Part shown: piece after piece, positions 1 through 64,000 of the stretch
How positions within the stretch are numbered: position 1 is the first letter of the stretch
How the letters are laid out: the number at the start of each line of letters is the position of its first letter
Source: Unio delphinus
Lineage: Eukaryota > Mollusca > Bivalvia > Unionida > Unionidae
DNA length: 64,000 nucleotides
Assembly: GCA_029339505.1 (NCBI GenBank)
Contig: JAQISU010000123.1
Location: 4,572,501 to 4,636,500 of the forward strand
Reading direction: 5' to 3'
Notes under the pieces: model-generated
The model's input: only the letters and a program-made list of their open reading frames with translations
What the model was told of the DNA's origin: nothing
The model's database searches: none
Program-made: the position numbers and the translations under genes

Positions 1-2
1 AC

Positions 3-86
3 CTGGTCCTAGCTGATTTGTCCATCGGTGTGTCAATTTCATCTGGAAAAGTTACATTCTGCTTCTCCTTCTTCATCTTTTCAAGT
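3..86 (-). CDS. TSR1: TSR1 exon 13
   Basis: Residues 480-507 plus two bases: LEKMKKEKQNVTFPDEIDTP, then MDKSARTR. FPDE-DTP is conserved in TSR1. Acceptor TTTTTTAG; the donor GT is at positions 2-1, the very edge of the window, so the next exon is outside. Confidence 0.94.
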
Positions 87-3000
87 CTAAAAAATGATAA
101 CACAAATGTAAGATAGATTATTGTCTAGATGTTAGCACACTAGCTTGTAATACCAAACGGTCTTGAGTACAAAGCAATGAACAAAAGTCACCAGACATAT
201 TTATAGTGGAAAAGATAGACATCATGTTCTTTTAACAACATGTTGGGAAAAAGACGCCAATTAATAAAAGGAAAACCATTATGGATGACAATATTGCAGG
301 GTAATGACTACTGTAATTCATCAGCCATGAAAGTTTGGTGATGTCTAAAGAATGCTGTAGCTAAGTTTTTTTAGCTTTAACAATTTTTCAGTCATATCGC
401 TTCGATGTCAGCAGTGAGGCAGTTTATAGTGATGTCTAGCACTGGGGCATCATGCCACAGACATGAAGCATGATGTCCACACCCAGTCACATTATCCTGA
501 CACCAGGCCGACCAGTCCTAACACTAACCTCTTAATACTGAGCTTCAAGCGAGGCAGCTGTTAGTACCATTTTTGTAAGTCTTTGGTACGAATCGACCGA
601 GAATCGAACCCACGACATCCCGCTTCTGCGGAGGACGCTTTAACCACTAGGCCACCGGAGCAGTTTGTAGCTAAGTAAGAGCAATAACACCATTTCAAGT
701 TCAGATTTGTGAATGTAAAGAAATGCTGACTGGCTTATTTTTGTTTGTTTCATTTAGCCCCCCTGAATGGCTTACAAACAGACAGTAAATCCTGTACTAA
801 ATATAAGTAAATACCCTTTTTCCAAAAATTAATATTGAAAATTAATGAGAAAATATTTTTTTTCTTAAATAAATATGAACTTCCACTATTTTCTAAATTT
901 TAAAATTCAAACAGTGCTCAGGATTTTCTTACATAATGATATACAAAAAGTCAGTCCTATTATATCATATATATTATATTAATGCATCTCATATCTTCTA
1001 AGCAGTTTATTATCATCATTTGACATAACACATTTTACACTGAAATAAAATGTGAAAACTACATTAAGATCTCCAGTCCCATTTCAGACCCAAAGATGGT
1101 ACACCAGTACTTACCAAAACCAGTTACAGAATGGTCATAGACAATCAATCTGGTTTGCTGAGAATGATTATTTAATTTCTGTAAATTTATGAATTATAAA
1201 AAACACATTTTCTATTTGTTTATTTTGTTTTTTAGGGTTTAACGCCATTTTTCAGCACACGATAGGCTATACATGGCAGCCAGCAGTATTGGTGGAGGAA
1301 GAACCAGGGAAAACCCTTGAAAGAACCACCGACCCACAAGAAGCTACTGGCATGCTTTCTCACATAAATACATTAGCCGAATCTTAGACTCGAACCCATG
1401 CAGAGGTGAGATGGCAGTGATCCATAACAGAAAGCACTTCAGACCACTTGGCCACCATTTAATATTTATATTATATTAAATAATTAGATTTGACTGATAA
1501 CATTGTCTGTGATTAATGACACAACCTGCAGTATTTAATCTGATATATTATGCATCCAAGGAACAGAAATATCTATTTGCCTTACCCCAATTCAGCTACA
1601 GTGACAATGTTGCAACATGTAAACATGAAATGTATTAAAGAGACTTTGTTTTAGTTGATCAACTTCATACTATTTAATAACAACAATCTGTGGTAAGATG
1701 ATCCATATTGGGATTTTAATATGTGTATGCTTCATGTTGGGATTTAAATCTGAGAATGCCTGATGTTGGGATTTTAATCAGTGTATGCTTCAATTGGAAT
1801 TTTAATCTATATTACGCTTCATGTTCAGATTTTCATCTATGTATGCTTCAATTGGGATTTTCATCTGTGAATGCTTCATGTTGGGATTTTCATCTGTGAA
1901 TGCTTTATGTTTGGATTTTCATCTGTGAATGCTTCATGTTGGGATTTTCATCTGTGAATGCTTTATGTTTGGATTTTAATCTGTGAATGCTTCATGTTGG
2001 GATTTTCATCTGTGAATGCTTTATATTTGGATTTTCATCTGTGAATGCTTCATGTTGGGATTTTCATCTGTGAATGCTTTATGTTTGGATTTTAATCTGT
2101 GAATGCTTTATGTTTGGATTTTAATCTGTGAATGCTTTATGTTTGGATTTTAATCTGTGAATGCTTCATGTTGGGATTTTCATCTGTGAATGCTTTATAT
2201 TTGGATTTTCATCTGTGAATGCTTCATGTTGGGATTTTCATCTGTGAATGCTTTATGTTTGGATTTTCATCTGTGAATGCTTCATGTTGGGATTTTCATC
2301 TGTGAATGCTTTGTTTGGATTTTAATCTGTGAATGCTTCATGTTGGGATTTTCATCTGTGAATGCTTTATGTTTGGATTTTAATCTGTGAATGCTTCATG
2401 TTGGGATTTTCATCTGTATATGCTTCAACTGGGATTTAAATTTGTGTATGATACTTGATGTTGAGATATTAATCTGTATGATGCTTGATATTGGGATTTT
2501 AATGTGTGATGCTTGGAACCGTGGCAGACCCAAAGAGACCTGGCAACGAACAGTGGAGAGAGACCTTAAGACCAGAGGCCTCACCTATCAGACCGCCCCT
2601 GCAATAGCTGCCGACAGACGGAAATGGTGCTCCCTTGCTGTTGCCTCAAGCACCAGACGGCGCATAGAGGATTGATTGATTGATTGATGATGCTTGATAT
2701 TGGGATTTTAATGTGTATGTTTAATCTGGTTTATTTTAATCTGTGTATGATGCTTGATATTGGGATTTTAATGTGTATGTTTAATCTGGTTTATTTTAAT
2801 CTGTGTATGATGCTTGATGTTGGGATTTTCATCTGTGTATGTTTAATCTGGTTTATTTTAATCTGTGTATGATGCTTGATGTTGGGATTTTCATCTGTGC
2901 ATGTTTAATCTGGTTTATTTTAATCTGTGTATGATGCTTGATATTGGGATTTTAATGTGTATGTTTAATCTGGTTTATTTTAATCTGTGTATGATGCTTG

Positions 3001-6000
3001 ATATTGGGATTTTAATGTGTATGTTTAATCTGGTTTATTTTAATCTGTGTATGATGCTTGATATTGGGATTTTAATGTGTATGTTTAATCTGGTTTATTT
3101 TAATCTGTGTACGATGCTTGATATTGGGATTTTAATGTGTATGTTTAATCTGGTTTATTTTAATCTGTGTATGATGCTTGATATTGGGATTTTAATGTGT
3201 ATGTTTAATCTGGTTTATTTTAATCTGTGTATGATGCTTGATATTGGGATTTTAATGTGTATGTTTAATCTGGTTTATTTTAATCTGTGTATGATGCTTG
3301 CTGTTGGGATTTTAATGTGTATGTTTAATCTGGTTTATTTTAATCTGTGTATGATGCTTGATATTGGGATTTTAATGTGTATGTTTAATCTGGTTTATTT
3401 TAATCTGTGTATGATGCTTGATGTTGGGATTTTAATGTGTATGTTTAATCTGGTTTATTTTATTCTGTCTATGATGCTTGATGTTGGGATTTTAATGTGT
3501 ATGTTTAATCTGGTTTATTTTAATCTGTGTATGTTGCTTGATATTGGGATTTTAATGTGTATGTTTAATCTGGTTTATTTTAATCTGTGTATGATGCTTG
3601 ATATTGGGATTTTAATGTGTATGTTTAATCTGGTTTATTTTAATCTGTGTATGATGCTTGATATTGGGATTTTAATGTGTATGTTTAATCTGGTTTATTT
3701 TAATCTGTGTATGATGCTTGATATTGGGATTTTAATGTGTATGTTTAATCTGGTTTATTTTAATCTGTGTATGATGCTTGATGTTGGGATTTTAATGTGT
3801 ATGTTTAATCTGGTTTATTTTAATCTGTGTATGATGCTTGATATTGGGATTTTAATGTGTATGTTTAATCTGGTTTATTTTAATCTGTGTATGATGCTTG
3901 ATATTGGGATTTTAATGTGTATGTTTAATCTGGTTTATTTTAATCTGTGTATGATGCTTGATGTTGGGATTTTAATGTGTATGTTTAATCTGGTTTATTT
4001 TAATCTGTGTATGATGCTTGATGTTGGGATTTTAATGTGTATGTTTAATCTGGTTTATTTTAATCTGTGTATGATGCTTGATATTGGGATTTTAATGTGT
4101 ATGTTTAATCTGGTTTATTTTAATCTGTGTATGATGCTTGATGTTGGGATTTTAATGTGTATGGTTAATCTGGTTTATTTTAATCTGTGTATGATGCTTG
4201 ATGTTGGGATTTTAATGTGTATGTTTAATCTGGTTTATTTTAATCTGTGTATGATGCTTGATATTGGGATTTTAATGTGTATGTTTAATCTGGTTTATTT
4301 TAATCTGTGTATGATGCTTGATATTGGGATTTTAATGTGTATGTTTAATCTGGTTTATTTTAATCTGTGTATGATACTTGATGTTGGGATTTTCATCTGT
4401 GTATGATGCTTGATATTGGGATTTTAATGTGTATGTTTAATCTGGTTTATTTTAATCTGTGTATGATGCTTGATATTGGGATTTTAATGTGTATGTTTAA
4501 TCTGGTTTATTTTAATCTGTGTATGATGCTTGATATTGGGATTTTAATGTGTATGTTTAATCTGGTTTATTTTAATCTGTGTATGATGCTTGATGTTGGG
4601 ATTTTCATCTGTGTATGATGCTTGATATTGGGATTTTAATGTGTATGTTTAATCTGGTTTATTTTAATCTGTGTATGATGCTTGATATTGGGATTTTAAT
4701 GTGTATGTTTAATCTGGTTTATTTTAATCTGTGTATGATGCTTGATATTGGGATTTTAATGTGTATGTTTAATCTGGTTTATTTTAATCTGTGTATGATG
4801 CTTGATGTTGGGATTTTAATGTGTATGTTTAATCTGGTTTATTTTAATCTGTGTATGATGCTTGATGTTGGGATTTTAATGTGTATGTTTAATCAGGTTT
4901 ATTTTAATCTGTGTATGATGCTTGATATTGGGATTTTAATGTGTATGTTTAATCTGGTTTATTTTAATCTGTGTATGATGCTTGATATTGGGATTTTAAT
5001 GTGTATGTTTAATCTGGTTTATTTTAATCTGTGTATGATGCTTGATATTGGGATTTTAATGTGTATGTTTAATCTGGTTTATTTTAATCTGTGTATGATG
5101 CTTGATATTGGGATTTTAATGTGTATGTTTAATCTGGTTTATTTTAATCTGTGTATGATGCTTGATGTTGGGATTTTAATGTGTATGTTTAATCTGGTTT
5201 ATTTTAATCTGTGTATGATGCTTGATGTTGGGATTTTAATGTGTATGTTTAATCTGGTTTATTTTAATCTGTGTATGATGCTTGATATTGGGATTTTAAT
5301 GTGTATGTTTAATCTGGTTTATTTTAATCTGTGTATGATGCTTGATATTGGGATTTTAATGTGTATGTTTAATCTGGTTTATTTTAATCTGTGTATGATG
5401 CTTGATATTGGGATTTTAATGTGTATGTTTAATCTGGTTTATTTTAATCTGTGTATGATGCTTGATATTGGGATTTTAATGTGTATGTTTAATCTGGTTT
5501 ATTTTAATCTGTGTACGATGCTTGATATTGGGATTTTAATGTGTATGTTTAATCTGGTTTATTTTAATCTGTGTATGATGCTTGATATTGGGATTTTAAT
5601 GTGTATGTTTAATCTGGTTTATTTTAATCTGTGTATGATGCTTGATATTGGGATTTTAATGTGTATGTTTAATCTGGTTTATTTTAATCTGTGTATGATG
5701 CTTGCTGTTGGGATTTTAATGTGTATGTTTAATCTGGTTTATTTTAATCTGTGTATGATGCTTGATATTGGGATTTTAATGTGTATGTTTAATCTGGTTT
5801 ATTTTAATCTGTGTATGATGCTTGATGTTGGGATTTTAATGTGTATGTTTAATCAGGTTTATTTTAATCTGTGTATGATGCTTGATATTGGGATTTTAAT
5901 GTGTATGTTTAATCTGGTTTATTTTAATCTGTGTATGATGCTTGATATTGGGATTTTAATGTGTATGTTTAATCTGGTTTATTTTAATCTGTGTATGATG

Positions 6001-9000
6001 CTTGATATTGGGATTTTAATGTGTATGTTTAATCTGGTTTATTTTAATCTGTGTATGATGCTTGATATTGGGATTTTAATGTGTATGTTTAATCTGGTTT
6101 ATTTTAATCTGTGTATGATGCTTGATGTTGGGATTTTAATGTGTATGTTTAATCTGGTTTATTTTAATCTGTGTATGATGCTTGATGTTGGGATTTTAAT
6201 GTGTATGTTTAATCTGGTTTATTTTAATCTGTGTATGATGCTTGATGTTGGGATTTTAATGTGTATGTTTAATCAGGTTTATTTTAATCTGTGTATGATG
6301 CTTGATATTGGGATTTTAATGTGTATGTTTAATCTGGTTTATTTTAATCTGTGTATGATGCTTGATATTGGGATTTTAATGTGTATGTTTAATCTGGTTT
6401 ATTTTAATCTGTGTATGATGCTTGATATTGGGATTTTAATGTGTATGTTTAATCTGGTATATTTTAATCTGTGTATGATGCTTGCTGTTGGGATTTTAAT
6501 GTGTATGTTTAATCTGGTTTATTTTAATCTGTGTATGATGCTTGATATTGGGATTTTAATGTGTATGTTTAATCTGGTTTATTTTAATCTGTGTATGATG
6601 CTTGATGTTGGGATTTTAATGTGTATGTTTAATCAGGTTTATTTTAATCTGTGTATGATGCTTGATATTGGGATTTTAATGTGTATGTTTAATCTGGTTT
6701 ATTTTAATCTGTGTATGATGCTTGATATTGGGATTTTAATGTGTATGTTTAATCTGGTTTATTTTAATCTGTGTATGATGCTTGATATTGGGATTTTAAT
6801 GTGTATGTTTAATCTGGTTTATTTTAATCTGTGTATGATGCTTGATATTGGGATTTTAATGTGTATGTTTAATCTGGTTTATTTTAATCTGTGTATGATG
6901 CTTGATGTTGGGATTTTAATGTGTATGTTTAATCTGGTTTATTTTAATCTGTGTATGATGCTTGATGCTGGGATTTTAATGTGTATGTTTAATCCGGTTT
7001 ATTTTAATCTGTGTATGATGCTTGATGTTGGGATTTTAATGTGTATGTTTAATCTGGTATATTTTAATCTGTGTATGATGCTTGATGTTGGGATTTTAAT
7101 GTGTATGTTTAATCTGGTTTATTTTAATCTGTGTATGATGCTTGATGTTGGGATTTTAATGTGTATGTTTAATCTGGTTTATTTTAATCTGTGTATGATG
7201 CTTGATGTTGGGATTTTAATGTGTATGTTTAATCTGGTTTATTTTAATCTGTGTATGATGCTTGATGTTGGGATTTTAATGTGTATGTTTAATCTGGTTT
7301 ATTTTAATCTGTGTATGATGCTTGATATTGGGATTTTAATGTGTATGTTTAATCTGGTTTATTTTAATCTGTGTATGATGCTTGATATTGGGATTTTAAT
7401 GTGTATGTTTAATCTGGTTTATTTTAATCTGTGTATGATGCTTGATGTTGGGATTTTAATGTGTATGGTTAATCTGGTTTATTTTAATCTGTGTATGATG
7501 CTTGATGTTGGGATTTTAATGTGTATGTTTAATCTGGTTTATTTTAATCTGTGTATGATGCTTGATATTGGGATTTTAATGTGTATGTTTAATCTGGTTT
7601 ATTTTAATCTGTGTATGATGCTTGATATTGGGATTTTAATGTGTATGTTTAATCTGGTTTATTTTAATCTGTGTATGATGCTTGATATTGGGATTTTAAT
7701 GTGTATGTTTAATCTGGTTTATTTTAATCTGTGTATGATGCTTGATATTGGGATTTTAATGTGTATGTTTAATCTGGTTTATTTTAATCTGTGTACGATG
7801 CTTGATATTGGGATTTTAATGTGTATGTTTAATCTGGTTTATTTTAATCTGTGTATGATGCTTGATATTGGGATTTTAATGTGTATGTTTAATCTGGTTT
7901 ATTTTAATCTGTGTATGATGCTTGATATTGGGATTTTAATGTGTATGTTTAATCTGGTTTATTTTAATCTGTGTATGATGCTTGCTGTTGGGATTTTAAT
8001 GTGTATGTTTAATCTGGTTTATTTTAATCTGTGTATGATGCTTGATATTGGGATTTTAATGTGTATGTTTAATCTGGTTTATTTTAATCTGTGTATGATG
8101 CTTGATGTTGGGATTTTAATGTGTATGTTTAATCAGGTTTATTTTAATCTGTGTATGATGCTTGATATTGGGATTTTAATGTGTATGTTTAATCTGGTTT
8201 ATTTTAATCTGTGTATGATGCTTGATATTGGGATTTTAATGTGTATGTTTAATCTGGTTTATTTTAATCTGTGTATGATGCTTGATATTGGGATTTTAAT
8301 GTGTATGTTTAATCTGGTTTATTTTAATCTGTGTATGATGCTTGATATTGGGATTTTAATGTGTATGTTTAATCTGGTTTATTTTAATCTGTGTATGATG
8401 CTTGATGTTGGGATTTTAATGTGTATGTTTAATCTGGTTTATTTTAATCTGTGTATGATGCTTGATGTTGGGATTTTAATGTGTATGTTTAATCCGGTTT
8501 ATTTTAATCTGTGTATGATGCTTGATGTTGGGATTTTAATGTGTATGTTTAATCTGGTATATTTTAATCTGTGTATGATGCTTGATGTTGGGATTTTAAT
8601 GTGTATGTTTAATCTGGTTTATTTTAATCTGTGTATGATGCTTGATGTTGGGATTTTAATGTGTATGTTTAATCTGGTTTATTTTAATCTGTGTATGATG
8701 CTTGATGTTGGGATTTTAATGTGTATGTTTAATCTGGTTTATTTTAATCTGTGTATGATGCTTGATGTTGGGATTTTAATGTGTATGTTTACTCTGGTTT
8801 ATTTTAATCTGTGTATGATGCTTGATATTGGGATTTTAATGTGTATGTTTAATCTGGTTTATTTTAATCTGTGTATGATGCTTGATATTGGGATTTTAAT
8901 GTGTATGTTTAATCTGGTTTATTTTAATCTGTTTATGATGCTTGATATTGGGATTTTAATGTGTATGTTTAATCTGGTTTATTTTAATCTGTGTATGATG

Positions 9001-12000
9001 CTTGATATTGGGATTTTAATGTGTATGTTTAATCTGGTTTATTTTAATCTGTGTATGATGCTTGATATTGGGATTTTAATGTGTATGTTTAATCTGGTTT
9101 ATTTTAATCTGTGTATGATGCTTGCTGTTGGGATTTTAATGTGTATGTTTAATCTGGTTTATTTTAATCTGTGTATGATGCTTGATATTGGGATTTTAAT
9201 GTGTATGTTTAATCTGGTTTATTTTAATCTGTGTATGATGCTTGATATTGGGATTTTAATGTGTATGTTTAATCTGGTTTATTTTAATCTGTGTATGATG
9301 CTTGATGTTGGGATTTTAATGTGTATGTTTAATCTGGTTTATTTTAATCTGTGTATGATGCTTGATGTTGGGATTTTAATGTGTATGTTTAATCTGGTTT
9401 ATTTTAATCTGTGTATGATGCTTGATATTGGGATTTTAATGTGTATGTTTAATCTGGTTTATTTTAATCTGTGTATGATGCTTGATATTGGGATTTTAAT
9501 GTGTATGTTTAATCTGGTTTATTTTAATCTGTGTATGATGCTTGATATTGGGATTTTAATGTGTATGTTTAATCTGGTTTATTTTAATCTGTGTATGATG
9601 CTTGATGTTGGGATTTTAATGTGTATGTTTAATCTGGTTTATTTTAATCTGTGTATGATGCTTGATATTGGGATTTTAATGTGTATGTTTAATCTGGTTT
9701 ATTTTAATCTGTGTATGATGCTTGATATTGGGATTTTAATGTGTATGTTTAATCTGGTTTATTTTAATCTGTGTATGATGCTTGATATTGGGATTTTAAT
9801 GTGTATGTTTAATCTGGTTTATTTTAATCTGTGTATGATGCTTGATATTGGGATTTTAATGTGTATGTTTAATCTGGTTTATTTTAATCTGTGTATGATG
9901 CTTGATGTTGGGATTTTCATCTGTGTATGTTCAATGTTGGGATTTTAATCAGTCTGATGCTTTATGATGAGATTTTAATCTGTGTAATGTTGGATTATAA
10001 TCTGTGATCGATGCATCATTTGGGATTTTAATCTGTGTATGATGCTTCATGTTGGGATTTTAATCTGTGCATGTTTAATGGTAGGATTTGAAAATATATA
10101 TGTTCATTGCTGGGATTTTAATCTGTATATGATACTTCATATTAGGATTTTAATCTGTGTATGATGCTTCATATTAGGATTTTAACCTGTGTATGATGCT
10201 TCATATTAGGATTTTAATCTGTATGATGCTTCATATTAGGATTTTAATCTGTGTATGATGCTTCATATTAGGATTTTAATCTGTGTATGATGCTTCATAT
10301 TAGGATTTTAATCTGTATCATGCTTCATGTTGGGATTTTCATCTGTGTATGATGCTTTGTATCAGGATTTTAATCTGTGTATGATGCTTCATGTTGGGAT
10401 TTTAATCTTATATGATGCTTCATGTTGGGATTTTGATCTGTGCATGTTTAATGATAGGATTTTTAAATATGTACATTTAATGCTGGGATTTTAATCTGTG
10501 TATGATACTTCATGTTAAGATTTTATTTAATCTGTGTATGATGCTTCCTGTTAGGATTTTCATGTCAATGCTTAATGTTAGGATTTTCATCTGTGTATGC
10601 TTCATGTTGGGATTTTAATCTGTGCATGATGTTTCATTTTGGGATTTTAATCTGTGTATGATGCTTTATGCTGGGATTTTAATCTGTGTATAATGCTTCA
10701 TGAATGGGAATTTAATCTGTGTATGCTGCTTCATGTTTGGAATGTAATCTGTGAATGATTCATGCTGGGATTTTAATCTAAGATGCCTCATGTTGAGATA
10801 AAGATCAGAGCACTTACTTCATAGTTAATATTGAGTGAAATAAAATTCAGTTACCAAACAGTTATCTATAGGTTATCACTGCATAAAAAGGTACAAAAAA
10901 AACCCCATAAGAATTTAGCATGCCACTACAGCTATGGGATACTGCTCCACCTAGCAACTACCCATGCAAACTCATTAGATCAATCCCAATTTTATTTATC
11001 TATTTACTTATCTATATATATAAAAATGAATGTTTGCTTGCTTGTGTTGTATGCGTTCCTATACCGTTCATCCGATTGCGATAAAACTTTGGTGAGTTCT
11101 TCTGCGCACGCCCGCGAAGGTTTCTGAATTAGTACAACCATTTAAATTGTACAATTAACAAATGTGTGTATTTCATATAGTTTTGCGACATTTACCGTGT
11201 GTTCACTGTGAACTGTAGGCGCCTTAGATACGTCACGTGATCGAACAGTAGGCGCCTTAAATATGTCACGTGATCGAACACGGTCTGTAGCGATACCTAA
11301 TTTCGCATGTCTTCGGTGTGAACTGTAGGCGCCTTAGATACGTCATGTTTACTTAGTTACGTTTGATTCGCACCTTTTTTACATCAAACAATCGTGGTGT
11401 GCATTTGTAATAGTTGAAACAGACGAGCAACGGGAAGCAAGATTGGAAACCGTTCAAGTTCGCACTGCTCAAGCCCGATCACTTTCACAAAAACTTTCTT
11501 TCTTTGAGTGGCATTGCAACGCATGCCAGGATTAAAACATGAACACTTTCTTTCTTTGAGTGGCATTGCAACGCATGTCAGGATTAAAACACGAACACTT
11601 TCTTTCTTTGAGCGGCATTGCAACGCATGCCGGGTACTTGCTAGTTCATTATATTTGAAAAAACATGTAAATAACACATATTCAAAATTAAAAAAGGGAT
11701 CATTTTTATTCAATTTCAAGTTTTATTTTCCATCAGTACATTTTTTATTTTTGGGGGGAAATAATAAGGAATTTTGAAACAAATACAAAGATTTTCAAGG
11801 TTGTAAGAATATGGCTTCTTTTTCACCCTATATATAAACCAACTACAAAGTCTGGTCTTTGAGCCACAACGACCTTGACTTTTGACCTTTCAATCCCAAC
11901 ATCAACAGAGGTCCTTCCTTCAAGTCCATAAGTGTGAGCCCTTAACAGTACCTTCAGGTATGTGGTCTAGTGTTGCAGTTTTGACACAAAACCATTTTTC

Positions 12001-15000
12001 TTCTTTCAGTGCATTACCTTGACTTTTGACATTTTATCCCCAAATGAGTATGCTTTATTTCTACCCAATATGTCAGTCATCTACCATAATTACAAGCCTC
12101 AACTGATAATCCACTATGCTCTTTTATCACACATGGCCACCTGCATGGAGATTTCCCTATTTCTGATGAATATGCATAAACCTGTATAATAAATCACTGT
12201 AAACACAAGTACATTTCTGTAGCTACTGTCACCCATCATAATCTTCCATGCTATTTGAATGAGCCAATTAAAGTTTCTATCCAAAAGCATTCACTTATCA
12301 ATCAATACAATTAGCACTTTCACTGATGTGTAGGAAATTATGTTGCTGAATAAATTCTTTGGTTATGCTTACTCATGAAAAAATCTATACATTGTCAAGC
12401 AGCCTGGGCTTTCATAAGTTTGTGTTGGATGAAATAGTGCCCAAGTTAGCATCACCTTCAGCAAACACACCCTTGTAAGAAAATGCTGCAAATTGTTCTT
12501 TTTCAAATTTAATAAGAATCCTGAGAATAATAACTAAGTGTAGTAGGTATTATAATTAAAAACACTGTACATTTAATTAAAATACAGAAATAAAAGAACA
12601 TGCTCTGCAAAATGGCCTTTCTTCCCCTTCCTCTGAGTGTTAGCCCTATCAATTGCATTTTATGATAGCCATGTAGGATAAAAAGAAAGTGTTGCAGATT
12701 ATCACCCATGAGACCATGATTATCCACAAATTTGGTGGATTTTTGTTTCTTTAGCCTTTGTGACCCTGACCATTGACCTTTGTCCCAAATATCAATAAGC
12801 TTCTTTCTTACCCCAAGTGCACCATAAAGTTTGGTTACTGTAAATAGTGCAAAACTCAAGAATTTAAATATAAACCATTTTATCTTCTTACAGTCCAAGT
12901 AATTATGACCTCTGTGCTTTTGACACCAAAATGTACAGGCTTCTACTTTACCCCAAATAAGGAATTGTAATACTGTGTGGAAAAACATTGTTCCTTTTTC
13001 AGTAACAATGACCTTAAACTCAGACTGACTTCTTCCTCAGATCAAAGAGAAATCATCCACAAAGTTTGGTAACTGTCAACTATGAAGAACTCCAATTATT
13101 GTGAAGAAACCATTTCTCTTCTTTCTCATGTGGTGACTTTGATCTTCAAACTTTTGACCAAAATTTAACAGGCTCCTCCCTTGCCCCAACTGAACAAAGC
13201 CTGGTAAACATGTCTTCTTTTAGCCATAGTGACCTTTGATCCCAAAATATACATGTTTCTTCCTTTCTTCATGCACAAGAAATCCAAAATGTCTGGTAAC
13301 TGTAGAGGGTGGAGAACTAAAGTTATTGCAAAAAACATTTTTTCTTGTTCAATGACCTTAAACAGGGTCCTATTGACCACAAAATCAATAGAGTTCTTGC
13401 TTTCCCCAAGTGCATGCCATCCACAATGTGTGGAAACTGTAGATGATAAACAATTCTAGTTAAAAGCAGAATTTGTTTAGGCATCAGGCAGATGGCTGGC
13501 TGGAAAACATCATAACAATACACTTCACCATATGGTTGCCATATAAAAATTAGAAGAAATTTATTTAAACTGCCCAATTTATAATAACTTCAAAAATGAA
13601 AACAGTTCACCACATGCCAGGTAAAGATCTGGATATAACATTATTCATATTTAGACACACTTAAATATTAGTCCACATTTTGGCACTAAGCTGACAACTC
13701 TTTATATTTTTATGCCTGGAATCTTCACATACTATCAAAATGTAATTGATGGAAAAATCTACAGCTAAACTATCAGGATGACAGATTAAGTGACATATAG
13801 TGAAAACTTACATCTTTAGCTCCTCGTCGATATCCACATCTGCATCATATTTAGCATCATTATCTCCAGCTGTAATTGTTATCTGCAAGCACAAAAATGA
13901 AATAAAAGTCCAACATGTTTTTTTAATATCCAAATCATGTTAAAAGTTATCTGAACAAACAGTCTGAATTCAATATACAAAAATATAATTTAACCCAAGA
14001 CCTGCATGACCATAGGTAAAAACGATCCTTCTTACCAATTTGACATCTGTTTCATGAAAAAAGACAATGTGGGTGGAGTATATGAAAACTCTGCAATCTT
14101 ATTTTCTTCTTACTCTATCAATTACAGCAGTTAGTAAGGTTACATAAGGACACTTAAATAAGCAGAATAAAGAAAACACATATAAAGGCAAAAGATGTCT
14201 TATTAACATTATAGGAACACAATATAACCTATTTCCCAAACTTCATAGGTCAATTTTACATCATTTGCCAGTCTAATTAATATTCTTTCTATAAATATAA
14301 AAGAAGAATTGATAATCATGATATCTAGGTCATATTCAAACTGGGGCCCAGAGTGGCCGAGTGGTCTAAAGCGCTTTCCTTTATGGATCACTGCCGTCTC
14401 ATCTCTGCCTCCATGGGTTCGAGTCTAAGATTTTGCTAATGTAGTTATGTGAGAAAGCTTGCCAGTAGCTTCTCACGGGTTGGTGGTTATTTCCGAGAGG
14501 GTTTCCTCAGGTTGCTCCTCCACCAATAATACTGGCCACCATGTATAGCTTATCGTGTGCTGAAAAATGGCGTTAAACCCTAAAACAACAACAACATACT
14601 CAAACTCATCCAACAAGAGCTTGAAAATGTAAACCAATTTACTAATTGTACTGGATTAAAATTGTACTCACAAGAGCAGTTCACCAATCTAGATCACCCC
14701 ATCTTCTTTATTTTGTCCCCACCTAATAGTCTGCTAACCAAATTATGTCTTAAGGGAAATGCAAAAAACCAAGTTTACTGTTTGCTTAGGCATTAAAAAT
14801 CACAACCATGAAGATTCTCTATATTGTCTGATTTTTAACTGAATGGTGTCTACCTGTTGGAAATTTGGAATGTTAATAAGTATATGTTTTGTAATATTTT
14901 CTCAATAAATAACATCTAAAAAAACTCACCATATAAGCTTAAGTTAGATTTAAATCTGACAGAATTGATAAACACTGCAAATTGAATACAAAATCACCTC

Positions 15001-18000
15001 GTTAATATTTCACAGTCTTATAAAATCTGATCTGAAATAGAATTCCTAAAGTGCTGACAAGCTCTACCAATCAGATGCAAGATCACTATATTAAGGCATG
15101 GATCTCGCACTTAACTGTATTCATTGAATGTCTTGATGGTTAAAGCATTAGAAGATCAATTGGTTGAGCTTCAGACTCAAGTGTTATGGTTTCAATATCC
15201 ACACTAGCAAGCCTTTATGGGTGTGTCCTTTGGAAAGGTACTTAGCAAGCCTCTATTGGTTGCCTGGGTGTGTTCTTTGCAAAGGTAAGCCTCTCCCTCA
15301 ATAACTCATGTACAACAGGGTCCATAAACACAGACCGCACTATGCATGAGGTACAGTGGAACCTATAAAAATACTGATGTTGTGATTTCATTGAAAGTTA
15401 TAGTGAAACTTCTTATCATCCTTGACAATATCTCTAAGTTCAAATTCAGGAATTTTCTATAACTCATTGCCCTCACAATGGTCCTTTTCTGTGAAATAAA
15501 GCTCTTTATTTTATGAAGTACTCGTTTCACTTAGTTGCCTTGCTACCATTGATCACACAGTTATGATTGAGTAGATTAAGTTATGGTAGTTCAATTATAT
15601 TATGTACACAACAATTAACATTTATAACAGCGTCCAAACAATGAAAACTGAAATGAGTTCACTCGACACACAACAAATGCCATTAGATCTTAAGTATGTA
15701 GGATTTGCATGACTTTTAACTTTTCTTCCTCCTCCTTATTTGATTCAGAAAACACATTTAAAATTAGAACAATACAGCAAATATTTCTGATGGTCCAATA
15801 TCAAAACACAGTTGGCATTTGATCAGGCTACAGTAGATTGACACATTGTATGTTTAAATACAATATCAAAACACAGTTGGCACTTGATCAGGCTACAGTA
15901 GATTGACACATTTTATATCTGAATACAATATCAAAACACAGTTGGCACTTAATCAGGCTACAGTAGACTGACACATTTTATGTTTGAATACAAGAGGACA
16001 CATTGCATTTATGCTGAATAATGTTAATAAGGAACTAAAAGATACAATAAAAACACAAATTTCACTTGATAAATTTTTTAAATTTTACTAAAGTACTGCC
16101 TCCACTAGGAATAAATGACATTGTCATTGATATAAAAAAAACTTGAATATCGTTAATTACACTGTTTTAAGAATGTTGTTTGGAAAGAAAATGTTAACAA
16201 ATTATGACTTCTTATTAAAAGTTGATAATTTCATAATGTTGATTAAAATTTGCAGATCTTGTCTAACATTTTCAATGATAAAATGAGCAATATATCAAAG
16301 TTCAGTTACCAATTTTTATTATTACTATCTTCAAGTTTAAAAAAAGAGATCAATTATGGGGTATTTTCAGCATTACAAAAAGGTATCAATTATGGGATAT
16401 TTTCAGCATTATAAATAGAAATCAATTATGGGGTATTTTCAGCATTACAAAAAGGGATCAATTATGGGATATTTTCAGCATTATAAATAGAAATCAATTA
16501 TGGGGTATTTTCAGCATTACAAAAAGGGATCAATTATGGGATATTTTCAGCATTTTAATCGAGATCAATTATGGGGTATTTTCAGCATTACAAAAAGGGA
16601 TCAATTATGGGATATTTTCAGCATTACAAATAGAAATCAAATATGGGATATTTTCAGCATTATAAATAGAAATCAAATATGGGATATTTTCAGCATTATA
16701 AATAGAAATCAAATATGGGATATTTTCAGCATTTTAATCGAGATCAATTATGGGGTATTTTCAGCATTAAAAGCAGGTTCACAAGTTATAACAGTGTGAG
16801 TGTGAGTTATCGCGGGAGTTGTGTACTTAGCTTCACACTTCCCAGACAATCCATCCCAAAATATAGTGAAAGTACTGATAAATCCAACCAACCAAGTTTG
16901 ATCAAAATAGCATCAGAAATATTCTCTACATAAATAGTAACAAGCTCAGCACAATTATTCACCATTTCATACTCTTCCTCTTCCTCCTCCAGTTGTTCCT
17001 CAGACTCAATCTCTGAATCTTCCTCAGTTTTGGCTTCCATGGAATCATCTTCATCCTCATCTTCTTCATCATCCTAAACAAAGAAGTGTATGTAATAATA
17101 TTATTAACAATTCATTCATCTGACTTTGTTGTCTCACCTGGTTGGCAGTCCAATGCAGATCATGCCCAGTCAAATATAATAGACAAATAAAAGTGATAAA
17201 GTTTTGACAGGATACATAACCATTCAGATAATAAAATATAAAATGTCCAGATTCTGGATAAAGTTTGTACAGACAATTCATATTTTACTACATATTTAAC
17301 GACAAGGATTTTGCCTTTCTTGCACTGAAATAGCACTGCCACTGTAAATAGGATTAAAATTGTGTTTACATACATGTACGGAACCACTGTTATAAATAAT
17401 GGTATTAACTACATGTTCATTTTGCACCTACTGAGGGAATGAGAATGCGATTATGCTTTTTTGGATTTCATCGACATGATTTTACAAAGAAAAGAACAAC
17501 AAATGATGACATATTTTGACTGATATGCCAATCGTGAGCGTGAGACTCACCTGGAAGACATCATGTAGCCATGATAGCTAAAGTCCTATTTTATACAAGA
17601 TGAATGTGTAATAAATAGTAGACATCATATCTAGAGTCCCATTTTATACAAGCAATATTGTGTAATAAATAGACATCATATCTATAGTCCCATTTTATAC
17701 AAGTAATATGCAGTGTAATAAATAGTAGACATCATATCGAGAGTCCCATTTTATACAAGTAATATATTGTGTAATAAATAGTAGCAGTTTCCGAATCTCC
17801 TGTGGTATGGAAATCCGATGTGGCAAACTGATTATTCTTTGAGATTTCAACTTTCACTTTGACAGTCCTTCAAACCCATATACATCAAAACTCCTAGATA
17901 CCATTCATGTTTTCAACCTTAAACAGTTAATTAACATACATGCCAACACCTGAAGAGGAAAAAGTGTAATCCAAGTAGTCAAAAAAGAGGAATCCAGGCA

Positions 18001-21000
18001 GAAAAAGCATAATCCACACATATAACATGCTAAAATTTCAATGAACAATGATTTATTTGCCCCTCTTGTCTTTTAACATCATTTATTGCTTCAAGTTTTC
18101 ATATGTAGCACTTTTAGCTTTACAAACACATCGACTAGAATCCATCTTAAGACTTTTAGCGCCAACTATTCAAAATTCTTTCCACACAGCCTGTAATAGA
18201 TGACATGTGATCCTGCCCTCATGTCTTCATATTTAGAGGATACTGCTGTTTTTTGTTTTGTTTAATTTTTGCCCTTTTTTCATCCATCTGTGAAATTATT
18301 TAAACGGAGATATTTTTGCACTCATGTACGCATCTACTAAAATAAAATATGTTTTTTAGCGCCAATTACCTAAGACTGGTTCTCCATCAAACATGAATTA
18401 GAACAAAGAATCTGAGCATAAAGAATGAAATTTTTAAAAAAAATCAGTCTGTTCTCTCCTCACAAAGCCATACAGCTGCTTAAAATAGAATATGAGATCG
18501 AAAATTGCTATAAATAGAGAACACGATACTGTTAGGAAAGTCCACAGATAAGTGTACTCTTATACTGTAGTTAAATAGAAGCAGTCTTTTCTAAAATACA
18601 GTATATCAGATTAATTGAATATTAATGAAAACGAGAAAATAAATAATAATTTTTGGGGAAGGTGGATATACTGAAAAACAGTAAAACATATATGGTCACG
18701 CATAAGGCATAATTTAGTGAAAAAAGTGTAATGGTTGGCATGTATAAGTTAACCAACCCATCCATAAACATGGTCACATTTTAGACTGGACTCTTCATAG
18801 ACCTGATGATCATATTCTATGGTCCACCCTTGTATCCCATGAACTTGAATCAGATCACCTCTGCATTATATGCCATCTGGCTGTATCAGTCCTTAATCCT
18901 ACACCTTTATTTGCTACTAAAAGAAACCTCTGTATCATAAATAGAAACAAAGTAAAGCAGTTAAGAACGTCACAAACCTAGTCGATGTAGCCAAATTATC
19001 CAACTACAGTAATAAGATCATGGAAAGTTTCAGCTCCATAGGGGTCTTTGAGATTACTAACAAACTAATTTCAAGGAACAAATGTATACCAACTACCTTA
19101 TCTCCAGTATACCTTCCGGACTTGTTTGGAACTTTTTTCTGTGACAAGGTACAAACCATTAGAGATAAACTTGACAACACAATTTCAACCATACAGTTGT
19201 GATACAGAATTTCAGCGACAACCGTTAGCAACATTTCAACCTGACTATGGATTTAGTATGTGCACCAAAGTCATGTGAACTTGATCCGATTCCAACATCA
19301 CTGCTGCTTAGATCTAATATTGCCTTCACTAACTGATATTATTAATGCATCTTTCTCATCCGGCACATTCCCATCATTTTTTAAAACAGCCATTGTAAAG
19401 AATCTGTTGAAGAAACCAACAATCGACCATAATGATTTAAAGAACTACCGCCCAGTTTCTAATCTTCCATACATATAAAAAGTCTTAGAAAAAGTTATTT
19501 TAACCAAACCTGTATCTCATCTGAATTCAGTCTTTTGAGCAATGTACAGTCTGCATATCCCCTTGCTATAGTACTAATACTACTCTTCTGAAAGTAGTTA
19601 ATGACATTCTCTGCTTTGGTTTGAATAGAGGAAAAATTGCAGTCCTCATCCTCCTTGATTTGTCTGCAGCATTTGACACAATAGACCATGATATATTACT
19701 TCACCATCTCCAGCATGTATTTAGAATTCACAATACAGCCTTACTGTGGTTTAAGTAATACTTAGTCAACAGGACACAAATTGTGTGCACAAATGGAATA
19801 CACTCCAGCCAAATTGATCTATGTTCGGGTGTGCCACATGGATATGTTCTTGGCTCTGTTCTCTTTATTCTATACGCTCAGCCGCTCTCAAGTGTCATAG
19901 ATCATCATCCAGTGTCTCACCAATTGTAGGCTGATGACAACAGAAATATACGTTTAACTGACAGACTCCAGTCGAACATACCTATCTGGCCTCATTTATG
20001 TGTACACACCAGGAAGATACTTATGCTCTTCTTCTGACAATTGCATACTCATTATTCCCACTAAGAAAACAAAATCATATGGACAACATTCTTTTGCATA
20101 CCAGGCCCAGCAATGTGGAATGAAGTACCCATTTAACTTAGACACAAAGGAAGTGATCCCTTTCAAGTGTGCTCTTAAATCTCACCTATTTTGATTGCAA
20201 GAACAAACTTAAAGACCTAATAATGTTTCCTACCTTAAATATTTTCAGCATGTTTTATGCTTTCTAATTTCATGGTAATCATATAAATATGCATGGTGTA
20301 AGTGCTTTGAGCTTCTAAAGATACAAAGTCCTCATTATTATTATTATTATAATTATCCTGAAGCCATGCCAGTCAGTCCCAACACTAATCTCTGAAGGCC
20401 AAGTGATGCAACTGCTAGGATCATTTTAAAAAGTCTTTGGTATGACTTGGTCAACATTTAATCCCATGATCACCTGCATCCAAAGCAGACTATCAAACCA
20501 CTTGGACTATCAGAGCAGTCCATTACTAGTAGTTTTGTTAATCTCAAGGAACAAAATACAGTAAGAAAATGGGCTGTGATGGTTAAGTCATCAGCATACA
20601 TGGCCTATATGAAAATTTATGATGTTACTGATGATTCAGAGGTGGAATTTAAGGGGTTTAAACCAAATATTTTAAAGAATTGTGTTTTCCATACTCTAAA
20701 TAATGTACATGTCCTGGGATTACTAAATGTGATCAAATATATAAAATGAATAACTTTAAATCTATGTTATGATATTGTTTTGCATTTCTTCTCTATATTT
20801 TATATGCACACACATTCACTCTCGTGTCACCTTATCACTTGTTTTTTGACTGGTCTCCTCTAAATAATAAAAATGGATGGAAACAATTTTTTGTCATTTG
20901 ATATATTCTGAATAATGTACATCAGTTTTACACAACCGAAGGGATAACAATTCTTATCAGATCAATATCCCCACTAAACTGCCTTTATTACTTCACAAGC

Positions 21001-24000
21001 CTTGCCCTGCAACTGGTATCACAGTGTACACACAACTGTGCAAACAATTAAAAATAGCCAAACTATGTGAATGTTTACAAGCAGGTGTAACTTGCACCAT
21101 TGCCCTACAAGCTTCATTTCACAGAGGAGCCCCATTTTACTACTGAGAGCCCCATTTCACTATGTGATACAAGGCAGACAACTTACCAGCTCCCATTCAT
21201 CCTCACTGTCAAATATCCAGGCTGCCTGGTACTCGGATGTACCCTTAGGGACCCTCTTAACTATCTTTTTGGTGGCATGTATTTCAGCTGTAAAAGCAGA
21301 CATATCCAGTTATTTTCAAAATTGCACAAGTGACAAGAAAATGAATGTAAATATAATTTTTAAGATTTTTTAAAACAAGACCAGAAAAAAGAAAGAATGG
21401 CACACAAAATATTTGCATAGATGTAAACTTACAGTACCTTTTTTAAGATCTCCAAACAACCCATACAATACCATGGTCTGGACTTGAACAAAAAGGATTA
21501 CTGAGTGAATTCCAGATACAACAGATAGATATCCTTGAGTGAATACCTACTACATTAGATGGATATCCTTGAGTGAATGCCTAGTACATTAGATGGATAT
21601 CCTTGAGTGAATGCCTACTGTATCAGATGAATATCCTTGAGTGAATGCTTACTACATCAGATGGATATACTTGAGTGAATGCCTGCTACATATCCTTGAG
21701 TAAATGCTTACTACACGAGATGGTTATCCTTGAGTGAATGCCTGCTACATTAGATGGTTACCCATTCAATCTCATGGAAATGAATTTAAAGGGGAAAGGA
21801 TTAGTGAGTGCATGCCAACTACATCAGACGGTCACCCATACAATGTCATGGACATGAACTCGAAGATTATTCAAAATATTCTCCAAAGCATATGAAGATT
21901 CAAATATTTTTAACATTTTTAATATCATAGCATATGATCAAGGATAGATACAATGTAATTCCTAATTCAGTACATGTCCCAAAGCAAAATGAGTCAACTT
22001 CAAAGATTTTACTGAAATTCTGAGCTGCGCAGAAATTTGCTATATCAATGTATTAACTGCATCTTCACATATCTTCTCCCTTGTTTATTTCTGTTATATC
22101 AATCTAGTAAATGTATTTTCACATTGAACTGCTTCTCCCTGTTTACCTATCTGTATGCAATTTATATTTATTGTCAAATAATTTTACTGTCTTTCATGGA
22201 TATCCCAAAAGAAAACAAAAATTAGAGCTATCAGCTATTGCACAGGGAGCACATGATAAAAGGGTGTAAAAAACTGAAGGGTGTATGCAATACCAAGGTT
22301 CTAAATGGTGCAGATAAGACAAAGCCATAACAAAAATCTTGGTCTATGAAATAATGATTACCTCAAATTGCACTAAATATGCAGAGAGGTTGTTGAGCCA
22401 TGCTGATTACAAGCGTAATTCCATGTGAATTTATTAATTTGATTGACAAAGGCAATAATTCTGTTGTTGTTTTGGGTTTAACACCATTTCTCAGTGCAAC
22501 ATAGGCTATAAATGGCAGAATTACACACATACACACACTGGCTGAGCCAGAAACTCAAACCCTTACGGACATGTGTGAAATGGCAGTGATTGGTAAAAGC
22601 ATGTGCTTTAGACCACTCGGCCATATAGGGCCCAACTGGCAAAGTACAATGCAGTCTTGTGGGCAATCACCATTACAAAATTATAAGTTTCAGTAGGGGC
22701 AATAGTATTATAACATCCACTATGTCTAACACGGTCAAGATCATAAAAATGGCAAACAGATGTTTAATAGCACATGAAAGACTATTATCATGGCAAAGGA
22801 ATAAGGTGTCTCACCAAGAGACACACAGTGGTAGCAACCATGGATAAATCAGGCAGGATTCAAACCAATAACCTAATGATTTTGAGGCAAGCACATGGAC
22901 TCAATGTGGCTCCCTTAAAAACAAAATAAACTTAATGAGATTATTGCCTCTGATTCACCTACATAGTTACCGTATTTGCTGGCCTACAAGACAATACTTT
23001 TTTAGCAGAAAATCTTAGCTTTGTCTTATATTCCAAATCAACTTATACACGTATAATGTCAGTTGAATCATTTTATATATTTTTATATGGAAAATAATTC
23101 TCAAAGAGTACAAAAACTACTGGGCAAAAAATATTTCATTTTGGGGAAGAGATCATGTATAAAAATACTTATCGGAAGGCTATTTTTTTTCTTCTAGTTT
23201 TTGTTGCCACTTCCATTATTAAAAGAATCACATGGCTTTGTAGTGGTATTTACATGCTAATTAAATATCCTACAGCTGTATTAAGTCATGCCAAGCAATC
23301 ACCTGTTTCTGGTTAAGATTCAGCAGACCAGATCTGATTAGCGAGGCTACCAATAGTAAATGAGGATATCAATAGTAAATGAGGCTACCAATAGTAAATG
23401 AGGGGTATTGTGAATACCATACCATATAATGAAAGGAAATGTCAGGTGTTTACTAGTGTAAATTTCTCTGCCATTGACATTTGCGAACTTGCTGATGATA
23501 TGGAAATCAATTTAACATATATCTAGCATAAGCAAAGATAAAAAACAATGCTACCTAAGTACAGGAAAAGTACATGCACTTTAAACAAAATCTTATTTCT
23601 TATTTGTTGGGAATGAAAAGGTCATCATAGTTGCAAAGAAAATTAAACAGCATGCAAAACAGTCATTCTTGGGAATTAACCGAACGGACATAACTATTGT
23701 AAATATTTAAACCCTCAAAAAATTATATGTATTTTCATAGTTTACATTTACTGTTTCATTCATTAATGCTTTCTCTTTTTGACAAAATGCTTCATCAACA
23801 ATGGGACAATATGGTAAAAAAAAACAAACAAACAACAAGAAGAGCTGAACTCATGCCCACCCCTCTCAAAATTGTAAAATGCATTTTAGTATTAATTATG
23901 CAATATTCATATTGCTGGTAACCTGAAATAGCATACAGTGATACGCTTTAATATTTACAAAACTGAAAGTTATAATTTAATTCCACACAACATTGTGAGT

Positions 24001-27000
24001 TTTATCCTATCTGTAACTCAATAAATTTTTGAGGAGGTGTCATTATATGTAACTAAAAGTACATAATACAATGTGATGCTGTGTGAAACGAAGTGAAAAA
24101 CACAATCCAAGGTATTAATCTGACCTAGTCTTATACTCAGCATAGACTAAAGCACTTTCCATTACGGATCACTGCTGTCTCACCTCTGTCTGCGTGGGTT
24201 CGAGTCTAAGATTCGGCTAATGTAGTTATGTGAGAAAGCTTGCCAGTTCTCATGGGTCGGTGGTTCTTTCCTGGTTCTTCATCCACCAATAATACTGGCT
24301 GCCATGTATAGCCTATCATGTGCTAAAAAATGGCGTTAAACCCTACAACAACGACATATTTTTGTAAGCATGAAATATCTAGGCAACTAACAGTAGATGA
24401 AAAATGACATAGACATTTGTCAAGGTTCAATCTGTTTCTCTCCCCTGATATTTCACCATGAATATTGACAATAAATGTACTTCAATGCAATAAGTATAGG
24501 AAAATAAAACCTCTTAAATAATGGGAAATAGAGTCAATATTATTATATAAGCTTGCTCAATTTGTTAAGCCTTCCACAGATTTAATTATTGAACAGATCG
24601 TACACATTTTACCACTGTCCTCTGGCCATCAGTTGGCCTAGAAAATCGTCTTAGTCAATTAGAAAAGTTTACCTTCAGCATGTGCAAGTTCTTCCTCTGT
24701 CGGCCAAGTCTGTTCCCCCTCCATATGGTCAGGGACCACCTCAGACTGCAAGGACTGTTGGCAGGAGGGGTCAGCCCTCTCCAGAATACGTATTTCATCC
24801 TCAGCACCAACCTCATCATTCAAGTCCATCTCAACATCCTGAGGATTTATTGTAGAGGAAAGTAACATCCACAATACTGTGTATCTAATAGCAAACTTGT
24901 CAATCATGATGTGGTGAATCATAATTAGGGATATCATGTTTTCCATGTATAGGACTCTAATGATGAGGATTCTCCTACTTTATTGATAGGCTGATCATTT
25001 TACATGGAGTCCTTATTTATTTTATCTGCTTAAACACTGAAATTTTTTAAAGTAAATTCAATCAGTATATCAAGGAAAAAGTTAAATTTACAAGATGTTA
25101 CTGATGGACTTAATTAAAGGCAATAAAACTAGAATATAATTTATGATTACTTTAACAACCTCTGTCTTGTCTAAAGTGGCCAAATTAATGTAAACACTAG
25201 TTATAATGCAGAAAAATAATTCATACTAAAATGATGTTAAAGTCAAAATATCTACCACTGAAGAATAAAAGACATAAAATAATTAAAAAAATTATTTTTA
25301 TTAATATCAAAGTATACTAATATTAATGAGTTCATAAGATTCTGAAATTTTGTTATTTTCAAATCACTGTTCATCAAATTTGCTTCAAAGCTAATAGTAT
25401 TGTGCACCACAGAAAAAAGATTATATTGAATAAAATCTACAGCCTTGAATTAACACTGTATGACCACTAACAGTCGATGTATTTACCTTATCGACTACAC
25501 ACAAAGCTTCACATGAAATGCACGCAGTCCAATCTTCAAATACATACATTCATGTGTAGAATAACAGTTAACCTATTAAGAGTAACATATAAAAAGTACC
25601 ATGTAACCAACACAGAAAGTTTCCTTATTTATACTTTGCAACTGACTGATCTTATCTTGTGAATGTTTGACTGTATAGTTAGTTCATGGAATCATCTCTG
25701 TGTAAGTTTGACTGTATAGTTAGTTCATGGAATCATCTCTGTGTAAGTTTGACTGTATAGTTAGTTCATGGAATCATCTCTGTGTAAGTTTGACTGTATA
25801 GTTAGTTCATGGAATCATCTCTGTGTAAGTTTGACTGTATAGATAGTTCATGGAATCATCTCTGTGTAAGTTTGACTGTATAGTTAGTTCATGGAATCAT
25901 CTCTGTGTAAGTTTGACTGTATAGTTAGTTCATGGAATCATCTCTGTGTAAGTTTGTTTGTATAGTTAGTTCATGGAATCATATCTGTGGTTATGAACTA
26001 AACAAAAAACATCACATGTGTTATCAACTTGTATGTCAAAATGACCTTCTTTGGTTGTAGACATGCAGTACTAAAGGAGGTGTATCCAAATACTAAGTTT
26101 CATCATAGAGACATAAACGGCATCCAAGAAATTAACCATAAATACTCGTACATAAAATAATGTTCTAGTGGCCTCTTTATGTGACAAGCAGACATAATTT
26201 TGGTCCTCCATAAAAAACCTAAACAATATGAAGTGGCATTTACAGGTCCTCCCCCAATAGTTTCTCAAGGGGAAGCACCACCAATCTGGGTGGGAGGGGG
26301 GTGCAGGTGGCCAAAAATGCATCTTACAATCATACAATACTGCTCCTGATGGAGTTTATTATCATTAGTTAACAAATTAATCATTTGAAAAAATTAAGAT
26401 AACGAAAATATTCATTGCCAAATTCTTCTCTAATAATATTATGTGCATGTATACAATCATGTGCATGTCAGTGTGCACACTATTCAGTCACACTAATTTG
26501 TCAATTTCTGCAGCAAGTATTATATTACACTTTTCCTCTTTTCAGAAACAAAATCTGTAAAACAAAATACATCAACTACTTAAAAATAATCACATAAATT
26601 CACTTGCTGCTGTGATGACCATAATTCAAATCTTTCTTGCAAAAATCACAAAGTGCCAATCTTCTGGCATAAAGTTTCTTATGAACTAACCAGCTAAATT
26701 TCCATCGAATTTCTGCTTGAGCCATTCCCATACATATTTCAAAACTTTATCCAAACTTTTTGGCATCTTGTTCTCTCAAAAAAATAAAGCCATGTTTTGC
26801 AAACATGCTTCATTCTTTTCATTTCCAACAGTTTCTGACACATGAAGATTCATTGGATGAATAAACACGTTTGACCAATCATAATACTCTTTACAACAAT
26901 CATTTCACATTTGACCAATCATAATACTCTTTACAACAATCATTTCATGTTTGACCAATCATAATACTCTTTACAACAATCATTTGTTATATAATATAAA

Positions 27001-30000
27001 AATGAAAAATTTAAAAATACTATTGCAGAGAGGGACCAGACAGACGTTTATTTAAAAGTCAGATTGGAGATGACATGAAAACTGGACATCAAGAATCCAA
27101 CACACGATCATGAGCAAATGACAAAAATGAACTATAGCCAAATATAGGTTAAGGCATGCCTCTTTTCTTGTAAGAAAGTGTTATTAACTGTGATGCATAA
27201 TATCATCAATTTCATGATTCTAGCATGAGCAGTGCCTGAACATCAAAACGAAAAGTTTACAACATGGGATATATTCATCAATGTTTGAATGAAAATTCCG
27301 TGTTAATCAAGATGCAACACCTCACCAAGTTGCATGATTCTAGATCGACTGCAACCCAGTCCACCAAATAAGCCCACAATATAGTCAAAAGCTAAACAGA
27401 AACAGTGAACCTAAGTTATTAAAATGTGAAATGTAGATCACAGTGACCTTCTTTTGTTTTATGATGGTACTAACAGAGATGCATACAATTAATCAGTAAC
27501 CAAGTCAACACAGAATGAATCATCAGTAACAGTAATCATGTAATGATAGTGAAATATTCCACTTTAAAGTTTCATGATTCCAAGTATAACAGTAATCATG
27601 TAATGAATTTTGTCATGAAACTTAACATAAGCTTAGCCTAGTAAATGTAAAATGCAGGTCACAATGGTTTCCTTCTGCCTGATAATAACATACATGCACA
27701 CAATTCTCTAGTTTGATGATTCTACCATTAGCATTTGTTGAGAAAAAAAATTTTTAAACACAAAATGTTAACACCGTCACGAAGTGTGAAATTTGGGTGA
27801 CAAGTCTAGTTTGTGATGATGGTGCAGTATTCATCAAAATGCACACACCCCAAGTCGTGATTCTAAGTACACAGGTATGCAACAAGAGTACAATAAACTG
27901 TACATTGCAAACCCATTTTTATTCCTTCGGTTGTGGTGACCTGGACCCTTGACCTATGATCCTTAATTCATGTGTCATTCTTGCCTCAAATGCAAGCAAC
28001 TGACAAAATTTGGTCATAGCTTGTTGCATAGGACTTGAGTTACTTGGTGGAAACCATTTCCTCTCTAACCTGAACTTTTCACCATTAAACCCTTAAATGA
28101 ACTGGTATCTTGTTTGTCTCAGATGCAAGCCAAGTACAGAACTTAAATAATTTCTGGAAACCATTTTTTCTTCTTTTAGTCATGTGACATTGACCACTGA
28201 TCTGTTCATCCAAACATGAACATGTGTCTTCCTCATCTCAACTGCAAACCATCCACAAATTTTCATAAATTTTAATGTAGGTGATAACGAAGATAACATA
28301 CAGAAATTATTGTTATTCTTGTAGTCAATGTGACCTTGGACTTTAAACTTTTCCTTCTAAAGACAATATATATCTTTTTTCCTAATTCAAATGCAAGCCA
28401 TTTCCAAAGTTTTGTCAAGACATCTGTTAAAGAAGTGAAGCAATTATGTGAAAACAGGTTTCATTCTTTCAGTTACATAACCTTGACTTCTGACTTTTGT
28501 AGCCCAAAATCAATAGGCTTCAGCCTTTCCCCAAATGCACATTTTTTCTGGTAATGACTGACTAATCATGCAGAAACAAAATGGCAAATAGATGGATATA
28601 ATGCCCTTAAACCAGGCATTTAAAAACTGTGTACACTGCAGTACATATAAACACTAAATAAAGGTGCAAATGTATGATACAGGGTACAAAACCTGCAGAA
28701 ATGAAGTATTACAAACAGAATACAGCCCTCTTTTCTCTTTCTGCATCAACATTATGAGACATGGCCATTGCCAAGTATCTTGGAAACCTGAGCTTGTCTG
28801 AGCAAAATTTGAGCTTGTCCTGGGAATCAGGCAAATAGCTTTATAAATCCATGGAATGTATATTTTCCCCCTCTTTTTGAGAAACACTCACCCTCATTCT
28901 CTTTAAAGAACCACCCACCCTCATTATCTTAAAGAACCACTCACCCTCATAAAATGTATATTCTTTTAATGCAGTAGGTCATTACTCTACCTGACTTTCT
29001 GTAATCTTTTTCCTTGGCTTGCTGTTAGGGTTGAGTGGGTGGGGATCTTCAGGAGCATCTATCTGTAACATCTGGAAATTCCCCCAGCCTGGCAGGTGAA
29101 CCAATCCATTCACAGAGAGGGCACGACCTCGCAGGTAACCAGTCAACTTCAAAGTACCAGTCCCGCTCTGTAAACAGATTTAAAGAAATAAGAACAATCT
29201 ATTTATAGTACAGAACATGGCATTTTAAGTCCAGATGAACATACTGATAAATTTTGAGTATAATACTGTGACCGCCAGTAAAAGACCACATTTCTAAAGA
29301 GATCATATTTTGTTTGCAGACAGGGTGTTCTTATGGCTGGTTTTACAGTATTGTTTTCAAAGATTTCTGAATCATTTATATATATGCACAGAAATCAAAC
29401 AAGAAAAACTGAAGATATTACTGCTGTAAAATATCATAAATGGATTATATTTTCAAAGCCTAGCTTAGACAGGACAGCCAGATTTTATTCCCACTGTGCA
29501 ATTTATCATGGAAATAAGTACTGGAATCAGGAAATGAGTACTGAATTGTGTTCTTCTGAATAATCTAAATTATTTAGTACCACCAGCTAATCATTCTTCT
29601 GCACCTCAAGTACAAGCCATCCACAAAGTTTGATAAATACAGCCAATGAAGAACTCCAGTTATTGTGCAGAAACCAATTTCCTTCTTTCAGTAAGATACC
29701 TTTTTCTTTTGACCCCAAAATCAACAGGGTTCTTCCTTACTCCATGTGTAAGTTATGTACAGAGTTTGGTAAATGTAGATGTTGGACAGTTTAAGTCATT
29801 GAGCCAAAACAAATTTGTTAATGGATGGGTGGACAACAATAAAACATAATACTCTCTGCTTTAAAGATTGGAATATACAAAATTAAAAAGTTAGTTCAAA
29901 GAACAATCAGACATGAAAAGCTTTAATATTTAATTATTTTTTAAAAAAAACTTAGTAAAGCAATTAAAAAGTATTTACATCTGAGTTTTCCACTTCAAAA

Positions 30001-30241
30001 TTGACCTTCTCTGCCACCAGATGAGGTCTACACTCCCTGTAGTATATTGGTCTAAGTTTGTGAGATGTGATTTGTCTCATTACCAACACAGCATCCTGCA
30101 TACAGTCCAGAGAATGAAACTTTTCAGATGGAAACCTAGAAAAGTCATATTATGGTATCTCTCAGAAATCTTATTCCTTAAATTATGCTCCAAAAGATTG
30201 AAAAAATAATTATTGACACATGAAATGGTTCACTCAGGATA

Positions 30242-30287
<46 letters not shown>

Positions 30288-33200
30288 TAGCCTTAGTATA
30301 CAGCACCTAATCTTTAGAAGTCATATACAATATTTGAAAACACATACAAATATAGAAGATTACAAACACCATGAAATTATAAAACAAAATGAAGATGTCA
30401 TGTTTGCCTGGATGTCATGATTAGTTGGGTTCTATTTATCATACAGAGGTTTCTCTTAGTAGCAAACAAAGATGGAGGGTTGGGAACTGATGTGGCAAGA
30501 TGGCACATGACTAAGAGGTGATCTGATTCAAAATGATGAGACAATGAAGACTAGAATATTTTCATCAGGTCTATGAAGAGATCAGTATAAAAGATGACCA
30601 TGTTTATGGGTTGGTTGGCTCATAGCAGGTTTTTCTGTATTATTATTATATTTACTTTTTGTCTATGAATTCTTGTACTGAACTTCCAGTAACCACGACC
30701 TCCAGGAAGTGAAAAAAAAAAGAAGAGTATAACAGAGTGGTTTGTTTTGTACCCTGCATGAAACAGTGAAATATGATAACACTTTTTCAGCAATCAGGAA
30801 AGAAGAACCAAATCTGCTTTGTTTTATATGACAACTAGGCTGTTTCCTGGGAACTAATCAAACACCTAGCTTGACTACTCTCCATGGAGTAAGTAAATCT
30901 TGTTCAATCTTAATATACTGGACTGCTGTTCGAACAATGATTCATATACCATGTCCTGAACAATATTGCAGTCAACACAAAATGATAAAAGATGAATTAT
31001 TAAAACGAGTAATACCATATATATATATATTTGGTTTTTAAATTGGGATTATTGTCTTTATGACCATATAAATATACCAAGATTATATTTCCATGAACTA
31101 ATATATTTAACATAATGCATATCTAAAGCACCATCAAATTTTATTCTTTGGATGGAAAATTAAAAATTATTTTTCCTGAAAATGGCAATAGCAACACAAG
31201 ATATATAACTAAAAACACACTGAAAACTCCATTCTGCACCCAATATTTCTCAATCTCAGCAGCAGTGCGTGTTTCTTGCAAACATGTAATGGATGCATTT
31301 TTGTAACCCAGAGAAAGATATCTCCCCTTTAAAAACTGAACGTGAACAGACCCCTTACATTCATGAATAAAATTTCATTTTGACCATTCATAATTAAAAA
31401 TATATATTAACTATAACTTCAACACAGATTTGCTGTGAAAGCAAATTTTTAAAAAGTAAATTATGTTTCTCCTTGAATACTTATGCAATCAAATTATGTT
31501 AGGAATAATAGAATACAGCCCAATCTTTTCCTAGCTCATACTGACAAAGAGTAATAACTCTTGCTCTTGCCACCAATAAGTATCACTAGTTTTTTTCCCC
31601 AAGCAATACACTAATGAAGGTGTTTGCATGGTGGAGTGGTTGGAAGGGTTATTAAGTAATGTTTTTAGGTAAATATTCCTAAAAATTTGCTTTGTCCTTC
31701 AAATAAGTTTCCCAATAACATTACATAAGAAGAACAAGTAATAGAAGGAGGGATTGCTATCATCTGACCTCTACCTCAGGTATCCATCTTGGGAATGATG
31801 CAAACAATAAACTCAGACTAGGTCCACTTGATCTGTGACCCTTACATATGGTTAATAAGATAATTATCAGAGTCATTGAACCTACAACATTCACTCATAA
31901 ATCCATTAAAGCTGGTAGGCTGTGTTGTTTGTTTTATTTGGGTCTGGTGGTCAGCTGTGCTGTGGTCACTGGATCTACCAGATTAAATGTTTGCCAATGT
32001 GAAGTTAAATCTTCAAGAAAAAATTTGAAGTGGTTGAATACCAGCCAACAGTTTCTATAAAATCTTAGATCAAAACATCAATGGCTCTAATCTTATGTGA
32101 GTAATCTTCATTATGCAACTCTGATCTTGCGAGACTTCCAGGTATGCTAAGCACATAACCAATTTCAGCAAACTTGATTGTTCCTGTTTCCTGCTTTCAC
32201 CAGAAGGAAGAAGTGTTTGCATGTGCTACGACTTGTCTGTGTGCATTTCAAGATGTTCTTGAGTATGTAAACTGGATCTTGCATGGTTGTTGCTCTCAAT
32301 CTGTTTGTGGGAGAGAGCAAGCATATGATGCTTCTTTAATTAATGACAGACAGTAACCTAAATTCGGCTACAAAGACTGGTTGCGTCAAAAAGACCAATG
32401 AACAATCCAGTCTGACCTGAAGACAGTATGAATCAATGTTAAAGGCATGTAACTCACTTACCCAGCATGCAGAAGCTCAATCTATCAGGAAACATGTGTT
32501 ACAGTATAATAACTTGAGCAAAGTGTGGGCTTGTGGATCAAAATTATTCAAATTAGCCACATCAAAATCCAGGATAGATTCCATTTTGGAAAACAGAGTG
32601 AGGAAATTAGCCATGTCAAAACCCAGGATAGATTCCATTTTGGAAACAGAGTGAGGGCTTCTGGTCAACTGAGGTCAAAATTAGTTAAAATATCTGATAC
32701 ATCACTTTTATCATGCCCAATATCACATCCACCATGGAATGTGTAAGATAGGAGTAGCCTTTTACAGTAATTGTGATCAAAGAGCCAAAGAAAAAGTCGA
32801 CCAGTTAAGGGACTGAGGCACTCAGAGGACAATGTTATTGGTATGGCATCAGTTCCTGAAAACACTGAACTTTTCTTTGCAAGCTTTCACAATGGACGGA
32901 CTACTTGCTCTTGAAATTGTTGGAGGTAAATTGTATGATGTTATCAGTACAGCTGCAAAGCTAAAAGCTTGCGACACATGGCATTGATAAAGAGGTAATG
33001 GGCAAAAGTTATTGCCTTTGTCAATATTGAGACAGAAAAAATATGATTTTCATCTTTTAATAAGACTGGAAATACAGGCTAAAGTGGTTGGGGGATGTAT
33101 CTGAAGGAGAAATGTCAAGATTATTTTAGTACACCTTGATCAACTATGACATAATAAAATTATGCTAATTCAAATACACACACACACACACACAAATATA

Positions 33201-36200
33201 ATGATTGACCATGACCATCTGGCAAGTGAGATCAACAGTACACCATACATTACAGTATTAAATAGAAACATAATTTCAGACTACTACAAAAAGATGTGAG
33301 TATGAGATTTTGATAAGACCTTTATCCATTATAAGATAATGCATTCATGTACATATACAAATATTAAAGATTATAAGATTACTTATGGATATGCTTCTGG
33401 GCATTAATAGCCTCTAATACTGACCAGCTTATTCAGGTAGTGAGTACAAAACAAGAAATGGAGAAAAAAAGAGAAAAAAAGCATTAAGTATTCTATTGTT
33501 TTAAGTAAAGTCTTTTCACTGCCTGTATTAATTTTTCTTTTACGTTCATTACGATAATACAAATATTTTCTTTACCTTTTCTCCAACTTTTTCTGCACAA
33601 ATTTTCTGACCTCATGTTGCTTCTTCTGAGGAAGTGTCTTCAAACCCTGGAAAGGAACAAAATCAGCTGTAAACACTACTCTGTTATGGCCTTCGCTCAA
33701 GGGAACTGTTCACCTATAGTATTGTTGGGTGGATATGTAGCCCAAATCAAAGGCGAGAACAACATAATCCACAGAAAAACACAGCAGGGAACAATATCCA
33801 AGGGAGACAATACACATTTAGTATTTCATATGATGTCATAAATGGCAGCAGTGCCATCCAGAACTGGTATAATCTGTTTAGCAGCTGGTACGCAGTGTGT
33901 TTTCACCACTTATATCAACAGAAATTGCAGACTACAATTACTGAATTTTAAAAAAAGTTCATATTAAAAGTTGAATAATTCACTAGAGGTGTTTGCCCAT
34001 TCATGATTACCACTGTAATAAAATTAGCAAATGAGTACAAATTTAGTTCATGTAAAAAAAAATTAAAAAAATAACAGTAAAAAAACATATTTCCAGTTCA
34101 GATCAATGATTATATATAGCAAAGTCTGGAGTGAGCAAGACAAAGAATAATGAGTACAGTTTTGGGCTCGTGTTGTGTGACTATTTGATTATATGCACTT
34201 ACCCATCACAGACCTCCATCTACTGACCTTATATTTTTTCTGCTTGTGACCATTTGCCAATGTACATCAAATAGGTTCCTTTTTTTCTATGTATAGCAGC
34301 TGTACATGACACATTTCCAAAAAAAACAGACTGGTTTGTTGAATATGAAACCATGTGTTACAGATTCATTATAGTTTGATGCATATTTAAGTAGCAGACC
34401 AGTCTATATTGAAGAAAACAAGGCACCAATTATTATGTGAAATATGCTTTATCAATGTAACTCATGGATGTTATGAGTCTAAAAAACGTTAGAGGAGTGG
34501 AATTTATTAAACTTGAGAACATCAGAAAAAAGATAAAATCAATAGCGCTTTAAAAATTTTGAAAGAGGAATTAGTGATGTAATACAGCAATTAGAATTTG
34601 TAGGGTGGGGTTTTGCATGTATGAACTTACAAAAAAGCAGTTCAGCTTCACATTTAATATAATTTCCCTTTCACAGGGAACCAAGGTAGCCGATCATTAG
34701 GACTGACATGTACCCAATTGATTTTGACATCTTTATAATTCACCAATGTTTTTCATTAGAGACTGTGGATCCAATTCTCCTGGTCAATAAGATATATCTA
34801 AGTCCAGATGTCACTTGATTGTTCCTACTTGATATTACTGAAAATAGCTGCCTGACACATGATTTATTCTCCATGAAAGAAAACCATAAATGTTTTATCT
34901 CCACTTTTGTACCCAATCAATCATAAATCATGAGGTGTAATAATATTCCATGTAGTGAAGAGACAAATAGCTGAATAAAGACACACACATCCCACCAAAT
35001 GGTCTACAATAAGTCATCATATGGTTGCCATATGCAGTTCAGATGTATATGTAGCGATGAAACTGATGAAATAAGATAAGAAAATTGACAGCAACACATA
35101 CAATAGTAACAAACGACTGAGATATCCAAAACATTTCTTTCATTATCATATTTCACTCCAGGGAACGATCATGTTTATTTCACTTGATCAATCCAGTAAT
35201 TCAAGACCTATCATGTCTTTTTTAAACTTCTTCAATTGTTACATATATTTTCGGATTTTAATATATTTTCAAAAAATATTAAGAAGAAATAAAGCATTAA
35301 ATGAAACTCTTCTTGTAAAATATGTGTTTTCACTAATACTTACCTGATCACATAACTATCTTAGGAGAACTACTACTACTTAGGCTAAATTTATTTAGCT
35401 ACATTGCTAAATGTTATTTGCCCACCTAGGTGACATTTGGAGAAAGTGATATCCCCTTGATACAAGGACTGGTGCCAAATCCTTAAGATACTACTGGAGC
35501 AGGATGCACACTTACCATCTGGATGTAACTGAGGGGAGAATGGGAGAGTGAACATGTATAATGATTATAAGTATTATTGAAGAAACAAAGTTTACTAGAA
35601 AAATTTGATTTCTTCTTTAAATATTACCCATTCAAAATAACTTATGAGAATAGGTAAGAGGTGGAGGAGCTGAATTCCATTAACTTGGGAGGCCATTTGT
35701 AGAATATACTCTCTGTGCTGGGAGTGGATAGAAAAAGAAACTACTGTCCCTCCCTCAAATCCAGCCGAAGTCGTGAAGTCATGTCCTTATGAAGCTGTCC
35801 AATAACCTGGAAAGAGAACCTGTTGTCCAACAGCTACAGGTCCTACCAGGTTGAGCAAGATCTTAAATAAAATCTGGAAAAAGTGAATGCTCATCTCCAT
35901 CCCAAGGCATGGTAATAGTCTTGCACTGGTTGCGGTGACTGCCCTCACTTTGTGAGCCAAAATTTGAAACAAAAATCATTTGATTTGAGATTATTTCCCA
36001 ATACACAGAACAAATAATCCATTTTATCCAGCACAAAAGTGTCTTCTTTGCAGGATAAGAAACATGATCTCCCTCGACAAACCAGCTCAAGTCCTTTTTA
36101 AGTACCATGTCAAAGCCTGTACTGGGTTCTGTAGACAAGCCTGAAATAAAGTTTCCAAAGTCGACTAGGAATTCAATATAAAAGGAACCTGATTTGGCAA

Positions 36201-39200
36201 TGAATTCAATATAAAAGGAACCTGATTTGGCAATGAAAGCTGGGATCATTATGAGTTATACTGCCCCATCCTTTCAGGAATGCAAGAGGTTCATGTCAAC
36301 TGAAAAAGCATGTGTATCATTAATTCTGTCTGCCATTACAAGTACAAGTAGGAAGCAGATCGTATATGAAAGGTGAAAACCAATTAAGTAATAAAGAGCA
36401 ATCTAAACTGTGTCTTATTCAGCAAAGTTATCACCCATGATAGATCCACTTTGGGCAAAAAGCCAATACCTTTGGACAAATGAACTGAAAATATGACACC
36501 AAATCAGAAAGGTCTTGTTTCTATGATGACACTGTCATGAAAGCCTTTTATTGTGATTGGTGTTAACTGTTTCTCATCAAAGAGTAGGAAGGTAGTAGTT
36601 AATTCCATGTGTTTCCATCACATACTTCTAGCTGAGGGCTTTCTCCAGTGCTGCCAACCCTCCAGGCTCACAATTTGGGAAAATGATGATAAAAATTCGT
36701 GGATTTTGACAAGAATTCATGAATTGATCCCAGAATCCGCGAACATTTGTCTGAACAAATGAATGCATGGCCAATGTTTGGCATATTCCAAATAAAACTG
36801 CACTTTTGTTGCAATATATTTTTTTTTTATTACTATTTCGAGTTTTCTCTGACCATTGCCACACCATTTTTTATATTTGGAAATATATGTTTGGGCGTCG
36901 AGTCAGGAGTCCATTCCCTATCGAAAAGTTGGAATTCGCCAACACCATTTGATGTCGGCATGGTGTTACTAACTGTCCCAGCAAACTTGAACGATCTTTC
37001 ATTGAGATATACCTGCTTGAAATCAATAGAAAAATGATTTATTTTCTCAAAAATCGTGAGCATTGCATTCATTCGTCTTTAATCCGCTGACAGGAGAGAT
37101 GAAAATATACTGTTGCTGAAATTTGACCTGGATCTGTTTTTATTGTCTGAGTCACATCAATCACTACAAGCCTCGCAACCTACATGTCAATGAGGTCATA
37201 TTGTCATGTGATAATGGACAATAAACAAATTTCCAAAGTCAGAGGAAACTCAGACTATATTTTTCCTTGGTTGTGAAGACATTTTGAAAATAAGTTGTTG
37301 AATGGTAATTAAAATCAGCATTGTCGGTTCATGTGGGGAACAAAATTCCGGTTAAATCCCAGTTTCTCTTAAAAGCATTTTGTAAAACTATTCTTACATT
37401 TATAGATTAAAATACGTTAAAATGCTTGCTACTGGGCCAACAGTACTTCTCAGCTATAGTAACTACTGATATCATGACTAGCGCTTAACGGAAAATCAGA
37501 TATTTTATTAAATATTAAAAAAAATGAAAAATTGGAGAATTTTCATGAATTTTTTGCATGCAGCGTGAATTAGTGAATCAATGAAAAAGTCGTGAGGGTT
37601 GGCAAATCTGATTCTTTTCACCACTTGAGAGAACTGTTTGTGCATGAGGGATGGATTAATATAATCCACTAAACAACTCCAGATTGAAATTGAGTGCCTG
37701 TCGTCAAGGTAGCTTGTGCAGATAAGGAAACATAAATTTTTCCTGTGAAACTCAGCCACTATTTGGATGAGGTCATAGGTCCATGACATTCTCCCACCTG
37801 TGTGGAGCAATAAGAATGATGCAACACTTCCATTCTCTTGTTTTTTATATCACATTTTCCACAGGGCTGCAGCAGATTGAGCATATATATCCAAACCATT
37901 CCAATCTATCAAAGATGCAAAGACTGCCTAGAATTTCAGATCTGGGGCTGGTGAGACAAATGTAGGGAGCTTTATTAACCCCTTGTCACCATTGATCCAC
38001 TATTGAGGTCTGTCTCAGCATTTGAGTGAAAACCAAGGGATGGAGTTAGCTGATGCTTCTAAAATGAGTTCGCTAAGACCTGTAGCAGCCTAAACAATTT
38101 GTCCATGGATCTGTTACTGAAGACACCAGCATAGACATCCCCAAAGAAGAATACAAAGGTCTGGATACTTTGTTTCACCACCCCGAAACTTCTAAGATAA
38201 TTCACCAAAGTAGAGATGTCACACAGAAAGAAAAATGAGAATGTCCTTCCATGTATTTTTATCCTGCCACCAATAGAATGCTTTCCATATGGCTTTCATC
38301 TCTAGGATACTGATATGCAATAGTCAATCCTGAGTGAATCACTGTCCACTGGCTTCCTCTAATGATGGAAGATATGCAACCCAGCCCATTGTGTTCATGT
38401 CCGTACAAACTTTGAGTCTACCTGCATGAAACCACTCAACATAAGCCAAGTGAGTTCTAACATTCGTCAGATGGCACCTCATATGTATTGTTTGTTCCAA
38501 GGTACAAACGTTTCTCTGCCATTGGGACAATCAGTGTAATGGTTTCATAAATATGTGAATAAGGACAGTGCTGCTGAAAGATGGTTGTTAGTAAGATTTA
38601 AAGCTATCTGCTGTCCCCCCCCCTCCTAAAAAGGAACTGGACACAACGTCACTACCAGTATGCAAATGAACTAACAGACCATGGAGTGGCATGGAACTAT
38701 ACAGTAGTACATCTACACCAACTGGATGTCTTTCACCAGTTGCATGGAATATGTGATATTAGTAAACAGTGTCCTTGGGCATGTCTGAAAATCAGCCTAA
38801 GCAAACTAAGGTATTTGTTGTATAATGTGCAAATAGGTGTAGGGAAAAACAAAGCACACTGAACAACTAAGGAGAGTTTTACTAATGTTGGATAGACACA
38901 AAGTAATATCATGGTATCTCTATCATATTGCTGAAAGTGCAAGAAATAAAATCTTCTTGCAAGTCATTCCCTACCTGTAGTGCCAGTGTGACTGCTGGAA
39001 GCCCCTGCCCAAACAGACAAGAAAGACACTTTTCTCCATAATCATCAATCCCTCTATCTGTTGACAGCACACAAAGAAGACAGTCTGCAATCTTAGCTGC
39101 ATCCAGTAGAGAATACAGGTCCCCACATGGAGGACAGTAAAAAGACAGTCTCTGTTTGAAGCGAGGAACCCTGAATAAATTAAACAAATTCACTGTTTTA

Positions 39201-42200
39201 CTTTACAAGGACTAATCTCATTAAATGTCAGGCTCAAATATAATCAATCACCTCTTCTTAATTTTCAATACATGTATCACCAAAATTCTTATAATTGTTT
39301 GTACACAAAAAATTATTTGTTTCAGGGTACATGTAAAAAAAAAACACAATCACTAATTTGCAGTAGAGAGTACAAAAATAAAGGAATTGTACAAAAAATG
39401 TGACATTCAAGACTTGCTAACCATACCATACCAATGTAAAAAAAAAAAGAAGTAAAATGGCCACCTCAATGATCTAAATACAATAAAAGATAAAAATACT
39501 CAAACTGTCTTTTGTTTCTATTATTGAATGTTACTTGTAGCTGTGGTTTCGTCTTATGTTGGCATTTTAATTAAGTAGGTCACAGAGTCTTTTACAGCTG
39601 CATATAATGTACTGATAGTATAGATACTATTTATAATTTTATAAATAGACAGTTCTTTTCAATTATCACCCTTTGAATTGATTTAGTCTGCTGGAAGCAC
39701 CACTCCTGCATCTGCCATTACATTACTGTGAAGCGCTGTAAACAAACTGACACTGAATAGTGCAATGTCTAAAACAAAATTGTATTATGCAATATAAATG
39801 AATGGACTGACGACATGAGAAAGTGGCAAAATGTCATGTACGGTGACATTTACAAATACATGTAATTAATCTCACAGAAAGAAGTAGATGGAAAATAAAT
39901 GAAGACCTTTAAAAGCTCACAAAGTTAAATCTACTTCCAGAGTGGAAATATGGACACAATTTTGCACAATACACCAAACTTGGTGGATAAAATTATCATG
40001 AAAGGAGAAATACGCCCATCGCAGTCAGTACATAAAGTAAACGAAGCTTACTAGTATGTTATTAGTTGGGGTTGTTGAGAATGGGTGGTGTACACTCATG
40101 CAGTCATGTCAGTGCTTTGTTGCTGTGAAAAAAAATCTTACTGTGGTCAGTTTTACTGATAAAACAGTTAAGCAGAACAGAGACACAAAGAGAAATTTTT
40201 TAACCGAAACCATTTGCAAATATTTTTTTTAAAAACAACAAATTAGTTACATCCCCATTAAAAATGACAGACAAGAAGTGCCCATTGCCCAAAACACACC
40301 ATTTTATTTAACAAAGGCAGATTTTAAAACAGCTGTTGACAATTCACCATTTAAAGCTTTATTCCAAATTAAAAGAGCAACAATGGAAAAAAAAAATCAC
40401 AAGTGAACCTTCGAACTGTACCGATGATACATCACATCATAATAGTGCTGAAAGCTCATTTTCTTGTGGGAAATGTTTAACATATTTCAAAATTATGTAA
40501 GCCTGGATGCAGATCATATTAATAAACTGCAATATGAAACTAAGTCAGTGTAAATGTCCTTAATGGAGCAACTCTCTAAAAATTGAGAATCACAGCTAGC
40601 AGTTCACACAAAGTACTATTAAAGTGACAATTGACTGCATCAATTTCATAAGAGATTATTTACATTCAAAATTTATTGGCAACAAGATAAAAAAAAACAT
40701 AGGCAGGGGAGTGATGTTAAAGCAAAAACTTTTTATTTGTAAATGGCTATAATGTAAGTGACTGTGGATTGAATGTGTCAGTTGAGGAGAAAAGGTTATG
40801 TGTAATTCCTGATAGGATTTTAAATGGATATACTTTGCTAGAAATTATAAACCAATTTCCTAATTCTAAATGGACAGTGTTATAGTAACTCTTTGCTTGT
40901 GGCAAATATGAAGCAACTCTGTAAATAGTGAAAATGGAAAAAGTTAATGGAGGCAGAGGATTTTATCTACAAGTTCAAGTAACTGTTTTTTGCACAGGGT
41001 TTAATAAATGCATGTATGTGAGGGAGATAAACAACACTGTGTTTGGTAAATGTATGTGTGTCAGTGAGATAAACAACATTGTGTTTAGTAAATGTATGTG
41101 TGTCAGTGAGATAAACAACACTGTGTTTAGTAAATATATGTGTGTCAGTGAAATAAACAACACTGTGTTTGGTAAATGTATGTGTGTCAGTGAGATAAAC
41201 AACATTGTGTTTGGTAAATGTATGTGTGTGAGAGAGATAAACAATAGTGCTTAGTAAATGTATGTGTGCGAGATAAACAACACTGGGTAAAACATCTTGC
41301 ATATCCAGAGTGGCATTTGTAACTTTCACAGAGAGCGAGAGAGATAGAGACAGAGAGGGAGAACGAGGAAGAATAGTTACAATTGCGTTGTAATCTTGAT
41401 TGTTCATTTACTGATACTTTAAGGGTACTACTATATTCCGCTTACGATTAACACATCTGAATAAACATTTCATTCTTGTGTTATTAATGCTAGCCATTCA
41501 CACAACATTTCAGAAACCCCATGTCTATGAAAAGTAACATGCTATTTAAATAAACCTATAGCTCTGGTCAAGTTATTCTAGTCAATACTGGCTTGAAGAC
41601 ATGATTCCCATAGACAAAATCAAATTACTATCTATAGGAAATGAGGCTATTGATAGGGAAATGAAATATGTCTATAATCTAGACATGGTCATTGTAAAAC
41701 AGCAGTAAAAGAGATATTGTATTGACAAGTCAAGAACTTTTAATAGTGATCAGCTTAATAAATTGCACACATTAATGATACTTTAAAAATGAGATCATCA
41801 GAAAAAATGTTTGCACAATTATATTATTCATTGTTTTTTAATTTCCTGTTTCATTCTTAAATTCCCAATTTTAAAACTCACCCAAAGTTTATAAGTACTT
41901 GATTTCATGAGATAAAACCAACAACATATAAATACAAGACTTCTCTTCATAAATGAAATGGTGATTTTTAGTACATTATTTTATGCCTAATTTAAAATTC
42001 CTACACAAAGTTAATCAGTAGTAGATTATTGTACCTATGTCAATATTAGCGAGAATTCTACATGAGGATTGCATGTTGTACCTATGTCAATATTAGTGAG
42101 AATTCTACATGAGGATTACACTTTGTACCTATGTCAATATTAGCGAGAATTCTACATGAGGATTGCATGTTGTACCTATGTCAATATTAGTGAGAATTCT

Positions 42201-45200
42201 ACATGAGGATTACACTTTGTACCTATGTCAATATTAGCGAGAATTCTACATGAGGATTGCATGTTGTACCTATGTCAATATTAGTGAGAATTCTACATGA
42301 GGATTGCATGTTGTACCTATGTCAATATTAGTGAGAATTCTACATGAGGATTACACTTTGTACCTATGTCAATATTAGCGAGAATTCTACATGAGGATTG
42401 CATGTTGTACCTATGTCAATATTAGCGAGAATTCTACATGAGGATTGCATGTTGTACCTATGTCAATATTAGTGAGAATTCTACATGAGGATTACACTTT
42501 GTACCTATGTCAATATTAGCGAGAATTCTACATGAGGATTGTATGTTGTACCTATGTCAATATTAGTGAGAATTCTACATGAGGATTACACTTTGTACCT
42601 ATGTCAATATTAGTGAGAATTCTACATGAGGATTACACTTTGTTCCTATGTCAATATTAGTGAGAATTCTACATGAGGATTACACTTTGTTCCTATGTCA
42701 ATATTAGTGAGAATTCTACATGAGGATTACACTTTGTTCCTATGTCAATATTAGTGAGAATTCTACATGAGGATTACACTTTGTACCTATGTCAATATTA
42801 GTGAGAATTCTACGAGGATTACACCTTGTACTTATGTCAATATTAGTGAGAATTCTACATGAGGATTACACTTTGTACCTATGTCAATATTAGTGAGAAT
42901 AATACATGAGGATTACACTTTGTACCTATGTCAATATTAGCGAGAATTCTACATGAGGATTTCATGTTGTACCTATGTCAATATAAGTGAGAATTCTACA
43001 TGAGGATTACACTTTGTACCTATGTCAATATAAGCGAGAATTCTACATGAGGATTGCATGTTGTACCTATGTCAATATAAGCGAGAATTCTACATGAGGA
43101 TTACACTTTGTACCTATGTCAATATTAGTGAGAATTCTACATGAGGATTACACTTTGTTCCTATGTCAATATTAGTGAGAATTCTACATGAGGATTACAC
43201 TTTGTTCCTATGTCAATATTAGTGAGAATTCTACATGAGGATTACACTTTGTTCCTATGTCAATATTAGTGAGAATTCTACATGAGGATTACACTTTGTA
43301 CCTATGTCAATATTAGTGAGAATTCTACGAGGATTACACCTTGTACTTATGTCAATATTAGTGAGAATTCTACATGAGGATTACACTTTGTACCTATGTC
43401 AATATTAGTGAGAATAATACATGAGGATTACACTTTGTACCTATGTCAATATTACAGTGAAAATTATACATGAGGATTACACCTTGTACATATGTCAATA
43501 TTACAGTAAGAATACCAGCCAAAGTTTACACCTTATACCTATGTCAATATTAAAGTTGTAAATGAGAATTCTATCCAAGGGTTACACCTTGTACCTATGA
43601 CAATATTATAGCTGACTATCTTAACTATAAAGTGCCTAGTCACAACAACTTTACTCACGTTATATGTTGGATGCCTTCACAACAACTTTACTCATGTTAT
43701 ACGTTGGATGCCTTCACAACAACTTTACTCACGTTATACGTTGGATGCCTTCACAACAACTTTACTCACGTTATACGTTGGATGCATTGACAACAACATT
43801 ACTCACGTTATACGTTGGATGCTTTGACAACAACTTTATTCACGTTATACGTTGGATGCCTTCAAAACAACTTTACTCATGTTATACGTTGGATGCCTTC
43901 ACAACAACTTTACTCACGTTATACGTTGGATGCCTTGACAACAACTTTACTCACGTTATACGTTGGATGCCTTCACAACAACTTTACTCACGTTATACGT
44001 TGGATGCCTTCAAAACAACTTTACTCACGTTATAAGTTGGATGCCTTGACAACAACTTTACTCACGTTATACTTTGGATGCCTTGACAACAACTTTACTC
44101 ACGTTATACTTTGGATGTCTTGACAACAACTTTACTCACATTATACGTTGGATGCCTTGACAACAACTTTACTCACGTTATATGTTGGATGCCTTGACAA
44201 CAACTTTACTCACGTTATATGTTGGATGCCTTGACAACAACTTTACTCACGTTATATGTTGGATGCCTTGACAACAACTTTACTCACGTTATATGTTGGA
44301 TGCCTTCACAACAACTTTACTCACGTTATACGTTGGATGCCTTCACAACAACTTTACTCACGTTATATGTTGGATGCCTTCACAACAACTTTACTCACGT
44401 TATATGTTGGATGCCTTGTTCGTTCAGTTTGTCAACTACCAGTGTTTCATCACATGTTTTCAAAAGGTCCATGAGAGCATTGGTGTCCACTGTCCTATCA
44501 AGGGTTACAATCACCTGGAGAAATATGACAATGCAACAATTATCAAAAAAGAAAAACAGCAGCAATAGCATATACTCTTTGCTAAATTGTATGGCAAGGA
44601 AAGTTATTTATGTTTACCAATGTCATTGAATACAACATTTTCAAAATGATTCTCAAATGTAACTGTGAGCTTGCAATGCTTCAGTTGAATTATTTAAAAT
44701 CTAATAGTTCTGAAAATCACTATATTTAGTGCTATTGAATTTCTGCACATGATGGCACTATAAAATGTTCACAAGTAAAAAGTTTCATACTTTATCATAT
44801 TGCTGGTAGCAAAAAAAATGTATTAGCAAGTGACAGTGTGGTAATCATGTCAAATTTGTACAGTTTGTTACCACTCTAAAGTTTTAAACAAACAGAAAAG
44901 AATGAAAACTAAAATATTTGGTAAATTTTACCAGATAATTTATATTTATAAAATACAAACTGAAACTGTCAACCATCAAAAGAACAGAACTTAGTGTATT
45001 GTGAAAAAAAAATCACAAGTAATCCAAGAATATCTACAGTAAATAATAATGAATAAGTTCCCTAATAAACTGAGTGGGACTCCAAAATAAATCTAACATC
45101 AAAAGTGTTGATGTGTCTGTGATGGCCTGTAAAGTGCAGATATGCCAATGGTCTTTACTTAAATCACATTAAGATAATTCAAGGTTTCCATGTTTAAATT

Positions 45201-48200
45201 CACTATAGTTCTCAGTTAATGACTTTCCAAGAATATCATATAAAACAATTTGCATTTCCAGAGAAGAATAATTTGAATTAAATAATTTCAGCCAAATCAA
45301 CATTGAACACAACAATGATCTGCTTCAAGATCTTATAGCACACATAAATAATTTGTCCAGTAAACAAGATCGTACAATACTCTACCTGACCAAGGTCACA
45401 ATTAGCATTTTTGCACACAAAAAATTACATAATGGAAAAATTAATTCTGAAAGATTCCAAATGTTTACAAGATAAAATCTGTTATAAAATTATAATATGA
45501 AATGTGGTAAACAATGTTTTTGACTCAGAATCAAGATAATGATCATAATATTAAACTAATACTCATAGAGAAAATATTAACTATGGATTATTTGTTTCCA
45601 GAACTCTTAAAAAAATCAGAAAATATACAATGAACTTGATTTTAGACAAGGTTAGCTACAAAATCCAATTTTACATAATATATAATTTAAAAAAACAATT
45701 AAAGTAAATTTACATAACAATTGAATCATATGAACAAGCTACTTTTATACAGAACTTAAAACAATTCAAAAAAACACATCCAACTGCCTTGGTACTGTGG
45801 AACTGCGCTGTAAAGCATCAAACCATACAAATACCTAATTGTAAAGTAATTTTAACATTTTGGTTAACAAATATCAATATGTTTTCCATAGAAACTGGTG
45901 TTTCACCATTATCTCTGTGTGACATCTGTATCTGGCTTGCAGAAACTTGACAGAGGTGATGCAAAATGAGTAAAAACTAAAACACACTTTGTTCAATTAT
46001 TCCAAGTCCTGATATTCTTGCATAAAGCAAGATCTGCAGTCAGTGAATGTATGCTGGTTTTAAAGACCTCTATTTCATGGTACAAATAACTTGGAGGAAA
46101 AAAAAACACTTATCTCTTGACAAATCACTTAAATTTATAAATAAACATGATTAAAAATTGAACTCTGGTAAGAGAAATTCACAAACATTCTGACAGTACA
46201 TATCTTTGTTGAATACATCTTTCATTATTCCTAATATCAACATACCACAAAATAAGGGGGAGTTCCATGTCCCCCTCTATTCCTCTTCTTGGTCAGAACC
46301 TCCTCACGCTTCTGTTTCCGCATCTGTTGAGCCTGAAAACATATATTAAATGCTCAAAACTTTTTCTCTAATTACGGACAGAACTACGTTCATCAGGCAG
46401 GATTGGTAACTCTCTCTCTGCATTGGTACACCTGTTGATTATCAAGTCATTACAAGCAGCCAGTTTTTTTATACTATCAAAACCTTGAAATCTCACTTTA
46501 AAATAAAATTACTAAAACCATCTGTTGAGGAAATGATAAAAATAACATGATGCATGGTCTTAATGATGACAATATTGGCCATTGTGACAGTAGTACAGCA
46601 AGGCTTAATTTTACTATATTAGTCACTAGCATGTAGTATTACTCCAAATGAAAATACTACTTTGCAGTTTCTTAGTACAGAAAGTGAGTTAAGGAAAATG
46701 ATGCAAACAGACTTTAATAAGAAAGGTGTTTTGTCACTTTTTAATTAGCAATTTGTTTGAAAATAATTGCTGTGGTCTTGCTACCAGGTGAAGTGGATAA
46801 CTAAATTGCCTAAAAAATGAAAAATTCACTTTTTTTAATTATGAAAGCGAAAACTTCTTTGCCCTGTGATATTTTAGATGTACACAGAGTGACTATAGGT
46901 TTTGAGATGCTCCCTTGCCATAGCCAGTTATTTCCCAATTATGTTTTAACACTAAGCAAAATATAATCAAGCCATCAAGCAGCTGGTGTTGATATCAATT
47001 GAGCCAACAAATTCTTGCACATTCAGAAGTATATTCTTTGACAGCTGATTGACCATCAAACCTGTCCTGAGTAACTTACAGCAGAGATGTCTAATATATG
47101 TCTCTGGTTATAGCAACTCTCACTGGCTGATTTCCACAAGTTATCATTTGATGATAAAAATATACAATTTTGTGTTTGAAACTTAAACAATAGTACGTAA
47201 ATAGCAAATTTTGTTTAAAGAACGGGATTGGTATAAAGACATGTGTGCACTTGCTAAAGCATGTTGTTTCAAACAAGTTTAAATTTTTTGTTTCAACTGA
47301 CATTTTATACTGAACTTTCATAAAGTAAAAGAAATTCTTGCTTAAGGGTAACTGACTAAGCATTTTTACTAAATGGCCAAACTACACTGGATACGAATTA
47401 TAATTTGTAATTTGTAAAAGTGTACAAAATGTGTTTATAATATGCATAAAATGTAGAAAGTTTCGATGTGAAAATAAAATATTGCTTAAAGTTAGTGTTA
47501 AAGTTTAAATTCAAATACACACTTACAATTTAAATATGAAAGTTGGTTTGAATAAAGTAGAGCACTACAAACACTTCGTTCAATACACCATTAATCTACC
47601 AGTTCATGGAATTAATGTGGAATAGAAGCTATGCAAAATGAGGAACCAACAAAAGGCAATTAAAATATTTTAACATATTTAGAGTTGATCTAAGTCCTTG
47701 TACTGCTTTAGAAACAGTACAAGCGATCATAAACTCTTTGGTCAGTTTGACTAAAAACTCTAGTCTTTCTCTGTCTCTTTTTGTCCCTCTTCCTCTTTCT
47801 GTTTAGGCTATTGTATGAAGAAACAGGCTAAATGTATGAAATAACGAACATAGAGGATTTTTGTTTGTGTCATGCCATGATACCTCTGAACATGTGAATG
47901 ATAATAACAGTTAAGTGATACCAATGAGAGAGAGAGATTGAGATAGATGTGTGGACAATTTCTTATTTAAGTTAGAACATTATAATTCAGAAACAACAAC
48001 AAAAACACAACATTAAATACATCACATTATGCATGATGGGGGGGGGGGGGGGAAACAGAAATCAGAATGTGATGAAAATGTGTAAATTCACTTAGATAAC
48101 ATGGATTATTAATACTTTTGTCATACATCACTAATGAATAATGTGTGGAAATTCGTTTAAAATTAACTACAAATCGTATCTAGAATGTTTATATATACAT

Positions 48201-48548
48201 ATTATTGTGCCACTGGAGTATCACAATTTGATATATCAATAGTAATGGCATATCAAACTGCTTTATAATAACGCTTAAAATGCCATGTAATTTTTTTTAT
48301 ACACACACACTTATCAGAAATCCAGATAACTTAAAATCTGGACAAGTCCGAAATTAGCGTAATCGAAATCTGGGAAAATCCAAATTTTGGTATTGTAACA
48401 TAACACTTTCAGATGTGTTTATAACCTTAATAAATTAGTCGTGACTGATAGGAATTTGGATTTTGAAATTTTAAATTCTGGTCTGAAAGGAGACAGTTAT
48501 GGCTTCAAAGCTGTCAGTCTCATGTCTGCAACAATGGGGAGGAGCCTT

Positions 48549-48604
<56 letters not shown>

Positions 48605-49486
48605 ATACACACACACACACACAATTTTCTTTGCTTCCTCTTCTCCCTGTTTAGCTCATACTTCCTCACTTCTCCCTGTTATGTCCAAAAGGAGAAGTCA
48701 CTTTGCCCTAAAATTCAAGTCTAGCTAGACTACTGTAAGTGTAATTCAAGTGAGCTCAATCTAACAATGGAGATGAAAGTGTTTGCATCTTGTGAGAAGG
48801 AGAACATGTTGAAAGTCTTACTATGAGTTCTTGAGCATTATCTTATCACTTACCTGGTATCGCCTGTCATTTTTCCTCTGAACATGCTTACTTTTCTTGG
48901 TCAAAACTTTGATATTCACTCTCCCTGGAATCAATGTAAATATTGGTTAATCTTTTACATATTAACATTCAACATACATTATAAAAACACTCAGATATCT
49001 TAACTTTCATGCTGTGAAAAAGCAAACTAAATCTGGACTTCCTGTTCATCTCTGAATACCCAGCAGTATTACTGGAATGGGTTGCAGTGCTCAAAGAATA
49101 TTGTTTTCAAACACAGAATCAGGGCATATCGTTAAACAAAACTCATTTGACCTAATTCCAGGCCTTGATATAAATCAGTACTCAATAGCTATACAAAACT
49201 GTTTGCCCTACTTCCAGGCCATGATATAAATATATGGACACAATGACAATGACACAACTAATCACTGTAGTTGGTTTGAAAGTATGGAAAGTTTGTAGTA
49301 TTGATACCCATTCATGGGTCATGTGCATTACTCTTCACGAAACGTATATGGTATTTATCCCCATTCATGGGTCATGTGCATAAATCTGCATGCCAAAAGT
49401 TTATAGTATTGATCTCCATTCATAGGTCATCCGAGGGCTTCAAGGGAGAACAGTCCTTGACTAATGAGTCACCCTCTATAATAAAG

Positions 49487-49543
<57 letters not shown>

Positions 49544-52500
49544 CTGCATCATTCTGCATGGAAAGTCTGTAGTATTGATCCCCATTCACAGGTCAACTTA
49601 AAAAGTCCAGCTTTTGTCAAACAAATTAGAAAGCACTCCTTTTATTAAAAACCCGATGGGCAAATCACCCAAAAACAAGAGCCCAACCTAGATTTGGCTA
49701 AAATGGGTCAGTGGAAAAAACAACAACCTTGTTATACATCTACACTATGTACTGTAACTAGTCATTGATAACTGTCACATATGCTCACTCTCTATTACTG
49801 CTTAAATGAATAGTGTTTTAAATGGCTGACCAAAACCATGTTATAACCAACCAATGTGATTTCCCATATTCATTTTATTATTTTAAAAATACCTTTGCTC
49901 AACTGATTTTAGCATTCCTCAGCTATCATCACATTTCAGCCAATAAAAATGCCTGCAAAATGTTTAAAAACTTGACAACCACTTGACCATACATGGAAGA
50001 AAAAAAAAACAGATACAACAATTAGACTCTGGTCTGTGCAGTACTGTACAAATTTGTTGCAAACAATGTGAGATATTCTTAAATACATGGACCTTCATTG
50101 CGAGATTATGAAATGAGCTACAGAGTAACACTTGTTATGGTAGTAAAATGTCGCCTCTCCATCATGCATATTTAGGTCAATGTCTTACAATGTGTTCATT
50201 TCTCAGCTGGCATGAAACAAAGTTTACATTCACTACTTACTGTGAGACTATCTACTTTCACCACCAAGCATCATTTACATTCTAAGTTTAGCTTTAGCTT
50301 AACACCAATGTATTGTAAACAATAACTGCATTAACAGAATAAAACAATGTTTACATCCAGTACTTACTGTGAGACTATCTACTTTCACCATCAAGCATCA
50401 TTTGTTGGCAGAGATTCTAAGTTTAGCTTTAGCTTAACACCAATGTATTTGATAGCCTTAAATTTCTTGCTTACAATAAATTTACATTTGTATTGTAAAC
50501 AATAACTGCATTAACAGAATAAAACAAATGTTTACAATCATATAAAATAATCTCTCTTTATCACTTTTCTGGGCATTTGCAAAAAAGGATTTTTTAAATA
50601 TATCTTCAGCACCAGTAATCAGTCTCAATACCATTTGCAAACTTGTATAATCTGAGTTTAACCCACCCCTGCCAATCTCATAAGCAAAAACCACCATGGA
50701 TATATTTAAAAAAATATGCAAAACATACTTCAAATTTAACTGATTTATAATTTCTAAGTTGATTACTACAATGTGGTCCAGAATAACATCATTTTTTTCA
50801 TGTTTCAAACCTAATGGAATTTCAACACTATCATTGTGTCCATATATTTATTTATATATTTATGTGGGCAAGTCTGTGTTTTTAACACAACAGGAGTGAT
50901 GCAGTTCATGGTGTTACATAAGCTTTGGAAATGTGTGTAATATTTCATAACATTATGATGTAAGGGCATATCAGTTCTCCATTTTTCAATTTTGGACATA
51001 GACCTTGCATACTTTGGATAAAGATAATGCAGTGTTTTGCTTCTAAGTAAATGTAGGACTTCACTGAAAAATGGTGTCTTCAAGCAACAAAAAATTTGTG
51101 TACAGGCCCCTCATTCACTCAGACATTTTTCATTTAGTTCTGTTGTTCAACTTGTTGTTTTTGATTGAACTCCATTTATCAGCACATTATAGGCTTAGAC
51201 CAATGAGTAGTTCTCTGCCTTTTATACATATGGCATTACTGGTGGTGGAGTCAAATGGTGGAGGACTAGTTGAGGAAGAACCAGTGACCCATAGGAAGCT
51301 ACTGACAAGCTTTCTCACATACCAGCTCCAGACAAGCCTGAGACTAGAACCCAAGCTGAGATAGGTATGATGTCACTGCTTTGTAAAGTCCAGAACATTT
51401 GGCCACCTGGAGTTCCTAAAAATTTAATTAGAAATGTGAAGGTGGCAATGTTAATTGTTATGGAGCACTTGCTAACAACCGAATCAGAAATTACAAACTA
51501 ATGAATGAAATAAGATGTAGGCATATAATCATTAGGGCTGTCAAAAATCACGAAAAACTTACAACCCTAGACCAACTAATTGTTATCCACCTTTCTTTAA
51601 TATTTTGTCTGGCGATAGAGACTAACTGTAATGCACTACTCAGTATGAAGCGTCCACACCGTGGTAGCTGCGAATGATCGGACAGCATGCTATTAATTAA
51701 TAAATTTATTTAGAATAACCTTTGTACCCAGACAGTAAGTATAATCCAACTTCTAATGATCAGCTGCATTAAATCCTTTAGAACACTCATCTTTTTTTTA
51801 GTATAAATCCATGTCAGAACAGAACACGTGTATTCATCGGCTGTTGACCTCAGATTTGAATTACCTACACATGTGTGTAAAGCAGCTTTACCACATGGTA
51901 AGAGTAACGCATTCAAACCGTCTTGTGTATGTGTGTGAGAGAGAGAGACCACGCAGTCGCAGAAGTGATATGATTTTGGAATTATAATTCTTAAGACAGT
52001 TATGACAAAAACGTAGTAGTATCGAGATTAGAAATGTCGGTACATGTATGATGGCTAATTTTCAAAATTAACAGAGCTAGTCGACTCGAAACAATGAGCT
52101 GCTCAAAGATTGCTTGAAGTCATGGCGAAGATTTCAAGGTGTCAAGGTGATAATTGTTAATAATATAACGTGTGGGATTTCTTTGACATATGTGTTCAGA
52201 AATAAAAGGTAGCCATCTGGATTTTATTAAAAGAGCACACAATGTACCGATCATTTAGCACCCACAATCAATAGTTATCGTCTACAAAGAAGTTTATTAC
52301 CTGTAGAACAATGACCATGTTTTAACCTTGGCATATAATGCCTCAGAGATAAGGAGTTGGTCCTGTTGCACAATGCTAATGAATTTTACTAATCCAAACA
52401 GACTCTCTGATGTATTGTTTATTTTTATTAAGCAGGGATCTGGTTTCTAATTAAAGCCATAACTGTCACACCTGTTTGAAGTGGTTTCGTGTGTAACGAT

Positions 52501-53160
52501 TTAGTAGTGGGTCGCTGATGCATAACGGGTGGTCCTACTCCTAAATATAGACTGGAGCTGTAACTGATACAAGCGTATTTCTGACGATATATGATATTTT
52601 GATAGTGTTGGCGAGTCTGGCGACAATTTATTTTTGTGAACGGGTACCCGCGATTAATTTTCAATACCCGGGTATTTCACTACGGTTGGGTACCCGAGTA
52701 CCCGTTGACAGCACGGTCGGGTACCCGAGTACCCGGTGACAGCCCTAATCATCATCATATTATAACTGTGATTCTTTGTTTTTTAAAATCGATATGGCTA
52801 CATCATTGCAAGCGGAAGGAGTGCGGCGAAAACTTGCAGGTTTCTACAAATGAGCTCCCACACATACGAACAAGGGGTGGGTGAGGTGGGGCAATTGCCC
52901 CCTTGCCTCGATTTCACCTCTAAATATGTTTTGGCCTATATCCGTACAATTTAATAGCTGATCACCACCCCACCCGAAAAAAATTATGCGAACGCCCGTT
53001 TGTACTTGGATAAACTTATAATAAACTGAAAATTCAATGCATCACCTTTTGTTTCCCGATCCATTTCCCCTTTAGTTTTATGTTTCCCATGTTTGTGTAC
53101 TTTGTTTTGCTGTTTTAATGTCCCAGGATTGTGTCGAAACGTTCCACTATCAGCTGCCAT
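3..53160 (-). CDS. TSR1: TSR1 pre-rRNA-processing protein, 13 exons, 3' end outside window
   Basis: Joined minus-strand exons: 53046-53160, 48854-48924, 46246-46332, 44399-44514, 38975-39170, 33576-33646, 29979-30135, 28991-29167, 24673-24838, 21187-21287, 16963-17073, 13812-13882, 3-86. The 1,523 coding bases give residues 1-507 plus two bases. Phases agree at every junction and all introns are GT-AG. Order of parts matches animal TSR1: a basic N-terminus (LKQQNKVHKHGKHK), a GTPase-like domain (about 90-270), an AARP2CN-type beta domain (about 272-320), the family signature MEGEQTWPTEEEL (about 369-381), an acidic linker (420-456) and the start of the C-terminal part (FPDEIDTP). Known role of the family: binds late cytoplasmic pre-40S particles and keeps initiation factors and 60S subunits off until maturation is complete; its GTPase fold lacks catalytic motifs. 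Human TSR1 is about 800 residues, so roughly 300 lie left of position 1. No frameshift or stop is seen. Identification is by recognition of many conserved blocks, not by a search. Confidence 0.96.
366..662 (-). mobile_element. tRNA-derived SINE, family A, copy 1
   Basis: On the minus strand the element starts near 662 with a tRNA-like head: an A box within TGGCCTAGTGGTTAAAGCG and a B box GGTTCGATTCTC about 45 bases on. The body runs to about 371. A second copy of similar length lies at 61683-61972 in the same orientation, which fixes the ends. A degenerate third copy is at 20360-20520. Confidence 0.8.
1219..1456 (-). mobile_element. tRNA-derived SINE, family B
   Basis: A minus-strand copy with its tRNA-like head at 1456 (TGGCCAAGTGGTCTGAAGTG) and tail reading AAAATGGCGTTAAACCCT at about 1230. 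Other copies are at 14343-14597, 22458-22632, 24144-24355, 51140-51412 and 57920-58161. Confidence 0.78.
1695..2506. repeat. Left flank of the satellite, ~29-bp diverged monomers
   Basis: About 27 imperfect copies of a 29-base monomer. Two variants often alternate: one with GCTTCATGTTGGGATTTTC, the other with GCTTTATGTTTGGATTTTA, each ending CATCTGTG or AATCTGTG. They are clearly related to the 60-bp array to the right and become more irregular leftwards. Confidence 0.85.
2507..2696 (+). mobile_element. 5'-truncated LINE 3' end inserted in the satellite
   Basis: A non-satellite island. Its plus-strand frame encodes RGRPKETWQRTVERDLKTRG, then DRRKWCSLAVASSTRR and a stop: the C-terminal signature seen at the end of many invertebrate non-LTR retrotransposon ORF2 proteins (RTE-like, from memory). 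It ends in a short TTGA-type tail. TGATGCTTG flanks both sides (2507-2515 and 2688-2696), a candidate 9-bp target duplication, though the same motif also occurs in each satellite unit. Confidence 0.7.
2688..9930. repeat. 60-bp satellite array, ~120 units, higher-order structure
   Basis: About 120 near-identical 60-base units. Each is two diverged 30-base halves: one with GATGCTTGATATTGGGATTT, the other with TTTAATCTGGTTTATTTTAA. Units differ by a few recurring point variants: ATATT/ATGTT, GCTGTT, AATCAGG, AATCCGG, GGTATAT, TGTACGATG. Two 32-base short units at about 4377-4408 and 4589-4620 shift the register. Marker variants recur in the same order in multi-unit blocks, for example 6481-7380 with 7981-8880, and 5101-6180 with 7381-8460. 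The array lies in TSR1 intron 12. A stop-free plus-strand frame through it (up to 1,777 codons of a 20-residue repeat) is considered non-coding. Confidence 0.97.
9931..10800. repeat. Right flank of the satellite, ~30-32-bp diverged monomers
   Basis: About 27 diverged monomers with GATGCTTCATATTAGGATTT as the commonest core and TTAATCTGTGTAT as the joint. Divergence grows with distance from the 60-bp core, as on the left flank. Confidence 0.85.
11011..11644 (+). mobile_element. Non-autonomous Helitron
   Basis: Begins TCTATATATATAAAAATGAA and ends CTAG, between A (11010) and T (11645), the A|T target expected of Helitrons. Eight bases before CTAG is a hairpin: stem CGGCAT at 11613-11618 with ATGCCG at 11627-11632 and an 8-base loop. 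The hairpin region is part of three tandem ~64-base units (about 11493-11632). A second internal repeat contains GTAGGCGCCTTA three times (11217-11340). There is no Rep/helicase frame, so it would need a partner for movement. Confidence 0.82.
11830..13490. repeat. Dispersed ~150-bp tandem repeat family, cluster 1
   Basis: Diverged units repeating the order GACCTTGACTTTTGACC, then CCCAAAAT, a TTCTTCCTT tract, CCCCAAGTGCA, ATCCACAAAGTTTGGTAACTG, and AACCATTTCTTCTT. Units are clearest between 12690 and 13480. The same family recurs at 27900-28560 and 29585-29850. The short open frames here are incidental. Confidence 0.75.
13812..13882 (-). CDS. TSR1: TSR1 exon 12
   Basis: Residues 457-479 plus two bases: ITITAGDNDAKYDADVDIDE, matching the human TIGESVHDDLYDKKVDEE stretch. 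Acceptor TGCAG, donor a perfect GTAAGT at 13811. It is followed by the 13.7-kb intron holding the large satellite. Confidence 0.94.
14343..14597 (+). mobile_element. tRNA-derived SINE, family B, nearly full length
   Basis: The best plus-strand copy: head GAGTGGCCGAGTGGTCTAAA (A box), GGGTTCGAGTCTAAG (B box), body to AAATGGCGTTAAACCCTAAA and an AAC-repeat tail. The head resembles a serine/leucine-type tRNA but does not fold into a complete tRNA that I can support. Confidence 0.82.
15796..15990. repeat. 65-bp tandem repeat, 3 copies
   Basis: Three consecutive 65-base units starting CAATATCAAAACACAGTTGG, over 90% alike. Confidence 0.9.
16348..16771. repeat. 36-bp minisatellite, ~12 copies
   Basis: About 11.7 units of 36 bases built around ATCAATTATGGGGTATTTTC and AGCATT. 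Two variants (GGGGTATT and GGGATATT) alternate in the left half. Being a multiple of three it leaves a 99-residue spurious frame. Confidence 0.93.
16963..17073 (-). CDS. TSR1: TSR1 exon 11, acidic linker
   Basis: Residues 420-456, phase 0 on both sides. 25 of 37 residues are Asp or Glu, ending EEEEEYEM; TSR1 proteins carry such an acidic tract before YE-M-TI. Acceptor TTTAG, donor GTGAAT. A 36-bp minisatellite ends about 190 bases beyond the donor. Confidence 0.93.
17556..17783. repeat. 51-64-bp tandem repeat, 4 copies
   Basis: Four units beginning AGACATCAT and containing CCATTTTATACAAG and GTGTAATAAAT; unit lengths vary through small indels. Confidence 0.88.
18760..20352 (+). pseudogene. 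Decayed CR1/L2-like LINE reverse transcriptase
   Basis: Plus-strand fragments in several frames give ELDPIPTSLLL-like text, LTDIINASFSSGTFPSFFKT, DLKNYRPVSNLPYI, LLDLSAAFDTIDHDILL (the first Asp of the catalytic centre), then a GVPHGYVLGSVLF region and an ADD where YADD is expected. These are reverse transcriptase blocks 1 to 5 of the Jockey/CR1 group. C-terminal debris follows, then a 3' end reading AGTGCTTTGAGCTTCTAAAG and an ATT-repeat tail at about 20334. Several stops and frameshifts: a dead copy. Related minus-strand fragments are at 30238-30650 and 62860-63216. Confidence 0.88.
20360..20520 (-). mobile_element. Degenerate SINE family A fragment
   Basis: Matches the family A copies over GCCAGTCAGTCCCAACACTA, AAGTCTTTGGTATGACT and the decayed head near 20495-20518. 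It sits directly behind the LINE tail. Confidence 0.6.
21187..21287 (-). CDS. TSR1: TSR1 exon 10
   Basis: Residues 386-419: KKIVKRVPKGTSEYQAAW, the counterpart of the human KVVKKVPKGTSSYQAEW. Acceptor TTACAG, donor a perfect GTAAGT at 21186. Confidence 0.96.
21451..21860. repeat. ~34-bp tandem repeat, ~9 units, inside a larger duplication
   Basis: Units share ATCCTTGAGTGAATGCCTAC and TACATTAGATGG. Both ends carry a CCCATACAAT...CATGG...GGATTA block (about 21456-21500 and 21765-21850), suggesting that a larger unit expanded internally. Confidence 0.82.
22458..22632 (-). mobile_element. SINE family B, internally deleted
   Basis: The tail end (GGGTTTAACACCATTTCTCA) and head end (TGGTCTAAAGCACATGC on minus) of family B are present, but the middle is shortened. 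Confidence 0.65.
23343..23404. repeat. 19-bp tandem repeat, 3 copies
   Basis: GAGGCTACCAATAGTAAAT repeated three times, the middle copy with two changes. Confidence 0.85.
24144..24355 (+). mobile_element. SINE family B, head shortened
   Basis: Plus-strand copy from CTAAAGCACTTTCCATTACG through GGGTTCGAGTCTAAG to AAATGGCGTTAAACCCTA; the first ~20 bases of the tRNA-like head are missing or decayed. Confidence 0.75.
24673..24838 (-). CDS. TSR1: TSR1 exon 9
   Basis: Residues 331-385 plus one base. It contains RADPSCQQSLQSEVVPD followed by MEGEQTWPTEEEL, nearly identical to the human protein and diagnostic of TSR1. Acceptor CTCAG, donor GTAAAC. Confidence 0.97.
25663..25990. repeat. 41-bp minisatellite, 8 copies
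   Basis: Eight nearly perfect 41-base units around TTTGACTGTATAGTTAGTTC and ATGGAATCATCTCTGTGTAAG. Confidence 0.95.
26870..26986. repeat. 40-bp tandem repeat, 3 copies
   Basis: Three units of TTTGACCAATCATAATACTC plus TTTACAACAATCATTTC, almost identical. Confidence 0.93.
27180..27890. repeat. Diverged repeat family with GTGAAATGTAGRTCACAGTGACC core
   Basis: Roughly four diverged units of about 150-190 bases sharing TGTGAAATGTAGATCACAGT or AATGTAAAATGCAGGTCACA, a CTTCTTTTG tract, ATGCACACAATT and TGATGATTCTA. The match is to each other; no coding frame. Confidence 0.55.
27900..28560. repeat. Dispersed ~150-bp tandem repeat family, cluster 2
   Basis: Same order of words as at 11830-13490: TGACCTGGACCCTTGACC, a TCTTGCCTCAAATGCAAG-like block, CCATCCACAAATTTTC and AACCATTT...CTTCTTT. 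About four units. Confidence 0.7.
28991..29167 (-). CDS. TSR1: TSR1 exon 8, AARP2CN domain
   Basis: Residues 272-330, phase 0 on both sides. TGYLRGRALSVNGLV and FQMLQIDAPEDPHPLNP are hallmark AARP2CN sequences shared by Tsr1 and Bms1. Acceptor TTACAG, donor GTAGAG. Confidence 0.96.
29168..29978 (-). other. TSR1 intron 7
   Basis: The shortest intron (811 bases). It contains one to two units of the ~150-bp repeat family at about 29585-29850; the rest is unremarkable. Confidence 0.85.
29585..29850. repeat. Dispersed ~150-bp repeat family, cluster 3
   Basis: Contains CAAGCCATCCACAAAGTTTG, GTGCAGAAACCAATTTCC, TTTTGACCCCAAAATCAACA and a terminal GGATGGGTGGACAACAATAA. The last motif may mark one end of the family. 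Confidence 0.7.
29979..30135 (-). CDS. TSR1: TSR1 exon 7
   Basis: Residues 219-271: FPSEKFHSLDCMQDAVLVMR, then RPIYYRECRPHLVAEKV. Matches the end of the GTPase-like domain and the start of the AARP2CN region. Acceptor CTAG, donor GTAAAT. The 62-residue plus-strand open frame over the same bases is a shadow. Confidence 0.95.
30238..30650 (-). mobile_element. LINE fragment, same family as 18760-20352
   Basis: On the minus strand the 5' part (30650-30425) reads CATAGACCTGATGA, GAATCAGATCACCTCT and TTTGCTACTAAGAGAAACCT, matching 18795-18935 on plus. The 3' end (about 30320-30286) carries CTTCTAAAGATTAGGTGCTG and an ATT tail. The reverse transcriptase core is missing, so the copy is internally deleted. 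Confidence 0.75.
30241..30287. repeat. (AAT)n microsatellite
   Basis: About 15 AAT triplets forming the tail of the LINE fragment on the other strand. Confidence 0.95.
32553..32656. repeat. ~52-bp tandem duplication
   Basis: Two copies of TTAGCCACATCAAAATCCAG plus GATAGATTCCATTTTGGA and CAGAGTGAGG, differing at a few sites and one indel. Confidence 0.88.
33178..33196. repeat. (CA)n microsatellite
   Basis: About nine CA dinucleotides. Confidence 0.85.
33576..33646 (-). CDS. TSR1: TSR1 exon 6
   Basis: Residues 196-218 plus two bases, basic: GLKTLPQKKQHEVRKFVQKK. Acceptor TTCCAG, donor GTAAAG. It aligns with the human stretch leading to VEKRFP, which is completed by exon 7. Confidence 0.94.
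36169..36236. repeat. 33-34-bp tandem duplication
   Basis: AATTCAATATAAAAGGAACC plus TGATTTGGCAATGA occurs twice in direct succession. Confidence 0.9.
36648..37604. mobile_element. Possible DNA transposon remnant with short inverted ends
   Basis: TGCCAACCCTC at about 36649-36659 is mirrored by GAGGGTTGGCA at about 37594-37604. Just inside, AATTCATGAATTG on the left is mirrored by a GAATTTTCATGAATT-like block on the right. No clear target duplication and no transposase frame, so this is tentative; hAT-like is one option. Confidence 0.4.
38975..39170 (-). CDS. TSR1: TSR1 exon 5
   Basis: Largest exon seen, residues 130-195 (first codon split). It holds VPRFKQRL, then the PPCGDLYSLLDAAKIAD segment and CLSCLFGQGLPAVTLALQ, the best conserved part of the TSR1 GTPase-like domain. 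No P-loop is present, as in other TSR1 proteins. Acceptor TTCAG, donor GTAGGG. Confidence 0.96.
41003..41280. repeat. 42-bp minisatellite, ~6.5 copies
   Basis: Units of 42 bases: AGTAAATGTATGTGTGTCAG, TGAGATAAACAACA, CTGTGTTT. The length is a multiple of three, which explains the long open frames on both strands here. Confidence 0.92.
42031..43605. repeat. 47-bp minisatellite, ~33 copies, with nested blocks
   Basis: Units of 47 bases: GTACCTATGTCAATATTAGT, GAGAATTCTACATGAGGATT, ACACTTT. A second variant has GCGAG and GCATGTT. The left part (to about 42560) tends to alternate the two variants; a block with a 2-base deletion (CTACGAGG) and an AATAATAC variant occurs twice, 515 bases apart (near 42811 and 43326). 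The four right-most units are degenerate. Confidence 0.95.
43632..44416 (-). repeat. 37-bp minisatellite made of the TSR1 exon 4 splice-donor junction
   Basis: Twenty-one units of 37 bases. Read on minus, each unit runs GGCATCCAACATATAAC, then GTGAGTAAAG, then TTGTTGTSAA. The right-most unit overlaps the 3' end of TSR1 exon 4 and provides its real donor (GT at 44398-44397). Eighteen units keep GTGAGT exactly; one has GTGAAT and two (near 43691 and 43876) have ATGAGT instead. Because 37 is not a multiple of three, plus-strand frames rotate through a 37-residue period; these are not genes. Confidence 0.95.
44399..44514 (-). CDS. TSR1: TSR1 exon 4, 3' end shared with a minisatellite
   Basis: Residues 92-129 plus two bases, first strand and helix of the GTPase-like domain (VIVTLDRTVDTNALMDLLK), then VVDKLNEQGIQHIT across the junction. 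Acceptor CCAG at 44516-44515; donor GTGAGT at 44398-44393 gives an AC|G codon that fits exon 5. The last 17-18 exonic bases and the donor are the first copy of a 37-bp tandem repeat that fills the next ~770 bases of the intron. Reading past this donor meets TGA at once, so only the first donor keeps the frame open. Confidence 0.93.
44515..46245 (-). other. TSR1 intron 3
   Basis: 1.7 kb of AT-rich sequence. I see no repeat array, transposon or gene in it. Confidence 0.85.
46246..46332 (-). CDS. TSR1: TSR1 exon 3
   Basis: Residues 63-91, a basic helix-like stretch (QQMRKQKREEVLTKKR) ending in a GTPPY turn before the first strand of the GTPase-like domain. Acceptor TTCAG, donor GTATG. Phase 0 on both sides. 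Confidence 0.94.
46333..48853 (-). other. TSR1 intron 2
   Basis: Mostly plain AT-rich sequence. It includes a 14-base G run at about 48039 and a TA/CA microsatellite at 48551. No gene is recognised. Confidence 0.85.
48551..48624. repeat. (TA)n-(CA)n compound microsatellite
   Basis: About 22 TA followed by about 15 CA-type dinucleotides with small interruptions. Confidence 0.93.
48854..48924 (-). CDS. TSR1: TSR1 exon 2
   Basis: Residues 39-62, basic: KVLTKKSKHVQRKNDRRYQ. Matches the human segment around LKTLSKKVRKELSRVDQRH in spacing and character. Acceptor CCAG ends at 48925; donor is a perfect GTAAGT starting at 48853. Entry phase 1 fits exon 1. Confidence 0.94.
49283..49600. repeat. ~70-bp repeat, 4 copies, split by a retroposon tail
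   Basis: Units share TAGTATTGATCCCCATTCAT and GGGTCATGTGCAT. Between the third and fourth copies lies a unique ~50-base piece (from about 49429) followed by (ATT)n at 49491-49543, the look of a short retroposed 3' end. Confidence 0.75.
50222..50530. repeat. Tandem duplication with diverged spacers
   Basis: TACTTACTGTGAGACTATCT, TTTAGCTTTAGCTTAACACC and TTGTAAACAATAACTGCATT each occur twice in order. The two copies differ by a ~60-base insertion in the second. Confidence 0.85.
51140..51412 (-). mobile_element. Degenerate SINE family B
   Basis: Recognisable by CTCCATTTATCAGCACATTA, GAGGAAGAACCAGTGACCCA, GAAGCTACTGACAAGCTTTC and a decayed head ending near 51412 (GGCCACCTGG on plus). Confidence 0.65.
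51533..52747. mobile_element. Non-autonomous hAT-like DNA transposon
   Basis: Ends are the 11-base inverted repeat TAGGGCTGTCA at 51533 and TGACAGCCCTA ending at 52747. Flanking 8-mers ATAATCAT (51525-51532) and ATCATCAT (52748-52755) match at 7 of 8 bases, the duplication length of hAT elements. The right end is rich in GGGTACCCG palindromes (52640-52735). No transposase frame is present. Confidence 0.75.
53046..53160 (-). CDS. TSR1: TSR1 exon 1 (coding part)
   Basis: Residues 1-38 plus one base. The ATG at 53160-53158 has G at -3 and G at +4, a good initiation context. An in-frame GTG nine bases upstream is not needed. The peptide LKQQNKVHKHGKHK is the lysine/histidine-rich N-terminus typical of Tsr1/Bms1 proteins, likely for nuclear import or RNA contact. 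Donor GTGATG begins at 53045. Confidence 0.95.
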
Positions 53161-53429
53161 TTCACCCACGTGTAGCTGGTAAACATCTAAGGGAGGTAAT
53201 GCTCTGATGGGGTATGACTAAGTTACGCAACGGATAAATGAAACGTAATGGAAATATCATCGCCAGCCTAGGTTCCGATTTGTTAACCCTATGTATTGGA
53301 ACCTTGGTTAGTGAAGATGCAGAAATAAGTGTGTCGGGTTAAAAAGGCTTTAGCCAGAAAGGATGGTAACTGGTCAGAAAGGATTATGACGGAAAAGGCC
53401 CGGGTTATAAAGGACCGCTTTATTATTAA

Positions 53430-53485
<56 letters not shown>

Positions 53486-53930
53486 GAAGAAGAAGAAGAA
53501 CAACAACAACAACAATAAACATTCCTAAATTTTCCATCCGTGTTTTTTATATAAGCATATAATAATTTTCTTATCTTTTCTTTTAGGAACTGTACCTGAT
53601 TTTTATGATCCGACTGTTTTCAAAGCCGTATGAGCAATCGGTAGTCATGGTCATTTGCCCCACCTTCCTCGAACGCTTTCTTGTCCTGTTTTCGTTGTCG
53701 TAATAATGACAACATTTTGTAATACCCATGTCTATTCAATTCTTATTCACTGAGATTTTTTAACATATATTGCTTTAAAAAAAATAATGAAGCACTGATC
53801 AGTGAACATTAACACCATCATCCAAGTAAACTACAGATAGCAAACAGCAGATTATATTGTATCATGAAAGAATAAGCGATCACATTTTACATTTCATACA
53901 TCCTTTATCTGTTTTCTCTCTCATAAATAT
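53161..53930. other. TSR1 upstream region
   Basis: Should hold the 5' UTR and promoter of TSR1 (minus strand). I see no TATA box at a fitting distance and cannot place the transcription start. A triplet microsatellite sits at 53426-53518, about 270-360 bases upstream of the ATG. Confidence 0.5.
53426..53518. repeat. (AAT)n-(AAG)n-(AAC)n microsatellite
   Basis: About 18 AAT, then about 5 AAG-like and 6 AAC triplets. Poly-Ile and poly-Leu open frames here are artefacts. Confidence 0.93.
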
Positions 53931-54220
53931 TTAATGTCAGGAAACTTTGACAACCACAATGGGGACACGAACGAAGTCTATGCAATCACAACTTTTTCAG
54001 AACAGAGCATGATGTTTCATTGGATTTTAACTTTAAAAAATTCTGATCTTTTAAAGACAAAAACAATCACTGGGACACTCCTGACTGAACTACCCGATGC
54101 GATTATCGGTAAACTTCAGATACTAGATATCTGTTTGAAACTAGTATCTACAGTGGGTTTCTTTTCTCTTTCGGTAATACTCAGTAGTTACATGCTAGTA
54201 GTGAAGTGGAACACTATAGG

Positions 54221-54640
54221 GTCTAGGAGATTTTAGTGTTTTTAAAAAAATGGTATATCCACTATATGGGTCTATGGGAATTGAACATGTGAAAATTTAA
54301 CATGGAGTGAATGAGGAATTGAACACAGCGACCAGGAATTTGGGCACCTTAGCGACAATGGGACTTAAAAAGTGTTAAAAAGTGTCCCGGCTCTCTGGCG
54401 ATAAGGGGAATTTAATATGAAGAAATATTGGGCCTGTACTAAAGACAACAAATATTGGGCCTTTCTGAAGACAATAATTTTGGTCCCCTCTAGTGAAAAA
54501 AATATTTGGTCTGTTTAGCGTCAAGGGGAATATAACATAGAGATGTATAGTGACAACTGATTGGGAATGTATAACGAATGTATATTTAACATGGGGAATG
54601 CAGAACCGGCACATTTGGGACGATGGAACTATAGAGACAA
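54221..54640 (+). repeat. Left arm of a long inverted repeat
   Basis: Shares, in inverted orientation with 58930-59527, a run of ordered words: TCTAGGAGATTTTAGTG, GTATATCCACT, GGGTCTATGGGAATTGAACA, AACATGGAGTGAATGAGGAA, CTCTGGCGATAAGGGGAATT, AATATTGGGCCTGT, AGCGTCAAGGGGAAT, GATGTATAGTGACAA and AACATGGGGAATGCAGAACC. There are also weak internal repeats of AATTTAACATGGGGAAT-like text. Confidence 0.72.
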
Positions 54641-54890
54641 TATGAATTATGACGTTACGGTACTGGACATTGGCAACAATATCCGCCAGGCGTTGTATAC
54701 AGTTATATGACCCCGCCCCACCAAGCATTCACGGTGATTCGCGGACAATGGGAATTATCATTACAAAACAGCATAGGACTATTCATAGGCAAGATTTATA
54801 CGAACAAATTGTTAGGCCCAAATAGAGAAAAAAATATTGGCAATACTGTTGCAAGGGGCTGACCTCAATCACGCAAAACAGTAACAGCGG

Positions 54891-54974
54891 AAATACATAC
54901 ATACATACATACATACATACATACATACATACATACATACATACATACATACATACATACATACATACATACAT
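54891..54974. repeat. (ATAC)n microsatellite
   Basis: About 20 tetranucleotide copies. Confidence 0.97.
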
Positions 54975-55067
54975 AAAATTTATGAATAAATAGAGATAAA
55001 CAATTTTATTTTTACTTTTAATATGTATGATGCAAATTAATTATTGTATATAAATATATATTTTTTA

Positions 55068-55736
<669 letters not shown>

Positions 55737-55754
55737 CTAATATTTATTGATAAC

Positions 55755-56395
55755 ACACACACACACACACGAACGCGTGCATACAAAAACACATATGAAC
55801 ACATACTTTTTGTTAAGGGATAAGCTGTTTGTTAAGGGAAGAAACAAACACAGTCATAAACAAACGTACGTGCGCACAAAAACAAAATACACACACACAA
55901 ACACGAATACACATACACATACACACACAAGCAAATACATACCCACACAAACGTATCCGCGCGCACATACACACGTGCATACAAAAACACATTCATGCAC
56001 ACACATTTATGTTAATTTATAAGCTTTTTGTTAAGGGAAATAAATAAACACACAATCACATACAAACGTAGGTGCGCACACGAACAAAATACACCCAAGC
56101 CAAATACACACAAACGTATGCGCGGACAGATACACCACACAAAACATACACACACAAACGTACGCGCGCACACATACACGCACACACACAAAAGAAGGCA
56201 TGCATACAAAACACATACATAGAAACACTATTTTTACGTGTAGGTACAAGTCTTTTTTTTGTTAAAGAATCATCAAACAAGCATGTACAAAAAGACATAC
56301 ACGCATTATTTTTCTGTTTAGAGACAAGCGTGCATGTTCAGTTAATGAAAAAACAAACACATACACACACAATCGCACGCACACACACACTGTAA
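55755..56395. repeat. CA-rich region with ~220-240-bp imperfect repeats
   Basis: CA-dominated sequence in which TTTTTGTTAAGGGA...AAACAAACACA recurs near 55808, 56028 and 56252, each followed by ACAAACGTACGTGCGCACA-like text. It gives overlapping Thr/His-rich and Cys/Val-rich open frames on both strands that I do not consider genes. Confidence 0.8.
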
Positions 56396-57140
56396 AAGAA
56401 TTGTTACCGAGAGGATGGTGGATTAAATGAACAACACAAACACAATATGTGAAAGAAAATATAAATTTATGAAATAAATTATTAATGAAAAATAATGATG
56501 TATCAACACAATAACTCATGCGTTCAACCCACAATTACACTCACAACCATTCACAATACATGAATAAATGAAATATTAATACAAAATAAAACACAGATAC
56601 AAAGGAATCTCTTGGACTATACACAGATCCAAGGAACCTTTACAAAAGTTATATTAACGCAAGTATAAATTACGATAATAAACACAAACATCAAACTATA
56701 CTATCGCACGTATGGATTGCGACAACTAGCAAGAACATATACATGTATTTAATCAAGTTGCTAGCTTTTATTGAGATTCATGCAATCCCTTGAAATACTA
56801 TTGTGATCTGAAGTAACTATGTAAATACAACAATGTATTCAATTGTACTACAATTGCAACACACACGTGTCTCGACCCTGTATAACCGTACGATTCACCA
56901 ACTGTTGAATCGCCGCCCAGTTTCTCCGAAAACCTAGGGTTGACTCAATACTTTTATTGGTCACTTGCCTTTCACGGATCCACCACAGTTATACGTACAG
57001 ACAGCATACAACATCTACTAGAACTAACGTTCCTCAATACCCTAGATGCCACCCCGGATGTTTACAACTCTAGACAGCTCCGACACTCGGATTTCTAGAT
57101 TTCCGGATATTTACACGTCACGACAGATGTAAACGGACAG
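56396..57140. other. Unrecognised stretch
   Basis: AT-rich, then a less AT-rich part (56870-57140). I see no gene, tRNA or known element. Confidence 0.5.
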
Positions 57141-57149
57141 ACAATCCGA

Positions 57150-57340
57150 CAAACAGAGATGCTCCGCTACAATATCAGCTACAATTTCAGCTACGATATC
57201 AGAGATGTTATCAGAGATGTTATCAGAGATGTTCCGCAACAAATCATCTACAATTTCAGCTACGATCTCAAAGACGTTATCAGAGATGTTATCAGAGATG
57301 TTATCAGATGCGTTATCAGATGCGTTGTCAGCTACAATAA
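57150..57340. repeat. 12-bp GATGTTATCAGA repeat within a ~75-bp duplication
   Basis: CTACAATTTCAGCTACGATA/C occurs twice (about 57169 and 57247), each followed by runs of GATGTTATCAGA. The result is an 82-codon open frame rich in DVIRDVIR; repeat structure explains it. Confidence 0.85.
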
Positions 57341-57861
57341 AGAAACCAGACTAATAATAGTTGTCTCAAAAAATAATCTAAACCTTAGATTACGCTATTG
57401 CATTTAAAGTCTAATAGTGACTAGTAATTCCAAATATTCCGCGTTTAAAATCTGCATTGTAATAAAGGCATCATTATATGAAATGATAAACTGAATAAAA
57501 TTCACAATAAAACGAAATATAAATTTAACACTCACCCCTTTGGCTGGAGATTGAAAGACGAGCTATCTATCCTGTGATTAGATACTTTAGGTCCCGTAAT
57601 ATTGATCAGAAATATTCTGCCTTATATACCTTCAAATAGGTGAGCAGAAATCACGGCAAGATTACCGTGCACCCTGTGAATCTAATGTTCCGGACTTCAT
57701 GTAATTCAAAGTCAGGCACATGCAAATCGTTACACGCCGCTTACCTTGGAGAAAACCACTTATTCACCCCAGGTAACACATGTACGACGAAACAAAAAAA
57801 AAATGGTGAAATTAGTTTGTAATTCAATTAGAAAATAAATTAAATTTTCGCCTAATTCTGT

Positions 57862-57882
57862 GACACACACACACACACACAC
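57862..57882. repeat. (CA)n microsatellite
   Basis: About ten CA dinucleotides. Confidence 0.9.
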
Positions 57883-57919
57883 AATCCGAGCTTCAACTGA
57901 ACAGAGCAGGACATCTCGT

Positions 57920-58161
57920 TATTGTTTTTGTAGGTTTTAATGCCATTTTTCAGCACACGATACATGGCGGCCAGTATTAATGGTGGAGGAAGATCCCGGG
58001 AAAAACCCCGGAAAGAACCATCGACCCACGAGAAGCTACTGGCAAGCTTTTCAACATACCCACATTGACCGAATCTGAGACTCGAACCCACGCAGACAGA
58101 GGTGAGATGGCAGTGATGCGTAACGGAGAGCGCTTTAGACTACTCGGCCACTCGGGGCCCC
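57920..58161 (-). mobile_element. SINE family B, well preserved
   Basis: Minus-strand copy with head GGGGCCCCGAGTGGCCGAGT at about 58161, B box GGGTTCGAGTCTCAG and tail AAAATGGCATTAAAACC. It lies between the two arms of the long inverted repeat. Confidence 0.8.
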
Positions 58162-58169
58162 AAGACATC

Positions 58170-58920
58170 TCATGTTCTTTATAGACTTTAGTAGACAGAT
58201 GAGATTTAATGTCCCTACAATCTCCCTTAATGTGTCTCTGTAATGTCTTTTATGTATGCCCCTTTTCCACGTCCCGTTTGTTTGGTATAGTGTCACTAAG
58301 GTGTCGGTAAGTATGTAAAGTAAGTAAGTAAAACGAGGAGATCTGTTTGAGAGGCTCCGAGATTGAGCTGAACCGAACATGATATCTCGTAGTTATTTAT
58401 AGATGGGTTATTTATTAATTTGATTAGTTAGTACATTTTAAATCCATTCGATTTGTATGTCTATTTTTTTGTTGTTGTCTCTATAGCTTTCCTAAAGTGT
58501 CGCTAAGTATGCTAATTGTATGTCCCTGTTTATATGGCTCTATTTTTGTGGTTCATGATCAGCGTTTCCTTGAGACTAAGTGGCTGACCTGATCACGCGT
58601 TACTATAGGTAGGTGAAATGAATTTGATATCTATGAATAGCTACAACTTGTGGAAAGTCCTAAATAAAAATCAAGTCTATATTTATAGCCTCGACATTTC
58701 AAGCATCAAGCATCAATGACGACACTGTAATGGGCACTGGGGGGGGGGGGGAGGAAACAGTGTTACAAGTGGCTGACATGAATACTCGCTACGGTAAGTA
58801 GGTAAGTGTAATGAATTTGATGGCGATCAAGGAAGTTTTATAGGGACAAAGACAACAACACAAACACATACACACCAATTATCCTCTGTTAGGTTATATT
58901 ACGTTTATGTTACCCAATAG
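58170..58920. other. Repeat-like stretch between SINE and inverted-repeat arm
   Basis: GTGGCTGACCTGATCACGCG at about 58580 and GTGGCTGACATGAATACTCG at about 58770 begin two diverged ~190-base copies that continue with GTAGGTRARTG and AATGAATTTGATGGC-like text. A run of 12-13 G lies at about 58740. No gene seen. Confidence 0.55.
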
Positions 58921-58929
58921 TTTGTCTTT

Positions 58930-59527
58930 ATACAGGCCCAATATTCTCATGTTAAAGTCCCATTGTCTCCAAAGTGCCGGTCCTGTATTCCCCATGTTAA
59001 ATTCCCATTGTCGCTAGATAGTCCCAATACATTGTCACTCTACATCCCTATTTTCAATCCTCCTTGTTCCTATATTGTCACTATACATCCATATGTTCAA
59101 TTCCCCTTCACGCTAATCAGATCCAATATTTTTTTTTTTGTCATTCGACATGCCCAATATTTTCGATGTTAAATTCTCTTTGTCGCCAGAGTGCGGGGAC
59201 ACCTTTTTGACATGGATGTCCCATTGTTGATTGGGTGCCCCAATCCCTCTGTCTTTATGTTCAATTCCCCATTCACTCCATGTTACATTTCCCATGTTAA
59301 ATTCCAGTCGTCACCAAAGTGGGAGTAAATGCCCACGTTAAATTTCTATAGTTGCCAAAGTGGATATACCACCTGTTTGACAATACGGTCCCACTGAGCT
59401 AGGGTGTCCAAATCCCTTTTCGATATGTACAATTCCCCAATCATTCCATATTAAATGTCCTCGTGTTAAATTCACATAGACCCTAAAGTGGATACGCCCT
59501 TTTCGACACTAAAGTCCCCTAGAACAC
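58930..59527 (-). repeat. Right arm of a long inverted repeat
   Basis: On minus, from 59527: TCTAGGGGACTTTAGTG, CGTATCCACTTTAGGGTCTA, GAGTGAATGGGGAATTGAAC, CACTCTGGCGACAAAGAGAA, AGCGTGAAGGGGAATTGAAC, GGATGTATAGTGACAATA, AACATGGGGAATACAGGACC. These are in the same order as the left arm at 54221-54640, with one extra ~130-base stretch. Confidence 0.72.
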
Positions 59528-59547
59528 ACACTTGTCAGCCGCAATGT

Positions 59548-60175
59548 CTTAAGTCAAAGAAGACGCCGATGTTCCTGCAAAAGACAATCATGAACTTGAT
59601 GAAGACGTTAGAGCAGCAGCAGTTGCCAAGATTCCAGACGTGCCATACAAGTACGCTTCGATGATGAAAACACAAATACAACACAATAATGAAGGCTCCA
59701 TTCATGCAGATCGTTAAGTACATCCCTCCTCCCCAGTGGAAACGCTTAGTAATCAAAGAACCATCAGGAAATGCAAAACAATCAAAGAAATACAGAGAAC
59801 TTACCGGTTAAAAACAAGACCCAGGTATGTCGTTTGATGATTATATTAAAATACTTGTTATGACTAGAGAAGAACAGACACGTTCCCAAGCATATGATGC
59901 GAGACAAATTTTTATGGACCAATTACACGCGAAAAAGTCTTAGGTCTCGAATAACTACTGAAACACGGGTAGAACAGACAGTTGCTCCTAAATATACAAA
60001 TGAATACTCGGATCAAATATGTGCAAAACAACAACATCATAAACAAACAAAACAAATTTCACAAACGAGCAGCACGTGTACCCAAAAGCAGGAATTGGCT
60101 GCTGCCTTTGCCAGAAAAAAAAGAAGAGTAATGAAAACAGTAAAAATAAAATTAGAAAAAAAAGAAATGGTATAA
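59548..60175 (+). pseudogene. Decayed reading frames of unknown origin, part 1
   Basis: Short open pieces with protein-like composition: DADVPAKDNHELDEDVRAAA...YKYASMMKTQIQ (to a stop near 59715), SFDDYIKILVMTREEQTR...FMDQLHAKKS (59825-59940), and a lysine-rich frame ending ELAAAFARKKRR (60076-60125). Stops and frame changes separate them. I do not recognise the family. They start right at the outer end of the inverted repeat. Confidence 0.4.
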
Positions 60176-60359
60176 ACTTGAAAAAAACTAAACCTGCAAA
60201 AGGGGAAACACTCGCTATATCGAACGTATGTTGCGACTATATGCTGACATGTTATGAAGATTGTTGAGAACAATATCATATATACTAAAAGCGATATCAG
60301 AAACGTCAGCTACCACCAAGACATATTTCGACCCTATATTCTCTCTATTAGATATTATC

Positions 60360-61460
60360 AGCGGACGAAGAACAGATATACGAAGAAATACCTTCTGCAC
60401 CCTCACCGGATAAAGAGGAACATAAAAGTGGCTGAGGTAACGAAGGCGACAAAGCATTTGCACCTGCACCCACAAAGGAAAAACGATAATATCGAAGTGG
60501 CTGAAGGATGAACATTAAAAAGAAAAAAGTGGACAGAGCAAATGAAAAATTAAGCAGAATGCCTTGGTTGATTGTATAACCCTAACAACATCAAGGATCA
60601 ATTGGAAATACTCTTGTGATCAATTCGTGCTAGCTTATTACAGTTGGCCTTATATCCGATCTAACCGTTTGATGTCTCTGCGGAAGACTCATTTATGTTT
60701 TTAGCAGTCACTGGTGCCATTTAGTACAATAAAGAACTTCCATCGGGCACTTGCGACACAAAATCGATCAATGAAGAAATTCGACGAAGAATCACATGAA
60801 TAACTGGCAAAGACTCTAAAATTTCTATACGTGCCAATACGTCTATACGCAGTTTTACCATCGCAATTGAATCTCAACGTGCGCAGTTGACGATGTAGGT
60901 CATTAATAAGATCAGTTTGGCCTTACGACATTTCAGATGATAAACGATTTGTACGTATGGGATATCATATCGCGTTTGACACTTTGAAAAGTACCCCCAA
61001 CAAAGCAGCTCGTTATTGATACCCTTTAACACTCCCCAACATGATAGTTAGTTTAAGTTTTGAGTAACACCCTTGTTTTCTTAAAGTGTGTTTAAATTGA
61101 AGTATATGTTTTCCTTGTCCACCCATGTGTGTTTTATTTTTATTTATTTGTTTCCCATTTATATTAAAAATAAACGCAGCTCAGTTTAACTTGTGACATC
61201 ATCAATTGTCGTTAAGAAAGCAGGTCTGAAACGACATGCGTAATTGTTCAATGTTATATACTTTCAGAGTGTTTGCCATTTGTGGTGCTAAGTGATTCCA
61301 TATCAACTACGCCCTCAGTAACTGTGTATCGTCCATGTAATAACAAATGGTTGACACATAACCCTTTTAACCTGGTTGATCAAGACGGGTACGTTGTACA
61401 TGTTTGGTGTGAAACATTGACGACACAACTGTACATTCGAGATCAAGCTAATATTTAATA
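60360..61460 (+). pseudogene. Decayed reading frames of unknown origin, part 2
   Basis: Pieces include SADEEQIYEEIPSAPSPDKE (60359-60420), a stretch with LPSGTCDTKSINEEIRRRI and SIRANTSIRSFTIAIESQR near 60740-60895, and a 61-codon frame at 61273-61458 (LTHNPFNLVDQDGYVVHVW). Composition and spacing suggest remnants of several genes of one mobile or viral-like element, all with stops. No domain is recognised; the link between pieces is inference. Confidence 0.35.
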
Positions 61461-61603
61461 TTGTGACAGTTGTACTCAGACGTGTGAAACCCGTGCGCCT
61501 TGTTGGTGCCAAAGAACCTGTTTAAGCGACATACTATGGAACTGGCCTCAGTAACGTTGTTCGTTGATTGTTTACAGGCGTACCAGAGGTGCTCACAGCC
61601 TTG

Positions 61604-61619
61604 CAACAACAACAACAAC

Positions 61620-61652
<33 letters not shown>
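61604..61652. repeat. (AAC)n-(AAT)n microsatellite
   Basis: Triplet run on the left of SINE A copy 2; with 61973-62027 it probably formed one tract before the SINE inserted. Confidence 0.92.
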
Positions 61653-61970
61653 TTTTGTTTGTTTGATTAGGATTTTTAACGTAGCTTTAACAATTTTTCA
61701 GTCATATCACTACGACGTCTGCAGTGAGGCAGTTTATAGTGATGTTTAGAACTGGGGCATCATGCTGCATACATATAGCATGATGTCCCACCAAGTCACA
61801 CTATCCTGACACCAGGCCGACCAGTCCTAACACTAACCTTTTAATGCTGAACGTCAAGCAAGGCAGCTGTCAGTACCATTTTTGTAAGTCTTTGGTATGA
61901 CTCGGCCGGGAATCGAACCCACGACCTGCCGCTTCCGCGGCGGACGCTCCAACCACTAGGCCACCGGAGC

Positions 61971-61972
<2 letters not shown>
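61653..61972 (-). mobile_element. SINE family A, copy 2, inserted in an AAT tract
   Basis: Head on minus: CCGCTCCGGTGGCCTAGTGG at 61972; B box GGTTCGATTCCCGGCC; body to about 61683, and an A-rich tail with CAAACAAACAAAAA at about 61653-61666. AAT repeats flank both sides, which serve as the target duplication. Confidence 0.85.
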
Positions 61973-62028
<56 letters not shown>

Positions 62029-62290
62029 TGGACTTTGTATAGCGCCTAATCTTTAGAAGCTCTAAGCGCTTTATAACTACTATAATGATATGACTATACA
62101 AATTATTTTAAAAAAGACCAAAAAAATTAAATTAGAGAACATAAAAACTGCTGAAAATATTTAAGGTCGGAAACAATTTTAGGGCTTTAATTGAGACTAA
62201 CCAGACATAATTGAGTTACAGTTGTTCATGCAGTCGAAACGAAAAAGGAGAGTTTTAAGAGCACTCTTAAAAGGGATCACGGTGTCTTTG
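61973..62290 (-). mobile_element. LINE 3' end with (ATT)n tail
   Basis: On minus: TTATAAAGCGCTTAGAGCTT, CTAAAGATTAGGCGCTATAC, AAAGTCCAC, then an ATT tail (62027-61973). This matches the 3' end of the LINE at 20300-20352. Confidence 0.75.
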
Positions 62291-62302
62291 TGTCTAATTA
62301 TA

Positions 62303-62310
<8 letters not shown>

Positions 62311-62377
<67 letters not shown>
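62311..62377. repeat. (TA)n microsatellite
   Basis: About 33 TA dinucleotides. Confidence 0.97.
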
Positions 62378-62380
<3 letters not shown>

Positions 62381-62593
62381 TTTGTATTTTAACAGTCTGT
62401 CTTGTCTATGTTCTGTATTTGCCTTTGATAAAGACTCATTGAGAGTCGAAAGCGCTCAGGCTAGAGTGATACTAGTTTTTGCACTGTTGCTTGTCAGTTT
62501 ATTGCATTTATCTTATTCAATCCCTGACACACGTGATCCCTTGCTGGATCCAGTGCATTTGAAAGTACTGTTATATGCCATATGATTTGTATT

Positions 62594-62759
<166 letters not shown>

Positions 62760-62859
62760 TTATGTTTAAAATGTTTTTTTTTTAATAATTATTATAAAAC
62801 TTTATTTTTTAATTTAGAGGTATGGACTTTGTAGTCTGAAATAAAGAATTCTTATCTTA

Positions 62860-63216
62860 TCTTATCTTAATTTCAATGGACAATCCATTCCACATTGTTG
62901 GGTCCTGGTGTGTAAAAGAACGTTGTCCATAGGACTTCTTTTTCAAAGTTGGAATAATGAGTATTCGATTGTCAGAAGTCAGAAGAGGACCGCACGTATA
63001 TCAATGGTGTGTACACATGATTGAGGCCAGATAGTTATGTTGAACTGGAATCCGTCAGTGAAACGTAGCACAGAGAACAAATGTTGTGTTTGAGTCTGGA
63101 TCGAATGGATAGCCAGTCTAGGGTACAGAGCAGAGGGGATGTGTGCTCTGGTCGTGGTACTTTAAGGATGATCCGAGCAGCTGTGTTTTGGACTTTTTGA
63201 AGTTTCTGGAGTATAT
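62860..63216 (-). pseudogene. LINE ORF2 C-terminal fragment
   Basis: Minus strand reads LQKLQKVQNTAARIILKVPR, EHTSPLLCTLDWLSIRSRLK, then stop-broken text ending WTTFFYTPGPNNVEW. The first part is the conserved region behind the reverse transcriptase of CR1/Jockey-type LINEs; the last matches 20075-20120 of the LINE at 18760-20352. Dead copy. Confidence 0.82.
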
Positions 63217-63259
63217 ATTGAGACTAACCAGACATAATTGAGTTACAGTTGTCCAGTTT

Positions 63260-64000
63260 TAAAAGTACTAATGAACACACAAGTGTTTTAATGACATCAA
63301 CTGAAAGATATTTGCAAATGGAACTGATGCGTCTCAGCTCAAGATATGCCATCACGCGATTTTATTGTAATAAATATGGTGTTTGCACATTTTGTTATAG
63401 CGCCCCATTTTAAGGAATTCTTAGATTTGTGTGATTACTTGTTTGATTTTTGGAACTCTGTGCAATGGAAATATTCCTTAGTCCAAAATAATTAGGCAAT
63501 TGCTAGGCGCAAACGTCACGGAGTGAAGTGCTAATGAGTTTCCATGATGTAGTGGTTAGTAAAATCAGGTCTTAACCGCACGAATTTTTCTGTTGTACCA
63601 CGATCCTTAATAAAAATCTAGTGGTGTGATTGCAGTGTCAATATTTACGGTAGGAAACCGGTAAATTACACAATGGACACAACGAGAAGGGACTCGGCAG
63701 AGTTAATGTCTCCATGATGGCAAATATGATGCAGTTGTACTGGCGAAATGTGCCTTGAGGCAATGACTTGATTGGCTTAAGGTGGCGTAGTAAAATATTC
63801 CCCTGTGTTATGTGATAGATGCATTGTTTCTACGGTTATTTGTTATTTTTGTTATTAATATAGCTGAAAACATACAATTTAACAGTACAAATAATGTTAT
63901 CTAATTCGTACACTACACAACAGAAATCCGCATGCCCTATTCTAATTTCAAACTTAGGAAATTATCACTCTATTATCTTTATTTTAATATATTATTATCA
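63260..64000. other. Right edge, nothing recognised
   Basis: No open frame of note, no array and no tRNA-like head. The first ~100 bases may still belong to the LINE family. Confidence 0.5.

Follow-up and report, generated by a model that had tools for sequence, protein, structure and literature searches.

The 64,000-nt stretch of contig JAQISU010000123.1 of Unio delphinus analyzed here (the window) carries TSR1 on its minus strand. The TSR1 model consists of 13 exons chosen manually on the basis of similarity and splice signals, the last of which reaches the window edge; it has 12 GT-AG introns and 507 codons and is free of stops. Its product contains the Pfam domains Tsr1_G-like (E 1.3e-24) and AARP2CN (E 3.2e-22), and residues 9-506 align with a solved TSR1 chain (6g18, which we take to be the human TSR1 structure; E 1.4e-128), supporting the identification of the gene as TSR1 in a previous sequence-only reading of the window. 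The best database protein was that of the freshwater mussel Potamilus streckersoni (92% identity over 83% of the query), which has identical residues across the exon 4/exon 5 junction. The remaining part of TSR1, including the C-terminal part, was matched in the following 30 kb, as far as the end of the relative that served as query. The features relevant to this junction are as follows.

44399..44514, minus strand: TSR1 exon 4, 116 nt, phase 0 to 2, whose last 19 nt are the exonic part of the repeat unit.
44393..44398, minus strand: real splice donor GTGAGT (AAC followed by GTGAGTAA), from the joined exon model and U1 pairing.
39171..44398, minus strand: intron 4, 5228 nt, from the joined exon model.
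38975..39170, minus strand: TSR1 exon 5, 196 nt, acceptor TTATTCAG followed by G, from similarity and the joined exon model.
43641..44417, minus strand: 37-bp minisatellite of 21 tandem units, from repeat finding and unit-by-unit reading.
44395..44397, minus strand: in-frame TGA (codon 131) met when the first donor is unused, from the reading-frame model.
42029..43552, minus strand: second intron-4 minisatellite, 47 bp in 32.4 copies, with no site within 0.5 kcal/mol of the real donor.

The stop-free 13-exon model bears out the proposed junction of exon 4 (44399) with exon 5 (39170), at which a codon is split as AC/G. Exon 4 alone (37 residues) gave no match with solved structures at E up to 10; its assignment is based on the domain and structure matches of the joined model and on the alignment with relatives.

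Unit 1 of the 37-bp array (44417-44381) is the genuine exon 4/intron 4 junction of TSR1. Each unit is made up of 19 coding bases (44417-44399 in unit 1), GTGAGT (44398-44393), and 12 more intron bases. The unit had thus been described correctly as exon end, donor, and intron, with the coding part given as about 17 bases instead of 19 and the intron bases after the donor as about 14 instead of 12; the array itself is real, while its bounds had been set slightly wrong (43632-44416). Unit-by-unit reading confirmed 21 tandem units with the functional junction as the first and exact GTGAGT in 18 of them including the real junction. The predicted ladder of decoy donors at 37-base steps is likewise present, with GTGAGT kept in 17 of the 20 copies. 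The departures are ATGAGT in units 15 and 20 and GTGAAT in unit 16; both ATGAGT changes are at a CpG, as is one change in unit 8 directly before GT. Units 1, 2, and 21 are identical in sequence. The array occupies 758 intron bases of the 5228-nt intron 4. A 29-base piece of the unit had 20 matches in the window at up to three mismatches, all of which were inside the array, and none in 100 shuffles. In the whole 2.5-Gb genome, the same piece had 21 matches at up to two mismatches, all 21 in the TSR1 array; the unit was not found elsewhere at this threshold, and the array is present once in the one assembly searched. A dispersed or viral element was rejected on this ground and because no exact match was found in viral contigs. 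A gene or RNA family inside the array was also rejected: no Rfam family matched the window at the gathering score, and three of the plus-strand frames through the array gave only Pfam matches below the cut-offs, with no stretch passing alone. Just past the last unit, positions 43632-43640 (ACTAGGCA) have AGGCA in common with the unit start AAGGCA (44412-44417), a likeness that may be left over from the founding slippage.

To the end of exon 4 the model assigns the residues NEQGIQHIT/VPRF, and exon 5 continues with VPRFKQR. Among 120 listed homologues, the junction motif is kept in 21 of the 23 named molluscs, the misses being Tegillarca and Pomacea; the motif is loose, since 48 of the 120 listed proteins have it. 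In an alignment of the model with its 50 best homologues, this stretch was recognizable in molluscs and most other invertebrates and altered in corals and a frog. At unit position 13, the exon has A (CAT, His), while the copies have G in 13, A in 6, and T in 1 of 20; G at this position would code for Arg. Since the exon end is old, conserved coding sequence, the exon is the source, from which the array was copied later. The exon 4 end has not been overwritten by the array. The proposed exonic origin of the unit is therefore supported by the coding sequence conserved among molluscs. That the array originated in the intron and the exon end was later converted to match it, or that the likeness arose by chance, appears extremely improbable: no supporting point was found, the exon end codes for residues conserved across molluscs, and the genome-wide search at up to two mismatches placed the unit nowhere else. 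In the Pomacea canaliculata TSR1 record (P0050), about ten extra residues lie exactly at the exon 4/exon 5 junction; this points to an old intron in that position, with splicing that is uncertain in the gene model.

The setting of the array is rich in minisatellites. When those with a period of at least 10 and at least 3 copies are counted, their share of the sequence is 21.2% in the window, 8.9% in the 30 kb that follow, and 7.7% in a sample of twenty 10-kb stretches at round coordinates (5000 N are included in one stretch). In intron 4, 2569 of 5228 nt are in three minisatellites (37-bp, 47-bp, and 42-bp), the repeats other than the 37-bp array amounting to 1524 nt (47-bp) and 287 nt; the gap between the 47-bp and 37-bp arrays (43553-43640) is less than 90 bp. 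In intron 12 (13.7 kb, minus strand), minisatellites extend over 9 kb at 1704-10779, about two thirds of the intron, and include a 60-bp unit repeated 128 times at 2687-10406. We positioned 16 window arrays at random, which had been hand-chosen from 59 repeat rows by merging overlapping rows and leaving out short-period repeats and several small arrays. Under this control, an array covered a donor and ended inside its exon in 28% of trials; under the stricter requirement of an end 10-30 nt inside the exon, the figure was 6.5%. Before selection, which may remove some of them, donor-covering arrays should therefore be frequent in the genome. Arrays touching an exon numbered 2.14 as expected from random placement and 1 as observed; if anything, exons are avoided by the arrays.

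The sequence-only reading had stated that use of any later donor runs into an immediate in-frame TGA, and this was confirmed: with each of the 20 later donors, the stop falls at codon 131, for added lengths divisible by three and for the rest alike. With the next one to three copies as donor, exon 4 would measure 153, 190, and 227 nt. Many exon junctions lie downstream of this premature stop, and nonsense-mediated decay (NMD) is expected for such transcripts. Any intron retention at the exon 4 donor meets the same TGA, and therefore the stop needs no special design. The 130-aa truncated TSR1 product gave three candidates in protein databases, none significant, in what is a weak test.

Donor strength was estimated as the predicted pairing energy with what we take to be the 5′ end of U1, a rough measure only. 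By this measure the real donor, with C at −1, is middling (−7.4 kcal/mol). Sixteen copies have the same value, one has −7.1, and the three changed ones have −4.2, −4.2, and −2.0 kcal/mol, so that 17 of the 20 are within 0.5 kcal/mol of the real donor. In the rest of intron 4, a single site (41881, −10.4 kcal/mol) is within 0.5 of the real donor or better. When intron 7 (811 nt) was scanned whole and the others over their first 900 nt, sites as strong as the intron's own donor numbered 16 in intron 4 and 0 to 13 in the other 11 introns. The idea that strong downstream donors are unique to intron 4 was rejected, because at least one GT site pairing as strongly as the intron's own donor occurs within this range in 8 of the 12 introns, counting intron 4, and intron 8 contains three that pair more strongly. 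The latter are donor-like sites at +46, +72, and +99 in a 26-bp array of 2.7 copies (28880-28950, minus strand) 40 nt past the exon 8 donor; an in-frame TAA occurs within three codons after exon 8. An RNA hairpin hiding the donor was also rejected, as the sequence folds no better than shuffles (z of 0.30, −0.17, and −0.20 for one, two, and three units and 1.26 for the exon end with unit 1).

The claim that the decoys have stayed intact while other positions varied did not hold. Among the 20 copies, GTGAGT was changed at 3 of 120 sites and the other 31 positions at 26 of 620 (Fisher p 0.61); without the two commonly variable sites, the other positions had 9 changes in 580 (p 0.44). Variable positions numbered 2 of 6 in GTGAGT and 8 of 31 elsewhere in the unit, and 24 of the 37 circular six-base windows, the donor hexamer included, showed as few or fewer changes. 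Within the array, the decoys are thus not more conserved than their surroundings, the pattern looked for in a conserved NMD-coupled regulatory element, and a selection keeping them intact is not supported by the variation among the units. Neighboring units differ by 1.65 compared with 2.16 in shuffled order (p 0.0026, presuming that the repeat was assembled without error), and this greater likeness of adjacent units is as expected from local duplication.

These results are probably best explained by a neutral minisatellite born at the locus and tolerated there, in which the first donor would dominate with slight leakage into NMD. A 37-bp tandem duplication would have arisen across the exon 4/intron 4 junction of TSR1 in a minisatellite-rich genome, and slippage or unequal exchange would have expanded it on the intron side to a total of 21 units. 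All units would have inherited the donor, leaving 17 of the 20 copies equal or nearly equal in predicted U1 strength. Exon definition (a 116-nt exon between introns of 1731 and 5228 nt) would make the exon-proximal first donor dominant, with the next one to three copies presumably used at a low rate and the resulting RNAs, stopped at codon 131, removed by NMD. The array would thus be tolerated, not selected. A point against dominance of the first donor is that it is predicted to pair with U1 no more strongly than 16 of the copies. According to the available excerpt of PMC9225289, the upstream one of near-equal donors is preferred under exon definition (long introns), the figure over all classes being 60% of events; donor choice also favors shorter exons. 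Because of this preference and the retention and skipping described for human ABCA7 in the excerpt of PMC5954066, we expect mostly normal splicing of TSR1, with a few percent of transcripts retaining one to three units and lost to decay and possibly some skipping of exon 5. Since the upstream preference is moderate (the 60% given in that part of PMC9225289), the leakage could exceed the ABCA7 figure.

Other readings give the array a function or an effect. The copies might form a regulatory decoy array in which copy number and the levels of splicing factors set the fraction of TSR1 RNA that decays and thereby tune ribosome biogenesis. The stop at codon 131 shared by all 20 later donors, the predicted U1 energies of 17 of 20 copies, which differ from that of the real donor by at most 0.3 kcal/mol, and the fall of ABCA7 expression with a longer VNTR (PMC5954066, in part) fit this idea; we nevertheless regard it as unlikely, as the donor hexamer is conserved no more than the rest of the unit, any retained intron sequence here meets the same TGA, and unit retention in ABCA7 is unrelated to VNTR length in the same excerpt of PMC5954066. 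That copy number sets a steady decayed fraction, so that TSR1 dose would differ between individual mussels, appears slightly less likely again. A length effect other than unit retention, as in ABCA7, is possible. Specifically, a longer array might, by lengthening or disturbing intron 4, cause exon 5 to be skipped like ABCA7 exon 19, whose skipping increases with VNTR length in the consulted part of PMC5954066. In TSR1, skipping of exon 5 (196 nt) would shift the frame and skipping of exons 4 and 5 (312 nt) would keep it; against such an effect, the array accounts for 758 bases of a 5228-nt intron in which other repeats occupy a further 1524 and 287 nt, and we consider it improbable. It is very improbable that the copies serve as U1 sites protecting a long intron from premature polyadenylation or otherwise aid splicing. 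Although 18 sites of predicted U1 grade lie in the first 758 nt of intron 4, the longer introns 5 (5328 nt) and 12 (13725 nt) have 0 and 3 sites of own-donor strength in their first 900 nt, and the decoys carry no conservation signal. That the array does anything beyond being present is unproven; nothing here shows it, and intact decoys, the sole internal argument for a function, did not hold.

TSR1 is regarded as an essential ribosome-assembly gene, and the array shows that a gene taken as essential can carry a donor-spanning repeat. Equal donors in an identical 19-base exon context at 37-nt steps make the locus a near-ideal natural experiment on spliceosome choice, for which exon definition predicts use of the first donor and an intron-proximal rule predicts use of the last.

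Intron gain by tandem genomic duplication is described in the excerpt of PMC4974935. The TSR1 duplication resembles such cases in bearing splice-like sequence but differs in that the duplicated stretch spans an existing junction without a new intron: the frame crosses the junction only via intron 4, and the residues are the same in Potamilus. The array instead has the features of a donor-spanning minisatellite, as unit 1 holds the gene's own donor and 17 of the 20 copies are donor-grade. A molluscan example was not found in the literature searched, where the mollusc-directed search was made without the splice-site question. In human, the ABCA7 intron 18 VNTR is a 25-bp repeat with 23.7 copies in the reference genome, the first GT of which serves as donor for exon 18; splicing from the following donor leaves one unit in the transcript, with a frameshift and a premature stop as the result, and this one-unit retention makes up about 2 ± 1% of transcripts independently of VNTR length, while a longer VNTR is associated with more exon 19 skipping and lower expression (excerpt of PMC5954066). 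Like this VNTR, the TSR1 array starts at a splice donor. Its units carry 19 coding bases, whereas the first two bases of the ABCA7 unit are the donor GT, according to the same excerpt. In ABCA7, length variation and splicing have been measured, whereas the TSR1 array is known from the sequence of one assembly. The source study for the human IFI6 (6-16) minisatellite is reportedly that of Turri, Cuin and Porter from 1995, and its unit is presumably 12 bp, which would preserve the frame. Two downstream repeat units of this minisatellite are used as donors, and protein isoforms are referred to in the accessible part of PMC4526556. The TSR1 array is like that of IFI6 in that a minisatellite supplies several splice donors, and unlike it in having a 37-bp unit and an immediate stop. 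The TSR1 array is thus of a kind already known from human ABCA7 and IFI6.
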